Assembly (NCBI GenBank): GCA_949297145.1 | Contig: CASFQO010000014.1 | Coordinates: 1-64,000, forward strand | Direction of reading: 5' to 3' | Source of the DNA: an uncultured Alphaproteobacteria bacterium | GTDB taxonomy: Bacteria > Pseudomonadota > Alphaproteobacteria > RF32 > CAG-239 | DNA: 64,000 nt | Shown here: piece after piece, positions 1 through 64,000 of the stretch | Layout: the number at the start of each line of letters is the position of its first letter | How positions within the stretch are numbered: position 1 is the first letter of the stretch | Made by a program: the position numbers and the translations under genes | The notes under the pieces: generated by a model | The model's database searches: none | What the model was told of the DNA's origin: nothing | What the model saw: the letters and a program-made list of their open reading frames with translations, nothing else

Positions 1-297
1 CATTTGTGCCGCACCGGTAATCATGTTTTTAACATAGTCAGCGTGACCTGGGCAGTCTACGTGTGCGTAGTGACGCTTATCTGTTTCGTATTCTACGTGA
101 GAGGTGTTAATGGTAATACCACGTGCACGCTCTTCCGGAGCTTTATCAATATTTGCATAATCTACGAATTCTGCATCACCTTTTTCTGCCAATACTTTTG
201 TAATTGCAGCTGTCAAGGTTGTTTTACCATGGTCTACGTGACCGATGGTTCCAATGTTGCAGTGTGGCTTACTGCGTTCAAACTTCTCTTTTGCCAT
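1..297 (-). CDS. tuf: Elongation factor Tu, N-terminal part (cut by window edge)
   Basis: This is the first 99 residues of EF-Tu, the GTPase that delivers aminoacyl-tRNA to the ribosome; the rest lies left of base 1. The start ATG is at 297. The G1 P-loop GHVDHGKTT, the switch I segment RGITIN and the G3 motif DCPGHADY are all readable, followed by [10 protein letters not shown] at the edge. Two tRNA genes lie just upstream on the same strand, as in the E. coli tyrU-glyT-thrT-tufB unit. The reading frame is intact, and identity is essentially certain at the family level. Confidence 0.97.
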
Positions 298-354
298 GAA
301 TCTATACCCTAAAATATTGTGTTACGACGAGGTTAAGTATTAAAGGAAATTGAA

Positions 355-428
355 TGGAGCGGGTGAAGGGAATCGAACCCTCGTCATAAGCTTGGAAGGC
401 TTCTGCTCTACCATTGAGCTACACCCGC
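355..428 (-). tRNA. tRNA-Gly (anticodon TCC)
   Basis: The minus strand folds as a tRNA. A 7-bp acceptor stem starts GCGGGTG and pairs with CACCCGC; the D-arm is AGCTCAATGGTAGAGC, the anticodon loop CTTCCAA gives TCC, the T-loop is GTTCGATTC, and CCA is encoded. It decodes GGA/GGG glycine codons. It sits 57 bp upstream of tuf and is probably co-transcribed with it. Confidence 0.95.
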
Positions 429-478
429 TCAAACCAAAAAACCTGAAACAAAAACCTATAGTAAAAAACGAAATTAAC

Positions 479-564
479 TGGTGGAGGGGGATGGATTCGA
501 ACCATCGTAGACGAAAGTCGACGGATTTACAGTCCGTTGCATTTGACCGCTCTGCCACCCCTCC
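479..564 (-). tRNA. tRNA-Tyr (anticodon GTA)
   Basis: A class II tRNA on the minus strand. The acceptor GGAGGGG pairs with CCCCTCC, the anticodon loop has CTGTAAA giving GTA, there is a long variable arm, the T-loop is GTTCGAATC, and CCA is encoded. It lies 50 bp upstream of tRNA-Gly, in the order tRNA-Tyr, tRNA-Gly, tuf. Confidence 0.95.
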
Positions 565-718
565 GCTAAAATCGCTTTGCGAGGGAAAAAGAACAAGGTC
601 TTTTAACCTGACAAGAGGAATAAGAACGTATTTTTACAATAAAGTCAACACTTTTTTTCATTAAATCTTAAAGTTTTGTTGATAGTCTAAATTTATTAAG
701 TCAAAATAGGAAGATACC

Positions 719-1603
719 ATGCAAAAAAATATCTTAACAGAGCGCTGCAATCCCAGCACGCGTAACATAGATTTGATGACAACCCAAGAGATTATTCAAA
801 GCATAAACAAAGAAGATAAAAAAGTCTCCGCAGCCGTTGCCAAAGCAGAACCGGAAATTGTTAAGGCAGCCAACCTCATCACACAAACCATTTTGCACAA
901 GGGCAGAATAGCCTATTTCGGCGCCGGTACAAGCGGACGCTTAGGTGTTTTAGATGCCTCTGAGCTGCTACCGACATATTCGCTTCCGGAACACATCATA
1001 CAAGCCTACATTGCAGGCGGTGACAAAGCTCTGCGTCACGCGGCCGAACACGCCGAGGATAATCCTCGCTTTGCCTTAAAAGATATAAACACTTTTAACC
1101 CCACCTCAAACGATGTTGTCGTTGGCATTTCTGCCTGTGGCAACCCAACTTATATATTAACGGTACTGGAGGAAGCACAAAAAAGAGGTGCACAAACCAT
1201 CGGCATTACCTGTAATCCGGAAGCTAAATTAAAACAATTCAGCAACATCTGTATAACTGCCGTTGTCGGGCCGGAAGTCATCACCGGCTCCAGCCGTATG
1301 AAAGCCGGCACCGCACAAAAGATGATATTAAATATGCTCTCCACCACAGCAATGATAAAAATCGGCAAAACTTATGGGAATTTCATGATTGATGTCACCC
1401 CAACCTGCAACAAGTTAATTAACCGCAGCAATCGCATCATCTCAAGCATTTGCAAAATTTCTATTGCCAAAGCCGATGAATATCGTATAAAAGCAGACAA
1501 TAAAGTAAAAATAGCTTGCGTGATGTATAAAAAACAATGCACCAAAGAAGAAGCCGAACGCCTCTTACAACAACAAAACGGGATTTTACGAAAGGTCATC
1601 TGA
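719..1603 (+). CDS. murQ: N-acetylmuramic acid 6-phosphate etherase MurQ
   Basis: MurQ removes the lactyl ether from MurNAc-6-phosphate to give GlcNAc-6-phosphate and D-lactate, the cytoplasmic exit step of peptidoglycan recycling. The 294-residue length matches the family (about 298). The SIS-domain sugar-phosphate motif GAGTSGRLGVLDASEL is near residues 68-83, and the hallmark ITGSSRMKAGTAQK near 185-198. The start ATG at 719 follows AGGAAG with good spacing. rlmB starts one base after its stop, so the two are probably co-transcribed. AmpG at 22985-24250 would supply the substrate pathway. Confidence 0.93.
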   Translation: MQKNILTERCNPSTRNIDLMTTQEIIQSINKEDKKVSAAVAKAEPEIVKAANLITQTILHKGRIAYFGAGTSGRLGVLDASELLPTYSLPEHIIQAYIAGGDKALRHAAEHAEDNPRFALKDINTFNPTSNDVVVGISACGNPTYILTVLEEAQKRGAQTIGITCNPEAKLKQFSNICITAVVGPEVITGSSRMKAGTAQKMILNMLSTTAMIKIGKTYGNFMIDVTPTCNKLINRSNRIISSICKISIAKADEYRIKADNKVKIACVMYKKQCTKEEAERLLQQQNGILRKVI

Positions 1604-1604
1604 A

Positions 1605-2363
1605 ATGAAAAAATTCCACAAACAAAGCACTTCTGCACCGGAACCCAAAAATCAACAACTGATAATCTACGGGCACCATGCCGTTTTAAGTGCCCTTAAG
1701 AACCCCAAAAGGAAAATCCAAAAATTACTAATTTCTGCAGAAAACAAAGCAGAAATAGAAAAAGCCGCGCCCTCAATTCCTTTCACAATTATAGATAAAA
1801 AAGACTTTGCAAAATTTCTCCCAGAAGACGCCGTGCACCAAGGTTTCGCCCTATACTGCTCGCGTCTGACGAGTTATGATGTTATGGATTTGGTTGAAAT
1901 GTCCGAAAACAAAAAACGCTGTTGCATTTTAATATTAGACCAAGTCACCGACCCACAAAATATTGGCGCCATTATCCGTTCGTGTGCTGCTTTTGAGGCT
2001 TTAGGATTGATTGTGCAAGACAAAAACTCTCCTCTTGAATCCGGGGCCATGGATAAAGCCGCTGCCGGCACCATAGAATTTGTTCCGATAGCACGTGTAA
2101 CCAATTTAAGCCGCGCCATTGAAACCTTAAAAGAAAATGGTTTCTGGGTAATGGGGATGGATGGATACGCCGAAACAACCATTGATAAAATAAACAAAGA
2201 CGGAAAAATTGCGATAGTTATGGGTTCTGAAGGCAAAGGAATGCGCCGCTTAGTTCAAGAAAATTGCGATTCTTCCGTTAAGTTACCGATTTCTCCAAAC
2301 GTTGAGAGCCTAAATGTTTCAACCGCTGCAGCAATTACACTTTATGAGTTGAGCAAAAAATAA
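1605..2363 (+). CDS. rlmB: SpoU/TrmH-family RNA 2'-O-methyltransferase, RlmB type
   Basis: This 252-residue enzyme has an N-terminal substrate-binding domain (YGHHAVLSAL near residue 23) and a C-terminal SPOUT knot domain. The three SPOUT motifs are visible: DPQNIGAIIRS, IAIVMGSEGKGM and LPISPNVESLNVSTAAAI. RlmB methylates G2251 of 23S rRNA in E. coli. That exact target is assumed here; a tRNA or mitochondrial-type MRM1 role is the main alternative within the family. It begins one base after murQ and ends before a strong terminator. Confidence 0.88.
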   Translation: MKKFHKQSTSAPEPKNQQLIIYGHHAVLSALKNPKRKIQKLLISAENKAEIEKAAPSIPFTIIDKKDFAKFLPEDAVHQGFALYCSRLTSYDVMDLVEMSENKKRCCILILDQVTDPQNIGAIIRSCAAFEALGLIVQDKNSPLESGAMDKAAAGTIEFVPIARVTNLSRAIETLKENGFWVMGMDGYAETTIDKINKDGKIAIVMGSEGKGMRRLVQENCDSSVKLPISPNVESLNVSTAAAITLYELSKK

Positions 2364-2377
2364 GCACGAACCATCAA

Positions 2378-2407
2378 AAAAGGCTGCCTAACAACAAGCA
2401 GCCTTTT
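2378..2407 (+). terminator. Intrinsic terminator after rlmB
   Basis: A perfect 10-bp stem, AAAAGGCTGC pairing with GCAGCCTTTT around a 10-base loop, lies 15 bp after the rlmB stop. Its A-rich 5' flank and T-rich 3' side mean it could work in both directions and also close the minus-strand gene at 2429. Confidence 0.85.
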
Positions 2408-2428
2408 CTAGTTATTGAGAAATCACTA

Positions 2429-3238
2429 TCAGCGACTGCCTCTGCTTTTTTCCTGAACAACATGATGAATCAAAGCATTAACCTCGTCTAAATTCATAGT
2501 TTTATCCTGCTCTTTTTGCTTGCGAAGAGCTTCTTCAGCCTGAGGAACTTCCCGATTCTGCGAACGAATATCATAACGAAGACTTTGTGCTTCCGCTACT
2601 CTGTTTTTAATAGAGGTTGTACCACGCTCAACACTCTTCTTATATTCTTCCTCTTGCCGTTTCATAATTTCCGTCATTTTATCACGACTGATTTCTTCAA
2701 GAACTTGTTGTTCTGGAGCATCCAAAGGAGTTTTACCCGTTAGTTGCTCCCAACTAAAATTAAAAGTTTGATGAGGATGTTCATGTTGATAAACATACGC
2801 CTTTTCTAGATTACTTGCTTTACCCTCAGCAATTCTACGTGTCATTTCTTTACGAGCCTGAATATTAACGTAAGAAGTTATATACGCGTTTCGACGACTA
2901 TAACCATCTTTAGGCCGCTCATTAGGATGAGCATCAAAATAGCTTTCAGCATCTCTGTATACCTTATCATACAATCTATCTCGACGTTCGGCACTGGCAT
3001 TATCATGTACATCTACATCTGGCCCATTGTTAATAGGGTAGACGGTATATCCTTCAAATTTACCACCGGCATTAATTCCGGGTTCACCCTCGCCCCATTG
3101 TTGTGTCTGCAAATCAAATCTTAACCGATTTCCATTTTCATCAATAAAACTGATTGGCTGCTCCATATATTTTTTTTGTTCATCAACTTTTATCAAATTA
3201 CCATGTTCATCAACATGATTTTCTCTTGTTGTAGACAT
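2429..3238 (-). CDS. Hypothetical hydrophilic protein, 269 aa
   Basis: I do not recognise a family. The protein is highly charged, has no signal peptide or membrane segment, and is probably cytoplasmic. Residues 8-60 contain two short D/E-xHGN or DENGN turns that look like small beta repeats (VDEHGNLI, FIDENGNRL). The C-terminal half (about 150-265) is rich in K, E, Q and R and looks helical or coiled-coil. The ATG follows GGGAGATGAGAT. It lies 69 bp downstream of the giant autotransporter on the same strand, so read-through from that gene is possible. A bidirectional terminator follows. Confidence 0.72.
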   Translation of the reverse strand: MSTTRENHVDEHGNLIKVDEQKKYMEQPISFIDENGNRLRFDLQTQQWGEGEPGINAGGKFEGYTVYPINNGPDVDVHDNASAERRDRLYDKVYRDAESYFDAHPNERPKDGYSRRNAYITSYVNIQARKEMTRRIAEGKASNLEKAYVYQHEHPHQTFNFSWEQLTGKTPLDAPEQQVLEEISRDKMTEIMKRQEEEYKKSVERGTTSIKNRVAEAQSLRYDIRSQNREVPQAEEALRKQKEQDKTMNLDEVNALIHHVVQEKSRGSR

Positions 3239-3307
3239 ATCTCATCTCCCAAAATTTCCCACACAATCAATTATACCACAAAAAAAGGAATATAACAACC
3301 TATAAAC

Positions 3308-6300
3308 TTAGAAATTATAGCGTACGCCAACCCCGCCTTCTATACTACTTTCTTTCTCTGCATTATGAGAAACTTGCGCTGCAACAGCAATATCACCATC
3401 TTTATAAATAGCTTCAGCCGTTGTTTTTAGGCGATTTTTATCTTCATCATAAGCATCAATACCAAAATCAACCGGAGAACCTTCAGCTCCAACTCGTAAG
3501 TCTTTATACGGATCTAAAAATTCGTGATAATATTTCGTTCCGATTGCCAACATCAATGAACGGTTTTTAGCCAACTGAATACGCTTCCGAAGTTTTAATC
3601 CAATACCTGCTTCCATTGACAATGAATCGTTAGCTTCCAAGTTAAAGCCTTCATCTTCTTCGGCTTTGCTCATAGAGCTTCCTTGCAAATTAAGTTCTGC
3701 TTCAGCCACCAATTCAGCCACTTTCATATCAATACTATATTCAGCATGGTTATATAACCCATAGTAAAAATCTAGCGTATCTGCCTCATATGTACCGGAT
3801 AAAGCATGGCGTTTGTATGTACCATAACCAGCACCGATGCTTGGCATTGTCAAAAATTGAAAACCGTCATTTTGATATAAGATTGGCAAAAACGCCATCA
3901 AAATTTTATTATCTCTAGAAGAAGACGCCTCGTCATATTCAGCATCAGCATAAGCCGCTCTTAACGTTCCGCCAATATGCCAATTATGATTTAATTTTTC
4001 ACCAAAACCGATGTATGGACTATAAACATTATCAGCATATCCGCTCAATCCGTTCTGCGCATCTTTACCCGTTCTATAAAAATCCATACCAAAGTACGAA
4101 CCGCTCAAACCATCTTCTAAGATACGATTTTGTTCCTGCTCATTCAATCCGCGCAAAACGGCCATATTTTCTCTTGGCAAATTAGCATAAAACTGTTTAC
4201 CTGTTTCAATTTCAACCGTTTCATCAAATGTACTCTTATCTCCCGCCCCTTTAAGTGCATCAAAGACTTTCTCGTTATTTTGCAAACCGTAATTCGTTTC
4301 AAAGAAGTTAGCAATTTCTTTATCATCAATAATTTCTTCAAATTCTTTACGATTAAGTTCCACATCCGTTACATCACCTTTTGTTGTTGTGGCGGCATTA
4401 AACATATATGAACCGGACGTAACATTAATCCCTTCATTTTTACCGACAAAAGAATCTTTATTGACATAGGTATCATCAAAACCACCCATAACAATATCAC
4501 TATCTGCCACAACATTTCCCTTAAAGCTATCAGCCTTATAAGAACCACCATCTGCAATAATATAAGAAGCGGATTCGTCTGCTTTCATATCATCAAAATC
4601 AACCACAGTGCCAACCATATCAACAACACCGGAATTGATAAATAAACCATTTTCTCCGACAAAGATTGCATTTTTAGAAGCAGTGGTTCCCGTTGGTGAT
4701 GCATCAACACAACTACCGGTTCCACTAACAGAACCACTATTAGAACAAGCGCCGCCTACACTGCTATTAAATGTAATAGTACCAGCATTAGTAAAACCTC
4801 CTTTATCAATTTTAACACCATACCCTTCACCGGAAACAGTAATAGTTCCTGTATTTGTATTTATACCGATACCATCAATAACGTAAACACCATTGCCATC
4901 GCCAACTGAAATATCCCCGCTGTTAGTAAACAAACCTCCGTCTGTAACAACAGCTCCGTCCCCTTTACTAATAGTAATTGTCCCTGTATTCGTACCACTA
5001 CCATAAATACCAGTACCAGTTTCAATAGCAATATTATTCTCATTAGTTATATCAATACCACCGACACCAAATTTTCCTTCGATAGATCCACTATTAACAC
5101 CGCCGTCCATACCATAACTGCCAGCATCATAAACCTTAATTATACTAGAATTGTTTCCATCCTTTATACCATAACTATTATCTCCGTAAACAAAGATTGT
5201 ACCATTATTTTCACCGTCATACATACCTATAGCATTACCGAAAACAGCAATCTTTCCCGTCTGCGTAGATTGACCAAAATTAGGTGCATTATAAATACCA
5301 TAAGCATATTCCTTTCCAGGCTCACAATCCGGGCAAGAAACAGAAATTACTCCTGAGTTATTAAAATGAGCACCACTCCCAACTAGAACGCCCTTACTGT
5401 CTGCACCTGTAACCAAAATCCGCCCAGTATTAGTTCCACTTGTATTTAACCCCACTGTTGCATCCGTCAAATACATTCCATGACCGGAATTAACCTGAAT
5501 CGTTCCATAATTATTAGCCACAGAATATAGGTTAGCATACATTCCCGTACCACCATCAACAACAATAACTCCGGCATTATTATTCTGAATTGTTGTACCG
5601 GCATCAGACGCTTTCATACCAATACCATTACCATTTTGAATATAGATTGTACCGGAATTTACAGCTGTTGCATTGTCAGATACAACAATAGGAGAAGCAC
5701 CTGCCATTGAATAGACCGTTCCCCAGTTGGTAAGTTGTGAACCGGCATTTTGCCCAATCATCAAATAAGAATTTTCACCTTTAACATAAACTGTCGAATC
5801 TTTTGACAACGATAACTGTCCGCTATTTGTAGCTTTGCCCACTATAAAGTCTTCCACTTCCAAACCATCTGGATAATCTAGCTCATAACTTGCGCCGCCA
5901 TTAACCCAGAAATACGTAATATCGCTACATTGAGAATCATGATAAATATTACCTTCTACTTCCAAGTGAGCCGTATTTCCGTCTAACAAAAATCCCGTTG
6001 CCCCATTCGCTTGCAAATAAATTGTACCATAATTATAAGCCGTTCCCCCTTTAATATACATCGCTGTGGAATTCTCTCCGGTAACATAAATAGAATTAAC
6101 GCTATCAGCTGGAGAATCATATCTTCCATTAAACAAAGAGCCACCCGAATTCGTAACAGCCATGCCGTAGCCATACAAACCATTCACATAAATACTGCCA
6201 AAGTTCGTTGCTGATGCTCCTGCAGTAGAATCATTTCTTACACCTATAGAGTTAGTTGCATTAACAACAATATTACCATAGTTATTAGCATAAGCCTCAG

Positions 6301-8740
6301 CCGTTGTTGTAGAATCCAACCACATCCCGACATTAAACTGAGAGAAATCTCTGTCAAACATTTCAAGTGTAATATTTTGATTATTAACAGCCGCACCTTG
6401 TTTTGAAACTTGAACACCCGCCGTACCATAAGTACCACCATAATCGACATTTTTATCAAATTTATCACCAACTGTTAAACTGCCGTTATTGGTAAATAGT
6501 TGTTTTGTAGAGGAATTGTCACCAGAAACAATAACGCTCGCAGCAACAACTCCGGCGCTAGCATTCAGTCCAACGGTATCTCTAGTCCCTACTGGCTTAG
6601 AAAAAGTATCACTGTTCCCCACTTTATAGAGAATAGATTTGTTGTTATACGCTGAAGAAAAATTTCCTCCAAAAACTGTTGAATTTGTTGCTTTATTAGA
6701 AATATAGATAGTACCATCATTAATCATCTCAACCGAACCGGCAAATGCATTATAAATTGCCGTAGACTCCTCGGAATAAACGTTAATAATTCCCTCATTT
6801 CTAAGCAAAACTTCGTCCGTTTTATCTTCACCGGCCGCATATAAACCATAGTTATTATTGTAACGAGATTGACCATTTTCAATACCCAAATTAATAACGC
6901 CATAGTTAATAACGTCACCACCTGCAAAAGACGCCATACCATAGCCGTTACTGGTTTGCATATCAATCAAACCATAGTTAGAAAGTATTGGAGCCTTCCA
7001 GTCATACACTCTTGTTTGCGAACCTTCACCTTTTGCCGCCAACATACCGTACGAAACACCGCCGGAATTAGCCTCATTAATAATCCGAATAGTACCACCC
7101 GTATTAGAGCCAAGCCCATTATACACATCCTCAGCATTGCCGTTTGTCAACTCCGCTCCATGCACCGAAAGCATACCGGCAGCAACATCAGTCCCCGTCT
7201 CCATAGTTGTGGAAGTCAAATCAACTGTAATATTTCCTTGATTCAAGGCCTCAGTCGATGCATCGGCACGCATTCCGATTAAACCGCCTTTCCCGAGTTT
7301 TAAGGCATCTTCGGCTAATTGATAACTTCCCTGATAAGAAAGCTGAATATTGCCATAGTTATTCAGCACCATTTTTTCTGCTAAAGCAGGATTATTGTTT
7401 CCATCCAAAAATTTATCATCAATATAACTTCCCATACCAATCAAACTAACCGCCACATCCGTTGCACTGTTATAGCCGGCACTAAGTTCTATATTACCAT
7501 AGTTATCTGCCGTAACAGTACTGCCACTTAAATTCGTACCTGTATACAAATCAAACAAAACCATCCCGAGCAATGTTCCGGAATTATTTTCCAAAACTTC
7601 TTCCTCACCTTCTGTGTCTTCAGTGGTATCTGGATTAGTTACCGTGGAATCTCCATCACCGGTACCCGTTTGCGCATCTCCATCTGTCTGTGAAGAACTG
7701 GTATTATCTACCACAGTTGTTCCGGTAATATCTCCATAATTAACAATTTTTGCCCCTGTATCACCATACATTCCAATAACAGCATGGTTATCACTATTTC
7801 CCTTAAAAGAAATATCTATTTTACCATTAACCCCATCACTATCACCTTCCGGTGCATTAATAACCTGCCCGCCATTACTGGCAACCAAACCAATTGCCCC
7901 GTTTGTTGCACTGATTTTTATATAACCGTTATTAAGAGCCTGAGAGCCTTCTCCATATACAGAAGCGCCCACAGTTGCATCGCTAAGCTCTAAGGAACCT
8001 CCAAACAGATTATTAAAATATGCTCCATCCGTAACAGAAACATACGAAAGTAAATAATCGGAATTCGTCAAAACATTCGGCAACAATTGAATTTTATCCA
8101 CATAAGAAGATGCATTAGGATTTTGAATAATTCTCGCGATATTATTTTCTAAACCACCTGTATTAATCAATTGCTTATAATTAGTAATTTTAGTTGCTAA
8201 ACCATCATTTGGAACAATTGGCGCAATCGTATCATCCGATGCAACAGAATCACTGCCACTGCTGCTGCCACCACCACCACTAAAGGCCAATATACCACCA
8301 CCCAAAGCTGCACCGCCTAAAATCCACGGCCACCAGCTTCTCTCTTCTTCATTATAATATAAAGATTCCTCATTACCTACAATTTTATCGGTTTCAGCCG
8401 CTTTTCCTTCTTGCAAAAATTCCCGATATTCTCTCCAAATTTCATACGTACACCCATGACGCGGGTTTGCACCGCTCATCCGAAAAGTATTGTAGGCAAT
8501 GTGATCTTTACGCTTAATCGCAATACAAAGCCCCGTATCACCATTAGGGTTAACAGCATCAATATTAAGTCCGCGATTAACCGCTTCTCTTAAGATTCCA
8601 ACCTTTCCCTGAGCTGCCAAATAATACATTTTATTAAAATCGCGCGGAGACAAGCGCCCACCGATAGCATATGCGTTATCGGACACAAAAATTGCAGTTA
8701 AGACAACCGCAAACGAATAAAAAGAGGCGCCAAATTTCAT
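3308..8740 (-). CDS. Giant autotransporter with N-terminal ankyrin-like repeats and beta-helical passenger
   Basis: This 1810-residue surface protein starts with a signal peptide (MKFGASFYSFAVVLTAIF, cut after DNAYA). About two ankyrin-like units follow at residues 35-100 (GNTGLCIAI-type helices, ADAVNPNGDTG-like turns). A Trp/Gly-rich hydrophobic stretch WWPWILGGAALGGGILAF near residue 138 runs into a GGGGSSSGS linker. Residues about 190-1500 are a long run of N-Y/N-x-G-x-I repeats (NNYGNIxL, NSGTIYI) typical of parallel beta-helices. The last 280 or so residues form an autotransporter beta-barrel ending in YNF with terminal F. A TTG-initiated extension to 8761 is possible, but ATG at 8740 best fits the signal peptide. 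The cargo function is unknown; adhesion is likely. Confidence 0.88.
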   Translation of the reverse strand: MKFGASFYSFAVVLTAIFVSDNAYAIGGRLSPRDFNKMYYLAAQGKVGILREAVNRGLNIDAVNPNGDTGLCIAIKRKDHIAYNTFRMSGANPRHGCTYEIWREYREFLQEGKAAETDKIVGNEESLYYNEEERSWWPWILGGAALGGGILAFSGGGGSSSGSDSVASDDTIAPIVPNDGLATKITNYKQLINTGGLENNIARIIQNPNASSYVDKIQLLPNVLTNSDYLLSYVSVTDGAYFNNLFGGSLELSDATVGASVYGEGSQALNNGYIKISATNGAIGLVASNGGQVINAPEGDSDGVNGKIDISFKGNSDNHAVIGMYGDTGAKIVNYGDITGTTVVDNTSSSQTDGDAQTGTGDGDSTVTNPDTTEDTEGEEEVLENNSGTLLGMVLFDLYTGTNLSGSTVTADNYGNIELSAGYNSATDVAVSLIGMGSYIDDKFLDGNNNPALAEKMVLNNYGNIQLSYQGSYQLAEDALKLGKGGLIGMRADASTEALNQGNITVDLTSTTMETGTDVAAGMLSVHGAELTNGNAEDVYNGLGSNTGGTIRIINEANSGGVSYGMLAAKGEGSQTRVYDWKAPILSNYGLIDMQTSNGYGMASFAGGDVINYGVINLGIENGQSRYNNNYGLYAAGEDKTDEVLLRNEGIINVYSEESTAIYNAFAGSVEMINDGTIYISNKATNSTVFGGNFSSAYNNKSILYKVGNSDTFSKPVGTRDTVGLNASAGVVAASVIVSGDNSSTKQLFTNNGSLTVGDKFDKNVDYGGTYGTAGVQVSKQGAAVNNQNITLEMFDRDFSQFNVGMWLDSTTTAEAYANNYGNIVVNATNSIGVRNDSTAGASATNFGSIYVNGLYGYGMAVTNSGGSLFNGRYDSPADSVNSIYVTGENSTAMYIKGGTAYNYGTIYLQANGATGFLLDGNTAHLEVEGNIYHDSQCSDITYFWVNGGASYELDYPDGLEVEDFIVGKATNSGQLSLSKDSTVYVKGENSYLMIGQNAGSQLTNWGTVYSMAGASPIVVSDNATAVNSGTIYIQNGNGIGMKASDAGTTIQNNNAGVIVVDGGTGMYANLYSVANNYGTIQVNSGHGMYLTDATVGLNTSGTNTGRILVTGADSKGVLVGSGAHFNNSGVISVSCPDCEPGKEYAYGIYNAPNFGQSTQTGKIAVFGNAIGMYDGENNGTIFVYGDNSYGIKDGNNSSIIKVYDAGSYGMDGGVNSGSIEGKFGVGGIDITNENNIAIETGTGIYGSGTNTGTITISKGDGAVVTDGGLFTNSGDISVGDGNGVYVIDGIGINTNTGTITVSGEGYGVKIDKGGFTNAGTITFNSSVGGACSNSGSVSGTGSCVDASPTGTTASKNAIFVGENGLFINSGVVDMVGTVVDFDDMKADESASYIIADGGSYKADSFKGNVVADSDIVMGGFDDTYVNKDSFVGKNEGINVTSGSYMFNAATTTKGDVTDVELNRKEFEEIIDDKEIANFFETNYGLQNNEKVFDALKGAGDKSTFDETVEIETGKQFYANLPRENMAVLRGLNEQEQNRILEDGLSGSYFGMDFYRTGKDAQNGLSGYADNVYSPYIGFGEKLNHNWHIGGTLRAAYADAEYDEASSSRDNKILMAFLPILYQNDGFQFLTMPSIGAGYGTYKRHALSGTYEADTLDFYYGLYNHAEYSIDMKVAELVAEAELNLQGSSMSKAEEDEGFNLEANDSLSMEAGIGLKLRKRIQLAKNRSLMLAIGTKYYHEFLDPYKDLRVGAEGSPVDFGIDAYDEDKNRLKTTAEAIYKDGDIAVAAQVSHNAEKESSIEGGVGVRYNF

Positions 8741-8853
8741 CTCATAGACCATAAAAAACAATTGCTTTTAAGCGATTCTAAAATAATGTTTCTTAACAAA
8801 GAGTATATTTTCACAAAATTATAACCAATTATCGATTTTTTTTACGAAACAAA

Positions 8854-8886
8854 TAAAAAAGCAAGGCTCTAACTTTCAAACCTTGC
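8854..8886 (-). terminator. Terminator after the 8920-9189 lipoprotein gene
   Basis: On the minus strand GCAAGG pairs with CCTTGC around a 14-base loop and is followed by TTTTTTA. It separates the lipoprotein gene from the autotransporter promoter region. Confidence 0.7.
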
Positions 8887-8919
8887 CCTACAATCTGCTA
8901 ACAAACGAGTTATACACTG

Positions 8920-9189
8920 CTAATATGAATAGTCTGTATTTTCCCGATGATTACCCTGAGATTGATAAGCATTCGGAACAACACTATTCTTCCCTTCCAC
9001 CTCCAAATGCGGATTAACATAAGCGGTTGCTCCCTTTTCATAAAAATAGAAATCACGTCTTAATCTCGTCTGATCACGAATAGAAAGCGAGTTCCACTCT
9101 TGCTCTGTCAAGCCATAAGGATATTCAACTTTTGCCGAAGAACACGCCGCCAACAAAAACAGCAATAAAACAAGACCTGTTTTTTTCAT
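8920..9189 (-). CDS. Small lipoprotein, 89 aa
   Basis: The N-terminus is MKKTGLVLLLFLLAAC, with lipobox LAAC for lipidation at C16, so the mature protein is anchored in the outer or inner membrane facing the periplasm. The remaining 70 residues are hydrophilic, with YGLTEQEWNSLSIRDQTRLR as the only conspicuous motif, and I assign no function. An in-frame TTG and a second ATG lie upstream; the ATG at 9189 sits 7 nt after GGAG and is the best start. It follows sodB in the same direction across a 12-bp inverted repeat. Confidence 0.8.
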   Translation of the reverse strand: MKKTGLVLLLFLLAACSSAKVEYPYGLTEQEWNSLSIRDQTRLRRDFYFYEKGATAYVNPHLEVEGKNSVVPNAYQSQGNHRENTDYSY

Positions 9190-9217
9190 CATCAATCTCC
9201 AAAAATCACAACATAAA

Positions 9218-9274
9218 AGCTCTTATAGGCCATAATAAATTGTTTTTCAAGCAAATATTTCACCTATAAGAGCT
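9218..9274 (-). terminator. Long-loop inverted repeat between sodB and the lipoprotein gene
   Basis: AGCTCTTATAGG at 9218-9229 is exactly complementary to CCTATAAGAGCT at 9263-9274, with a 33-base spacer. On the minus strand it starts 11 bp after the sodB stop and is followed by only TTTT. It may terminate or stabilise the sodB mRNA. Confidence 0.5.
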
Positions 9275-9285
9275 CCAAGCAGAAC

Positions 9286-9849
9286 TTAAATTTTAAGCAA
9301 CTGAGTAACAAAAGCCTCTACATAATCTTTCCGACGATTTTGATAATCAAGATAATAAGCGTGTTCCCACACATCCACGTTTAAGAGAGGTTTAAACCCT
9401 AAAACCAGAGGCGTATCGCCGTTTCTCGTTGCCAAAACAGAGAGTTTTCCGCCCACGCCTTCAACCAACCAAACCCAACCGCTGCCAAAGAGTTTAACAG
9501 CCTCATCAATAATTTTCTGACGAAGAGCCTCTCTTGTTTCAAAATGCTCTTTAATTTTAGCATCCAAATCAGCATCAATGCGTTCACCAAAACCGATAGA
9601 ATTCCAATAAAAATTATGGTTAAACACTTGCCCGGCATTATTATAAAGTACCTGATATTCCGGTTTATCATAAGTCCGTTCAATAATTTCCTCCAACGAC
9701 ATATCCTGAAATTCGGTTCCGGCAATCAATTCATTAACCTTATCAACATAAGCCTGATGGTGCTTCGCATAGTGAAATCCAATCGTTTCCGCCGAAACAA
9801 CCGGTGCTAACGCATTATCTTTAAAAGGCAATTTCATCAATTCAAACAT
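9286..9849 (-). CDS. sodB: Superoxide dismutase, Fe type
   Basis: Converts superoxide to oxygen and hydrogen peroxide in the cytoplasm. The 187-residue length is typical. The metal ligands are in HYAKHHQAYV (first His, residue 26), NHNFYWNS, and DVWEHAYYLDY (Asp and His). Fe rather than Mn is suggested by overall likeness to SodB (LPF...LAPVVSAETIGFHYAKHH); a cambialistic enzyme is possible. The ATG at 9849 follows TGGAGGA at ideal spacing, so the TTG-initiated extension to 9861, which would swallow the ribosome site, is rejected. It is divergent from ctrA. Confidence 0.95.
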   Translation of the reverse strand: MFELMKLPFKDNALAPVVSAETIGFHYAKHHQAYVDKVNELIAGTEFQDMSLEEIIERTYDKPEYQVLYNNAGQVFNHNFYWNSIGFGERIDADLDAKIKEHFETREALRQKIIDEAVKLFGSGWVWLVEGVGGKLSVLATRNGDTPLVLGFKPLLNVDVWEHAYYLDYQNRRKDYVEAFVTQLLKI

Positions 9850-9925
9850 ATTTTCCTCCAAAAAGCAAAACTATCCCTTTTATAATATCACCTAAATATT
9901 TATTTTAAATAGGTGTTTTAGTTTT

Positions 9926-9941
9926 GTTAATAATTATTAAC
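9926..9941. promoter_or_regulatory. Perfect 16-bp palindrome between sodB and ctrA, possible operator
   Basis: GTTAATAATTATTAAC is its own reverse complement and holds two TTAA half sites 6 bp apart, ending in TTAAC. CtrA in Caulobacter binds TTAA-N7-TTAA, so this is one base short of consensus. It lies 76 bp upstream of sodB and 77 bp upstream of ctrA. CtrA autoregulation is an inference; another dimeric regulator could be the ligand. Confidence 0.5.
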
Positions 9942-10018
9942 AGGGTATAAACAAAGATTCACAAATAAAATTTATGTATTATGATGAACTCAAACAATAA
10001 ACAAAACGGAGAGGAAAA

Positions 10019-10705
10019 ATGAGAGTTTTACTAATAGAAGACGACTATGCAGTTTCCCAAAGCGTTGAAACAATCCTCAAAAAAGAAGGCATGGTCGTAG
10101 ACACAACAGATGACGGAGAAGATGGTTTAGACTGTGGCAAATTATATGACTACGACATTATCATCTTAGACTTAAATTTACCGGGAATGAACGGTTACGA
10201 AGTACTAAAAAGCCTCCGCAACGCCAAAATCAACACTCCGGTATTAATTTTATCAGGTTTATATGAGCCGGATAAAAAAGTAAAAGGCTTAGGCTATGGA
10301 GCAGACGATTATTTGACTAAACCGTTTGATAAAAATGAATTATTGGCGCGTATACAAGCGATTGTTCGTCGTTCTAAAGGTCACTCCAATTCCATCATCC
10401 AAACCGGACTTGTTGAAGTAAACCTAGACACACAAACCGTAAGTGTTGCCGGCAAAGATTTACACCTAACCGGAAAAGAATACGGCATTATGGAATTGCT
10501 CTCATTACGTAAAGGTTCAACACTAAACAAAGAACAATTCTTAAACCACTTATATGGCGGCATAGATGAACCGGAACTAAAGATTATTGACGTATTTATC
10601 TGCAAGTTGCGTAAAAAGCTGGAAAAAGCATCCGGCGGCAAGAACTATATTGAAACCGTTTGGGGCAGAGGTTATATATTAAAAGACCCTGACGAACACA
10701 AATAG
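10019..10705 (+). CDS. ctrA: Cell-cycle response regulator CtrA
   Basis: An OmpR/PhoB-family regulator of 228 residues that in alphaproteobacteria controls cell-cycle, division and motility genes. The receiver domain (1-115) has acidic residues D8 and D9, phosphoacceptor D51 in [11 protein letters not shown] and K in TKPF. After the VRRSKGH linker, the winged helix carries stretches virtually unique to Ctr[37 protein letters not shown] and [11 protein letters not shown], then [10 protein letters not shown]. The ATG follows GGAGAGGAAAA. A palindrome with TTAA half sites lies upstream. Its cognate kinase is not in the window; the kinase at 30161 is unlinked. Confidence 0.95.
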
Positions 10706-10720
10706 TTTCAATAAAAAGGA

Positions 10721-10764
10721 TTAAGAGGCGGTTGCTCCCACATTAGACCGCCTCTTAATTTTTT
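10721..10764 (+). terminator. Terminator after ctrA
   Basis: A 12-bp stem (TTAAGAGGCGGT with ACCGCCTCTTAA, 14-base loop) ends in a run of seven T, 16 bp after the ctrA stop. Confidence 0.9.
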
Positions 10765-10816
10765 ATACCAATCACAAATAAAAAAAGCAAGTTTAAAAAC
10801 AAATAACCGATTTAGA

Positions 10817-11236
10817 TTAGTACGAATATCTATACCCTCGGCGAGCATTTGTTGCTCTATTCATTTGACGCCCTGTATTACATTTATAAACAATTGATTT
10901 CGTTTCTGTAATTCCAAACAACAAAAACCACATATGAGATAAATCATATACAGAAACTGTATCACCTCCCAGCGATGCCGCCTGTTTTTTAACATCATAC
11001 AACACACTTTGATCATCCACAAAAAACAGAGGCCAAAAACTTGAATCTCTTGTAAGCGCAATCTGTTTTGCCGCGGGACAAGATAAATTGTAATCTAAAT
11101 CTTTATCAAAAGACCCCATATCTTCACGCAACTTCAAAACAACATCCTTTGGATTTGTCGGACTATACGGATCATTTATATAAAGCGGACTATAGCACCC
11201 ACATAAAAGCAAACACAAAAACAAAACTTTTTTCAT
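10817..11236 (-). CDS. Small cysteine-containing lipoprotein, 139 aa
   Basis: The signal sequence MKKVLFLCLLLCGCYSP contains a lipobox ending at C14. The mature region has a Cys (SCPAAKQ), an AASLGGDTVSVYDL segment and a second Cys (YKCNTG). The fold hint resembles small DUF4156/RcsF-like lipoproteins, which share a G-A/G-D-x-V core and a disulfide, but this is only a resemblance. The ATG is 7 nt after GGGAG. A strong terminator lies 28 bp upstream on the same strand, so the gene has its own promoter or is reached by attenuated transcription. Confidence 0.78.
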   Translation of the reverse strand: MKKVLFLCLLLCGCYSPLYINDPYSPTNPKDVVLKLREDMGSFDKDLDYNLSCPAAKQIALTRDSSFWPLFFVDDQSVLYDVKKQAASLGGDTVSVYDLSHMWFLLFGITETKSIVYKCNTGRQMNRATNARRGYRYSY

Positions 11237-11263
11237 GATACAACTCCCTTAACAAATAGCTAC

Positions 11264-11293
11264 AACAAAAAAACCACCTGATTAAGGCGGTCG
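11264..11293 (-). terminator. Terminator or attenuator upstream of the 10817-11236 lipoprotein gene
   Basis: On the minus strand ACCGCCT and AGGTGGT form a 7-bp stem with one G-U pair and a 5-base loop, followed by TTTTTTTG. It lies 28 bp before the lipoprotein start codon. Confidence 0.75.
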
Positions 11294-11520
11294 GAGAGTT
11301 CATCAATCATATCTAGTTAAATGATTCCTTTAACCTTTAAAGTCAAAAAACTTCTGAACATACGCTAAAAGCTCCCCGACCTTTGACAGTCGGGGATATA
11401 TCTATTGAATCCGTAAATTACAGATGCAATATAACGATGTTATACCCTAACACCGAACTAGATAAAGAGCCGATGAAAGCCCGCACCACCTCTGGTGCTG
11501 ACAGATAAAATCTGCTAATT
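11264..11520 (-). ncRNA. Candidate structured non-coding RNA ending in an intrinsic terminator
   Basis: No gene is visible in 11237-11557. Read on the minus strand the stretch holds a series of hairpins. These are CAGAT-TTT-ATCTG; GCACCA-GAGG-TGGTGC; TATAAC-ATC-GTTATA; ATCTGT with ACGGAT; an 8-bp stem TCCCCGAC with GTCGGGGA; and a terminal stem ACCGCCT-TAATC-AGGTGGT followed by seven T. Two stems need G-U pairs that only work on the minus strand, which argues for transcription in that direction. I see no tmRNA tag, RNase P or SRP core motif. It could be an sRNA, or a leader/attenuator for the lipoprotein gene at 11236. Confidence 0.45.
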
Positions 11521-11557
11521 AAAACATTAATAAAATCTGATTAAAAAAGAGTAAACT

Positions 11558-13399
11558 TTAAAAATTAATCTTCACGCCAAGGCTAAATTCTTCATCATCG
11601 TGATACTTGGAATTAAACATTTTATATCCGGCATAAAGCATCACATCGCGCGTTAAGCCATAAGCCCCTTCGGCCTGATAAGTCTGCCCGCGCGCAGCAT
11701 CACTTGTTGTAAAATTCTGCATAGCATTCAGGTTAAGACGTATTTTATCAAAATTATAATAAACGCCGCCCTTAAACCCGATACCTAAATAGCCATTATC
11801 ATGCAAATCACCACCATACGCCACATTAGGCACGCTCATCGCATATAACAAGGTATTTTTCGTCAATGCATAACTTTGCCCCACACCTGTTTCTAACATA
11901 ACCGCCCCTCTGTCATCGCCGGTCTTGGCATCAAACAATTCCCTATATCCAAACTTAATATCATACGACAACGGCGCAAACATGGCATCCGCTCCGGCAA
12001 GCGATTTAATGCTCAAAAGATTAAACTCACTTATTTCCCATTTATTCCGAGAATCATAGTGGCGGATTTTTCCTTCCAACAAATTGATTTCCGCCCCTTT
12101 CAACAATCCATAACTATCATCTAGCAACGAGGTATAAACCGGTTTGAAACCAATTTCCTGAAACCCCTCACCGTTTCTATACCCAAAAATCGCCCCAACT
12201 TGCTTAGCTTTGTGCGCTTCAACCGGATTTTCTCCTTCCTTCAGCTCATCAAAATATTGCCGTTGATTAACAATTTTACTCCGCGCCATAAGGAGCTTCA
12301 AACTTTTTTTGCGATAATCGGCTAATTCCAAATCGCCATCCACATATTTATACTGCACATATTGATACGCTGTTTCCAAAACATCCGCTTGTTCTTCCTC
12401 ATTAAGAGAAGATAAATCAATTTTGTTATCATGAATAATCTCAATAAACGTACCATACTGCCGAGAATTCATCTGCTCGGCGCGATATTTCAATTTAGAT
12501 TGACGTGATGGACGATAATTAGAGTTTTTAACCAATCCTGGAACTTCATCAACAGCTTTAAGCGTTGCTAACGGAACGGTATAGCCTTCAAATTTCTGAC
12601 TAATCTGCAATTCCGGCTTTACGGCATCAAGCATCAGCAATAAGACATACGAACAGTTGCGAGACAAAAAATAATATCTGATTTTGGCCCGCTGCATTTC
12701 CCACATATGCGCGGTAAAGAGTTCCAACTCCTCATCAGACAAATTGAGTTCATATTCCCAAATATCACGATTCTCAATATTGTTGTAGAGATTTATCACG
12801 TCATAATATGGTTTAATCCCGAATGTTCCGTAATATCCTCCCCATAAACCTTTAAGCGCATAGAGGACACCGGTTTCATCACCTGTATCCGCTCCAAAAT
12901 TTGCCCCGTGTGCCAAAAGCTGCGTTCCTTTGCGCTTCGTATCAATACGAAACAGAGTGTGCCCAAACAAAGAAGACGGATTACTCATATAAGCATTAGT
13001 AAAAAGCATGGTAACAGCTTTAGGCTGAACGTCTGCCAAAAATTTCTGATAATCTTTACAATCGCGCAGATTTCCCTGAACCAAACCTTTTCTCTGTAAA
13101 TATAAAAAGCGCGCCGGAAATGCACATTTTTCCTGATTGTTCTTTTGATTAAAAATCTGCATGGACGATAAAAATTCCCCTTGAGGATTTGCTCTTCCCT
13201 CATCATTCAAAAAGAACTCTTCATTTTCCACAAAAGAAAGATAGCCATCTCCTCTTTTCTGATAATGGAGCAAGCTTAGCCACCCCTCATCAAAAGCCTC
13301 TGTTTTGCTTATTTCGTCAAGATTATCCATACAAACACCGCTTGGCATACCGCCAAACAGCTCCAAACCGACCAATAAGAAAAAGAGATAGCCACGCAT
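11558..13399 (-). CDS. Exported Lnb/DUF4105-type protein with C-terminal beta-barrel-like region
   Basis: A 613-residue exported protein with signal peptide MRGYLFFLLVGLELFGG. The middle part carries the DUF4105 (Lnb N-terminal-like) signatures LFTNAYMSNPSSLFGHTLFRID (near residues 133-154) and YYFLSRNCSYVLLLMLDAV (near 243), whose His and Cys resemble a papain/NlpC-like catalytic pair. Residues after about 410 alternate in short amphipathic strands and end VKINF, suggesting an outer-membrane barrel. The substrate is unknown; lipid or peptidoglycan ester cleavage has been proposed for related domains. The ATG at 13399 has AGG 8 nt upstream; upstream TTG codons are less likely. Confidence 0.82.
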   Translation of the reverse strand: MRGYLFFLLVGLELFGGMPSGVCMDNLDEISKTEAFDEGWLSLLHYQKRGDGYLSFVENEEFFLNDEGRANPQGEFLSSMQIFNQKNNQEKCAFPARFLYLQRKGLVQGNLRDCKDYQKFLADVQPKAVTMLFTNAYMSNPSSLFGHTLFRIDTKRKGTQLLAHGANFGADTGDETGVLYALKGLWGGYYGTFGIKPYYDVINLYNNIENRDIWEYELNLSDEELELFTAHMWEMQRAKIRYYFLSRNCSYVLLLMLDAVKPELQISQKFEGYTVPLATLKAVDEVPGLVKNSNYRPSRQSKLKYRAEQMNSRQYGTFIEIIHDNKIDLSSLNEEEQADVLETAYQYVQYKYVDGDLELADYRKKSLKLLMARSKIVNQRQYFDELKEGENPVEAHKAKQVGAIFGYRNGEGFQEIGFKPVYTSLLDDSYGLLKGAEINLLEGKIRHYDSRNKWEISEFNLLSIKSLAGADAMFAPLSYDIKFGYRELFDAKTGDDRGAVMLETGVGQSYALTKNTLLYAMSVPNVAYGGDLHDNGYLGIGFKGGVYYNFDKIRLNLNAMQNFTTSDAARGQTYQAEGAYGLTRDVMLYAGYKMFNSKYHDDEEFSLGVKINF

Positions 13400-13424
13400 C
13401 AACAAAACCTAATCAAAATCAGAT

Positions 13425-13461
13425 ACAAAAAAGGCGCGAAAGTTCATCTCTCTTCCGCGCC
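13425..13461 (-). terminator. Terminator after the DUF3015 gene
   Basis: On the minus strand GGCGCG pairs with CGCGCC around a loop containing a second partial AAGA/TTT pairing, then a T-run. It lies 14 bp past the DUF3015 stop and before the Lnb-like gene. Confidence 0.8.
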
Positions 13462-13474
13462 CTCAAAAATAAAA

Positions 13475-13933
13475 TTAAGCCTGAGCTAATTCCATAATTT
13501 TAAGTGTCAAATCAACAGCTTCAACATTTTCATCTGTAAAGAGATAAGCGAAGTTCTTTTGAGCTTTAGCACCCAATTCTGCGCTATCCACATCAAGCAA
13601 GCCGGCAATTGTATCAATTGTTTCGCCTTTACCTGCAGACGCATCCATAGCAAACTGTTCCATATTATTTTCAATCACAGCCAAAACCAATTTGCCTGTA
13701 CCGCCGGTAACACGACCGTTTGGATCACATCCGGAAGTACCCAAAGTAACACCGATAGTATTTAAGAAAATACCGTTTGTTGTCATCGCCAAAACTTGAG
13801 GAATAATACCGGACTGACCTCTCCAAGCCATAGAACCCAAACCGCAACCACCGGTAGAGTCAATAGCTTTTGCCGGAGCACCTGCCAACAAAGCAACTGC
13901 AAAAACAGCGCTTAATAACAAATTCTTTTTCAT
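13475..13933 (-). CDS. DUF3015-family exported protein
   Basis: A 152-residue periplasmic protein with signal peptide MKKNLLLSAVFAVALLAGAPAKA. DUF3015 features are clear: GGCGLGSMAWRGQSG right after the cleavage site, then QVLAMTTNG and GTSGCDPNG, with two conserved cysteines likely forming a disulfide. No biochemical function is established for the family. ATG at 13933 has AAGGAG 8 nt upstream, so an in-frame TTG at 13936 is rejected. It has its own terminator. Confidence 0.87.
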   Translation of the reverse strand: MKKNLLLSAVFAVALLAGAPAKAIDSTGGCGLGSMAWRGQSGIIPQVLAMTTNGIFLNTIGVTLGTSGCDPNGRVTGGTGKLVLAVIENNMEQFAMDASAGKGETIDTIAGLLDVDSAELGAKAQKNFAYLFTDENVEAVDLTLKIMELAQA

Positions 13934-14135
13934 CAAACATTCTCCTTATTTGAATAATACATAAAGAGTTTACCACGCCCAAAGTGGTTGTATAGCACAA
14001 AGTTTAACTAATCAACACCCAAAACACAACCTTATGCCGCCTAATTCTCCCTAAAGCACCTAAATTTATAAAGTAAAAACAAGTTGTTGAAAATAAGCTT
14101 TCAAACATTTTCACACACCCGATAAAAAATTTCAC

Positions 14136-14164
14136 TTGATTTATTATTAAAGTCGTGCTATATA
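14136..14164 (+). promoter_or_regulatory. Sigma-70-type promoter of greA
   Basis: TTGATT (14136-14141) and TATATA (14159-14164) are 17 bp apart, close to the vegetative consensus. Transcription would begin near 14171 and give a leader of about 120 nt. The rest of 13934-14135 is A+T-rich with no gene that I can see. Confidence 0.7.
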
Positions 14165-14192
14165 GATAGAACATAAAAACAAAGAATGTCGG

Positions 14193-14266
14193 CTGGCACC
14201 ATAAAGGTGGCAGTCAAATTTTTTCAAACTTTTCAATTAACCACTCATCCGCCCAATAAAGGCGGA
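14193..14266 (+). promoter_or_regulatory. Two-hairpin leader of greA, possible attenuator
   Basis: The first hairpin pairs CTGGCACC with GGTGGCAG (one G-G mismatch, loop ATAAA) and is soon followed by AAATTTTTTC. The second pairs TCCGCC with GGCGGA (loop CAATAAA) just before the ribosome site. The first could terminate part of the transcripts. E. coli greA also makes short leader RNAs (GraL), but that parallel is inference. Confidence 0.45.
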
Positions 14267-14290
14267 GAGGATATTTTTAGGAGAAACAAG

Positions 14291-14764
14291 ATGGATAAAT
14301 TTCCACTGACCAAAAAAGGATTTTTACGGTTAGAGCAAGAACTCAAAACCTTAAAAGGTGTTGAGCGGCCGAATGTGATTGCCGCCATCGCCGAGGCACG
14401 TTCCCATGGTGATTTATCAGAAAATGCGGAATATTCTGCTGCAAAAGAAAAACAAGGCTTTATTGAAGGAAGAATTCAAGAATTGGAAGCCGTCATCAGT
14501 CGTGCACAAGTTATTGACCCAACCGAAATGGGCGGAAACATTATTCGTTTCGGAGCCACCGTTTCTGTTGTAGATGTAGATACCGATGCTGAAAACAGCT
14601 ATCAAATTGTCGGCGATTATGAAGCAGATATAAACGAAAATAAAATATCTTTATCTTCTCCGTTAGCCAAAGCCCTCATCGGCAAAGAAGTTGGGGATGA
14701 AGTCGTTTATATGGCACCTGGCGGCAAAAAAACTTTTGAAGTATTAGAAGTTTCGTATATCTAA
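14291..14764 (+). CDS. greA: Transcription elongation factor GreA
   Basis: GreA enters the RNA polymerase secondary channel and stimulates cleavage of backtracked RNA. The 157-residue length is standard. The N-terminal coiled coil holds the acidic tip DLSENAEYSAAKE (near residues 41-53), whose Asp and Glu act on the catalytic magnesium. The C-terminal FKBP-like domain has ISLSSPLAKALIGKEVGDEV. The ATG at 14291 follows TAGGAGAAACAAG; an in-frame ATG at 14186 would add 35 unrelated residues and run through the leader hairpins, so it is rejected. Confidence 0.96.
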   Translation: MDKFPLTKKGFLRLEQELKTLKGVERPNVIAAIAEARSHGDLSENAEYSAAKEKQGFIEGRIQELEAVISRAQVIDPTEMGGNIIRFGATVSVVDVDTDAENSYQIVGDYEADINENKISLSSPLAKALIGKEVGDEVVYMAPGGKKTFEVLEVSYI

Positions 14765-14793
14765 AAAAAGCCAGAAACAAACTTATATAAAAA

Positions 14794-14819
14794 GCCGGAA
14801 AACATTTTCCGGTTTTTTT
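14794..14819 (+). terminator. Terminator after greA
   Basis: CCGGAAAA and TTTTCCGG form an 8-bp stem with a CA loop core, followed by seven T. It lies 30 bp past the greA stop and just before the peroxiredoxin ribosome site. Confidence 0.85.
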
Positions 14820-14836
14820 AATATAAGGAGAAAGAG

Positions 14837-15583
14837 ATGAAAATAGCCCCCGCCGCCACCAAATATCATTACAACTACAAAAACAAGTGTGACTGTGCCG
14901 ACGATGATAATTGCGGTTGCACCTATCCCAACAATATGGCACACAATTTTAGCCCTTCTGATGATTTTACAACAGAAATATCTATAAAAGCCCAAATCGG
15001 GGCCAAAGCTCCGAACTTTACGGCTCCGGCCATACTTGCGGATAACACTTTGCAAGAAGATTTTAATCTTTATAATGAAACAAGAGAACGAGCCGCCGTA
15101 TTGTTTTTTTATCCGGAAGATTTCAGTTTCACCTGCCCGTCCGAACTTTTAATGCTGAACAAAGAAATAAACGCCTTTCAAAGACGAGAAGCCGTAGTCA
15201 TTGGCATTTCAACAGATTCCATCGGCTCACATTACACTTGGAAGGAACTTCCCCCCGAAAAGGATGGTATTTCAGACCTAATATTTCCACTCGTTTCAGA
15301 TTTAGAAAAAAGCATCAGCCAAAGCTATGGCGTTTTGAACAAAAAACAAACCGCCATGCGCGCAACCGTTATTATAGATAAAAACAGAATTATCCGCCAC
15401 ATTAGTCTTAATGATAATAAGATATGGCGTTCGCCGGAAGAGACTTTAAGAATTTTAGACATCATCAACGCCACCACAGATAGCATGACTTCTTGCCCCT
15501 TAGGATGGAAACAAAACTTTTTCTTTGAGCGTCCGGAACAAGAAACCTTAGCAGAAATGTTCGCCCACCGCAGCGAATGTTAA
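14837..15583 (+). CDS. 2-Cys peroxiredoxin (AhpC/Prx1 type) with cysteine-rich N-terminal tail
   Basis: A thiol peroxidase that reduces hydrogen and organic peroxides. The peroxidatic Cys is C100 in DFSFTCPSE and the resolving Cys is C220 in SCPLGWK (most relatives have VCPANWK). The core begins at IGAKAPNF near residue 54. It is preceded by an unusual tail with YHYNYKNKCDCADDDNCGC, four Cys within 9 residues next to acidic and aromatic residues, which could bind a metal or accept disulfides. The 248-residue length exceeds the usual 190-200 because of this tail. The ATG has AAGGAG at 6 nt. Confidence 0.9.
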   Translation: MKIAPAATKYHYNYKNKCDCADDDNCGCTYPNNMAHNFSPSDDFTTEISIKAQIGAKAPNFTAPAILADNTLQEDFNLYNETRERAAVLFFYPEDFSFTCPSELLMLNKEINAFQRREAVVIGISTDSIGSHYTWKELPPEKDGISDLIFPLVSDLEKSISQSYGVLNKKQTAMRATVIIDKNRIIRHISLNDNKIWRSPEETLRILDIINATTDSMTSCPLGWKQNFFFERPEQETLAEMFAHRSEC

Positions 15584-15584
15584 A

Positions 15585-15616
15585 AAAGTAGCACATATTG
15601 AAAGTAGCACATATTG
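15585..15616 (+). repeat. Exact tandem duplication of 16 bp
   Basis: AAAGTAGCACATATTG occurs twice without spacer, directly after the peroxiredoxin stop. It looks like a recent slippage duplication in an intergenic stretch; no hairpin terminator is seen here. Confidence 0.9.
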
Positions 15617-15678
15617 ACCAAAAATTAACCCTCCGATAAGTATAACAAACAAAAAATAAACTTATTGGAGTAACAACA

Positions 15679-16020
15679 ATGCGACAATTTTATCCGATAA
15701 TTCTTTTAACCATATCCAATATTTTTATGACATTTGCCTGGTACGGTCACTTAAAATTCAAATCCACGGCACTTTGGGTTGTTATTTTGGCAAGCTGGGG
15801 AATAGCCTTTTTTGAATACTGCTTTCAGGTTCCGGCCAACCGCATCGGACACGATTATTTTAGCGCTGCCCAATTAAAAATTATGCAAGAAGCCATAACC
15901 ATCATAATTTTCTGCTTTTTTTCGGTTTTATACTTCAAAGAGGAGCTAAAATGGAATTATCTCGTAGGTTTCGCGCTGATTTTACTGGCGGTTTTCTTCG
16001 TTTTCAAAAAATGGGATTAA
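15679..16020 (+). CDS. DUF486-family small membrane protein
   Basis: 113 residues with four predicted membrane helices (about 5-22, 29-47, 73-91 and 95-110), the layout of DUF486, a relative of the drug/metabolite transporter fold. Family-typical motifs include FMTFAWYGHLKF, FFEYCFQVPANRIG and LKIMQEAITI. The transport substrate is not known. The ATG follows TTGGAG at 8 nt. It converges on the efflux operon. Confidence 0.85.
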   Translation: MRQFYPIILLTISNIFMTFAWYGHLKFKSTALWVVILASWGIAFFEYCFQVPANRIGHDYFSAAQLKIMQEAITIIIFCFFSVLYFKEELKWNYLVGFALILLAVFFVFKKWD

Positions 16021-16064
16021 GAAAACGCCTGTCTTATCTTTCGTCATAAAATATACGCCTGCGC

Positions 16065-17432
16065 CTAATATTTGCCGGCCATGGCCTTATAGACATAGTT
16101 CTCATACTTGATGGTCTGATATTTCTGCTGAATCAAATCTTTATAGAGCGCATTTTCACTATAAATCGCCTCTAAGTAATCTTTAAATTCAGCCTTTCCG
16201 TTATCATACCGACTTTGATAATATTGCGTAATCAGCTTTGAATTTTTGTAATTTTTTTCGGTATTTTGCAAAATCTGATTAGCATTGCCATAAGCAAAAT
16301 AATAGTAGACCACTTCGTTTACCGCTTGATTGAGTGTATCCTGAAAATCTATCAATGTAATCTGATAATCTGCTTCTGAAAGTTTAATATTATCTCTCAC
16401 TCTGTTCCAATCCAAGAAAGGCAAATCAACCGCTACACTCCCCAAGATATAAGGAAAATCAAACGTTGTACGCGCCTTGTCGGAAGAAGTTCCGAGCAGT
16501 CCTTGTAAAGAAACACTCGGGTACCAATTTTTATTTTCGGCCTCTAAATTTTTAAAAGCCTTTTCCAAACGATACTGACTAGCCAACAAATCCGGACGAT
16601 TAGCTAATACCGCCACCGGAACATCTAAACTAACCCCCAAATTCTTTTGCTCTAAAATATCCGTATACTTAATCCCCAAACTATCTTCTTGTCGGATATT
16701 TAAGATATTTTTCAAGCTCGTTTCCATTTCCTTAAATTGCGTCTGAGCATTCAAGAGCTTATTTTGTTCTGCCAGCAAACTTTGCTTTGCTTGCAAATAT
16801 TCCAAATTATCAACTTTACCGTTTTTGTATTTAACCTCTGAAATATTCAAAAGATTTTGATAGGTTTTGACATTTTTTTCAGAGATATCAATGGTATTTT
16901 GCAAATACTCCAAGTTAAAATACAAATCAACCACGCTATAAATCAAGCTCAAACGAGCGCTTTCTTTATCCATCACCGTCGCTTGATATTCAAACGCCTG
17001 CGCATCGTATAAATCTCTGATTTTGCCATATAAATCAGCTTCATAGCTTAAGCCTGTCTCTCCCGAAAAATTACTGGAAAAATTATCTCCGGTATGAATT
17101 TGCCGTTGAGAAGAAGCATTCACCCCGCCGGAAAGCGTCGGAAACAAATCGTATTTACTCAAATTAAGGTTATAAAGTTCTTTGCTGATATTGATAGCCG
17201 CTTTTAAATAATCCGGATTATTAGTCAAAGCCAAATCCACCAAGCGATTTAATTCAGCATTATTATACTGCTTCCACCACTCGGCATTAGCCTTATATTT
17301 TTCTTTCATCTCGGCCGTATAATTCAATTCCTCCGCCACATCTGAAGGATACTTTTCCGTCAGCGTGCATCCTGCAAACAAGAAGAAACAACCCAATAAA
17401 GATAAATATGTCAGTTTCAATTTCATTTTCAT
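16065..17432 (-). CDS. TolC/NodT-type outer-membrane efflux lipoprotein
   Basis: The outer-membrane channel of the MacAB-type pump encoded upstream. The signal MKMKLKLTYLSLLGCFFLFAGC has lipobox LFAGC. Two OEP repeats with long coiled coils follow (LNLSKYDLFPTLSGGVNASS; LAKRPDLLASQYRLEKA-like segment VLANRPDLLASQ; WYPSVSLQGLLG). 455 residues is normal for NodT-family proteins. The ATG at 17432 comes one base after the macB stop, so translation is coupled. Longer starts inside macB would bury the lipoprotein signal and are rejected. Confidence 0.9.
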   Translation of the reverse strand: MKMKLKLTYLSLLGCFFLFAGCTLTEKYPSDVAEELNYTAEMKEKYKANAEWWKQYNNAELNRLVDLALTNNPDYLKAAINISKELYNLNLSKYDLFPTLSGGVNASSQRQIHTGDNFSSNFSGETGLSYEADLYGKIRDLYDAQAFEYQATVMDKESARLSLIYSVVDLYFNLEYLQNTIDISEKNVKTYQNLLNISEVKYKNGKVDNLEYLQAKQSLLAEQNKLLNAQTQFKEMETSLKNILNIRQEDSLGIKYTDILEQKNLGVSLDVPVAVLANRPDLLASQYRLEKAFKNLEAENKNWYPSVSLQGLLGTSSDKARTTFDFPYILGSVAVDLPFLDWNRVRDNIKLSEADYQITLIDFQDTLNQAVNEVVYYYFAYGNANQILQNTEKNYKNSKLITQYYQSRYDNGKAEFKDYLEAIYSENALYKDLIQQKYQTIKYENYVYKAMAGKY

Positions 17433-17433
17433 A

Positions 17434-19374
17434 CTACTCACTCGCCAAAGCATCAATAGGGTTAAGATTAGAAGCATTTTTCGCCGGCATATATCCGAAA
17501 ATAATACCGATAGCCGAAGAACAAACCAAAGCCAAAACAATAGAGGCCGTAGAAAAGATCATACCGAAATCTTCCGAAAACGTATTAAATCCGACTCCGA
17601 TAAGCATAGATAAGGTAACGCCCAAGAACCCTCCGACCAAACAAATCAATATCGCCTCTATTAAAAATTGCTGCAAGATATCCGCCTGCTTTGCGCCAAT
17701 AGCCATACGAATACCGATTTCCTTTGTTCTTTCCGTAACCGATACGAGCATAATATTCATAACGCCGATTCCCCCGACAATCAAAGAAATAACGGCAATA
17801 CTGGCAATCAACAACTTCATCGTATTGGTAGTACTTTCAATCGTCTGCTTAATGCTATCGCTGTTACGTGTAAAGAAATCCTTTTTACCGTGTAAAGAGG
17901 TCAAAATATGCTCAATACTGGCCTCTGCCACTTGAGAATTAACTCTATCAGAAATTTTAACGGTAATGGAATTAATGTCGGTGCTGCCATTAATCTTATA
18001 CATAGCCGTTGTGTACGGAACCCAAATATTCATAGAATCAGACATAGGCCCCGGGCTGTTATCTTCCTCAGTCACGCCAATAACTTTAAGCGGTTTTTTG
18101 TTAAAAATAATGATTTGCCCGATAGGATCAGGTCTATCCGAAAATATTTCCTCGTATGTATTATGGTCAATCACCACCACAGATGCAATACTATTAACCT
18201 CATCTTGCGTAAAGACGCGGCCCAAAGCAATTTTATTTCCCTTAACGTCAAAGTAAGAAGCCCCGACCCCACGAAGTTGCGCCGTGAGCGAATAATTTTC
18301 ATAAACCAACGTTCCGCTGGCAGAGACACTTGGTGTAGAACTATCAATAAAACTTTGCTTCCCCAGATAATCCGAGTCACTAACCTTAAGCGTCTTAACT
18401 TTACCGGAGCGCATATCCCCAAAGCTGGTACCGGGCATAATATCAATCGTATTCGTCCCCATAGAGCTAATCCGCTCCAATATCTTAGCTTGTGAAGCAT
18501 TACCGAGTGCAACCACCGACACCACCGAAGCAATACCGATAATAATTCCGAGCATTGTCAACAAAGAGCGCATTTTATTAGCCAAAATAGCATGTAGCGA
18601 CATTTTCATAGATTCGGCAAAACTATATTTGAACGCATCAATTTTACTGCGTTTCACATCTTTAATACTGTCTTTCAACTCAAAGAACTCAGAAACTTTG
18701 CGTTCATCGGCAACAATTTCACCATCTTTTATTTCAATAATTCGGCTAGCCTGAGCTGCAATATGGCTGTCGTGCGTCACCAAAATAATCGTATGTCCCT
18801 GTTTATGAAGATTTTTAATAATCTCCATCACCATCTCACCGCTTTTAGAATCCAACGCACCGGTAGGTTCATCTGCTAAAATAATTTCGCCCCCATTCAT
18901 CAACGCTCTGGCAATACTGACGCGTTGCTGCTGCCCACCGGAAAGCTCATTAGGCTTATTCCCTAACTTCGCCCCTAAATCTAATTTTTTAAGCAAATCA
19001 ACCGACCGAGAATTTCTTTCTTCGGCATTTAACCCCAAATAAATCGCCGGCAACGCAGCATTTTCCGTCGCATTAAGGCTTGAAAGCAAATTATATCTTT
19101 GAAAAATAAAGCCAAATGTTTTACAGCGCAAATCAGCCAATTGGTCTTTGAGCATTTGCCCCACTTCAACACCGTTGATTTTATAAGAGCCCGAGGTTGG
19201 CACATCCAAACAGCCGATAATATTCATCAAAGTAGACTTTCCGGAACCTGATTGCCCGATAATGGCAACAAAATCCCCTTTTTCCACTTCCAAATTTATC
19301 CCTTTGAGCACATGAACGCGGTTACCATTATGCCCAAAATATTTATGAATATTTTTTAGCTCAAGAATATTCAT
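17434..19374 (-). CDS. macB: MacB-type ABC efflux permease/ATPase
   Basis: 646 residues combining an N-terminal ATPase with an FtsX-type permease, as in MacB, which drives efflux or export by mechanotransmission. Walker A GQSGSGKST is at 40-48, the signature LSGGQQQRVSIARAL near 143, Walker B ILADEPTGALDS follows. The first membrane helix (MRSLLTMLGIIIGIASVVSVVAL) is near 270, a periplasmic core domain to about 510, then three C-terminal helices. It starts two bases after the macA stop. The substrate (antibiotic, peptide, lipid) cannot be told from sequence. Confidence 0.92.
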   Translation of the reverse strand: MNILELKNIHKYFGHNGNRVHVLKGINLEVEKGDFVAIIGQSGSGKSTLMNIIGCLDVPTSGSYKINGVEVGQMLKDQLADLRCKTFGFIFQRYNLLSSLNATENAALPAIYLGLNAEERNSRSVDLLKKLDLGAKLGNKPNELSGGQQQRVSIARALMNGGEIILADEPTGALDSKSGEMVMEIIKNLHKQGHTIILVTHDSHIAAQASRIIEIKDGEIVADERKVSEFFELKDSIKDVKRSKIDAFKYSFAESMKMSLHAILANKMRSLLTMLGIIIGIASVVSVVALGNASQAKILERISSMGTNTIDIMPGTSFGDMRSGKVKTLKVSDSDYLGKQSFIDSSTPSVSASGTLVYENYSLTAQLRGVGASYFDVKGNKIALGRVFTQDEVNSIASVVVIDHNTYEEIFSDRPDPIGQIIIFNKKPLKVIGVTEEDNSPGPMSDSMNIWVPYTTAMYKINGSTDINSITVKISDRVNSQVAEASIEHILTSLHGKKDFFTRNSDSIKQTIESTTNTMKLLIASIAVISLIVGGIGVMNIMLVSVTERTKEIGIRMAIGAKQADILQQFLIEAILICLVGGFLGVTLSMLIGVGFNTFSEDFGMIFSTASIVLALVCSSAIGIIFGYMPAKNASNLNPIDALASE

Positions 19375-19376
19375 GC

Positions 19377-20564
19377 TTAAAACCCTCTTCTGCCTCTCAT
19401 ATTAGAAAGCTTTGAAGATATTTCCGATGATGACATATAAGCCAAAACAACTTCATCACCTTCCGACACACCTTCTTTAATTTCAACCCGCAAACCATCT
19501 GACACACCGGTAACAACTGTCCGTTTTTTAACACCTTCAGCCGTAAGCACATCCACATATTTCTGAGTACCATCGGTTTTTAAGGCTGTAACAGGAATAG
19601 TCAAAACATTGTCGGCATTTTCAACATAAATCACATTTTGAGTTGTCATACCAATTCTTAATTTTCTCTCATCATTCGGAACAACCAATCTTCCGTAATA
19701 ATAAATCGCTTCACTCGATTCGACCACTTCGGTATATTCGTTGTTTGTTAAAAGAGTTAATCCCGGGTCAATAGATTTGAGCGTTGTTTCATGCACATCA
19801 TTTAAATCCGCCAAAATAGAATATGTAACTTTAACCCCCGGTTTAATATTGCTGATATCGCCTTCAGATATTTCTATTAAAATTTCCATCTGCGACAAAT
19901 CTGCAATTTGAACGATAGCCGGTGTATCCATCGCCGCATTAATGGTTTGCCCTTCTTTGACGGGAATAGAAACAATCGTACCATCCAGTGGCGCCGTAAT
20001 CTTGGTATAGCCCAAGTTTGTCTCTGCCGTACTTAACGAAATTTCCGTCTCTTTAATAGAAGATTGCAATTCCGTCACTTTAGATTTAGCTGTTTCAAAA
20101 GTATCCTGCGCATTTTCCAAATCTTCATCAGACGCCGCTTTTTTAGCCTTCAATGTTTGTGTACGTTGATATTGTTTATCAGCTATTTTTAAAGAAACCT
20201 CTGCAGCATTCAACTGAGCTTTATAACTCTCTAATCTGGCTTTATTAATATCCACTTCATTTTGTTGCGTGGTAGAATCAATTTCTGCGATTAAATCACC
20301 TTTTTTAACATTTTGCCCCATTGAAACATAGAGTTTTTCAATTTTACCGGAAACCTGAGCACCAACTGTAACCAATTCAATTGCTCTCACTTCACCGGTT
20401 GCATTAACCACCTTTTGCACATTTTGCCTTTTAACCGGCTCTGTGATATAAGAAATTTCATCATCTCCCGCATGTATCCAATAATATCCGATAACGCCGA
20501 CAAATATGATTGCCAATAAAAACAATTTCTTATGATTTTGAATAAACTTTGCAAATGTTTTCAT
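19377..20564 (-). CDS. macA: MacA/HlyD-family periplasmic adaptor
   Basis: The membrane-fusion subunit, 395 residues, linking MacB to the outer-membrane channel. It has one N-terminal membrane anchor (LFLLAIIFVGVIGYYWIHA, residues 14-32), a lipoyl half-motif VGAQVSGKIEKLYVSMGQNVKKGD, a long alpha-hairpin (about 100-180, A/K/E-rich), the second lipoyl half (ITAPLDGTIVSIPVKEGQTIN) and beta-barrel plus membrane-proximal domains. It is first in the macA-macB-channel operon. No regulator gene is adjacent. Confidence 0.92.
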   Translation of the reverse strand: MKTFAKFIQNHKKLFLLAIIFVGVIGYYWIHAGDDEISYITEPVKRQNVQKVVNATGEVRAIELVTVGAQVSGKIEKLYVSMGQNVKKGDLIAEIDSTTQQNEVDINKARLESYKAQLNAAEVSLKIADKQYQRTQTLKAKKAASDEDLENAQDTFETAKSKVTELQSSIKETEISLSTAETNLGYTKITAPLDGTIVSIPVKEGQTINAAMDTPAIVQIADLSQMEILIEISEGDISNIKPGVKVTYSILADLNDVHETTLKSIDPGLTLLTNNEYTEVVESSEAIYYYGRLVVPNDERKLRIGMTTQNVIYVENADNVLTIPVTALKTDGTQKYVDVLTAEGVKKRTVVTGVSDGLRVEIKEGVSEGDEVVLAYMSSSEISSKLSNMRGRRGF

Positions 20565-20714
20565 CTTTTCAACCTAAATAAACAATATCTCTACCACGTA
20601 GTCTTAAATCTAAAAACTTAAAATCTGTTAAAACCCACATAACTATAAACGAAGATTTTTGATAAAAGTTCAGAAAATTCTCATAAAAAAATAACTTTTT
20701 CTTCTTTCAACGAA

Positions 20715-20740
20715 AAAAGACGCTATTTCAAGCGTCTTTT
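20715..20740 (-). terminator. Terminator after tRNA-Ser
   Basis: A perfect 10-bp stem AAAAGACGCT / AGCGTCTTTT with a 6-base loop and extra T on the minus strand, 10 bp beyond the tRNA 3' end. Confidence 0.9.
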
Positions 20741-20749
20741 AAATCAAAA

Positions 20750-20840
<91 letters not shown>

Positions 20841-20924
20841 GTGTCGGGATATGTATAACGTTTTTTAAGATTTTGCAAGAACTTTTTTTATTTTTATCAA
20901 AACCGCCCAACACCTCAATATCAA

Positions 20925-21515
20925 CTAACCTTTTGGATAACCGATAACCTGATTCATAATCACAAATTCATCTCTGTTAAGATGTAATTTATCCTTCAAC
21001 TCATCTTTATCAATATACGCACGCACAATGGTGTTTAAGCCCTTGCTCGTGGCATACAAATAAACATTTTGCGCAGCCGCACCGGCATGAAATGAAGAAT
21101 AATTTTTATCACTACCGGTATAAATCAAATTAAGCGGAGCATCTTTTACAAAATCTTGCTTAGCAATATATTTACTGATTTCTTCATCGCTAACCTTCAC
21201 CAACGAGTTGGCCTTGGCATCATATGACCAAATAGAATTTTGATATACCACAAATACTTTCAAATTCTGTTCATTCATCGCCGTTGGGACCGTTCTTGTT
21301 CCTTTTTTATTAATACCAAACGAAGCCCACAACAAATCACTCAATGTCTGTTCACTGATATCCTTATTGGAATATTCTCTGGATGAATGACGATTATCAA
21401 TCAACTGCATCAATTCCGAACTTTTGTCCGGTTGCGGCAATTGTTTAATTTCAGCCCCCTGCACACTGAGCGGAGCACTAACCGAAAACAACATCAAAAA
21501 AAGTTTACGCCACAT
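20925..21515 (-). CDS. Exported SagB/ThcOx-type nitroreductase-family protein
   Basis: 196 residues with signal peptide MWRKLFLMLFSVSAPLSVQGA, so it probably acts in the periplasm. The FMN-binding nitroreductase fold is indicated by NRHSSREYSNKDISEQTLSDLLWASFGINKKGTRTVP split over residues 49-90, then HAGAAAQNVYLYATSKGL and VIGYPKG at the end. These are SagB-like signatures. No peptide-modification partner genes are nearby. ATG at 21515 has GGGAG 7 nt upstream; the longer frame to 21545 lacks a ribosome site. Confidence 0.82.
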   Translation of the reverse strand: MWRKLFLMLFSVSAPLSVQGAEIKQLPQPDKSSELMQLIDNRHSSREYSNKDISEQTLSDLLWASFGINKKGTRTVPTAMNEQNLKVFVVYQNSIWSYDAKANSLVKVSDEEISKYIAKQDFVKDAPLNLIYTGSDKNYSSFHAGAAAQNVYLYATSKGLNTIVRAYIDKDELKDKLHLNRDEFVIMNQVIGYPKG

Positions 21516-21592
21516 CACACATCTCCCATAAAATAGCATATGCATATTTATAGGCTCTTGATGCTTTAAATTCAGTTAAAATCTATAAAGAA

Positions 21593-22927
21593 CTACTCGC
21601 GACTTCCCCGCCCGAGATTAACGTTAATCGGAACATATTTTTCATTAGAATTTGCTTTTTCGCGTCCCTGCTGCTGTTCTTCAAGCATCTTTTGTTTACG
21701 TTCTTCAATATTTTTGCGCTGTTCTTCATTATAAGCCTTACGTTCTTCCTCAAGGCGCTGTGCATGAAATTCTTTAGCCTTTTCAAAAATAACTTCGTCT
21801 TTTTCTTCGGGTTTCTTGGCAATAACGTTTTTCATCTTCAAAAAAGCCTTAACCAACTGATCGGTACTAATACTGTTTTTTGTTAAATCAATCCACCCCG
21901 TAAAACGACCATTACTCAAAAATTCCGTAAAATCTATATAAAAACGTTTAGCTTTCTTTCTATTTTTAGGGGCTAAAATTTTCTTCAATTCATCTGCACT
22001 GGGCACGCGTCCCAAAGCCTGAGCAATTTGTTGAGGTGTAATAATACACTCACTCAAATCCAGCTCCATAATATTCACCCCTGTAAAATCAAGCCCCGTA
22101 AAATCAACCCCGCGCAAATTAACTTGCCGCAAATCAATTCTTGTCAAATCAAGCAACGATAGATTGATGCGCCGTAAATTCAGCTTATGCGGATAATAAA
22201 TTGCCAAATATTCCACCAATGCCTGCAATTCCTCAATAGCCAACTCATCCATACGGATATCAATTAAGATGGCATCTTCGATATCGGCATCCCTAAGGAT
22301 AACGCCTTCCATATTAGCACCGGTAAAGTTGGTACCTCTTAACTTAGCTCCGGCAAAAATAGAGTCGCTTAAATCAGCCCCAGATAAATCGGCTCCGGAT
22401 AAATCGGCTCCGGTAAAGTCTGTACCGGATAAAGTTGCGCCTTTAAAGTTGGCATCTTGCAAATTTGCCGCAGAAAAATCGGCATGAGACAAATTCTGAC
22501 CGGAAAAATCCATTCCAACCATATTTTGGCCCACATGATATTCCCCATCAGCCAAATTTTTCCGCCGACCGTTTAAGTCATCATATTTACTGATTTCGTC
22601 TGCAATAGAGTGCCACGAGTGGCTAAATTCATAGAGTTTTGCCTCAACTTCACCTTCAACTACGTGTCCGGAAAGAGTTGCTTCCAACTCTTGTTCCATC
22701 ATTTCGCGCACCTGACCTAATTGAGCATAATAGGCACGCAACTTTTCCATACGTGGAGAAACAGGCTTTTCTTTTACTTCAGAAACAACGGGCATAACTT
22801 CAGCATTCTGAACATCAACAACAGCAGAAGAAACATCGGATGTTTCATCTTCTGCAGACAACTTTGCCACACTCCCCGGACGAGCTCCGCTAAAGTTTTC
22901 GGTATCTATATCGTCAGAATGCTCCAT
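21593..22927 (-). CDS. Pentapeptide-repeat protein with charged C-terminal tail
   Basis: A 444-residue protein with no signal peptide. Residues about 125-215 hold roughly 15 tandem A(D/N)LxG-type pentapeptides (NLSHADFSAANLQDANFKGA-like), and a second block sits at 255-290 (LRQVNLRGVDFTGLDFTGV). These form a right-handed quadrilateral beta-helix. The tail (about 370-444) is K/E/R/Q-rich and helical. The N-terminal 60 residues are acidic. Related folds mimic DNA or serve as scaffolds, but I cannot name a function. ATG follows GAGG at 4-5 nt. Confidence 0.85.
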   Translation of the reverse strand: MEHSDDIDTENFSGARPGSVAKLSAEDETSDVSSAVVDVQNAEVMPVVSEVKEKPVSPRMEKLRAYYAQLGQVREMMEQELEATLSGHVVEGEVEAKLYEFSHSWHSIADEISKYDDLNGRRKNLADGEYHVGQNMVGMDFSGQNLSHADFSAANLQDANFKGATLSGTDFTGADLSGADLSGADLSDSIFAGAKLRGTNFTGANMEGVILRDADIEDAILIDIRMDELAIEELQALVEYLAIYYPHKLNLRRINLSLLDLTRIDLRQVNLRGVDFTGLDFTGVNIMELDLSECIITPQQIAQALGRVPSADELKKILAPKNRKKAKRFYIDFTEFLSNGRFTGWIDLTKNSISTDQLVKAFLKMKNVIAKKPEEKDEVIFEKAKEFHAQRLEEERKAYNEEQRKNIEERKQKMLEEQQQGREKANSNEKYVPINVNLGRGSRE

Positions 22928-22984
22928 AAAGCCTCAATCCTCATTAAAAAACTGAAACCATAATACACCACTTTATCCAAAAAC

Positions 22985-24250
22985 TCAAGCCCCAATTAAA
23001 TAAGCAGGCTTTTTCCGATATAAGAACCAACAAAAAACAGCCCCCGGAAGTGTCAACAAGGCGCTAACCACAAAAAATTCCGGCCAGGACGTCTGATCTA
23101 AGACCCACCCGGAAGTAGAAGCAAAAATATCACGAGCAAACCCCGGCAAAGACGATAATAGAGCATATTGCGTTGCCGTATGTCCCTTATGACACAAAAC
23201 CGACATAAAGGCGATAATCGCCGTTGTCGCCATACCGGAAGAAAGATTTTCAAGAGAAATCGTCAACATCAAAAACCACACATCGTGCCCGATATAATAA
23301 AGCGGAATATAAAGCGCCGTTGTCAAACCTTGCACAAAAGCAAAGATTAACAAACCTCTCAACAATCCAACTTTTGTTAAGAAATATCCTCCGAGCAAAC
23401 CGCCGATAATCGTTGCTCCCATACCGTATAACTTAGAAATATAAGCAATTTCAGCCTTTGTGAAACCCAAATCATCGTAAAACGGATATGCCATCGGTGC
23501 AAAGTACGAATCACTCAAACGATAGCAAAAAACAACCACTAAAGCCGCCAACCAATAAGGCCTTTCCATAAACAACCGAAGAGGTTCTATCACCGCATAT
23601 GTGAACACATTTTTCTCGCGTTTTACTTCTTTAGTTTCAATAGATTTAGGCTCCTTTGCCCATAACACGGCAGCCATACCTGTCAACAAAATCAATGCGT
23701 TAATAAAATAAACTTCATTCCAAGTCAAAACAGCAGCTAAGCCTATAGCACCGGCACCCGAGATAACATTTCCGATTCGGTAGCCTAAAACATACATCGT
23801 TGCCCCATCAATTTCTTTTTCTTGATTTTGTTGAAACAACTCAACACGAAACGCATCCAAAACAATATCCTGCGTTGCAGAAAAAAAGCTCACGCAAAAC
23901 GCCGCCATGGCCATCATCAAAATACTCTCATGAGGAGATAAGAAAGACAGCCAGATAATAGCAAAAAACAACCCTAACTGTGAAAAAATCGCCCAACTTC
24001 TTCTCTTTCCCAAGCGCGAGAGTATAGGAATTTTAACAGTCTCTACCAACGGCGCCCACAACCATTTAAAAGAATAAGGCAACCTCAGCAAAGAAAAAGC
24101 GCCAATTGTCCGATACGCAATATGATAATCTTTAAGCCAAAGAGAGAGTGTTCCAAAAACCAAAGCCAAGGGCAACCCGCTGGATAAACCAAAAGCAACG
24201 GTAATCATCATTTTTCGTGAAAAAAAGGATAGGAGCTTATTTTTTGTCAT
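22985..24250 (-). CDS. ampG: AmpG-type muropeptide permease (MFS)
   Basis: A 421-residue major-facilitator protein with about 12 membrane helices. AmpG-like motifs are FGLSSGLPLALVFGTLSLWLKD at residues 16-37, SFKWLWAPLVE, LGKRRSW and FFSATQDIVLDAFRVE. AmpG imports GlcNAc-anhydroMurNAc peptides released by lytic transglycosylases, matching MurQ at the left end of the window. The start overlaps the glycosyltransferase gene by 14 bp, so the two are translationally coupled. A related acetyl-CoA transporter-like MFS is the main alternative. Confidence 0.85.
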   Translation of the reverse strand: MTKNKLLSFFSRKMMITVAFGLSSGLPLALVFGTLSLWLKDYHIAYRTIGAFSLLRLPYSFKWLWAPLVETVKIPILSRLGKRRSWAIFSQLGLFFAIIWLSFLSPHESILMMAMAAFCVSFFSATQDIVLDAFRVELFQQNQEKEIDGATMYVLGYRIGNVISGAGAIGLAAVLTWNEVYFINALILLTGMAAVLWAKEPKSIETKEVKREKNVFTYAVIEPLRLFMERPYWLAALVVVFCYRLSDSYFAPMAYPFYDDLGFTKAEIAYISKLYGMGATIIGGLLGGYFLTKVGLLRGLLIFAFVQGLTTALYIPLYYIGHDVWFLMLTISLENLSSGMATTAIIAFMSVLCHKGHTATQYALLSSLPGFARDIFASTSGWVLDQTSWPEFFVVSALLTLPGAVFCWFLYRKKPAYLIGA

Positions 24251-25211
24251 CGCTGATATTGACCTCTTTTTCTACAATATAAAGCGGCCGATGTTTAACT
24301 TCGATGAAAATTCTACCAATATATTCTCCGAGAATACCCAAAATAATCATCTGCACACCGCCAACCAACAAAATAAAGACCAACAGAGAAGCATACCCCG
24401 GTACATCCGCGCCATAAGTTATCGTCCGAATAATAATGTATAAAGCATAAAGCAACCCTAAAAATGACAGCATAGACCCCAAATACGTCCATATGCGCAG
24501 CGGCAAAGTTGTGGATGCGGTAATTCCATCAAGCGCAAAATTCCACAATTTCCAATAATTCCATTTACTGACGCCGGCCACTCTTTTTTGCCGAACATAT
24601 TTAATCCCGCAAGACTTAAAACCGGTCCAACCGAAAATGCCCTTCATAAAGATATTACGTTCTGGAAGTTCCAAAATAGTATCAATAATTTTACGGTCGA
24701 TGAGTCTATAATCACCGGCATTATAAGGAATAGGCGAACGCGTCATCAGATTATATGTTTTATAAAAGAGCTTAGCCGTCCACCGTTTAAGCCATGTATC
24801 ACTGGCGCGGTCATTACGGATTCCATACACCATATCATAGCCTTCTTCCCATTTTTCAATAAATTGCAAAATCAACTCCGGCGGATCTTGCAAATCCACA
24901 TCTATCGGAACCGCTGCCCTTCCGGAACAATATTTAAGCCCGGCCATAAGTCCGTATTCTTTACCAAAATTGCGAGAAAATTTAATCACTTTAATTCTGA
25001 AATCTTCCTGTGCATATTTCTGGAGCAAAGAAAATGTGTCATCTGTTGAACCGTCATCAACACAAATAATTTCGTAATGATATTCTTTTTTTTGCTCCAT
25101 CGTCTGACGAATGGTTTTAAAGAAAATATCCAAACTGTCTTCTTCATTATACACCGAAACGATAATAGAAATATCCGGTTTTTCAACAGCCTTGGTCAAC
25201 ACTTTATTCAT
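24237..25211 (-). CDS. Family 2 glycosyltransferase, polyprenyl-phosphate type (GtrB/ArnC-like)
   Basis: 324 residues. The GT-A domain has VSVYNEEDSLD (near 18), VDDGSTDDT and the metal-binding DVDLQDPPE; RNDRASDTWLKR and GDYRLIDRK follow. Two C-terminal membrane helices (about 235-255 and 265-290) end in GEYIGRIFIEVKHRP, the signature of DPM1/GtrB-like enzymes that load glucose, mannose or a related sugar onto undecaprenyl phosphate. It is the first gene of a pair with ampG. ATG at 25211 is 7 nt after GGAG; an upstream TTG is rejected. Confidence 0.9.
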   Translation of the reverse strand: MNKVLTKAVEKPDISIIVSVYNEEDSLDIFFKTIRQTMEQKKEYHYEIICVDDGSTDDTFSLLQKYAQEDFRIKVIKFSRNFGKEYGLMAGLKYCSGRAAVPIDVDLQDPPELILQFIEKWEEGYDMVYGIRNDRASDTWLKRWTAKLFYKTYNLMTRSPIPYNAGDYRLIDRKIIDTILELPERNIFMKGIFGWTGFKSCGIKYVRQKRVAGVSKWNYWKLWNFALDGITASTTLPLRIWTYLGSMLSFLGLLYALYIIIRTITYGADVPGYASLLVFILLVGGVQMIILGILGEYIGRIFIEVKHRPLYIVEKEVNISDDKK

Positions 25212-25387
25212 CTTCAAACTCCAGTTTCACAAAAGACAACCTGTTGTTTTTACAAAAAACAGCAAAGCCTTTTAAGTCCTCAAGGAAAAAATCCTCTCTA
25301 AATACAGCTTTTATTTGCCCTTTATTAACAGATTTAAAGTTAAACTCTCCTTAAGAAACGAAACTTTTTTAACAGGAACCCACACAA

Positions 25388-26959
25388 ATGTCATTTATTA
25401 AATCAATAGCAACATTCGGCGGATTTACCATGGTAAGCCGTTTAACCGGTTTTTTACGAGATATGGTTATCGCGAGTTTTCTGGGAGCCGGCATGGTATC
25501 CGATGCTTTTTTGGTTGCCTTCAAATTACCTAATTTATTCCGAAGCCTATTCGCAGAAGGCGCCTTCACATCGGCATTTGTGCCCCTATTTTCTTCAAAA
25601 CTTGTCGCCTCCGGACGCGATAAATCTGTAGAATTTGCCGCCAAAGCCATTTCTTTGCTGACTTTTTTCCTCATCCTTTTTACCATTATCTTTGAACTAT
25701 GCATGCCTTGGGTTGTAACGATTCTGGCACCTGGTTTTATGGAAAATCCGGAAAAAGTTGCCCTAACCATAGATTTATGCCGTATCACTTTTCCTTTTTT
25801 GCTGTTTATTTCCATTGTATCGTTTCAAGCAGGAATACTAAATTCCTTTGACCGCTTTGCAGCCCCTGCCGCCGCCCCGATAATCTTAAACGTCGGGATG
25901 ATAATAGCCGGACTTGCCTCTATTATACTTTTGGATATGCCCGTGTATGGAATGGCTTGGAGCATAACGATAACCGGAATGATAGAAGTCCTTTGGCTCA
26001 AATATTTCTTAAATAAAGACAGCGTCAAAATTAAACCTGATTTTCACATCATCACCTTATTAAAAGATAAAGAAATCCGCACGCTGTTTAAACGGATTGC
26101 CCCCGGTGTGGTCGGCGCCGGAATTTATCAAATCAATATGGTTGTAGATACAATTCTCGTATCCTTAGTTTCAGGCGGCGCTGTTTCGTGGTTATATTAT
26201 GCCAACCGCCTGCAACAACTTCCTTTAGGCGTTATCGGCGCAGCCATAAGTGTGGCTTTGCTTCCATTATTATCAAAAAAATTAAAAGCCGGAGAAACAA
26301 GCGAGGCCGCCAACGTTCAAGACAAAGCCATCATTTATGGGTTAATCATGTCTTTACCGGCCGCCGTGCTATTCGTCTGCCTAGCCGATTCGATAATAGA
26401 ATTGCTGTTTGAACACGGACGTTTTACCGCTTCAGATACATATAAGACCGCTCTGGCACTAAAAGCATATGCCGTAGGTTTACCTTGTTACGTCATGGTA
26501 AAAGCTCTGATGCCGAACTTCTTTGCCCGTGGAGATACCACCACCCCCGTCAAATATAGCATTGTCGTTTTCATCACCAACCTGATTTTAAATCTGGCCC
26601 TGATGAAACCTTTCGGCCACATCGGCATTGCCACTGCCACATCTGCTGCAGCATTTGTTTCATTGTATCAATATATACACGGTCTAAAAAAGAGAGGATA
26701 CTGGTCTTTTTCCCAAGAGCTCAAGAAAAAATTTTTAGACATTGTCCTATGTACCACGATTATGGGAATATTCGTCTACGCAACCCAATACCTATTAAAC
26801 ACCCTCTATCCGGAGCATAACATATGGATGCTGATACTTAAACTGGGAATTATTGGCATAATAGGACTTGCAACTTTTTTAACCGGCGCTAAAATAAGAG
26901 GTATCTTGGATATAACGACAATTATCCAAAATCTGATTTTAAGGAGAAAAAAAGCATGA
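25388..26959 (+). CDS. murJ: Lipid II flippase MurJ
   Basis: A 523-residue MOP-superfamily protein with 14 membrane helices that flips lipid II across the inner membrane for peptidoglycan synthesis. MurJ signatures include GGFTMVSRLTGFLRDMVIASFLGAG split at residues 11-35, SDAFLVAFKLPNLFRSLFAEGAFTSAFVP, and the central-cavity Arg in SRLTGFLRD; NRLQQLPLGVIG and FFARGDTTTPVK are also typical. It heads a run of seven genes to infA. It is divergent from the glycosyltransferase at 25211. Confidence 0.95.
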   Translation: MSFIKSIATFGGFTMVSRLTGFLRDMVIASFLGAGMVSDAFLVAFKLPNLFRSLFAEGAFTSAFVPLFSSKLVASGRDKSVEFAAKAISLLTFFLILFTIIFELCMPWVVTILAPGFMENPEKVALTIDLCRITFPFLLFISIVSFQAGILNSFDRFAAPAAAPIILNVGMIIAGLASIILLDMPVYGMAWSITITGMIEVLWLKYFLNKDSVKIKPDFHIITLLKDKEIRTLFKRIAPGVVGAGIYQINMVVDTILVSLVSGGAVSWLYYANRLQQLPLGVIGAAISVALLPLLSKKLKAGETSEAANVQDKAIIYGLIMSLPAAVLFVCLADSIIELLFEHGRFTASDTYKTALALKAYAVGLPCYVMVKALMPNFFARGDTTTPVKYSIVVFITNLILNLALMKPFGHIGIATATSAAAFVSLYQYIHGLKKRGYWSFSQELKKKFLDIVLCTTIMGIFVYATQYLLNTLYPEHNIWMLILKLGIIGIIGLATFLTGAKIRGILDITTIIQNLILRRKKA

Positions 26960-28023
26960 CAGGAACGCTTTTAACCAAATTAAAAATCCAGTTAAAACGA
27001 TTAATTGGTAAATGCGTTTACTTTTATGTATACTTAAAAAACTCCTTTATTGCCATTCACGAAAAAAACAAAGATCCAAAAGAAAAGAACAAACGCAAAC
27101 ACAAAAATAGCATTTTAAACCTCTTAGCGATATTTAGCGAAAGATGGCGTACCTTTACGTTTGGGATTTTGGGCTTTTTATTGATTTACTATGGTCTCGG
27201 CGCCACAGTCAGCTCCACTATCAACAACCAACTAGATTATACGCTACAGACGACACAAGAATCTCCTCGCCACACCACCGAAGCCCTTAGCCATGTTCTG
27301 AAATCACAAATTGATGACACACCCTGGACACCGGCTCTGCCGATAATTTTCCCTGCGGCTGTTTTGGATAATCTACCTAATTTTCAACTAGGCGCAAAAG
27401 AAAGTGCCAAATATCTAATCAAGCGCCTTGCCGGCTACCATACTGACAATAACCTCAAAGAAGCGGGAGAGCTTTTGGACTATCCCGCCAATATTTGGTT
27501 ATTTTCGCAAACAGCTGATGACAAATTAGCTCCAGGCTCCGCCAAACAATACCGCAAAGCCATCGCCAAATTATCCGACTTTGCCACCTCTGAAAATAAC
27601 AACAAAGCCACCGGAAGTCATGAGCTCCTATACATTTTAAGCGGTGCTGAAAATCTGATTGATCGCCGCCTGAATGCCCTGCATCAACACGTTTTAGAGC
27701 ATAATTCAGAGATATTGGATTTCAAAGCTGATGATGTATTTTACCAAACCGAAGGGTACATCTACACCATCTATTATATTTTGGAAGGATTAGCCAAAGA
27801 CTATCAGGATATTATTGTAGAAACCGGACAATACGAAAACTTAACATCAGCTTTAAGCTTTTTAAGAGCTGCCTCAGAATTAAATCCGCTCTCTGTCAAA
27901 AATGCTTCACCTCAAGATACCTTTGAAGCCAACCATTTATTATATTTAGGGTATTATCTGTCTCGTGCCCAAAACTACCTCAAAACCATTCATAACAACA
28001 TAGAACTTTATAGTCGGAAATAA
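26956..28023 (+). CDS. DUF2333-family membrane-anchored protein
   Basis: 355 residues with a basic cytoplasmic N-terminus (residues 30-60, many K), one membrane helix at about 68-85 (FTFGILGFLLIYYGLGA) and a long periplasmic region with DTPWTPALPIIFPAAVLDNLPNFQ, which matches DUF2333. No function is established for the family. The ATG overlaps the murJ stop by 4 bp, indicating translational coupling. Confidence 0.8.
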   Translation: MTGTLLTKLKIQLKRLIGKCVYFYVYLKNSFIAIHEKNKDPKEKNKRKHKNSILNLLAIFSERWRTFTFGILGFLLIYYGLGATVSSTINNQLDYTLQTTQESPRHTTEALSHVLKSQIDDTPWTPALPIIFPAAVLDNLPNFQLGAKESAKYLIKRLAGYHTDNNLKEAGELLDYPANIWLFSQTADDKLAPGSAKQYRKAIAKLSDFATSENNNKATGSHELLYILSGAENLIDRRLNALHQHVLEHNSEILDFKADDVFYQTEGYIYTIYYILEGLAKDYQDIIVETGQYENLTSALSFLRAASELNPLSVKNASPQDTFEANHLLYLGYYLSRAQNYLKTIHNNIELYSRK

Positions 28024-28025
28024 TC

Positions 28026-28547
28026 ATGCTAATAGAACAAAAAAAAATTAGTCCGAACGAGCTGGCTCTCTTCTTTCCTCAACGCTTTCCCATGAGAGGA
28101 ACAATTTATTACAAAGCAGCTCAAAACGCTCAACCAACCAATTGTCAGCTTATTGACAACATACTGGAAGGTGGCAATATTGAGTGTCTATTGCTAACTG
28201 AGAATTTTCTTTATCTCAAAAGTAGCAATGCCGATACACTTGATGACATTGAGGCTCTTGCCTTAGCAGAAATTTCGGAATATGACTTTAGCACCTCAAA
28301 AATAGAGGCTGAAGCTCCAGAAAACACAACCGATAAAATAAAATTAATCCTAAAGATTATCGTTGCTCCGTTCCTCCAAAAAGACGGCGGAGACATTGAA
28401 TTGATATCCTTTGATAACGGAACAGCTACAGTGCGTTTCCTCGGAAAATGTCATGGTTGCCCCTATGCCCAAAGAACCTTAAAAGAAAGAGTTGAAAAAA
28501 ATCTTATCTACTATTTACCGGAAGTAAGAGAGGTTACCCTACAATGA
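28026..28547 (+). CDS. NifU/NfuA-type Fe-S scaffold protein
   Basis: 173 residues with an Nfu N-terminal domain (about 10-95, PQRFPMRGTIYYKA and a degenerate ECLLLTENFLYLK strand) and a C-terminal NifU domain (about 105-173) with PFLQKDGGDIELISFDNG and CHGCPYAQRTLKE. C142 and C145 form the CxxC that holds a 4Fe-4S cluster at a dimer interface. It carries clusters to target enzymes. It starts two bases after the DUF2333 stop and overlaps the next gene by 4 bp. Confidence 0.9.
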   Translation: MLIEQKKISPNELALFFPQRFPMRGTIYYKAAQNAQPTNCQLIDNILEGGNIECLLLTENFLYLKSSNADTLDDIEALALAEISEYDFSTSKIEAEAPENTTDKIKLILKIIVAPFLQKDGGDIELISFDNGTATVRFLGKCHGCPYAQRTLKERVEKNLIYYLPEVREVTLQ

Positions 28548-29458
28548 AACACCTCCGCCTATTTTTCCTATCCGTATTATCATTTATAAGTAGCATCACA
28601 TACCTATATGCAAACGAGGCAAAGCTAAAGGTCACCGATTTTGGTGGAACATTATATGTAGAAAACGCCACCGTCCAAGAGCTGGAAGATTTATATAAAA
28701 AAAACAAATACCAACGAGCAAGAGCTTTGGATAATGATGAATATCCGGCAATTTTCATCAAAGAATTACCCCTTGATTACCAAGATATTAAATCCCAAAA
28801 GTATCGTAACGAGCTTTTTATCAGGATGCTGGCGCCGATGGCCTTAAAAGTAAACGAAGAAATTTCAAATGAACGAAACACTTTATTACGCCTTGAACGT
28901 CGCTATAAACAAAATAAGACTTTAACCACCAAAGAAACAGAAACATTAGAAAAACTAGCCACAAAATACGATTACTTTACCCGCCAAAAAGGCAAAGAGC
29001 GCATTGAATCTCAGATTTACAATCTAAAAAAGCGCATAGACATCGTTCCCCCGTCAATACTGATAGCCGCAGCCGCTATGGAAAGCAACTGGGGATTTTC
29101 TCGCGTAGCCAAAGAAGCAAACTCGTTATATAAAGAAAAAGTTTGGTTTACAACAGAAGGTCTTGAACCTCTTGAAAACAAAGAAGATGGTTATAGATTT
29201 AAGATATTTGACAGTTTATTAGAATGCATGAGAAGTTTCGCTCTAACCTTTAATTCTAATCTAAACTACAGCAACGTATGGCAAGCCCGAGAAGGGCTAA
29301 CCGAAAGACACGGCGTCATCATCGGAGAAAGCATAGCTTATTCTCTGTCGCAATCATCAAACCTGCCCAATTTTGCAGGCATCTTAGATTACACCACCGC
29401 ATATTATGACCTATTAGCCGTAGATTTAGGACACCTTAAAAGAGGATTAAATAAATGA
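28544..29458 (+). CDS. Bax-like glucosaminidase, exported
   Basis: 304 residues starting with a signal peptide (MKHLRLFFLSVLSFISSITYLYA). The glucosaminidase (lysozyme-like) domain is in the C-terminal half: PPSILIAAAAMESNWGFSRVA with the catalytic Glu in AMESNWG near residue 180, followed by NSLYKEKVWFTTEG and GESIAYSLSQSSNLPNFAG. It would cut the glycan backbone of peptidoglycan in the periplasm. It overlaps nfu by 4 bp and gloB by 4 bp. Confidence 0.87.
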   Translation: MKHLRLFFLSVLSFISSITYLYANEAKLKVTDFGGTLYVENATVQELEDLYKKNKYQRARALDNDEYPAIFIKELPLDYQDIKSQKYRNELFIRMLAPMALKVNEEISNERNTLLRLERRYKQNKTLTTKETETLEKLATKYDYFTRQKGKERIESQIYNLKKRIDIVPPSILIAAAAMESNWGFSRVAKEANSLYKEKVWFTTEGLEPLENKEDGYRFKIFDSLLECMRSFALTFNSNLNYSNVWQAREGLTERHGVIIGESIAYSLSQSSNLPNFAGILDYTTAYYDLLAVDLGHLKRGLNK

Positions 29459-30156
29459 CACATCAAATAATTCCTATTTTATGTAACGAAAAACATATGG
29501 CAAACTACGCCTATTTGATAACGACCGATAACTCAACCGACACTATCATCATTGACGCGGCTGAAGCGAACCCGATTTTAGCAGAACTGGAGCAAAGGCA
29601 TCTAACCCCCACACACATATTAACCACCCATCACCACTTTGACCATGTAGAGGGAAATATTGCTCTAAAAGAAAAATATAACTGTGAAATAATCGCCCCT
29701 GAAAAAGAATTTAACAAAATCCCCGGCGCAACCCTTGCCGTTAAAGAAGGTGATATACTAAACATCAACGGTCTTGAAATAGAAGTAATAGAAGCACCGG
29801 GTCACACTTTAGGCCATGTTCTTTACTATTTACCCAAAGAGCAAAAAATATTCACCGGTGATGTTTTATTTAATTTATGCGTCGGCGGTTTATTTGAAGG
29901 CAACCCAAGCCAAATGTTCACGAGCCTTCAAAAAATAAAGTCCCTACCGGACACAACAGAAATATTCCCCGGCCACGAATACACACGGTCTTGTCTTCCA
30001 AAAGATTTTGCGACCACGCTTCAAGCAAAAGCTTATATAAACAAGATGTTAGCACGCGAACAAGGCCTTTTAGCACCGACAACACTGCAGGAAGAAAAAG
30101 AATTTAACCCCTATCTAAAAGCAAATACACTATCAGAATTTATAGAGCAGGAATAA
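29455..30156 (+). CDS. gloB: Hydroxyacylglutathione hydrolase (glyoxalase II)
   Basis: A 233-residue metallo-beta-lactamase-fold thioesterase that releases D-lactate and glutathione from S-lactoylglutathione. The metal motif THHHFDHVEGN is at residues 58-68, then APGHTLGHVLYY, FTGDVLFNLCVGGLFEGNP and FPGHEYTRS, the last being strongly GloB-like. The length is slightly short (E. coli 251). No glyoxalase I gene is nearby. The ATG overlaps the previous stop. Confidence 0.88.
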   Translation: MTHQIIPILCNEKHMANYAYLITTDNSTDTIIIDAAEANPILAELEQRHLTPTHILTTHHHFDHVEGNIALKEKYNCEIIAPEKEFNKIPGATLAVKEGDILNINGLEIEVIEAPGHTLGHVLYYLPKEQKIFTGDVLFNLCVGGLFEGNPSQMFTSLQKIKSLPDTTEIFPGHEYTRSCLPKDFATTLQAKAYINKMLAREQGLLAPTTLQEEKEFNPYLKANTLSEFIEQE

Positions 30157-30160
30157 CCCG

Positions 30161-31804
30161 ATGTTTTTTAGCTTAAGCAAAAAGATACTTCTGACCATTT
30201 TAGCCTTTTTAGGACTAAGTGCTTTTTTATTCGTCATTTTCTTTGACAACGTTATTGGCAAAAAAATACGTAATGAACAAAGTAACCTCATCACCAGAAA
30301 CCAATACGTTATTGAGCTCTTAAACGAAAATATATCCTTACGCCAAAAAATCGGGAAGTTACAATCGCAAACAACCACAGATGCAAGCCTCACCCAAAAG
30401 AAAGAAGAATTAAGCCGCGAAAAAAAATTAAACGAGGAGCTCACCCAAAACTATGATGAAAGCTATGCAACCATACAAGAAAGCCTTCGTATTTTAGGAT
30501 TAAGTGCCACCCTAACATTTCTAGCACTGTTTATTTTGTGGATTCTGTTAAAACGCTGGGTAATATCACCTGTTGACAAGCTGACAGAATTATCCATTGA
30601 CGTAGCAAACGGCAACTTTAATAAGCGCCTAAAAATCAATAAAGGACACTACACAGATGAGTTTAACACCTTGATGCAAACCATCAACTTTATGTTAAAC
30701 AATATTGAAAACAACATCAATGAAATTAAAGAAAAAGAAGTTTTTTTACAGAGTTTAATAGACACATTACCGGATGCCATCCGCGTCATTGATGAAAACT
30801 ATAACATCACTCTGTATAACAAAGCCTACGCCGAATACATCAAAAAGCAATATCTATTTTCATCACCCAAATGCTATGGAGCCTATTCCAAGGACAATCA
30901 ATGCCCGTGCAATGCCTCGCAATATATTTGCCCCTTAAAAGAATTAAAAACAAAAAACAAGAATACCTTAAAAATCATACATAGCATAAACAACCGACCT
31001 TTATCCATAAACTCGGCACGAATACACTTAAATGGCCAATATGGCATTGTAGAATCAATTCGTGACTTAAGTGACAACGTCAACTACTCGCATCAACAAA
31101 AGATTTCATCTCTTGGCTTTCTGGCAACCTCTCTTGCGCACGAAATGAAAAACAATCTTGGTGCTATAAATATGATATTAGACGGTATCTTACAAAAATA
31201 CTACACCAACGCCAAAGCCAACAACAATGAAGAAAAGCAATATCTGGAGATGATATCAAATCAAATAAAAGATTGCATAAAGGTACCGGAGCGTTTGCTA
31301 AAACTGTCGCGCAACACCGAACAAACAAACACCACTTTTAATGTCACAACAGAAATCAGTGATATTTTATCATTGCTTGACTATGAAATTAAAAGCAAAG
31401 GAATTGTTCTCACCAAGAACTTTTCCAATAGCAAAGAAAAGATTTACGGAAACGAAACTGATTTCAAAATGATTATTCTGAATTTAGTCCAAAACGCCAT
31501 TCACGCCATGCCCAATGGTGGCAATCTTGAGATAAAGACCAACACCAACAAAGAAAATCTTATCATCAGCATCAAAGACAGCGGTTGCGGCATTCCCGAA
31601 GCGGCAATAAAACACATATTTGAACCTTTCTTTTCAGCATCTTCAACCGGAGAGAAGAAAGGAACCGGCCTAGGCTTAGCCATTGTTAAAGATTTGGTTG
31701 TAAAACTAAATGCTCAAATAAACGTAAGCAGCCAAGAAAATGTTGGAACTTGCTTTGAAATTACTATCCCAAGATTGAAAACGCAAAAAACACTTGTAAA
31801 ATAA
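30161..31804 (+). CDS. Membrane sensor histidine kinase with HAMP and Cys-rich PAS domains
   Basis: 547 residues. Two membrane helices (about 9-30 and 112-130) flank an 80-residue coiled-coil periplasmic domain; a HAMP segment (about 130-185) follows, then a PAS domain (about 195-290) with a cluster of Cys: KCYGAYSKDNQCPCNASQYICPL. The dimerisation motif SLAHEMKNNLG has H327. ATPase motifs are NLVQNAIHAMPNGG, DSGCGIPE and GTGLGLAIVKDL. The clustered Cys could bind a metal or sense redox. No response regulator is adjacent, so the target is unknown. Confidence 0.9.
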   Translation: MFFSLSKKILLTILAFLGLSAFLFVIFFDNVIGKKIRNEQSNLITRNQYVIELLNENISLRQKIGKLQSQTTTDASLTQKKEELSREKKLNEELTQNYDESYATIQESLRILGLSATLTFLALFILWILLKRWVISPVDKLTELSIDVANGNFNKRLKINKGHYTDEFNTLMQTINFMLNNIENNINEIKEKEVFLQSLIDTLPDAIRVIDENYNITLYNKAYAEYIKKQYLFSSPKCYGAYSKDNQCPCNASQYICPLKELKTKNKNTLKIIHSINNRPLSINSARIHLNGQYGIVESIRDLSDNVNYSHQQKISSLGFLATSLAHEMKNNLGAINMILDGILQKYYTNAKANNNEEKQYLEMISNQIKDCIKVPERLLKLSRNTEQTNTTFNVTTEISDILSLLDYEIKSKGIVLTKNFSNSKEKIYGNETDFKMIILNLVQNAIHAMPNGGNLEIKTNTNKENLIISIKDSGCGIPEAAIKHIFEPFFSASSTGEKKGTGLGLAIVKDLVVKLNAQINVSSQENVGTCFEITIPRLKTQKTLVK

Positions 31805-31852
31805 GATAATACGGTATATATAGCTGAAAAAAAGAATTGATAAGGATATAAA

Positions 31853-32074
31853 ATGAGTAAAGAAGAACTGCTAGAATTTACGGGAGAAGTTATAGAAAAG
31901 CTTCCCAATGCCATGTTTAGAGTAAGGTTAGAGAACGGCGTTGAAATTTTAGCGCACACCGCAGGAAAAATGCGCAAATTCCGCATCCGCGTAATGGTTG
32001 GCGATAAAGTTGATATCGAAATGACGCCTTATGACTTAACCAAAGGACGCATTACATTCCGTCACAAAGATTAA
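31853..32074 (+). CDS. infA: Translation initiation factor IF-1
   Basis: A 73-residue single S1/OB-fold protein that binds the ribosomal A site during initiation. Hallmarks are [32 protein letters not shown] and the end [14 protein letters not shown]. It is last in the murJ run, 48 bp after the kinase, with a terminator 20 bp downstream. Confidence 0.97.
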
Positions 32075-32094
32075 AAACAAAATTCTCTAATTTC

Positions 32095-32124
32095 AAAAGG
32101 ACATACAAGAAAGTATGTCCTTTT
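32095..32124 (+). terminator. Terminator after infA
   Basis: AAAAGGACATAC pairs with GTATGTCCTTTT around loop AAGAAA and is followed by more T. It ends the long plus-strand run and, read the other way, could also end the gene at 32141. Confidence 0.92.
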
Positions 32125-32140
32125 TTGATAAAGAGGCATT

Positions 32141-32545
32141 TTAATTTTCTAAAGTTAAAGATTTCACCTCTACTTTTTGGCTGGTTAAATCTTTATCAAC
32201 TTTACCGGTAATAAGAATTTTATCCTTTGGCGTAACAGTCTGCCCCATCCATCTTTTGGCATCGATTTCTACTGTCATATTATTCACACCATCCGTAAAA
32301 TTATATTCATCATCACTAAGTCGTTTAGTAATATAACCAGATAAAGTAACATAAGCATCATCCGGAAGTTTCTGCACTTCAGCCACAGTCATCGGCTTGA
32401 CGGAAGCATCAACAAATCCGCCTTTATTTTTCATCATTTTATGCTCCATCTGAGAGCAACATTCACGACAATCACAATCATGCTTTGCGTACACATTTCC
32501 GGAAAAACACATTGCAACCGCTAACAAAAACAACAATTTTTTCAT
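32141..32545 (-). CDS. NirD/YgiW/YdeI-family (BOF) exported protein
   Basis: 134 residues with signal peptide MKKLLFLLAVAMCFSGNVYA. A short Cys/His segment follows (HDCDCRECCSQMEHKMM), which could bind metal. An OB-fold (BOF) domain then has VQKLPDDAYVTLSGYI, YNFTDGVNNMTVEID and VTPKDKILITGKVDKD. Family members are periplasmic stress proteins of unclear mechanism. ATG at 32545 has a full AAGGAGGT at 6 nt, so the longer frame to 32602 is rejected. Confidence 0.86.
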   Translation of the reverse strand: MKKLLFLLAVAMCFSGNVYAKHDCDCRECCSQMEHKMMKNKGGFVDASVKPMTVAEVQKLPDDAYVTLSGYITKRLSDDEYNFTDGVNNMTVEIDAKRWMGQTVTPKDKILITGKVDKDLTSQKVEVKSLTLEN

Positions 32546-32602
32546 ATTAACCTCCTTTATATACGAACACATCTCATATATGAAAGAGACTGATTTTTTC
32601 AA

Positions 32603-33016
32603 TTACATCAAAGGATTAAAATAAATTTCATCCCCCACCGAAAGATTATATTTCTGAGCACTTCCGCCCAACAACTCCACAACATAACAAAAATCTTTAG
32701 CTGATGAAATTCTCTTTAACGAAAGAGGCTCAGCCCGAGCATAAATATCAACCACTCTAAAAGCACAATCAACAAACAACATATCCAAAGGAACATACGT
32801 ATTTTTCATCCACATACTAGCCTTTGGGAACGCCCGCAAATCAAAAATCATTCCCCGATTCTCCGGCAATGTTTTAACAAACATCAACCCTTTTTGTAAT
32901 TCCTCAGGTTTCTGTGCCAATTCCACCTCAAAAACGGCTTTATCAGCAATTTTCAAAGGCTCAGCATAAGAAAAACCACTGTAGATACAAAAAATTATCA
33001 AAAAAACATATCGCAT
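32603..33016 (-). CDS. DUF192-family exported protein
   Basis: 137 residues with signal peptide MRYVFLIIFCIYSGFSYA. The DUF192 core is readable: VELAQKPEELQKGLMF, GMIFDL, MWMKNTYVPLDMLFVD, and VVELLGGSAQKYNLSVGD. No reaction is known for the family. It is upstream of, and in the same direction as, the BOF protein (gap 57 bp) and is divergent from the first gtr-like gene. Confidence 0.88.
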   Translation of the reverse strand: MRYVFLIIFCIYSGFSYAEPLKIADKAVFEVELAQKPEELQKGLMFVKTLPENRGMIFDLRAFPKASMWMKNTYVPLDMLFVDCAFRVVDIYARAEPLSLKRISSAKDFCYVVELLGGSAQKYNLSVGDEIYFNPLM

Positions 33017-33095
33017 AAAAACCTCTTAAAATTTACTATAAATTATACATTTAGCGATTAACCTGTCAACAGAGAAACAAAAACGACAACAAACA

Positions 33096-34730
33096 ATGCT
33101 TGAGCTAAAACAATACATAAACAATATAAAGTCAGAGTGGTACCTATGGGTAACAGCTTTTCTTGTTTTGTGCTTAAGTTTTTCTCCCTTGTTATTTAAT
33201 TTCATCTGGGGTAATCATGACTGGCTGCCGCTCATCCAAGATAATCGCTTATCATCCGGCTTAATAGAAGGACGCTTTTCGCAATATTTATTACTAAACG
33301 TCATCTTAGACGGAAAGATACTCCCTATCTTCAACATCATTTTTGGTTTCCTGCTATATGCGCTCGCTTTATATGGACTAAGCCGTTACTACTTTTGCTA
33401 CAAAAATTCTAAATTGACTGCCGCAGTGTTTATCTGTACCGTCGCAAGCATGCCGTATATAACAGAAATCATGTACTTTCACTTTATAACATTGAGCTTA
33501 CTTTCCTGGCCTTTATTCATCACCCTCTCGCTTATAGCCACCCAAAAGAGCACCGAAAAACATTTTTTATTGTGGGAATTATGCGGATTCGGACTTTTAT
33601 TTTTAAGTTTGGGTGGCTATCCGGGGTGCATCAATATGTACGTAACAGCAGCCATCTGCCGTTTAATTCAAATACAAACCTCACACAAACCAATCTTTAC
33701 GCAACTGCTAAAGAAAGCTCTTCCCTATGCCCTAAATATCATATTGGCACTAGGGTCATTAAAAATCACCTACAGCTATCTCCAACAAAACCACCTCATG
33801 ATGAGTTTATATAACAGTCAAGGCGCCACACCGCTTGAATTATTACAAAAGCTCCCCGCGATTATCCAAGCAAGCCTAATGAGTTTTACGGAAACACAAC
33901 CTTTTATTTCTCTCACCTTTAAAATATTTTTAAGCCTAATCTTTACATTGTTCATCACCACATTGTGCTTTTCCTCAACCTTGCGCAAAAAAACACTTTC
34001 AAACACACTCATTCTAGCAGGTTTAATACTATGCCTCCTCGTTTGCCTAAAATTTTCAGCATGGCTCGTATCAGAGCAAGCAGACAATCCTTTTGCAACG
34101 CTTGACCCTGCAACATCAATGCTGCGTACAGATTTTTATAGCTACCCGATTCTAACGCTATTTTGTTTATTTTTCATACATCAGCAAAAGCCAATTCTCT
34201 TAAAAAACCTAAGTTTCATAATGGGCTTAATCCTCCTCATCACCAACATAAATAACAACCTCATTTTTAGCAAAACACACTTACTGGGTTTTAGCGCAGA
34301 AAACAAACTCTTAGAACGTATAATCAGCCGCATACAAGAAAATCCGGAATATCAAACCCATAACTTATACACCGTCATCCAAGCTGGAGAACTACCGCTC
34401 CGCTCTAAATTTTATATGAAAAAAGCTCATGAAAAATATGGATATTACACCCTAAACACCCCATATTCTCGTCATTGGATTGCCTTTGAATATTACAATT
34501 TCTACGCTCCACAATATTTTGTACAAGAAGGAACTTCCATCACTCCTAATGACATAACCCCTCAGATGGTAAATTACCTCTCCAAACAAATGCACTCATG
34601 GCCGCATCCGAATGCTGTCTATGTTGATAAAAATTATGCTATCATTGCCCTAACCCCCGAGGGAAAAGACCTTTTAAGCCGACAATTCAGATTATTGCAC
34701 CTCCCTCTTTCTAATCAGGAGACAAAATGA
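33096..34730 (+). CDS. GtrII-like membrane glucosyltransferase, paralogue 1
   Basis: 544 residues with about 11 membrane helices, matching the GtrII-like glucosyltransferase family (Glucos_trans_II). Family features are FNFIWGNHDWLPL near residue 32, SSGLIEGRFSQYLL, and LSLGGYPGCINMY near residue 167. The C-terminal periplasmic-like domain (about 420-544) has LPLRSKFYMKKAH and SWPHPNAVYVDKNYAII. Such proteins take a sugar from a polyprenyl carrier and attach it to a surface glycan outside the membrane. The next paralogue overlaps its stop by 4 bp. The donor sugar is unknown. Confidence 0.85.
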   Translation: MLELKQYINNIKSEWYLWVTAFLVLCLSFSPLLFNFIWGNHDWLPLIQDNRLSSGLIEGRFSQYLLLNVILDGKILPIFNIIFGFLLYALALYGLSRYYFCYKNSKLTAAVFICTVASMPYITEIMYFHFITLSLLSWPLFITLSLIATQKSTEKHFLLWELCGFGLLFLSLGGYPGCINMYVTAAICRLIQIQTSHKPIFTQLLKKALPYALNIILALGSLKITYSYLQQNHLMMSLYNSQGATPLELLQKLPAIIQASLMSFTETQPFISLTFKIFLSLIFTLFITTLCFSSTLRKKTLSNTLILAGLILCLLVCLKFSAWLVSEQADNPFATLDPATSMLRTDFYSYPILTLFCLFFIHQQKPILLKNLSFIMGLILLITNINNNLIFSKTHLLGFSAENKLLERIISRIQENPEYQTHNLYTVIQAGELPLRSKFYMKKAHEKYGYYTLNTPYSRHWIAFEYYNFYAPQYFVQEGTSITPNDITPQMVNYLSKQMHSWPHPNAVYVDKNYAIIALTPEGKDLLSRQFRLLHLPLSNQETK

Positions 34731-36292
34731 AAGAATTTCTAAAAAAGCTCAATCTTCTCCCAGACAAAACAGACCTCAAAGCATGGCTAATCAGCTTTTG
34801 CATCATCAACTTTGCTTTTTTGTACCACACCCTGAATTTTATGTGGGGAAACCATGATGTTAAATTCATCAAAGAAGAATTACTCCTTTCTTCCGGACTT
34901 TTTGAAGGCCGTTTTACACAATTTATCCCCTACCGACTTCTAACCTCCGGACAAATTCTCCCCATCTTGAACAACCTTATCGGATTTGCCTTTCTGACAA
35001 TAGGATTATGGATTCTTGCCAAATACTGGAACATTCAAAAATCTCTAATCGGATACATTTTATTCATCACCTTTGCCGCCACTCAGCCCTATACACTCTC
35101 GTGGATGTACTTTACCTTTATCACCATCAGTTGCCTGCTTTGGGTATTTCTGGCAGCCTTAGGATTGTATTTATCTGAACGCGTACATAACGCCTCACAT
35201 AAATGGATACTAAGTTTTATCTCCGTTTTATGCTTTTATTTAACTTTAGGAGGATACCCCCCTATCATCAATATGTTCTTTGTCTGCTTAGGTGGGAAAT
35301 TGATAATAAGCTACACTTTTGAGCAAAAATCCCTCAAACAATTATGGCAGATACATAAATACACGCTTATAAACATCATATTTGCAGCAATTTTATTCAA
35401 AATCAGCCTAATTATTCTAACCCCAAACGATGTTTATAATCTAAAAACAGAAAACCTAACCAACCTCCCGCACAAATTTTTGCAAACCTTAGCCATCGCG
35501 TTCAAACAATTTTTCATCACTGTTCCTTTTATGGAGAGAGGATATAAAATTTGTTTAGCCGTAATGTCTTTGCTTGCAGTCATCGGAACTTTATTTTATC
35601 CCTCAAGACCAAGAAAAAAATATCTCACCTTATTCTTCTTAGTAGGAACAATTTGGACAACCTCTTTAACCACCTTTCTCGTTATTCCGCATACAGAATA
35701 TGTGTCACGCATAGACTTTTACGGCTTTGGGTTCTTATATGCACTAATGGCCGGCATCTTATTGACACTAACACCCAAAATTTATCAGAGCCTTGGCATC
35801 ATCATCATCACGCTCTTACTATGCATAAATATTCTAAACGATTATCAAGCCCTAAAAATCTGGAAACAAGGTCATGACGCCGAGTTTCAAATTTTAGATA
35901 ACATCACGGAGCGCATAGAAAATCACCCTCTTTTCAACGCTCATCACCAATATCGTTTTTATCAAGTCGGAGACCTGTCTTTACGTCCCAACTACTACAA
36001 CGGCTCGTATGATTTTAATGACGTTTTCCTGCTCACCATCCCCTATTTGGCCATGTGGCAAGGAAGCAATTTATTAGAATTTTATACCCCCACCGCCTAC
36101 ATCAATCATAATCTCCCTTTACTGCCGGAAGACATCACACCAGAAGTATATGATTTCTTTATGCAAAAAGCAGAACCATGGCCCTCGCCAAATGCCGTAT
36201 ATGTCAACAAAGATATCATCATCATTGTCTACAACCAAGCAGGACTAAACGATTTCAAAAACACCCTACGCACGCTTGAGCCTAAAGAATAA
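34727..36292 (+). CDS. GtrII-like membrane glucosyltransferase, paralogue 2
   Basis: 521 residues with the same layout as the preceding gene: FMWGNHDVKFI near residue 38, SSGLFEGRFTQFIPY, QILPILNNLIGF, YTLSWMYFTFITISCLLW, LTLGGYPPIINMF, then the conserved tail LSLRPNYYNGSYDF and WPSPNAVYVNKDIIIIV. It starts inside the stop of paralogue 1. Conservation of the D in WGNHD across all three copies suggests a shared catalytic or donor-binding role, as expected for the family. Acceptor unknown. Confidence 0.85.
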   Translation: MKEFLKKLNLLPDKTDLKAWLISFCIINFAFLYHTLNFMWGNHDVKFIKEELLLSSGLFEGRFTQFIPYRLLTSGQILPILNNLIGFAFLTIGLWILAKYWNIQKSLIGYILFITFAATQPYTLSWMYFTFITISCLLWVFLAALGLYLSERVHNASHKWILSFISVLCFYLTLGGYPPIINMFFVCLGGKLIISYTFEQKSLKQLWQIHKYTLINIIFAAILFKISLIILTPNDVYNLKTENLTNLPHKFLQTLAIAFKQFFITVPFMERGYKICLAVMSLLAVIGTLFYPSRPRKKYLTLFFLVGTIWTTSLTTFLVIPHTEYVSRIDFYGFGFLYALMAGILLTLTPKIYQSLGIIIITLLLCINILNDYQALKIWKQGHDAEFQILDNITERIENHPLFNAHHQYRFYQVGDLSLRPNYYNGSYDFNDVFLLTIPYLAMWQGSNLLEFYTPTAYINHNLPLLPEDITPEVYDFFMQKAEPWPSPNAVYVNKDIIIIVYNQAGLNDFKNTLRTLEPKE

Positions 36293-36372
36293 ATAAGAAT
36301 GTTAATAAAAAACTTACGGTTTTATGCTAAAAGAAATCAAAAGTGTTTTAACAAAATCATTAGGTAACCCTC

Positions 36373-37317
36373 ATGAAAAAAGCTGCAAAACTTGCCTTAA
36401 TCATTCCCTGCTACAATGAAGAAGACGTTCTTCCCTCAAGCATCAAAAAACTGTCTAAGTTATTTGAAAATCTGCAAAAAGATGGCACAATCACCGAAAC
36501 CAGTCAAATTGTTTTTGTAAATGACGGCTCAAAAGACAAGACCTGGCAAATTATAGAAAATGCCCACAAAAAAGCAAAATACATCAAAGGGATTTGCTTA
36601 TCGCGCAACTTTGGTCATCAAGAAGCCCTGCTCGCGGGATTATACAATACCGATGCAGAAATATACATCACCATAGACGCCGATCTGCAAGATGACATTG
36701 CCGCCATCAAACCGATGATAAAAAAATATCAAGAAGGCTGCGAAATTGTTTATGGCGTCAGAAACAAACGTGATACCGACAGCATATTCAAAAGAAGTTC
36801 TGCCGTTTTATTTTACAAACTAATGAAACTATTGGGGGTAGAATTAGTTGCCAATCATGCAGACTTCCGCCTGCTAAGTCGCCGCGCCGTAGAAGCAATG
36901 TCAGAATTCAAAGAAAAGAACCTCTTTTTACGAGCCATCGTACCGCTTGTTGGGTTCAAATCAGATTGCGTATATTATGAACGCAAAAAAAGAGAAGCCG
37001 GACAAACAAAGTATCCTCTAAAAAAGATGATTTTATTCGCCTTAAAAGGGATTTCCAGTTTCTCCGCCATGCCCTTACACTTAATCACCCTATGCGGAGC
37101 TTTAATATCAGCCCTAAGTTTCCTTTTAATGATATGGACAGTATATGGTTACTGCACCGGCTCCACCATAGTCGGTTGGGCCTCACTCATGTCTGCCATA
37201 ACCTTTTTCAGCGGCATCACCATTTTATTTATGGGAATTATCGGCGAATATGTTGCAAGTATTTTTGTTGAGGTCAAAAATCGCCCCACTTATATTATCG
37301 ATAAAAAGCTGGATTAA
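36373..37317 (+). CDS. GtrB-like polyprenyl-phosphate glycosyltransferase
   Basis: 314 residues, GT family 2. It shows IPCYNEEDVLP (near 12), FVNDGSKDKTW, the metal site DADLQDD (near 112), GVRNKRDTDSIFKR and ADFRLLSRRAVEAM, then two C-terminal membrane helices and GEYVASIFVEVKNRPTYI. GtrB enzymes charge undecaprenyl phosphate with a sugar that GtrA-type proteins flip and GtrII-type enzymes use. Its place between paralogues 2 and 3 makes it the likely donor-maker for all three. No GtrA flippase gene is seen in the block. Confidence 0.9.
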   Translation: MKKAAKLALIIPCYNEEDVLPSSIKKLSKLFENLQKDGTITETSQIVFVNDGSKDKTWQIIENAHKKAKYIKGICLSRNFGHQEALLAGLYNTDAEIYITIDADLQDDIAAIKPMIKKYQEGCEIVYGVRNKRDTDSIFKRSSAVLFYKLMKLLGVELVANHADFRLLSRRAVEAMSEFKEKNLFLRAIVPLVGFKSDCVYYERKKREAGQTKYPLKKMILFALKGISSFSAMPLHLITLCGALISALSFLLMIWTVYGYCTGSTIVGWASLMSAITFFSGITILFMGIIGEYVASIFVEVKNRPTYIIDKKLD

Positions 37318-37319
37318 AC

Positions 37320-38939
37320 ATGGTCAAAAGCACCTCCACATTAACCGCAAAAAAAGAAGCGTCATTTGACATAAATAACGTTATTAAGCTTTATCTGATA
37401 AGTTTAATAGCCTACCTGCCGTTTCTGTTTGCCTTTATGTGGGGAAATCACGATTGGGAATGGATAAAGACAGGAACTCCACTAGATAGTGGCTTATTTG
37501 AGGGGCGTTTTTCCCAATTCATCTTGCAAAATTTACTGTTTGAAGGACAAATTTTACCCCTTTTAACTCTCGCCGCAGGATTAGCCTTTTTTTGCATCGG
37601 GACAATTTTACTTCTTCGCCTGTGGGAACTTCCCCAAGATACAAAATTATACATCCTTGTCGGAGCTCTGACCATCACAACGCCCTACACCTTATCGTGG
37701 TTTTATTTTGCTTTTATCACTTTAAGCTGCCTCTCTTGGGGATGCGTTGTAATATTAGCTTACTATTTGCTGGAAAAGAAAACCATCCTCCGCTTTTTGG
37801 GCGCTATTTTATTACTGACACTGGCTTTAGGCGGATATCCCCCCGTTATCAACCTTATCGGCGTTCTTTTATTTACACTAATCTTAAAAGACCTCTGCTT
37901 AAAAAAGCTCACAACCGCAAGCCTTATTCACAAATATGCTTTCCACATATCTGCTGTCATTTTGAGCGGAATCATATTTATAGCCATCCAACACATTCTT
38001 AAGTTCTACCACCTACAATACGAAACCTACAACACCGATGAACTGAATATCTCCCAAATTCCCGCAAAAATTGCCTTTTGCATAAAGGTGATGTTCCAAC
38101 AGTTTTTCGTCACCACCAGTTTTATAGATAAATTTTACAAATATTGCGGTTTTTGCTTATTTTTGCTAAGCACAATAACCTTGTGGTACAATCTACCCAA
38201 AAAGTTCTCCGCCATTATCCTTTTTATCGTATGTCTATTTGGTCTGTTATTTTCAAGCGTGTTAACAGTTTTCTTAACGCCAAACACGGCTCACGTTTTG
38301 TTTGAGCCACGCATAGATTTCTTTGGATTAATGTATATTTATACTTTTGCAATAAGCACCCTATTATATAGCTCAAACAATTTCATCCGCAACTTTTGCT
38401 ATCTAATCGGACTTTGCCTCATATTCATCAACATCAACACCCACGCTTTTGCCGCCAAAGTATGGAACTTAGGCTTTCAATCAGAAATGAAATTAGCCGA
38501 CCGAATTATAAAGGATATAGAACAAAATCAACACTTTAACCCAACCGAAAAATATACCTTCATCCAAAGCGGCACAACGGATTTTCGCAGCCGTTTTTAC
38601 ACACCTAATTCAAATAACAAAAAAGACGGCTACACTCTAACAGCTCCCTATATTCCATGGCATTTGCCATCCAAAGCCTACCAATTTTATTATCCGCAAG
38701 AATTTGTATCGTCAGACTTTGATGTTTACTGGAGTTATGTTGATAAAAATCAAATTTCCCTCACCCCTTCGCTTATCAAATATTTAAATAAGCGCGCTAA
38801 ACCTTGGCCTGCACGCCAAAGTATCTATCTTTCACCGGAACTTATCCTCATCACCATAAGCTATGATGGCAAAATCCGCGGACAAAATTGGCTCAACAAA
38901 CAAAAGCCGCAATCCGCCACATCAACATGGCCTAAATAA
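37320..38939 (+). CDS. GtrII-like membrane glucosyltransferase, paralogue 3
   Basis: 539 residues. The shared motifs recur: FMWGNHDWEWIK near residue 40, LDSGLFEGRFSQFIL, YTLSWFYFAFITLSCLSW, LALGGYPPVINLIGV, and in the C-terminal domain DFRSRFYTPN, PYIPWHLPSKAYQFYYP and PWPARQSIYLSPELILI. It starts two bases after the gtrB-like stop. It appears closer to paralogue 2 than to 1 by shared motif wording (FMWGNHD, LFEGRF, GGYPP), implying successive duplication. Confidence 0.85.
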   Translation: MVKSTSTLTAKKEASFDINNVIKLYLISLIAYLPFLFAFMWGNHDWEWIKTGTPLDSGLFEGRFSQFILQNLLFEGQILPLLTLAAGLAFFCIGTILLLRLWELPQDTKLYILVGALTITTPYTLSWFYFAFITLSCLSWGCVVILAYYLLEKKTILRFLGAILLLTLALGGYPPVINLIGVLLFTLILKDLCLKKLTTASLIHKYAFHISAVILSGIIFIAIQHILKFYHLQYETYNTDELNISQIPAKIAFCIKVMFQQFFVTTSFIDKFYKYCGFCLFLLSTITLWYNLPKKFSAIILFIVCLFGLLFSSVLTVFLTPNTAHVLFEPRIDFFGLMYIYTFAISTLLYSSNNFIRNFCYLIGLCLIFININTHAFAAKVWNLGFQSEMKLADRIIKDIEQNQHFNPTEKYTFIQSGTTDFRSRFYTPNSNNKKDGYTLTAPYIPWHLPSKAYQFYYPQEFVSSDFDVYWSYVDKNQISLTPSLIKYLNKRAKPWPARQSIYLSPELILITISYDGKIRGQNWLNKQKPQSATSTWPK

Positions 38940-39015
38940 AATTATCCTCACACTAAAGAATTTTATTGTCAATCAACAGAAGCTCGCATAAAATCCGACC
39001 CATAAGGGATAAAAA

Positions 39016-40785
39016 ATGAATACAACAGAAACTCAAGAACTCTCCATAGGGGGCAATATCTGGAACATAGCCGACACAGATGAACGTGAAACCGAACAAA
39101 TGTGCCGCCAGCTTGGCTTATCGCCAAATTTAAGTAAGTTGTTGCTTTTACGCGGAATAAACACAAACTCCGCCCCCTATTTTCTAAATCCGAAACTTTC
39201 CACTTCAATGCCCAATCCTAGCGTTTTGAATGATATGGATAAAGCAGCCGAGCGCATTGCAAATGCCATCATCTCGCACCAAAAAATCGGCATCATCGGC
39301 GATTATGATGTAGACGGTGCAACCTCAACATCAGTCTTGCGCCTGTTTTTAACCTACAACAATGTAGAAACCGCTGTCCATATTCCGGAGCGAGAAGAAG
39401 GCTATGGCCCAAGCGATTTAGCTTTTCAAGAATTTGAGAATTTTGGCGCAGATTTAGTTATTACCGTAGATTGCGGCACAACAGCGTTTGATGTCTTAGA
39501 GAGAGGCGCCGAAAAATTTGAAATTATCGTTCTTGACCACCACGAGGCAGAAACCAAACTCCCTAAAATATATGCCGTTGTCAACCCCAAACGCCTAGAC
39601 CAGAGCGATGACCACCCGGATTTAGGCTATATGGCAGCCGTTGGCGTTGTATTTATGACGATTGTAGCCGTCAATCGTATATTAAGAGAAAAAAATTTTT
39701 ACACCCCAGAACATCCCGAACCGAACCTAATGCAGTGGCTTGATTTAGTTGCCTTAGGCACCGTATGCGATGTGGTGACTTTATTGGGAATAAATCGAGC
39801 TTATGTTACCCAAGGCTTAAAGATTATGTCCAACCGCCAAAATTTAGGCTTAAAAACCTTAGCCGATTTATCCGGTATCAATGAAAAACCGGACGCTTAC
39901 CATTTAGGTTTTGTGCTTGGTCCCCGAATAAACGCCGGCGGCCGGGTTGGAAAAGCAAGCGTTGGCAGCAGGCTGCTCTGCTCAACAAACCCTCTTGAAG
40001 CGCAAAAGCTGGCCGAAGAGCTCAATACATTCAATCAAGAGCGAAAAGATATTGAAGGGTTTGTATTATCTCAATCCATTGAGATATTAGAAGGGACGCC
40101 TCAAAACTGGCCTATGGCTTTTGTATACAATAAAGGGTGGCATCAAGGCGTTATCGGAATTGTTGCCGGAAAATTAAAAGAGCGCTACAATTTGCCTGCT
40201 TTTGTAATGAGCATAGAAGATGATGAAGTCAAAGGCTCAGCACGCTCCATCCCCGGGGTAGATTTGGGAGCTCTTATCATTGCCGCCAAAGAAAAAGGGG
40301 TTATCACCAAAGGAGGCGGACACACAATGGCGGCAGGTTTTTCCCTAACCGAAGAACAAATCCCTTTGTTTGAGCAATTCGCTAGAGAATATATATCCAA
40401 AAGCCTAAACAATACCGAACCACACCCGATATTAAACATAGATTTAAGTTTAAATCTGACCGCCGCAAATAACAACTTATGCGAAGAACTTGAGAGATTA
40501 AAACCCTTCGGTACCGGCAATCCGGAACCCTTGATTTTAATTCGCAATGTTTATATAGAAAAACCTTACATAATCGGCAGCGGACACATTAAATGCGAGT
40601 TAAGCACGCTAACCAAGGAACGCTTATCCGCCATTGCTTTTAAGGTAGCAGATACAGAAATCGGTAAAGAAATTTTAAGCCGACGTCACGATTGCTATGA
40701 CGTAGTCGGAAATTTGCGATTTAACCATTGGAACAATCGCACAACGCTTCAATTTATGATGACAGATATTAAGAGGGCAAGATGA
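39016..40785 (+). CDS. recJ: Single-stranded-DNA-specific exonuclease RecJ
   Basis: A 5'-3' ssDNA exonuclease used in recombination and mismatch repair. The DHH-superfamily motifs are IGDYDVDGATSTSVL (near residue 95), VDCGTTAFD, DHHEAE (near 174), ALGTVCDVV, and the DHHA1 motif GGGHTMAAGF (near 433); a C-terminal OB domain (about 465-580) carries RLKPFGTGNPEP. 589 residues is typical. It overlaps the DUF502 gene by 4 bp. Confidence 0.94.
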   Translation: MNTTETQELSIGGNIWNIADTDERETEQMCRQLGLSPNLSKLLLLRGINTNSAPYFLNPKLSTSMPNPSVLNDMDKAAERIANAIISHQKIGIIGDYDVDGATSTSVLRLFLTYNNVETAVHIPEREEGYGPSDLAFQEFENFGADLVITVDCGTTAFDVLERGAEKFEIIVLDHHEAETKLPKIYAVVNPKRLDQSDDHPDLGYMAAVGVVFMTIVAVNRILREKNFYTPEHPEPNLMQWLDLVALGTVCDVVTLLGINRAYVTQGLKIMSNRQNLGLKTLADLSGINEKPDAYHLGFVLGPRINAGGRVGKASVGSRLLCSTNPLEAQKLAEELNTFNQERKDIEGFVLSQSIEILEGTPQNWPMAFVYNKGWHQGVIGIVAGKLKERYNLPAFVMSIEDDEVKGSARSIPGVDLGALIIAAKEKGVITKGGGHTMAAGFSLTEEQIPLFEQFAREYISKSLNNTEPHPILNIDLSLNLTAANNNLCEELERLKPFGTGNPEPLILIRNVYIEKPYIIGSGHIKCELSTLTKERLSAIAFKVADTEIGKEILSRRHDCYDVVGNLRFNHWNNRTTLQFMMTDIKRAR

Positions 40786-41507
40786 AAAAATCTCAAATCA
40801 AAAAATTACGCAAAACCATAAAAGAAAGCCAAAAGAAACCAAGTTTTTTCGGCTATGTCGTTTCTAAGCTGAAAACATACTTATTCACCGGTATTTTAGT
40901 AACCGCCCCCGTAACTATAACCTTTTACATGGCCTATGAACTATTTATCTGGATGGATAAATGGACCCGTGCTTTAATTCCGCCGCAAGTTGTCGCTCAT
41001 GAGCTCATTCCGTATATTCCGGGAATTGGTGTGATTATTTTAATCGCCGTTTTAATTTTAATCGGTATGTTCACAACCGGTTTCATTGGTGGATTCTTTG
41101 TTCGTTTAGGCGATTATATCGTTTCAAAGATGCCTTTGATTTCAAGCATATATTCCCTCCTAAAGCAATTATTTGAAACCATTTTTTCCCAAAAATCCAA
41201 ATCGTTCAAAGAGGCTGTTCTCATAGAATACCCACGTAAAGGCATCTGGATAATCGGTTTTTTAGCCGGAGACACAACCGGAGAATTGGCTCATAAATTA
41301 CACAACAAAAAGATGCTCAGCATTTTCGTCCCCACCACACCAAACCCGACATCCGGATTTTTGGTTATTGTTCCGGCAGAAGATGTGATAAAACTAAAGA
41401 TGAGTGTCGAAGATGCGCTAAAATACGTTGTTTCGTGCGGCATTGTTGTTCCGGAAGAAGAAAAAGACACATTTGCGCGTAAAGCTCTTGACAAACATCA
41501 TCAATAG
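40782..41507 (+). CDS. DUF502-family membrane protein
   Basis: 241 residues with two membrane helices (about 32-55 and 80-108), and the DUF502 motifs LFTGILVTAPVTITFY, PYIPGIGVIIL, PLISSIYSLLKQLFETI and VFVPTTPNPTSGFLVIVP. The family has no established biochemical role. It is coupled to recJ by a 4-bp overlap and lies upstream of the metK riboswitch. Confidence 0.87.
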   Translation: MKKSQIKKLRKTIKESQKKPSFFGYVVSKLKTYLFTGILVTAPVTITFYMAYELFIWMDKWTRALIPPQVVAHELIPYIPGIGVIILIAVLILIGMFTTGFIGGFFVRLGDYIVSKMPLISSIYSLLKQLFETIFSQKSKSFKEAVLIEYPRKGIWIIGFLAGDTTGELAHKLHNKKMLSIFVPTTPNPTSGFLVIVPAEDVIKLKMSVEDALKYVVSCGIVVPEEEKDTFARKALDKHHQ

Positions 41508-41544
41508 GTTTCTAATCACTCCGAAAGCGGAAAACAACCGCTTT

Positions 41545-41594
41545 GTGTGGATTTAACCTAACTTGTCCGACACCTGATAGGACTAAACAAGGAG
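41545..41594 (+). promoter_or_regulatory. SAM-II/SAM-V-like riboswitch in the metK leader
   Basis: The stretch reads stem GTGT, then GATTTAACC, a loop with CTTGT, closing strand ACAC, then TGATAG, CTAAA and ACAAGGAG. This order of stem, GAUUUAACC, stem, UGAUA and CUAAA is that of the alphaproteobacterial SAM-II class. Loop bases CTTGT (41562-41566) can pair with ACAAG (41587-41591) to form the pseudoknot and mask the Shine-Dalgarno AAGGAG before metK. Binding of SAM would then shut down translation of SAM synthetase. A 7-bp hairpin (AAAGCGG/CCGCTTT, 41524-41544) sits directly 5'. The short first stem is a weakness. Confidence 0.7.
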
Positions 41595-41601
41595 AACTAA
41601 G

Positions 41602-42636
41602 ATGAACAGGACTGCCGAATATGTGTCATTAGGACACCCGGATAAAATTGCCGACTTTCTTTCCAGCTATCTTTTAGACGAATGCCTCAAACAAGATAAA
41701 AAAGTACGTTATGCCGTAGAAGTTATGGTCAAAAACAACAACATCATTTTTGGCGGAGAAATCAGCGGCAAAGTCAAAATCGGTAATTTGAAAAATATCG
41801 CCAAACAAGCCTTGCGAGAAATCGGCTACGACGAAGAATATAACCAAATCTGGCAAGAAAACGCCATAGACATAAACAAAATAAAAGTCACCAACCTCAT
41901 TAGTGCCCAATCAGAAGAAATCAGTCAAGGGATTGATGCCAACGGCTGGGGAGATCAAGGCGTATTTGTGGGCTATGCAGAAAAGAGCCAAGGTCTAATC
42001 AATCAAGAGCTATATTTAGCCAAAAAATTAAACCAAGCCCTTTATGAAAAGGCCCTATCTTCAAACAATTTAGGCTTGGACATCAAAACACAGATAACCT
42101 TAGATGAACACGGAAAAATAGTCACAGCCATTGCCGCAGTTCCAATGTTAGAACCGGAAGATTTAAGCAAATTTATCACAGATATACTGGAACAAAAGCC
42201 ACAAAATTTAATCATCAACGGCACAGAAAGCTATCGCTGCCACTCATCTATTGCCGATTGCGGTATTACCGGCCGAAAATTAGCCTGTGATTTTTACTCA
42301 ACAGCTTGCCCCGTTGGTGGTGGTTCCCCATGGACGAAAGATCCAAGCAAGGCCGATTTAACCTTAAATTTATATGCGCGCAAATTAGCCATTCAATATC
42401 TTGAAGACAATGATGCTTGCTATGTTTATTTATCCTCGTGCATAGGTAAATCACAACTTCCGAGTGCTGTTATCAAAACAATAAAGAACGGGAAAGTTAA
42501 GATTGCAGACATCTGCCCAAATTGCGCCCCACAAACCGTAATTGAAGAATTGAACCTAGCCCGCCCGATATATAAAGAACTATGTCGCAAAGGTTTAATG
42601 AGCTATTTTAATAATCAAGGAAATCCAACCTTTTAA
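41602..42636 (+). CDS. metK: S-adenosylmethionine synthetase, short divergent form
   Basis: Makes SAM from methionine and ATP. Core motifs are present: LGHPDK near residue 11, NGWGDQGVFVGYA near 114, DCGITGRKLACDFY near 221 and GGGSPWTKDPSKADL near 237. At 344 residues it is clearly shorter than the usual 380-390, and substitutions are many (normal SEGHPDK is SLGHPDK; normal GGGAFSGKDPTKVDRS is GGGSPWTKDPSKADLT). Catalytic His, Asp and Lys positions look retained. A SAM-II-like riboswitch in the leader supports the assignment. dnaK follows 156 bp later with its own promoter. Confidence 0.87.
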   Translation: MNRTAEYVSLGHPDKIADFLSSYLLDECLKQDKKVRYAVEVMVKNNNIIFGGEISGKVKIGNLKNIAKQALREIGYDEEYNQIWQENAIDINKIKVTNLISAQSEEISQGIDANGWGDQGVFVGYAEKSQGLINQELYLAKKLNQALYEKALSSNNLGLDIKTQITLDEHGKIVTAIAAVPMLEPEDLSKFITDILEQKPQNLIINGTESYRCHSSIADCGITGRKLACDFYSTACPVGGGSPWTKDPSKADLTLNLYARKLAIQYLEDNDACYVYLSSCIGKSQLPSAVIKTIKNGKVKIADICPNCAPQTVIEELNLARPIYKELCRKGLMSYFNNQGNPTF

Positions 42637-42719
42637 AATAGGCCTACCTTTTAAGCGGACCAACCAACGCTAAGTCTTTAAAAAATTTTAAAAAAAATGC
42701 ATTTTTTATCCTTTCAACT

Positions 42720-42748
42720 ATTGCTTAGCGAAAAACTGCTCCCTATAT
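42720..42748 (+). promoter_or_regulatory. Possible heat-shock promoter of dnaK
   Basis: CCTATAT at 42742-42748 fits the -10 element (CYTATNT) of alphaproteobacterial sigma-32 promoters. ATTG 18 bp upstream is a partial match to the CTTG -35 element. It lies 45 bp before the dnaK start. The A/T-rich stretch just upstream (42676-42708) may act as an UP-like element. Confidence 0.4.
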
Positions 42749-42792
42749 AAGGTAACAGAAAGATTTTATAAACGTAACAGAGGATTTAAGAA

Positions 42793-44718
42793 ATGAGCAA
42801 TAAAGTATTAGGTATTGACTTAGGTACAACAAACTCCTGCTTTGCCATTATGGAAGGCGGCGAGCCGAAAGTACTGGAAAATTCCGAAGGTGCAAGAACC
42901 ACACCGTCTATGGTTGCTTTTACAGATACAGAGACCTTGGTTGGTTACCCTGCAAAACGTCAGGCTGTAACAAACCCGGAAAACACATTGTTTGCTATTA
43001 AGCGTTTGATTGGTCGTCGTTATGACTCACCTGAAGTAGCTAAAGACAAACAACTTGTTCCGTTCAAAATCATTGAAGGCGACAATGGTGACGCTTGGGT
43101 TGAAGTTAAAGGCAAAAAATATGCTCCTTCACAAATTTCAGCTATCGTATTGCAAAAAATTAAGGAATACGCTGAAAGTTATCTTGGCGAAAAGATAGAA
43201 AAAGCCGTTATTACCGTACCGGCATATTTTAACGACTCACAACGTCAAGCCACAAAGGATGCCGGTAAGATTGCCGGACTTGATGTATTGCGTATCATTA
43301 ACGAACCGACAGCTGCTGCTTTGGCCTATGGTATGGATAAAAAAGCCTCCGGCACAATCGCCGTATACGACCTCGGTGGTGGTACATTTGATATTTCAAT
43401 TTTGGAAATCGGTGATGGCGTATTTGAAGTTAAATCAACAAACGGTGATACGTTCTTGGGTGGTGAAGACTTCGACCAACGTTTGGTAAACTACTTGGCT
43501 GATGAATTCAAGAAAGAAAACAACATTGACTTGAAGGCAGATCGTTTGGCTTTGCAACGTTTGAAAGAAGCTGCTGAAAAAGCAAAAATCGAATTGTCTT
43601 CAACAACTCAAACAGAGATCAACTTGCCGTTTATTACAGCTGATATGAGCACTGGTACACCAATTCCGAAGCACTTAAATATGAAATTGACTCGTGCCAA
43701 ATTAGAATCAATTGTTGAAGATTTGATTGAAAGAACGGTTGAACCTTGTAAAAAAGCTATGGCCGATGCCGGTGTAACACCGTCAGACATTAGCGAAGTT
43801 ATCTTGGTTGGTGGTATGACACGTATGCCGAAAGTCCAAGAGAAGGTTAAAGAGATATTTGGTAAAGAACCACACAAAGGCGTTAACCCGGATGAAGTTG
43901 TTGCCGTTGGTGCTGCAATTCAAGGTGGCGTTTTGATGGGTGATGTCAAAGACGTATTGTTGTTGGATGTAACTCCGTTGTCTTTGGGTATTGAAACCTT
44001 AGGTGGCGTATTTACACGTTTGATTGATAGAAACACAACCATTCCGACACGTAAGTCACAAGTATTCTCCACAGCCGAAGATGGTCAAACAGCTGTTACA
44101 ATTCGTGTCTTCCAAGGTGAACGTGAAATGGCAGCCGACAACAAATTGCTTGGTCAATTTGATTTGGTAGGAATTCCGCCTGCACCGCGTGGTATGCCGC
44201 AAATTGAAGTAACATTTGATATTGATGCTAACGGTATCGTAAATGTTTCAGCAAAAGATAAGGCAACCAACAAAGAGCAAGCTATTCGTATTCAAGCATC
44301 CGGCGGATTATCTGATGCCGACATTGAAAAGATGGTAAAAGATGCAGAAGCTAACGCTGAAGCCGATAAGAAGAAGAAGGAATTGATTGAAGCTAAGAAC
44401 CAAGCTGAAGGGCTAATTCACACAACAGAAAAAACCTTGAAAGAAAACTCTGACAAGATTTCATCTGCTGATAAAGAAGCCATTGAATCTGCTATTACCG
44501 CATTAAAAGGCGTAATGGAAGGTGACAATGTTGCTGCCATCAAAGAAAAATCAGATGCTTTGATGCAAGCTTCTTTGAAACTCGGTGAAGCTATGTACAA
44601 AGCTCAAGGCGCCGCTGCTGGTGCCGCCGGAGCTCAAGAAAACGCCCAAGGAGCACCGGAAGCTGAAACAAAGAAAGATGATAACGTTGTTGATGCAGAC
44701 TTTGAAGAAGTCAAATAA
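42793..44718 (+). CDS. dnaK: Chaperone DnaK (Hsp70)
   Basis: The ATP-driven Hsp70 chaperone, 641 residues. The nucleotide-binding domain starts [13 protein letters not shown] and has [30 protein letters not shown] and VGGMTRMP. The substrate domain has [14 protein letters not shown], then the helical lid and an acidic end DADFEEVK, the EEVK-type tail. Codon use is richer in T/G third bases than in neighbours, as expected for a highly expressed gene. dnaJ and grpE are not adjacent. Confidence 0.98.
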
Positions 44719-44733
44719 TCAACTTAAGCTATC

Positions 44734-44765
44734 AAAAAACGCAGGCTTAAAAACCTGCGTTTTTT
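44734..44765 (+). terminator. Terminator after dnaK
   Basis: AAAAAACGCAGG pairs with CCTGCGTTTTTT around an 8-base loop. It lies between the convergent dnaK and metallopeptidase genes and could serve both. Confidence 0.92.
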
Positions 44766-44771
44766 ATTATG

Positions 44772-45695
44772 TTAATTTCGCCCCTCTCGCTTTTTCTTAG
44801 CCATAATCAAACCATCATTGTCAATAAAACAAGCCCGATAAAATTCCGTTCTTTTTTTATTAAATTGCACAAGCAGATGATTTTCATCATACATTTTTAC
44901 ACATTCCTTTACAAACTTCTGGTAATTATAAAAACGCACCAAAGGATTATAACCGGCATTTTGACACATTTTAAAACCGACAAGATCGGCAAAACACTCT
45001 TCTGCCAAACGCATTTCTCCATAAAAATTATCCGGCCGGCTACTATCATCAAGCCAGTGTCCTAATTCATGACACATAATACCAACCAATAGTTCTTTAT
45101 TATCCTCCATCAAAAGCCCTCTATCGAGAAGCATAACGGGTCTACGTTTTCCATTTTGAAAAATACTAGCCATCGCCGCATCTGTACTATCGTGTTCAGT
45201 ATAATAAAAAATAATCGGATTATCTTCCACCAATTCTGCCAATTTTTTATTTGGATATACACCAACTGCAAGAATATCATTTAATACCGCATCTGTTTTC
45301 ATTTGGTATTTTTGCTTTGTATCATCATCAATTTCTTTCACTAAATAAGAAATATCACAAAACTCCGGAATATATCTCACAACTTTCTGCTCTTGCACCA
45401 ACTGACTAAAAAGTGCCTCCTGATGAGGAGTAACCTGACCATATTTTTCCAACAACGAGATCATTTGTTTCTTCACATCAAAATTCGTAAGAAGAGGAAG
45501 AGACAGCTTAGAATCCAAATACTGCAACGTTTTTTTCGCTTGTTCATCACCTTCTTTTGCCGCGAGGTATAACCGAGCATACTCAACTTTTTCGTCAGCA
45601 TAATCTTTTTCATCTAAACAAGGATACCCCTCAGTCGACCATTTTTCTAAAACATCAACCAAATGCTGAACATTTTTATCAAACACGAGTATCAC
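44772..45695 (-). CDS. Putative zinc metallopeptidase (HExxH)
   Basis: 307 residues with no signal peptide. The zinc motif GIMCHELGHWLDD is near residue 204-216, and AEECFADLVG about 20 residues later could give the third ligand, the gluzincin pattern of M48-like peptidases. The N-terminal 130 residues are helical, charged and unmatched. Unlike true M48 membrane proteases there are no membrane helices, so a soluble, perhaps cytoplasmic, enzyme is inferred. Its start overlaps the stop of the preceding LTxxQ gene by 4 bp, so the two are coupled. Confidence 0.78.
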   Translation of the reverse strand: MILVFDKNVQHLVDVLEKWSTEGYPCLDEKDYADEKVEYARLYLAAKEGDEQAKKTLQYLDSKLSLPLLTNFDVKKQMISLLEKYGQVTPHQEALFSQLVQEQKVVRYIPEFCDISYLVKEIDDDTKQKYQMKTDAVLNDILAVGVYPNKKLAELVEDNPIIFYYTEHDSTDAAMASIFQNGKRRPVMLLDRGLLMEDNKELLVGIMCHELGHWLDDSSRPDNFYGEMRLAEECFADLVGFKMCQNAGYNPLVRFYNYQKFVKECVKMYDENHLLVQFNKKRTEFYRACFIDNDGLIMAKKKREGRN

Positions 45696-45976
45696 TCCTC
45701 TTTATTCAACTTAGCAAATTCCTTCTTTTGCTCATCGGTTAAGATATTCCAAAACTCCTCAAAATAGCGTTTTTCAATTTCCATAATCCGATTGCGTCCG
45801 CTTTCAACTTCTTCCCAAATCGGCTGAACTTCTGCATTAAGATTTTCTTTTAGCTCAATCAACTTTTTATTTTGTGCTTCGGTCAATTTTAACTTATCCG
45901 CCGTGATTTCTGCAGCAGACACACTTGATACCGCCAAAAATAGCACCGCCGCCACCATATATCCTAATTTTTTCAA
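45692..45976 (-). CDS. Small periplasmic LTxxQ-like (Spy/CpxP-type) protein, TTG start
   Basis: 94 residues: signal peptide LKKLGYMVAAVLFLAVSSVSAAE then a helical mature part with LTEAQNKKLIELKENL and LTDEQKKEFAKL, two LTxxQ repeats as in Spy/CpxP periplasmic chaperones. No ATG fits. TTG at 45976 has AAGGAG exactly 7 nt upstream and gives a clean signal peptide; the longer frame to 46060 does not. The next gene overlaps by 4 bp. CpxP-type proteins sense envelope stress, but that role is only inferred here. Confidence 0.78.
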   Translation of the reverse strand: MKKLGYMVAAVLFLAVSSVSAAEITADKLKLTEAQNKKLIELKENLNAEVQPIWEEVESGRNRIMEIEKRYFEEFWNILTDEQKKEFAKLNKEE

Positions 45977-46053
45977 CTCTACTCTCCTTGAACAAAACAA
46001 CTTTAAACATATATAAAAAAAGTTCCCGTCCACAACAAGAGTAGTATAAAGTA

Positions 46054-46977
46054 ATGTCAAAAAACTTCAATGGATATTTACTAGCCCTGTTTGCAATTTT
46101 TTTCTGGAGTTTCAATGTCATATACTCCAAATTTTTATCAAACACATTTACCCCTTTTGAAATATCTTTCATACGTTGGCTAATTCCAAGCGTCACATTT
46201 CTCCCCTTCGTATACAAAACCATCTGGGCAAACCGTCATATTTACCGAAAGTTTGCTCCGTATATTTTAATCATTTCACTCACGGGATTGGGGTTTCAAA
46301 ACACATTCGTATACTTTGCCGGTCACACCTCAAACGCCATAGATATGGCTTTAATCGGGACAATTGGTCCGATTATACTACTCATATTCTCAGCCTTATT
46401 TTTACATAAAAAAATACATATTCATCAAGTTTTGGGAATTTTATGCGCTATAGGAGGCGTAACGCTTGTCATATTAAACGGCAACCTCACCAATATAAAC
46501 AATATAACCCTAACCATAGGCGATTTATGGATGTTATGCGCAGCATTTTCATTTGCGATTTACTCCATTGCCCGCAAAAAGCTGCCTCAAGACCTACCGG
46601 CAATTCCGACTTTTACACTAAACATTTGCATCTCAACCATCATTTTTTTCCCTCTCGCCGCGTACGATTTTAAAACAGAGCCACATACCATAATCACCAA
46701 AACCGACGTTTTAATCTTGATCATCTTAGCCATATTTAATTCGGGAATAGCCTATTTATCGTGGAATAAAGCACTCACACTCATCGGCACCGTCAAATCA
46801 GGAACACTTTATTATCTGATGCCGATATTATCTACAATAGAAGCTCATTTTTTCTTAAACGAAGAAATATATACCAACCAAATCTATGGTGCACTATTCG
46901 TATTGCTTGGCATATTTATCAGCAACATTAACTTATCATCTCAAAAAAATCTGCATCACCACCAACCAAATAAGTAA
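46054..46977 (+). CDS. EamA/DMT-family transporter
   Basis: 307 residues with ten membrane helices in two EamA repeats (about 5-135 and 150-295). Typical motifs are ALFAIFFWSFNVIYSK at the first helix, FEISFIRWLIPSVTFLPF, LIGTIGPIILLIFSALFL, and in the second half GDLWMLCAAFSFAIYSIA and GTVKSGTLYYLMPILSTIEA. Drug/metabolite transporters export amino acids, nucleosides or drugs; the substrate is unknown. It is divergent from the LTxxQ gene (77 bp apart). Confidence 0.88.
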   Translation: MSKNFNGYLLALFAIFFWSFNVIYSKFLSNTFTPFEISFIRWLIPSVTFLPFVYKTIWANRHIYRKFAPYILIISLTGLGFQNTFVYFAGHTSNAIDMALIGTIGPIILLIFSALFLHKKIHIHQVLGILCAIGGVTLVILNGNLTNINNITLTIGDLWMLCAAFSFAIYSIARKKLPQDLPAIPTFTLNICISTIIFFPLAAYDFKTEPHTIITKTDVLILIILAIFNSGIAYLSWNKALTLIGTVKSGTLYYLMPILSTIEAHFFLNEEIYTNQIYGALFVLLGIFISNINLSSQKNLHHHQPNK

Positions 46978-47012
46978 CTATTTAAACGTTATAAACACCT
47001 AAGTTTTAATAC

Positions 47013-47040
47013 TTGAAAAAGTCATATGATTAGCTAACAT
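47013..47040 (+). promoter_or_regulatory. Sigma-70-type promoter of ugd
   Basis: TTGAAA (47013-47018) and TAACAT (47035-47040) are 16 bp apart, 30 bp upstream of the ugd start. Confidence 0.55.
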
Positions 47041-47069
47041 AGCCCTATCAAAAACTTAGGAGATTTATA

Positions 47070-48374
47070 ATGAAAATTACAGTTATCGGAACAGGATATG
47101 TTGGTCTTCCAACCGGTGTCGGACTTGCAGAATTAGGCAATGATGTTATCTGCTTAGACATTGATGAAAAGAAAATCAATATGTTGAAATCCGGCAAAGT
47201 TACTATTTTTGAAGAAGGACTTGAAGATTTATTTCAAAAAAATACCGCAAACGGTAAGGTAAAATTTTCCACTTCTTTTGCAGAGAGCATCACGGATGCT
47301 GATTTAGTCATCTTGGCCGTGGGCACACCACCCAACCCGATAACCAAAGAAGCTGATATGAAATACATCAAAGCAGCCGCAGAGGAATTGTCTAAATATT
47401 TAGAGGGATACACGGTTGTTGCCATCAAATCAACCGTACCGGTTAATACGGGCGATGCCGTAGAAGATATTATCCGCAGAAACAATCCAACCGCAGATTT
47501 TGATGTTATATCTTTGCCGGAGTTTTTGCGCGAAGGTTTTGCCGTTCATGACTTTTTTAATCCGGACAGAATTATTGTCGGCGCAAATTCAGAACGAGCC
47601 AAAGATGTTATTCGCACATTGTATGAACCGTTTAAGGATAAATGCACAATTTTATATGTTTCCCGCCAATCATCAGAAACCATAAAATATGCATCAAATG
47701 CCTTTTTAGCCATGAAGATTCAGTATATAAACGAAATGGCAGACTTTTGTGAAACATCCGGAGCAGATATCTATGAAGTAGCCAAAGGTATGGGCTTAGA
47801 CTCTCGTATCGGTTCAAAGTTTTTAGTTCCCGGCCCGGGATACGGTGGGTTCTGCTTCCCAAAAGACACTAATGCGATGGCTTATATGGGCAAATTTAAC
47901 GGAGTTGATTTATCTTTAATCGAAACAACTATCAAGAGTAACGAACGCCGCAAAATCAATATGGCAAAACGTATTTTAGATATGGTTTCTGACATAAAAA
48001 ATCCAACCATTGCCGTATTAGGCAGCGCATTCAAGGGTGGAACGGATGACTGTCGTGAATCTCCTGCTTTACAAATCATTGAAATAATGCTGGCACATGA
48101 TGTCAACATCCGCTTGTATGATCCGCAAGCTATGCCAAACACAAAAGCTATTTTAGGTGATATGATTACTTATTGCAATTCTGCCTATGAAGCAATGGGT
48201 GGCGCAGATGCTTTAGCGGTTTTAACCGATTGGGCTGAGTTTAAAGATTTGGATTTAGAGAAAATCAAAATGCTTTTAACCAAACCGCAAATTGCCGATT
48301 ACCGTAATGTATTTGATTGCAAAAAAGCCAAAGACCTAGGATTTGAAATCAAGAGCCTTGGCCGAAAATTGTAA
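47070..48374 (+). CDS. ugd: UDP-glucose 6-dehydrogenase
   Basis: Oxidises UDP-glucose twice to UDP-glucuronate for surface polysaccharides or lipid A modification. 434 residues: Rossmann motif VIGTGYVGLPTGVGLAELG at the N-terminus, NAD region AVGTPPNPI, STVPVNTGD, SLPEFLREGFAVHDF, central KYASNAFLAMKIQYINE with catalytic Lys, and the active-site Cys near residue 261 in GPGYGGFCFPKDT. The C-terminal UDP domain has GSAFKGGTDDCRESP. A GDP-mannose or UDP-N-acetyl sugar dehydrogenase is a less likely alternative. Promoter and terminator flank it, so it is a single-gene unit. Confidence 0.93.
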   Translation: MKITVIGTGYVGLPTGVGLAELGNDVICLDIDEKKINMLKSGKVTIFEEGLEDLFQKNTANGKVKFSTSFAESITDADLVILAVGTPPNPITKEADMKYIKAAAEELSKYLEGYTVVAIKSTVPVNTGDAVEDIIRRNNPTADFDVISLPEFLREGFAVHDFFNPDRIIVGANSERAKDVIRTLYEPFKDKCTILYVSRQSSETIKYASNAFLAMKIQYINEMADFCETSGADIYEVAKGMGLDSRIGSKFLVPGPGYGGFCFPKDTNAMAYMGKFNGVDLSLIETTIKSNERRKINMAKRILDMVSDIKNPTIAVLGSAFKGGTDDCRESPALQIIEIMLAHDVNIRLYDPQAMPNTKAILGDMITYCNSAYEAMGGADALAVLTDWAEFKDLDLEKIKMLLTKPQIADYRNVFDCKKAKDLGFEIKSLGRKL

Positions 48375-48386
48375 GCCTTCAAAATT

Positions 48387-48417
48387 AAAGGCCTCAGAAA
48401 TGAGGCCTTATTATTTT
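48387..48417 (+). terminator. Terminator after ugd
   Basis: AAGGCCTCA pairs with TGAGGCCTT around a GAA loop, followed by ATTATTTT, 13 bp beyond the stop. It may be bidirectional with the convergent gene at 48435. Confidence 0.85.
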
Positions 48418-48434
48418 ACTTAAAAAACACTTAG

Positions 48435-49952
48435 CTAATACGCTTCGTTGATGAGTTTCAATTCTTCATCAGACATCAACACCGGATCTTTACCATGATT
48501 TAAGCTATATCCCTTAATAGCCTCATCCTTATTAAACAGAACTTTTGCCATCAAAGTGCCATCTTGGTTATAAGCATCCAACATACCATGTTTTTTGCCT
48601 TTTTCATAAGAAACTTCGCCCATCAACTCACCTGTCGGATAATAACGCTTAACTTTGCCTTCCTTACGGTTCTTCACATAAGGGATTTCATAAGATAAAT
48701 TTCCTTCTTCATCATAAACCAGCGTTAAACCTTCCAAAATTCCATTTGTATAATTTGCCGTAGATTTTATCTTACCGGAATCATAAAATTCCTTATATTC
48801 GCCATTCATAACATCATTTGTAAAATTACTTTCAGAAATTACTTTACCACTTTCATCATAATTTTTCTGCAAGCCGTCTTTCTTACCGTCTTTATAATTA
48901 GCTTCTACCGATAATTTGCCGTTTTCATCATAAAATTTAGCCACACCGTTAGCCACCGCGTTGACATACGTCATTTCCATCTTTAGGCCGGATGTTTCAT
49001 AATATTCACGCCCGATACCATTGACAACACCGTCCACATAAGGCATTTCGGTTTTAATTTTACCATCTTCAAAATATTCCGTTTCCACACCATTTTTCAA
49101 ATCATTTTTATATTCTACTGCTAATTTTATTGAACCATTCGGATAATAAGCTCTAGCCAAACCATCGCGTACATTATTTTTATAATGAACCGTCAGATTA
49201 AGCCTGCCGTCCTCAGTATAAAAAGAGCCTTCCCCGTCAATCACGTCATCTTTATAAGGAACAACCGCAGCCAACTCTCCATTCTCAAAATAATTATGCA
49301 TATTGCCGTTTTTTTTGCCAAACTCATAACTCATACGAGATTTAACCCGACCGCTTTTATAATAAACAGTTCTCTCACCAACAATAGCATCACCGCTATA
49401 ATTTAGCTTTTCTGCAACACTGCCATCATAAAAATAAACAGTTGCTTCACCTTCTTTTTGACCATCTGAATAATTATAAACTTCTTTGAGTTTGCCATCT
49501 TCATAATAAGACTTCGCCACACCGTTTTTAATATCTGCGTCGTAGGAAATCCGCTCTTTTACATGCCCATTTTCATAAAAAGACCGCATCACGCCGTTAA
49601 TTTTACCACCACGATAAGGGATTTTCTCTTTCATATTACCGTCTTCATAATAAACCAGAGCATTTCCCTCCAATTTGCCATTAACAAACGGCATATCAGC
49701 CTCTTTTACACCACGTTCATTATAAAGCGCACCAACACCATTTAAGATCCCATCAACATAAGGCATCAAACTTTTTCTAATATTATTTTCATAAAAGAGC
49801 TCATAATTACCAGTAACCGGATCTCCGTTAATATCATACAGCACGCCGTTAACCATACGTGTATCATCTTCTTTATAAGTATATGTAGCCCAAGCATCAT
49901 GGAAATTAAAAACCATGCATCCCAAAAGCAAACAACAAAAACGAAAAGACAT
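48435..49952 (-). CDS. Exported YwqK/MORN-like repeat protein, about 18 repeats
   Basis: 505 residues: signal peptide MSFRFCCLLLGCMVFNFHDAWA, then about 18 tandem units of 23 residues following the pattern G-x-x-x-x-Y-Y-x-x-G-x-(L/V)-(K/A)-x-x-x-x-Y-x-x-G-x-x-(N/D)-G, for example GVMRSFYENGHVKERISYD. These are the paired beta-hairpins of YwqK/MORN_2 proteins. In some genera YwqK-type repeats are annotated as antitoxins, but length, signal peptide and lack of a toxin partner argue for an extracellular or periplasmic scaffold. ATG at 49952 is 5 nt after AGGAG. Confidence 0.87.
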   Translation of the reverse strand: MSFRFCCLLLGCMVFNFHDAWATYTYKEDDTRMVNGVLYDINGDPVTGNYELFYENNIRKSLMPYVDGILNGVGALYNERGVKEADMPFVNGKLEGNALVYYEDGNMKEKIPYRGGKINGVMRSFYENGHVKERISYDADIKNGVAKSYYEDGKLKEVYNYSDGQKEGEATVYFYDGSVAEKLNYSGDAIVGERTVYYKSGRVKSRMSYEFGKKNGNMHNYFENGELAAVVPYKDDVIDGEGSFYTEDGRLNLTVHYKNNVRDGLARAYYPNGSIKLAVEYKNDLKNGVETEYFEDGKIKTEMPYVDGVVNGIGREYYETSGLKMEMTYVNAVANGVAKFYDENGKLSVEANYKDGKKDGLQKNYDESGKVISESNFTNDVMNGEYKEFYDSGKIKSTANYTNGILEGLTLVYDEEGNLSYEIPYVKNRKEGKVKRYYPTGELMGEVSYEKGKKHGMLDAYNQDGTLMAKVLFNKDEAIKGYSLNHGKDPVLMSDEELKLINEAY

Positions 49953-50055
49953 AAGAGCTCCTACCTTATACATCAATCAACATAGTATAAAAGTAAACTA
50001 CATTACGCAATATAATCAAGCAAAAAGATAGTTTTACCCATTATATACACAAAAC

Positions 50056-50083
50056 AAAAATCCCCTTAAAGAAAGGGGATTTA
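50056..50083 (-). terminator. Terminator after the DUF1189-like gene
   Basis: On the minus strand AAATCCCCTT pairs with AAGGGGATTT around a short loop, followed by TTG and TTTTG. It lies 26 bp after the stop at 50109. Confidence 0.82.
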
Positions 50084-50108
50084 GTATAATCGGCCAAGAA
50101 ATAAAAAC

Positions 50109-50840
50109 TTATTCAGCTTTAAGCATAAATCTAAAGACAAATCCCCAAACCAAAATAAGAGCAATAACAAAGCCAACCAGTCCGGAAACGGCAAAAGAAA
50201 AGACATTTTCTAATAAAAAGAGAATAAGCTCGACCAAAGCCACGGCAACCGCACTTAACCGCATAAGAGGTTTATTAGAAATCAAATCTCTCTGCTTCAA
50301 TAACTTTAAGGCAAAAATTGTAAATAAGAGCACAAATCCCGCTTTAATCAAATAAGCCATAAAGAACATAACCAAAAGAACTAAGGTAACAACGGCAGAC
50401 ACATATCCCACAAAATCATCCATAATACCGGGGAAATTTTCCTTTGTATATGAGCCATCCGGAAAGTTAACTTTTTTAAGTTGATTAGGTGAAACCAAAT
50501 AAATATTGTCCGTCAAAATGTACAAGCCTAAATCATTAATAGATGGGGTTTGAGCATCAGGCCGTGTATCAAGCACAACAGAAAACAAATCTTCGGGCCT
50601 TCCTTTTTGTCCTAAATCAATATCAATTTTTTTGTACGAACCAGCAGGTTCCACAACTTTACCATTTTCAATCGTCAACGGCAAAAATTCATTGGCAACC
50701 AACAAAACTTCCGGTTTAGCATCAGAATATAAATTTTTAACCGACATCATCAACACCATCGTCACTAAGACAGCCGTTGCTAATAAAAAGAGAGCCCCGA
50801 TACCCTTTCCTTGTTTAATATATAAAATAAATTTTTCCAT
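50109..50840 (-). CDS. DUF1189-like inner-membrane protein
   Basis: 243 residues. One N-terminal helix (about 15-35), a periplasmic domain of 100 residues with FLPLTIENGKVVEPAGSYKKIDID, then three C-terminal helices (about 140-240). The layout and the L-P-x-x-x-I-x-N-G-x-x-x-x-P core resemble DUF1189, but the match is only by eye. It starts 13 bp after the autotransporter stop with AGAGGAAAGC before ATG, so it is co-transcribed with it. Confidence 0.75.
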   Translation of the reverse strand: MEKFILYIKQGKGIGALFLLATAVLVTMVLMMSVKNLYSDAKPEVLLVANEFLPLTIENGKVVEPAGSYKKIDIDLGQKGRPEDLFSVVLDTRPDAQTPSINDLGLYILTDNIYLVSPNQLKKVNFPDGSYTKENFPGIMDDFVGYVSAVVTLVLLVMFFMAYLIKAGFVLLFTIFALKLLKQRDLISNKPLMRLSAVAVALVELILFLLENVFSFAVSGLVGFVIALILVWGFVFRFMLKAE

Positions 50841-50853
50841 GCTTTCCTCTCAC

Positions 50854-53800
50854 TTAAAATTTATATTGAATACCAGCATCAATTAACAACCCATCATCGC
50901 CTGATGTTTCTTGCTCAATATTGCCGTAAACCGTAATGTCTTTATAATTGTAGTTGACACGAGCCGATAACACGGCACGTCCGTCATCAGACTTATGCGA
51001 TAATTTATATTTACCATCCAAAGCTGTAACAGACGCATCAAAACCATCATCAGGATCAAGAAATTCAACATAATAAACGCCACCGATTTGAACCGTTAAA
51101 TGACTATCTTGAGAAAAATCAACTTTTTTAGATAAATAAGCGCCCAAGCCTCCTTCTAAAGATAAATCATTCTGACTATCTGTATGAATAGCACCTTCAC
51201 TATCACCTTCGTCATAACCGTCACTATAGACACCAAACAAATTCAACTCCGCCAAAGGACTAAACGTAAATCCGCCACCCACATTGATATTATAGCGTAC
51301 TTCATTACTTACCCCATATTGATATTCGTTCATATCTGCCGAATATTTTTGCAAATCAGTCAATCTATCATAAGAACCGTCGACATACCCGGCATAAAGT
51401 TTAGAATACCACTGCGCTCCATTGTTAAAATCATGTCCGATAGGAGCCCACAAACCAAAAATATTAGCTTCACGACTAGACCCGTTATCATAATCACTAT
51501 CAAGCCGGGCAATACTTGCCCCCAAGCCATAAGTAATACCATTATCCGCCTTATTTTTCAACATTCCATAAGCCACATGAGCCTGTCCATCTGTTCCCAT
51601 CAAGGTACCATCCGCATCGGTTGAAATATCAACATATTTATAGCCGCCAATGTAATTCTGATTAGGTTGATTAAACAAATTATCATTAAACTGCCTGCTC
51701 AAATTCCGATAAAGCAAACTATCTTCGCGCCGGAAATTCGGCAACATATCCGTTCCTAAGATATTAGCAGCCTTTTGATTAAGCGTTTCTTTTGTTGAAG
51801 CCGTCTTTAAGCTATCAAAAATATGACTTCCGTTTTGTTTAGTATAATTATCTTCCAAATAACCGGAAATATGACCGTCATCAATAACATCATTAAAATT
51901 CTGCCGGTTCATCACGACGTCATACCCGCCATTTTCATTTGCAACAGAATTAGCCGTAAACAAAGCCGATTTAGAGTTAAGATTAAGCTCATCCACACTA
52001 TTTGCCTGCAAAGCACCGCTTAAAACATATTTATCCTGAAAATCACCCAAAACCGTCTTTTCGGAAACACTCAAATCACCTTTTAAGTCATCTGCAAAAA
52101 AGCGTCCGTTTTTCCCTAAAACAATTTCGCCCCCCATAGTATTCAAGTCAACAGAGGCTCTCTGTGTTCCTTCTCCATAAATATCAATAGCGTCTCCCTC
52201 TTGAGAGATATTAGAAGATAAGCCATTAAAACTAATCGTACCATTGTTTTCTAAAGTAGCTCCATTTTCTAAATAAACGCCTGTTCCGTTTTCAGCACCG
52301 GTAATTGTGATGTTGCCGGTATTTGTAACCAGTGAACCGGTTTCTGCATAAATACCATACGCAGTTCCTCCTGTAGCACCTTGAGGATTATAGTCCTGCC
52401 CGGTCACTTCATCATGATAAGCAGTACGATAAATATTAATATCGCCACTATTCTCAATTTTGGATTGAGCTCCGCCGTAAATACCAATAGCCGTCCCATC
52501 TCCTAAATTATTAATATTAATCGTACCGGAATTAACCAATATTGCATTTTGCCCGCCACGCAATCCGGTTGTAACACCATTTCCTGTATTAACAATATCA
52601 ATAATAGAACGAGCACCTTCATTTGAAATATTTCCGATTGTTGCAGGCGAACCATCATTTCCCCCCAAAGTATACATACCGTATACATCGCCATCACCAT
52701 GATTAACAATATTGATTTGCCCCTCTGCAAATCCTACTAAATTACCACTTTCGTCAAATGCTCCATCATGAATAGCATTTTGAAGATCTTTTCCCCCATA
52801 CATACCATAAACATTACCATCTCCGATATTATGGATATTGATAACACCTGTAGTTGATGTATCGCCCAAAGGTGAATCATCTCCCCTCCAATAAACACAA
52901 GAATTATAAGCAAACCAATTATTTAATATGGAACCATCTTCAGGCTGCCCTGCACCAGGAATTCCATCCGGACTAACAGCCATACCATAAACATTACCAT
53001 TACCTTTGCTATACAAATTAATATTACCTTGAGCTGTCCCTGAACTATTAACAGAAACAACATTAGTTGCGTTGGTATATCCACTCAATCCGTAAATATC
53101 CCCATCACTTTGAATTGTAATATCCCCATACGCATTACCACCTCGCTCAATTCTGGCATTATAAGCGCGCACATCGCCATAAACACCGGTTGCGGTCCCT
53201 CCGCCTTGATTATTTATCTCAAGGTTGCCATACGCTGTACCACCTTTTGTTGCCATGGCAATATATGCTTCTTTCAAAATAGAAATATCTTCAACATGAG
53301 AGTAAATTCCAAAAACATTACCAGTACCTTGATTATTAATAGTAATATTCCCTACACCAATATTGGCTTTTCCATCGGCTTCAGCATCTGAAACGCCTGC
53401 ATTTTGGATATTTCCAAACCCATAAATACCATAAACATTACCTTTTCCCTTATTATCAATTGCAATGTTCGCTTCATCATCCGGATAAGTGGCATCTGAG
53501 CGTAAATTATAAACATCTTCCTCTTCTGAATAAATACCATACACATCCTTGTCGCTGTCGTTATCAATATTAATATCATCGGCAACACAATCATTTCCAA
53601 CCAAATGTGTATTTTCTGGGCAAACAATTGCCACACATTGTGAACCATTCCACTTTTGACCGGTCGGACATGAGACACAATTATTTCCCTCTAAATGAGT
53701 TCCGTCCGGACAAATAATCGGAATACATTGTGCGCCATCCCATTCTTGACCGGTAGGACAACGACTTGTATTACCGGAAGAACCACCACTACCGCTATCT

Positions 53801-54243
53801 GCCAACAAAGCAACCGCAGCGGCAGTTCCTGCCAAAGCCGTTCCGGCAATTAAATATTTTTTAGTTGTATCTGAATCCGTTAAATTAGAGGCATAATTAG
53901 GATGAGAAGCGACAGCATCATATCGCTGCGCCAAATCTTTCGCAAACGCTGGATTAACCTTTTGCATACAAGCATGATTTTCATCCGCGCCCAAATGACG
54001 CAACCGGCTATATGCACCAAAATCATTATACGCCGCCGCATAACACAATGCCGTATATCCATTAGGTGAAACCGTATCAATATCATAGCCTTTTTTAAGA
54101 TAATTTTTTATAGCAACAACATTAGCCTGCTTTGCATTTTGATAAGCAAAACCGGCAAAAGAAAGAGCGTGTGCATCATTCACAGCACATAAAATCAAAA
54201 AAAATAAAATATTCACGCCAAAAATACGTTTTAATAGTCCCAT
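50854..54243 (-). CDS. Second ankyrin-bearing autotransporter, with Cys-rich modules
   Basis: 1129 residues with the layout of 3308-8740: signal peptide (MGLLKRIFGVNILFFLILCAVNDAHA), ankyrin-like units at 30-100 (KGYDIDTVSPNGYTALCYAA), a hydrophobic Ala/Gly helix LIAGTALAGTAAAVALLA near residue 131, and a GSGGSSG linker. Two unique copies of a CPTGQxWxGxQCxxIxCPxxTHLxGNxC module follow at 165-230. Then comes a short beta-helix (INNxGxGxVYGIYG repeats) and a C-terminal autotransporter barrel ending IQYKF. Paired cysteines suggest disulfides in the passenger. Function unknown; likely surface adhesion or host contact. Confidence 0.88.
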   Translation of the reverse strand: MGLLKRIFGVNILFFLILCAVNDAHALSFAGFAYQNAKQANVVAIKNYLKKGYDIDTVSPNGYTALCYAAAYNDFGAYSRLRHLGADENHACMQKVNPAFAKDLAQRYDAVASHPNYASNLTDSDTTKKYLIAGTALAGTAAAVALLADSGSGGSSGNTSRCPTGQEWDGAQCIPIICPDGTHLEGNNCVSCPTGQKWNGSQCVAIVCPENTHLVGNDCVADDINIDNDSDKDVYGIYSEEEDVYNLRSDATYPDDEANIAIDNKGKGNVYGIYGFGNIQNAGVSDAEADGKANIGVGNITINNQGTGNVFGIYSHVEDISILKEAYIAMATKGGTAYGNLEINNQGGGTATGVYGDVRAYNARIERGGNAYGDITIQSDGDIYGLSGYTNATNVVSVNSSGTAQGNINLYSKGNGNVYGMAVSPDGIPGAGQPEDGSILNNWFAYNSCVYWRGDDSPLGDTSTTGVINIHNIGDGNVYGMYGGKDLQNAIHDGAFDESGNLVGFAEGQINIVNHGDGDVYGMYTLGGNDGSPATIGNISNEGARSIIDIVNTGNGVTTGLRGGQNAILVNSGTININNLGDGTAIGIYGGAQSKIENSGDINIYRTAYHDEVTGQDYNPQGATGGTAYGIYAETGSLVTNTGNITITGAENGTGVYLENGATLENNGTISFNGLSSNISQEGDAIDIYGEGTQRASVDLNTMGGEIVLGKNGRFFADDLKGDLSVSEKTVLGDFQDKYVLSGALQANSVDELNLNSKSALFTANSVANENGGYDVVMNRQNFNDVIDDGHISGYLEDNYTKQNGSHIFDSLKTASTKETLNQKAANILGTDMLPNFRREDSLLYRNLSRQFNDNLFNQPNQNYIGGYKYVDISTDADGTLMGTDGQAHVAYGMLKNKADNGITYGLGASIARLDSDYDNGSSREANIFGLWAPIGHDFNNGAQWYSKLYAGYVDGSYDRLTDLQKYSADMNEYQYGVSNEVRYNINVGGGFTFSPLAELNLFGVYSDGYDEGDSEGAIHTDSQNDLSLEGGLGAYLSKKVDFSQDSHLTVQIGGVYYVEFLDPDDGFDASVTALDGKYKLSHKSDDGRAVLSARVNYNYKDITVYGNIEQETSGDDGLLIDAGIQYKF

Positions 54244-54361
54244 AATTACACCCTAAATACATTTCTTATTTTTGAATGTAACAAATAAACCTTAAAAATC
54301 AGTTTATACAAACAAAAACAGCCGGAAAAATCCGGCTGCTTTTAGGATATAATCTAAATAT

Positions 54362-56023
<1,662 letters not shown>

Positions 56024-56027
56024 CTAA

Positions 56028-56318
56028 TTATCTTTCAACAACAGCCAAAATATCGCCTTCTTTGATAATCAAATGAGGCTCGCCATCAATTTTAACTTCA
56101 GTTCCGGACCATTTACTAAACAAGATATGGTCACCAACCTTAACACTCATCGGCAAAATTTTTCCATCAGGAGTTCTGGGTCCTTCACCGGCAGCAATAA
56201 CAACTCCCTCACTTGGTTTTTCTTTCGCTGTGTCGGGCAGGATAATACCACCTGCAGTTTTATTTTCTTCTTCAACGCGTTTGATTAAAACGTTTTCGCG
56301 TAAAGGCTTTACTTGCAT
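56028..56318 (-). CDS. groES: Co-chaperonin GroES (Hsp10)
   Basis: 96 residues, the lid of the GroEL chamber. It contains [20 protein letters not shown] (mobile loop), [13 protein letters not shown] and [19 protein letters not shown]. The start ATG follows GGGAG; groEL comes 19 bp later. Confidence 0.97.
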
Positions 56319-56343
56319 TTAAATCACTCCCATAAAATAGGTT

Positions 56344-56391
56344 ACACTAAAACTAATAGGTTAGTTAGTGTTTCATTTTTACAAAATCAAG
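56344..56391 (-). promoter_or_regulatory. groESL control region: imperfect inverted repeat with possible heat-shock -35
   Basis: ACACTAA at 56344-56350 is mirrored by TTAGTGT at 56365-56371, with an inner AACTAA/TTAGTT. It lies 26 bp upstream of groES and is not the CIRCE element (no GCACTC). On the minus strand CTTG at 56391-56388 matches the alphaproteobacterial sigma-32 -35 box, and the spacing would put the -10 inside the repeat. Confidence 0.4.
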
Positions 56392-56409
56392 CCTTTCAGA
56401 AAGATTTTA

Positions 56410-57423
56410 TCATTTTTTTATATTTTTAAAGAGCGCATCAAACATTTCTGCAATTTTTAAATTAGAAAAGTTCTTCAATGTAATCTCACGAGCCCTTTTC
56501 ACCATTTCCGCGCGTTCTTCGGGATGCGCCAGATAATACTCTAATTTTTCTTTAAATTCGTAATAATCCTTATAAGTTGCAACGCTATCACCGTAAACTT
56601 CCTCAATTTCGGGCAAATAATCCGTTAAAATAAATCCCCCCGAAGCTGTCACATCAAAAATACGGTTGGACATAAAGCCATAGTAGCGCATATCTTCACG
56701 ATGATCATTTAGGACAATATCGGCACTTGCATAATAGCGATAGAGCTCATTATTTTCAATAAAATTACCTTTTAAGACGTCAGGTTGCAAACTTTTTTCC
56801 CAAAACTTGCCAAAAACACTCAAATTAGCATCTGCCAAAACGGCATAATCAACACTTTTGCGTCCAAATCCCGAATGGTCAGAACCAACAAACAACACCG
56901 GATAGGCTTTATCAGCTTCTTTTGTTGACGGTTTAAATCTATCCGGATTTGTAAATTGAGGAATATACGTCGCCGCAACACCGGCCGGAGTAACCACTTC
57001 TTTAATAAACTTTTTAGAGGCACAAGCCACTGCATCAACTTCACTAAATATCTCAGGCTTTAACCCTTCAACATAATAAAGGTAGAGAACGCGCTTACGC
57101 CCGTCACCTTTATCTTCTGCATCCGGCAAATGCTCAAAATTATAATACCCTTTAAAATAAATAACATTTCCGATATCGCCTAACTTTAAGTCCTCATAGT
57201 TTTCGCGAAATCGATACTCAACTTTATAGCCAAGTTTTTGCAACCCTTGTTTTAAATCATCCGCCAAGAAAAAATCTCCGTCTTTTTGATAATAATAAGG
57301 AGATGAAGCCCGTTCGGAAGATGGCAAAACTATCGCAATTTTAGAATAATCTAAGCGATTTAAAAACAAAAAAGCTCCCACGAGCATTAAAACTAAAACA
57401 ACCAAAACGGCAATTTTCTTCAT
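56410..57423 (-). CDS. Membrane-anchored CgeB-like glycosyltransferase
   Basis: 337 residues with one N-terminal signal-anchor (KKIAVLVVLVLMLVGAFLFL, residues 2-22). The remainder resembles GT-B enzymes with a CgeB/Glyco_trans_1_2 C-terminal domain: VLFVGSDHSGFGRK, FGKFWEKSL, YRYYASADIVLNDHREDMRYYGFMSNRIFDV split near residues 235-265, and ASGGFILTDYLPEIEEVYG. The acceptor is unknown, and which side of the membrane it faces is unclear. The ATG follows GGGAG at 9 nt. It lies downstream of groESL in the opposite half of a divergent pair with the ABC genes. Confidence 0.78.
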   Translation of the reverse strand: MKKIAVLVVLVLMLVGAFLFLNRLDYSKIAIVLPSSERASSPYYYQKDGDFFLADDLKQGLQKLGYKVEYRFRENYEDLKLGDIGNVIYFKGYYNFEHLPDAEDKGDGRKRVLYLYYVEGLKPEIFSEVDAVACASKKFIKEVVTPAGVAATYIPQFTNPDRFKPSTKEADKAYPVLFVGSDHSGFGRKSVDYAVLADANLSVFGKFWEKSLQPDVLKGNFIENNELYRYYASADIVLNDHREDMRYYGFMSNRIFDVTASGGFILTDYLPEIEEVYGDSVATYKDYYEFKEKLEYYLAHPEERAEMVKRAREITLKNFSNLKIAEMFDALFKNIKK

Positions 57424-57507
57424 CAAACAGCTCCCTTTATTTTTTACTTGACAAAAATATTTTTTTGACTAATATACACACATCTTAAATTTTTAAGGCT
57501 ATTTATT

Positions 57508-59268
57508 ATGGATATTAGAACGCTTATATTAAAAAATCTTAAAAAATGTAAAAAACTGTTTATTCTTTTTTGCATTACCTTCATTTTGACCTGCATCATT
57601 TTACCATTAGAAACATGGCTTATCAGCCGCCTTGTCGGTTGCTTTGAAATAAAAAACTCAACCGAAGCACTTAATCAATGTTTCACAATTTTATTGATAT
57701 TAGTTGGATATTACCTCATCCGCGCCCTCATAAACGGCTACTATGCCACATATATAAAAGACGCCTTTTCTCAAACATTCTTAAGTCACTTAGTAACAGA
57801 CATCTTCACCAAAATTCATGCTCATTCTGTACGTTACTTTGATGATGAGATGAGCGGTCGCGTATCATCAGCGTTAACAGGATTATGCCAGAGTTTAACC
57901 AATTTATTCACCGATACTTGCTTTTTACTCATTCGTCCAATAGGAATTTTAATCGTATCTTATTCCATTATAGCAACATTCAGTCCATCACTAAGCGCCC
58001 TATTATTTGCGATAAACATTCCTTACTTTTTCGCCGTATATAAAGTAAACCGCCACTTTTTTGATTTAGGCCGAAATCGTGTAAATTATGAAAACATAGC
58101 CAGAGGCATTTTAGTAGACAGCATTGCCAACGCTAATTTAGTCAAATACAGCGGTTCATTTTTCAGCGAACAACTTTATTTTTACAAAAACTTAAAACAA
58201 GCCCTTTTACGCATAGCCGAACAAGGACGTTATCAAATTGTATCCCGCTTTGCCTTTCATGCAATAGATACCGTCTTTTTGACCTCCGGAATCTTTTTAA
58301 TCTTATATTTTGCACAAAAAGACAATATCGCTTTGGATAACTTGTTTTATGTATACACCACTTTGGTCAATCTCGTTCTGGCCACCATGGGTATAAACAA
58401 CTACTGCCAATTTATATCTGATCAGCTGGGAGGAATTCGTGCTAATTTCTCAACCCTAAACCAACCTATTGATATCAAAGAAAAAGAAGACGCTATAAAC
58501 ATACGCCCAACAAAAGCTGAAATAATATTCAAAAACGTAAACTTTGCATACATCAAAGGCAAACCGATATTTGAAAACCTAAATCTACATATCAAAGCCG
58601 GAGAAAAAGTCGGCATAGTCGGACATTCCGGTTCAGGAAAATCCACTTTGATTAACTTATTACTCCGCGCTTATGATGTAGATAACGGAGAAATATTGCT
58701 AAACCAAACCAATATCAAAGATTTATCTTTCCGCTCTCATCATAAAAATATTGCCGTTATCTCACAAGATACCGCCTTGTTTAACCGCAGTATCTTGGAA
58801 AATTTGCGTATAACCAATTCACAAGCGAGTGAAGAGCAAATCCGCCAAGCCACCAAATTAGCGCAGATTGACGATACCATAATGAATTTACCGCACGGAT
58901 ATAACAGTGTCGTTGGCGAAAGAGGAACAATGCTTTCCGGTGGAGAAAGACAACGTATAGCTATCGCCCGCGCTATTTTACAAAACGCTCCGATTTTAAT
59001 TTTGGATGAAGCCACTTCCGCCCTAGATAGTGAAGCGGAAGTCATGATAGAAAAGGCGTTACAAAATATCATCAAAGACAAAACCGTTATCGCCATTGCT
59101 CACCGTTTATCAACCTTAAGAAGCATGGATAGAATAATCGTCTTAGAAAATGGCAAGATAATTGAAGAAGGACTCATTGATGAACTGCTAAAAAACAAAT
59201 CCGGCACTTTCTATAAACTTTATCAGCTCCAAAATAATGGCTACCTTTCTTATGGAGAAGAAGCATGA
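57508..59268 (+). CDS. MsbA-like ABC exporter, subunit 1
   Basis: 586 residues: six membrane helices (about 15-320) fused to an ATPase. Walker A GHSGSGKST is near residue 372, the signature LSGGERQRIAIARAIL near 478, Walker B ILILDEATSALDS near 500 with the catalytic Glu present, and the H-loop IAHRLSTL. It overlaps the next gene by 4 bp, so the pair likely forms a heterodimer. The substrate is unknown; lipids, peptides or drugs are all possible. Confidence 0.9.
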   Translation: MDIRTLILKNLKKCKKLFILFCITFILTCIILPLETWLISRLVGCFEIKNSTEALNQCFTILLILVGYYLIRALINGYYATYIKDAFSQTFLSHLVTDIFTKIHAHSVRYFDDEMSGRVSSALTGLCQSLTNLFTDTCFLLIRPIGILIVSYSIIATFSPSLSALLFAINIPYFFAVYKVNRHFFDLGRNRVNYENIARGILVDSIANANLVKYSGSFFSEQLYFYKNLKQALLRIAEQGRYQIVSRFAFHAIDTVFLTSGIFLILYFAQKDNIALDNLFYVYTTLVNLVLATMGINNYCQFISDQLGGIRANFSTLNQPIDIKEKEDAINIRPTKAEIIFKNVNFAYIKGKPIFENLNLHIKAGEKVGIVGHSGSGKSTLINLLLRAYDVDNGEILLNQTNIKDLSFRSHHKNIAVISQDTALFNRSILENLRITNSQASEEQIRQATKLAQIDDTIMNLPHGYNSVVGERGTMLSGGERQRIAIARAILQNAPILILDEATSALDSEAEVMIEKALQNIIKDKTVIAIAHRLSTLRSMDRIIVLENGKIIEEGLIDELLKNKSGTFYKLYQLQNNGYLSYGEEA

Positions 59269-61010
59269 CTGCAATAAAATTTATTTTCCAATACTTAAGA
59301 CAAATTAAATGGTACACCCTCGCCACCTTTGGTTTATTTGGGCTGAGCCGTGTTTTCCTTTACCTGGACAATTACTACATCGCTTCGTTATTCGGTTATA
59401 TTGTTGAAAATCCAACGCAAATTATAACCGGCGCCTCTTTAACCTACATTGTCATATACGCCGCCTTGCATTTCAGCTCAAACATCTGCGACGGATTACG
59501 CACCATTTTTGAAGTTCGCATGGATATTTTCCTAAAACGCAATATTTACAAAGATGCATTTAAACACACACATAAACACTCCTCCTCATATTTCACGGAA
59601 GAAATGTCCGGAAAAGTATCCAATAAAGTTATTCAACTCGTCCTTCAAACCATAAATCTCTGTTGGAGTTTCAAAGGTGTATTAGAAGCTGTCATTATCC
59701 CTTACCTCGTTGCCTTACCGATATTATTCAGTGTCGATAAAGGGTTAGCTTTGGCAATCATGTTCTTTTGCGTCATCACCAGTTACTTCAATTATTATCA
59801 TTGCAAAACCCTAAAACCAATCTCAAGAGAAAATGCCCAATTAGAGTCCGAAGCCGCCGGAATTATCGTGGACAGCATCGCCAACGCCCGCTTAGTCAAA
59901 AACTGTGGTGCTGTATTACATGAAAAGGCTTACTTAGGCAAAGCCCTCAAAAAAGTCGTCAAGAGTTACCTCAAAAAGGGGCAAGAAACCGGCATATCAA
60001 ACAGTTTCAATATCTTATCGCTAATGGTCTTGCGTGTTATATCTTTACTGATTTTAGTTTACTTTTGGCATATCAAAAACCTCAACATCAGCCAAGTATT
60101 GATTGCCTTGACCTATATTCACTTACTTTTATCTCCGATAGAAAGAATGGGGAATTTTATCATACGCTATCAACAAAACCTAGGCGGTTTAGAAGATGCT
60201 ATAAATGTCATCTACAAACCAATAGAAGTAAATGACGCACCCAACGCTAAACTGTTAAAAATAAACAAACCAAATATTTCCATCCGAAACATGAGTTTTG
60301 CCTATGAAAACAAAGCCCCATTGTTTGAAAATTTCAATTTAGAAATAGGTGCCAAAGAGAAAGTCGGTATTGTGGGTTTATCAGGCGCCGGCAAATCCAC
60401 TCTAATAAATCTAATCCTCCGCGCTTATGATATAAAAGGGGGAGAAATTAAGATTTCCGAGCAAAATATTGCCGACGTCACTCAAAGTTCTCTACATAGA
60501 CAAATTGCCCTTATCCCACAAGAACCAAGTTTGTTCAATCGTTCTATAATGAACAATATACGCTTTTCAAACCCCAAAGCCTCTGACGAAGATGTTTACA
60601 AAGCAGCCCAAATGGCACAAATTCACGACACCATCTTAAAAATGCCCAAAGGCTACCAAAGTGTTGTCGGAGAAAGAGGCGTTAAGGTATCCGGCGGTGA
60701 AAGACAAAGAATAGCCATAGCCTCTGCTATCCTAAAAAACACTCCGATTTTAATTTTGGACGAAGCAACCTCTGCCTTAGATAGTGAATCCGAAACAGCC
60801 ATCCAAAAGGCTCTACAAAATATCATGAAAAATAAAACCGTCATTGCCATTGCCCACCGCTTATCAACTTTAAGAAACATGGATAGAATAGTAGTGCTGG
60901 AACATGGAAAAATCGTAGAAAGTGGAGAACCTCAAGAATTGCTCAAAAACAAATCCGGTAAATTTTCTTACTTATTCAATTTGCAATCAGACGGATTTAT
61001 TAAATCCTGA
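59265..61010 (+). CDS. MsbA-like ABC exporter, subunit 2
   Basis: 581 residues with the same layout as subunit 1, with Walker A GLSGAGKST near residue 372, signature VSGGERQRIAIASAIL, Walker B ILILDEATSALDS and IAHRLSTLRNMDRIVVLEHGKIVESGEP. Both ATPase sites keep the catalytic Glu, so neither half looks degenerate, unlike many heterodimeric exporters. Translation is coupled to subunit 1. Confidence 0.9.
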   Translation: MTAIKFIFQYLRQIKWYTLATFGLFGLSRVFLYLDNYYIASLFGYIVENPTQIITGASLTYIVIYAALHFSSNICDGLRTIFEVRMDIFLKRNIYKDAFKHTHKHSSSYFTEEMSGKVSNKVIQLVLQTINLCWSFKGVLEAVIIPYLVALPILFSVDKGLALAIMFFCVITSYFNYYHCKTLKPISRENAQLESEAAGIIVDSIANARLVKNCGAVLHEKAYLGKALKKVVKSYLKKGQETGISNSFNILSLMVLRVISLLILVYFWHIKNLNISQVLIALTYIHLLLSPIERMGNFIIRYQQNLGGLEDAINVIYKPIEVNDAPNAKLLKINKPNISIRNMSFAYENKAPLFENFNLEIGAKEKVGIVGLSGAGKSTLINLILRAYDIKGGEIKISEQNIADVTQSSLHRQIALIPQEPSLFNRSIMNNIRFSNPKASDEDVYKAAQMAQIHDTILKMPKGYQSVVGERGVKVSGGERQRIAIASAILKNTPILILDEATSALDSESETAIQKALQNIMKNKTVIAIAHRLSTLRNMDRIVVLEHGKIVESGEPQELLKNKSGKFSYLFNLQSDGFIKS

Positions 61011-61032
61011 ATATTCATACCCTCCGGCATAA

Positions 61033-63300
61033 CTACATCTCCGCACCACCACGGCTAGGTATCGCAGAAGGCGGGTTAAGCGGTTGTTTTTGCCTCTTTT
61101 CGGGTAAAGGTTTACCAACTTTACGACGTTCGTTTTCAATCGTTTTTTTCCGCACATTGACATAAGCTCTTTTATGCGCCTCCAAAAGTTTTCTTTTTTC
61201 CGCTCTTTCAATATCGCTTAAAACTTTTCCTTTAGACTCTTCATTAAGCACTGTTGCAGCCTCTTGCATCGGATTGACCCCATTAACACTCGTTTGATAA
61301 AGTTTATTTTTATTTTTAATATCATCTTTGGTTAAAACGTTCCGCAAAAATTCACTGGTTTTAATCAAATCCATAGGTTTTCCATCCGCAGCAATCTCCC
61401 CTTTTTCAATCACCACCACTCGGTCAGAAAGGGCCACTTCAGTTGGATTATGTGTCACCATAATCACCGTTTTATCTTGAGCCATATCTTTAAGAGACTT
61501 CATAATTTTAAGACTAAGATTTGGATCAAGACCTGTTGTCGGTTCATCCATAATCACAATAGGCTTATCGGTCAAGAAAACACGAGCCAAAGCCAAACGT
61601 TGTTTTTGCCCACCGGAAAGTTCCGAACCATCTTGTCCGATTTTACGAAAAAGTCCATTTTTAAACTTCTGAATATCGCTATTAAATCCGGATTTTTCGC
61701 AAGCCTGCATAAGTTCCTCATCTGTTGCATCCGGTTTAAAGTATTTAAGGTTATAGCCCACACTTTCATCAAAAAAGTGTACGTTCTGGTCCACAAATGC
61801 AATATGCGCATTAAGTTCATCATCAGATAATTCACGAATTTCCTTATCTCCGATAAATATCTGCCCCGATTGCGCATCATAATCATGACGAATAAGGCTC
61901 ATCAACGTAGATTTACCGTGACCAGATGTCCCGACCACAGCCGTTAAACCACCTTTATCAAACTCAACACTTAAATCTTTAAGTACCTCTTCACCTCTTT
62001 TAATTTCGCCATCTCTATCCATGGCCTCAACCAAACTCATATCAGTTACATCTTTAATTTGCGGATAAGCAAAATTAACATGACGTACACTGATTTTTGT
62101 ATCTCTTTCCGTTAGTTTTTCTTTACCTGTAACACGTTCAAGTTCTTTTGGCGTAATCAACTTTTTAGAAGCATCAATAAGTCTATACGTACCGGCTTGC
62201 ATTGCGTTCCATAATTCCGAAAGTCTACTTCCCGAATTAATCATCTGCCACGACGCCGTACTAATCAGAGCAAACCGCCCGATATCACCGGTTTTAACCA
62301 CATCCGCAAACGCTGCTGCCATAATCAAGCCTTGCATACAGACATTAATAGCCATACTCATTTTCAAATATGCCTTACTACTCGCATATGTAATTTTCTG
62401 CATAGCTTTAGAAGATTTGTTTAAGCGACTTTCCATCTGTTTCGCTTCCATTTCAACCCGATTCGTATCTTGCACAAGTGGGGTATTTTTAATAGAATCA
62501 CGATTTTCTTTAGAAATTTTCTGAGATAAAGAACGCATTTTACTATTGAGTTTACGATATGCATTATTCATAAACCCGCCAAATTCTGCCGTCACCGCTG
62601 TAACACCCAACACGCCCGCCGCCAACATCGGGTCAACCGCCACCAAACTTGCAGAACTAATCCCAAAAACAACAGCTTTAGAAAGGCACTCCACCGATGT
62701 ATTCAGCAAAGCATTTTTAGCCGAAACAATTTCTGATGTTACCCCACCCAAAGAAGCCGGTGCATTTTTTTTAAAATACGGCCGTGGTTTATGAAGAATA
62801 TCTTTATAAATTGTACTGGAAGCCGCATTAGCGTGCGTATCAGTTAAAACAATCGTGGCCATTTTGGATTTAAAACGACAAAACTCGCCCAATCTCTCCC
62901 GCACCACATTAAGGGCCGCCGCACCAATGAACTTTGCCGTTGCCCCACTTGCACCGGTAACAATTCCCGGAAGTGAACCGAATAACAAATTCTGACAATA
63001 AGGCAACAATCCCTGAAAAACCGATTCCCCCATTTTATAACCGACAGATTTTCTAAAATCTTTACCGGTTTTCGCCCATGCTTCTTTAAAAACTTCCCAA
63101 GCTGTTTTGAGTGTTCCTTGTTCTTTAACCTTCTTTTCGGGAGCATCTAAAACATCTTGTCCGATTTTCTGACCGGCAGATTTCAAATCCTGAGCAATTT
63201 TCTTCGCTTCACTTGCCAAATTTTTCAGGCGTTCCTTTTCATATTCGGCGAAATTAGGAATTTTATTTGATTTTTTATCGCTATTTTTTTCCTGAGGCAT
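61033..63300 (-). CDS. Large ABC protein with atypical N-terminal region and C-terminal tail
   Basis: 755 residues. The first 80 are charged and helical. About 80-360 holds scattered weak hydrophobic segments (LLFGSLPGIVTGASGATAKFIGAAA; FGISSASLVAVDPMLAAGVLGVTAV; INVCMQGLIMAAAFADVV), unlike the six clear helices of ordinary exporters. The ATPase has Walker A GTSGHGKST (near 457), LSGGQKQRLALARVF (near 560) and VIMDEPTTGLDPN (near 582). A 110-residue K/E/R-rich tail follows. It may be a divergent exporter or a soluble ATPase. ATG at 63300 follows GGGAG; a TTG extension to 63315 is rejected. Confidence 0.8.
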   Translation of the reverse strand: MPQEKNSDKKSNKIPNFAEYEKERLKNLASEAKKIAQDLKSAGQKIGQDVLDAPEKKVKEQGTLKTAWEVFKEAWAKTGKDFRKSVGYKMGESVFQGLLPYCQNLLFGSLPGIVTGASGATAKFIGAAALNVVRERLGEFCRFKSKMATIVLTDTHANAASSTIYKDILHKPRPYFKKNAPASLGGVTSEIVSAKNALLNTSVECLSKAVVFGISSASLVAVDPMLAAGVLGVTAVTAEFGGFMNNAYRKLNSKMRSLSQKISKENRDSIKNTPLVQDTNRVEMEAKQMESRLNKSSKAMQKITYASSKAYLKMSMAINVCMQGLIMAAAFADVVKTGDIGRFALISTASWQMINSGSRLSELWNAMQAGTYRLIDASKKLITPKELERVTGKEKLTERDTKISVRHVNFAYPQIKDVTDMSLVEAMDRDGEIKRGEEVLKDLSVEFDKGGLTAVVGTSGHGKSTLMSLIRHDYDAQSGQIFIGDKEIRELSDDELNAHIAFVDQNVHFFDESVGYNLKYFKPDATDEELMQACEKSGFNSDIQKFKNGLFRKIGQDGSELSGGQKQRLALARVFLTDKPIVIMDEPTTGLDPNLSLKIMKSLKDMAQDKTVIMVTHNPTEVALSDRVVVIEKGEIAADGKPMDLIKTSEFLRNVLTKDDIKNKNKLYQTSVNGVNPMQEAATVLNEESKGKVLSDIERAEKRKLLEAHKRAYVNVRKKTIENERRKVGKPLPEKRQKQPLNPPSAIPSRGGAEM

Positions 63301-63470
63301 TTTTAAATCTCCCAAATCAATCTCAGTCCATTAAAGAGATTTTATCATAAAAACACGCAAGAAACAAGTACAAAAAAAGACCTCAAACGGCCCCCACAAA
63401 CACAAATTTTAAAGCGACAAAAACCTATAAGCCCCAAAGAGCTACTTCCCGCTAAAATTAAAAAAATACT

Positions 63471-63704
63471 TTACCAATATATAGGGGGTAAAGCCGTCAA
63501 TCTTCCGACACCGCCATCAATAACTCTGGCACGTGCGTTTTTATATCCATTTTGTTGCGTTCGTTCTTCCACAAAACACATTTCATTACCATATCCACGT
63601 TTAAACGTGCTATCTTTATAAATAGACGGACGAATGGATTGATAATAAAACACGCCTCTGCCGCGAAACTGTTTTACATCTAAAGCATCAACTCTATCCA
63701 GCAT
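63471..63704 (-). CDS. Small hypothetical protein, 77 aa
   Basis: I do not recognise a family. The protein is basic and polar, with no signal peptide or membrane segment, and many Arg, Gly and Tyr (KQFRGRGVFYYQSIRPS; FKRGYGNEMCFVEERTQQ). ATG at 63704 has GGAG 8 nt upstream, so the TTG-initiated frame to 63716 is unlikely. It is 170 bp upstream of the large ABC gene on the same strand. The intervening stretch 63301-63470 has no gene that I can see. Confidence 0.62.
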   Translation of the reverse strand: MLDRVDALDVKQFRGRGVFYYQSIRPSIYKDSTFKRGYGNEMCFVEERTQQNGYKNARARVIDGGVGRLTALPPIYW

Positions 63705-63797
63705 ATTTTTCTCCAAATTCTAAAAAAATTTGCATATCAAGAGCAATATATACAAAAAATAGAAAAATTGCAATAACTATTTTATTTAAAACAAAAA

Positions 63798-63823
63798 TAT
63801 GGGATGACTCACGTCACCCCATA
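63798..63823 (-). terminator. Terminator after the gene at the right edge
   Basis: On the minus strand TATGGGGTGAC pairs with GTCATCCCATA (one G-U) around a 4-base loop, followed by TTTTTG. It lies 17 bp past the stop at 63841. Confidence 0.85.
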
Positions 63824-63840
63824 CAATCGTTCTTTAGATA

Positions 63841-64000
63841 TTACCCTTCAGTTTCGTTATGATAAACATGCGAAACTTCCGCTTTCTTAATATACTCCTT
63901 CCACTGCAGAGCATATTTTTTCATCGGTGTCTGCAATAGTTCCTGATACTGCACTTCCGTCAGTCCCCATTTGGCTACATATTTGCCAACCAAAACATCA
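63841..64000 (-). CDS. C-terminal end of an unidentified protein (cut by window edge)
   Basis: The minus strand carries an open frame running in from beyond 64000 and stopping with TAA at 63841-63843. The 52 readable residues include DVLVGKYVAKWGLTEVQY, LQTPMKKYALQWKEYIKKA and the end VYHNETEG. It is a charged, probably helical C-terminus with no motif I recognise. A clear terminator 17 bp downstream supports a real gene end. Confidence 0.72.
   Translation of the reverse strand, partial: DVLVGKYVAKWGLTEVQYQELLQTPMKKYALQWKEYIKKAEVSHVYHNETEG

Follow-up and report, generated by a model that had tools for sequence, protein, structure and literature searches.

The phage-type metK gene and its leader

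The window analysed here, a 64-kb stretch of DNA from an uncultured alphaproteobacterium, carries a metK gene on the forward strand (41602..42636) whose 344-aa product was classed with Pfam, TIGR and PHROG profiles as a phage-type SAM synthetase. The protein matches PF00438 and PF02773 above cut-off and PF02772 below it, scores 170.4 bits against the canonical profile TIGR01034, under the cut-off of 309.4, and reaches 244.4 bits against the phage MetK profile phrog_1569. The gene is flanked by a DUF502 gene and a dnaK-like ORF (dnaK being named from sequence), a neighbourhood that by eye is ordinary chromosome.

The features of the leader, all on the forward strand, begin with a candidate promoter recognized by eye (TTGACA, 17 nt, TCTAAT; 41488..41516), which overlaps the 3' end of the DUF502 gene. 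A strict promoter scan lists none at 41488..41516, because in the second hexamer it accepts only A at position 2; the loose pattern TTGA[CT]-N17-19-nAnnnT occurs upstream of 34 of 86 metK motifs, a count made without a shuffle control. The pseudoknot-free fold of the leader (41518-41600) beats those of shuffled sequences (z -2.97, 1/200 as good). A CUCC:GGAG pairing in the MFE fold of the window was rejected, as it is missing by eye in relatives such as L006-L010. The hairpin P0 (AAAGCGG/CCGCUUU, 41524..41544; -8.8 kcal/mol, z -1.99, 9/200 shuffles as good) stands directly 5' of helix P1.

Positions 41545-41594 read GUGU-G-GAUUUAACCUAACUU-GUCC-G-ACAC-CUGAUA-GGAC-UAAAC-AAGGAG and end 7 nt 5' of the metK ATG at 41602. 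This stretch likely forms an H-type pseudoknot, composed of helix P1 (GUGU/ACAC), helix P2 (GUCC/GGAC) and the core AUUU...UUG...CUAAA, and followed by AAGGAG. An earlier note on this DNA had proposed a SAM-II/SAM-V-like riboswitch at this place, and its reading of the letters is borne out: the SAM-II-like elements GAUUUAACC (41550-41558), UGAUA (41575-41579) and CUAAA (41583-41587) follow one another in that order near a short stem, the first stem pairs GUGU (41545..41548) with ACAC (41570..41573), and the ribosome site AAGGAG, the Shine-Dalgarno sequence (SD), occupies 41589..41594.

In the window P1 is four pairs long, and a G.G stands on its inner side. Within the third strand GAUUUAACC (41550..41558), U41552-41554 match U8-U10 of the SAM-V riboswitch, and CC 41557-41558 could form helix P2a with GG 41591-41592 in the SD. 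The place of SAM-V A18 is taken by a C (41562) and is followed by the 5' strand of P2, UU-GUCC (41563..41568, GUCC being 41565-41568). The 3' strand, GGAC (41580-41583), belongs to a segment (41580..41587) in which, by sequence comparison, the bulged U41584 is the counterpart of SAM-V U47 and AAA 41585-41587 that of A48-A50. Both helices were assigned from the window together with its relatives. The hairpin P3, which would stand between the 3' strands of P1 and P2, is absent from the window; by eye, L144, L150, L157, L166 and L159 have a hairpin-like insert at that place. In its gapped form, the core pattern AUUUA-UUGUCC-GGACUAAA is found a single time in the 64-kb window and in 0/100 shuffles.

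Conservation and covariation among relatives

A MetK search in 153 genomes of the family gave a match in 135. Thirty loci were read, the window's own included, and in 27 of them the motif was recognized by eye before metK; L023, L028 and L031 have a different metK leader. In a named genome collection, considered for its best 80 loci of 240 relatives, the motif lies at most 400 nt upstream of metK in 68 loci, 11 are without it and one has too little upstream DNA. The collection relatives are uncultured, mostly titled Alphaproteobacteria, and many come from guts and rumens; the MetK of one of them, L105, is a 99% match to that of the window, whose source is on this ground probably one of these organisms. 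The motif is also found in 3 of 46 viral-contig MetK loci. Among 60 viral contigs with the bare core, a script flagged seven for P1 and SD-like letters; three of the seven have an ORF within reach after the motif, and all three ORFs are metK. The occurrences in 57 of the 60 contigs were judged chance, as were 21 of 22 in another viral-contig search.

The model R1 was built from alignment A2, which comprises 60 distinct motifs collected with a search pattern that required P2, and it matches 91 of the 153 family genomes. In a sample of the class, 10/385 genomes match at E 0.01. Three of these matches (G000, G001, G097) fall in the window's family; outside the family, those judged real precede metK (L256, L258, L260) or other genes (L261, L262, L263), and L264, which lies opposite an ORF and is without P2, was dismissed as chance. 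In a sample of the phylum, the matches at E 0.001 are the window and L358 (2/398 genomes), the E-value of L358 being 4.8e-4 per genome, so that about 0.2 such matches are expected over the 398 genomes.

Five of the six P1 pairs in A2 are altered on both sides in some sequence, and pairing is kept in variants such as UCGUG/CACGA (L169), GAAUCG/CGAUUC (L144) and AAGGUG/UACCUU (L170). Over the 60 sequences P1 has 43 both-sides-changed cells vs 12.8 in shuffles, with 0/500 shuffles as high, and the count falls to 2-19 when the partners are slid. Two measures that resist relatedness gave values close to those of shuffled alignments: in A2, both-sides-changed pairs number 5 vs 3.3 (56/500 as high) and further pair types 10 vs 10.4 (399/500 as high); P1 analysed alone had a like outcome to the full A2 test. 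Covariation in P1 is clear by cells and by sliding, yet the independent events behind it may be few, because the relatedness-resistant measures do not exceed shuffles.

A broader set of 107 distinct cores, most of them metK leaders, was gathered by relaxing the search pattern and adding the non-metK copies, leaving out the viral-contig loci judged chance. In this set, P1 pairs 2-5 exceed all 500 shuffles and pairs 1, 6 and 7 do not exceed them. P2, invariant in A2, is GUCC/GGAC in 103 cores, GCCC/GGGC in two, GUUC/GAAC in one and a mismatched GCCC/GGAC in one, the change being compensated in 3/107. Conservation of the core and of P2 is partly by construction, since the search patterns fixed most of the core (AUUU, UUG and CUAA) and limited P2; the A at the A50 place, which the pattern left free, is present in 107/107 cores. 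The linker contains a CC, able to pair with the GG of the SD, in 100/107.

The same set corrects two points of the earlier note. UGAUA, offered as a SAM-II signature, occurs in 5/107 distinct cores, and the CUUGU:ACAAG helix put forward as the mask of the ribosome site is not conserved, being formable in 44/107 cores and in 2/12 distinct cores from the genus of the window. What the relatives conserve as a second helix is the pairing of GUCC 41565-41568 with GGAC 41580-41583. The region of P0 varies in sequence among relatives and keeps its pairing. A stem score of at least 5 is reached there by 54/86 metK loci vs 22.6% of shuffles and by 22/36 other loci vs 22.9%, an excess that is not a probability, as these loci are related.

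Relation to SAM-V, SAM-II and SAM/SAH riboswitches

At gathering threshold the Rfam matches are all tRNAs, three of them in the window and one among 12 motif loci, and the motif itself has no match in either scan. At permissive settings, for which E-values are given over all 4227 families, SAM_V appears over the window motif with 16.8 bits (E 1.5). Among 20 further stretches it lies over the motif, on the right strand, in seven (19.9-24.2 bits), two displayed alignments being in register with the motif, and it is not listed in the other 13; L157 and L121, scanned permissively, show no SAM family among their listed matches. A sub-threshold match of 29.1 bits (E 0.0025) was obtained on the reverse strand of L358 (1498-1567). 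The gathering threshold of SAM-V (RF01826), 41 bits, is therefore reached neither in the window (16.8) nor in the 20 stretches (24.2 at best) nor in L358 (29.1). That of SAM-II (RF00521), 36 bits, is likewise unreached, with no match at the motif in the window and the 20 stretches at E up to 10; 0/130 family genomes have a SAM-II match above cut-off, and none lies at the motif among the matches listed (to near E 0.5). No covariance match to SAM/SAH (RF01727) was found in the window, the 12 motif loci, L157, L121, the 20 stretches or L358. The earlier note had named the lack of a covariance hit as grounds for refuting its proposal, and at gathering threshold there is indeed no hit; SAM-V appears below threshold over the motif, and SAM-II is unlisted there. 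By the thresholds of RF01826 and RF00521 themselves, the window element therefore falls outside both families.

Several other matches were set aside. Freshwater-2 (RF02980) overlaps the window motif with 19.5 of the 49.9 bits required (E 0.41), and it was rejected because it is absent from the other motif scans. The fly lncRNA family bxd_5, listed twice below gathering threshold among the 20 stretches, was taken as chance; two further families are listed there once each. Matches to SAM-V and SAM-II below threshold at other places of the genomes were likewise attributed to chance, because 9/14 and 7/14 control genomes match too. A nucleotide match to a Rhodobacter phage covers 39 bases over an SD and start codon; the gene at that place is annotated as a short hypothetical protein, with no metK annotated nearby. 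Among the best-matching open-licence papers, none was seen to describe this RNA, nor a riboswitch upstream of a phage metK.

In its anatomy the element resembles SAM-V. SAM-V is an H-type pseudoknot, as the window element is predicted to be, with P1 and P2 ending at the SD, and both have the U8-U10 third strand, UUG, a bulged U, AAA and a two-pair P2a (PMC6061858). In the crystal structure of SAM-V, a metY switch, U47 and A50 anchor SAM and a U20:A48.U9 triple surrounds the sulfonium (PMC6061858); A18 is described there as paired with A50, and P2a as covering the SD in a translational OFF model (PMC6061858). The ligand-site nucleotides U8-U10, U19, U20, U47 and A48-A50 are all present in the window, though all except A50 are largely fixed by the search pattern. 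The pairing of A18 with A50 finds no equivalent, as the window has C. Further differences are that the window is without P3 and has the P0 hairpin, that its P2 is GUCC/GGAC, and that the element precedes a phage-type metK rather than metY.

With SAM-II (RF00521, SAM_alpha) the element shares a pseudoknot, GCUAAA in the consensus line and an origin in Alphaproteobacteria, and it differs in its shorter P1. The SAM-II pseudoknot contains GAUUUAACC. The sequence core of the SAM/SAH motif is different from that of the window element, and the likeness here is one of position, immediately before metK, where the SAM/SAH motif (RF01727) is found in Rhodobacterales (PMC2864571). The L358 element has P1 GGGC/GCCC, P2 GCCA/UGGC and a P3, sequences that differ while, by eye, the pairing is kept, and it looks like a bridge between the window-type element and SAM-V. 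It precedes an unknown ORF; the genome, a single contig of 1.7 Mb, is from another family of the phylum.

A motif kept by descent for some other reason, and resembling SAM-II and SAM-V by accident, would suit both the low SAM_V score of the window and the relatedness-resistant covariation measures that stay within shuffles. We regard this as highly improbable in view of the 107 distinct cores whose P1 pairing persists through change and is lost when slid, the compensated changes in P2, the L358 element, and the spread of the motif over genomes of several alphaproteobacterial families.

The place of A18 deserves closer attention, as it is C in 86/107 cores, the window included, and A in 21/107. 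The SAM-II/SAM-V fold might have been retained for sensing another ligand, such as SAH, methionine or a polyamine, with the change from A18 to C marking the altered specificity. Besides the predominance of C, this reading could draw on the target genes other than metK described below and on the precedent of SAM-I variants turned spermidine switches, a metK example included, which counsels caution in assigning ligands (PMC10853860). Yet in SAM-V, as described from its structure, A18 touches A50 and not SAM (PMC6061858), and the direct contacts are kept here. Moreover, the cores with A include the metK leaders L013 and L014 of the window's own genus, so that A and C look interchangeable at this place, and most of the 107 cores come from metK leaders. 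We therefore hold a change of ligand to be unlikely.

It is, in our judgement, likely that the metK leader is a cis-acting SAM riboswitch, representing a new variant within the SAM-II/SAM-V superfamily. The comparisons show a conserved arrangement, predicted to be a pseudoknot, that runs 3' into the metK SD and has the ligand-contacting nucleotides of SAM-V at matching places, with C for A18; from these we infer SAM binding by the leader, and switching. The kind of switch originally proposed for this site is thus the reading with most support, from its topology, core nucleotides, pathway gene, the P1 pairing kept through change and the sub-threshold SAM-V matches over the motif, and is revised as to the helix named for masking.

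Regulatory outputs, other target genes and the phage lineage of metK

On this riboswitch reading, the element would most likely be a translational OFF switch. When SAM is scarce, the third strand AUUUAACC would hang free, leaving the SD open and MetK being made. SAM would bind in the major groove of P2, with U41584 at its adenine end, A41587 at its aminoacyl end and the sulfonium facing a U-A.U triple; closure of the triplex would let CC 41557-41558 pair with the SD and translation would stop. metK is thus probably shut down when SAM is plentiful. Type A, to which the window belongs, comprises 51/68 collection loci and has 6-11 nt between the end of the motif and the ATG of metK, a spacing at which triplex closure should hide the SD.

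In the remaining 17/68 collection loci the motif ends 90-121 nt before the metK ATG. Nine of these form type B (L170, L171, L175, L176, L178, L180, L181, L183, L184), in which the motif supplies the SD of a leader ORF. That ORF extends across a hairpin, CCUUUGG...CCAAAGG, by which the metK SD is masked; the hairpin is present in 9/9 loci, with differing ends, and L170:4880-5000 provides an example. The arrangement points to probable translational coupling, in which SAM would stop translation of the leader ORF, so that the hairpin stays shut. The leader ORF enters a different hairpin in L121 and L127 and ends before the hairpin in L124. Four loci (L144, L150, L157, L166) make up type C and have a stem followed by a T-run, which suggests a terminator. 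A terminator scan of L157 gave none; the scan needs an uninterrupted stem, whereas RNAfold breaks the stem before the T-run into two pieces, of 5 and 6 pairs, and the terminator reading is therefore an interpretation of the stem and T-run. L159 was assigned to none of these types. In some relatives the same aptamer thus seems to drive other platforms, either a leader ORF whose translation would open the hairpin over the SD or, possibly, a terminator. SAM-II riboswitches are described in transcriptional and translational forms (PMC6061858), and the SAM-II leader of Sinorhizobium meliloti metA, where the SD exerts its effect on a start codon lying 74 nt downstream (PMC9373788), is a precedent for such distal platforms; it differs in that its described layout has a terminator between two AUGs rather than a leader ORF opening an SD-hiding hairpin (PMC9373788).

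Some of the genomes matched by R1 show only canonical MetK (e.g. G046, G049, G056). Forty-nine R1 matches were judged not linked to metK, and 40 of them were examined, with genes assigned by eye from translations. Within L215-L253, 20 precede a family of ~160-aa proteins, 14 an ankyrin-repeat protein (confirmed with Pfam on three) and two a ~200-aa protein; four of the 40 are cut or without a clear ORF, one of these, L254, being a metK-type copy at the edge of a contig. Ten of the ~160-aa proteins were aligned together with L261 (alignment A3). Pfam gave no match on five members of the family, which was not found in viral contigs. The cassette in L216 combines a copy of the ~160-aa gene with DUF3768 and a tyrosine integrase gene. 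In L262 and L263 a ~436-aa protein stands behind a divergent copy of the switch, and in L262 (190-1494) an N-terminus that by eye is like the ~160-aa protein is joined to a SprT-like domain (Pfam, L262).

The chief difficulty for SAM as the ligand lies in the ~160-aa, ~200-aa and ankyrin targets, which have no evident tie to SAM. They also bear on the idea of an autoregulatory leader, in which MetK or a phage protein would bind the pseudoknot and no small molecule would act. Phage genes can be autoregulated by a protein that binds the leader RNA, and the compactness of the RNA, its place at the SD and its frequent association with a single gene family would accord with this. That the element also stands before unrelated genes, that its core matches the SAM-V contacts and that SAM_V lies below threshold over the motif all argue against it, and we consider it very unlikely.

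In a quick tree of 59 MetKs, the motif-bearing proteins group with those of viral contigs (SH-aLRT 100), far from the family's canonical MetKs. Within the window's genus, 18/19 genomes have a MetK match and 0/19 one above the TIGR01034 cut-off, the nineteenth genome being 65% complete; phage-type MetK is hence the sole kind found in the genus (18/19 genomes), and four of these genomes carry two phage-type metK copies. Among 130 family genomes, drafts of varying completeness, 46 have a MetK above the TIGR01034 cut-off, 71 have only matches below it (mere fragments in G067 and G142), and 13, several of them at least 90% complete, are without a MetK match at E 1e-20, which SAM import might explain.

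In the viral contigs L296 and L046, a serine integrase, the switch, metK and a ParB/N6-N4 DNA methyltransferase occur together in a prophage-like order, with terminase genes further on; the methyltransferase gene adjoins metK in L296 and is two ORFs away in L046. The bacterial contig L148 has a large terminase by Pfam and by eye is otherwise like L296 and L046. This order of switch, metK and methyltransferase fits a phage that supplies SAM to its own methylase. A capture of metK from phage is suggested by the grouping in the MetK tree and would be one possible direction of transfer. A second kind of phage-type metK, without the switch, was seen in L123, L126, L128, L152, L136, L138, L141, L143, L160, L059 and L058, where the leaders often show by eye a hairpin and a T-run before the SD, possibly another form of control. 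In a phage collection, 117 records encode a MetK relative of less than 60% identity, and 90 of these records carry Streptococcus in their names.

These observations allow a bolder picture, which we put forward tentatively as somewhat less likely than not. A phage-borne, self-limiting SAM factory, made up of the SAM switch, metK and a nearby DNA methyltransferase, may have been captured by hosts, where it would have displaced their own essential metK in much of the family, switch included; integrase-linked cassettes may use the same SAM sensor for unknown and ankyrin cargo, making the SAM level a signal for mobile elements. The element would add to the SAM-II/SAM-V superfamily a branch that current Rfam misses at its thresholds, marked by one altered position beside the pocket and by a single aptamer serving at least two output platforms. 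It would also tie a riboswitch to the apparent replacement of an essential host enzyme by one of phage lineage, and its copies before unrelated mobile-element genes make it testable whether phages and cassettes read the SAM level of their host.
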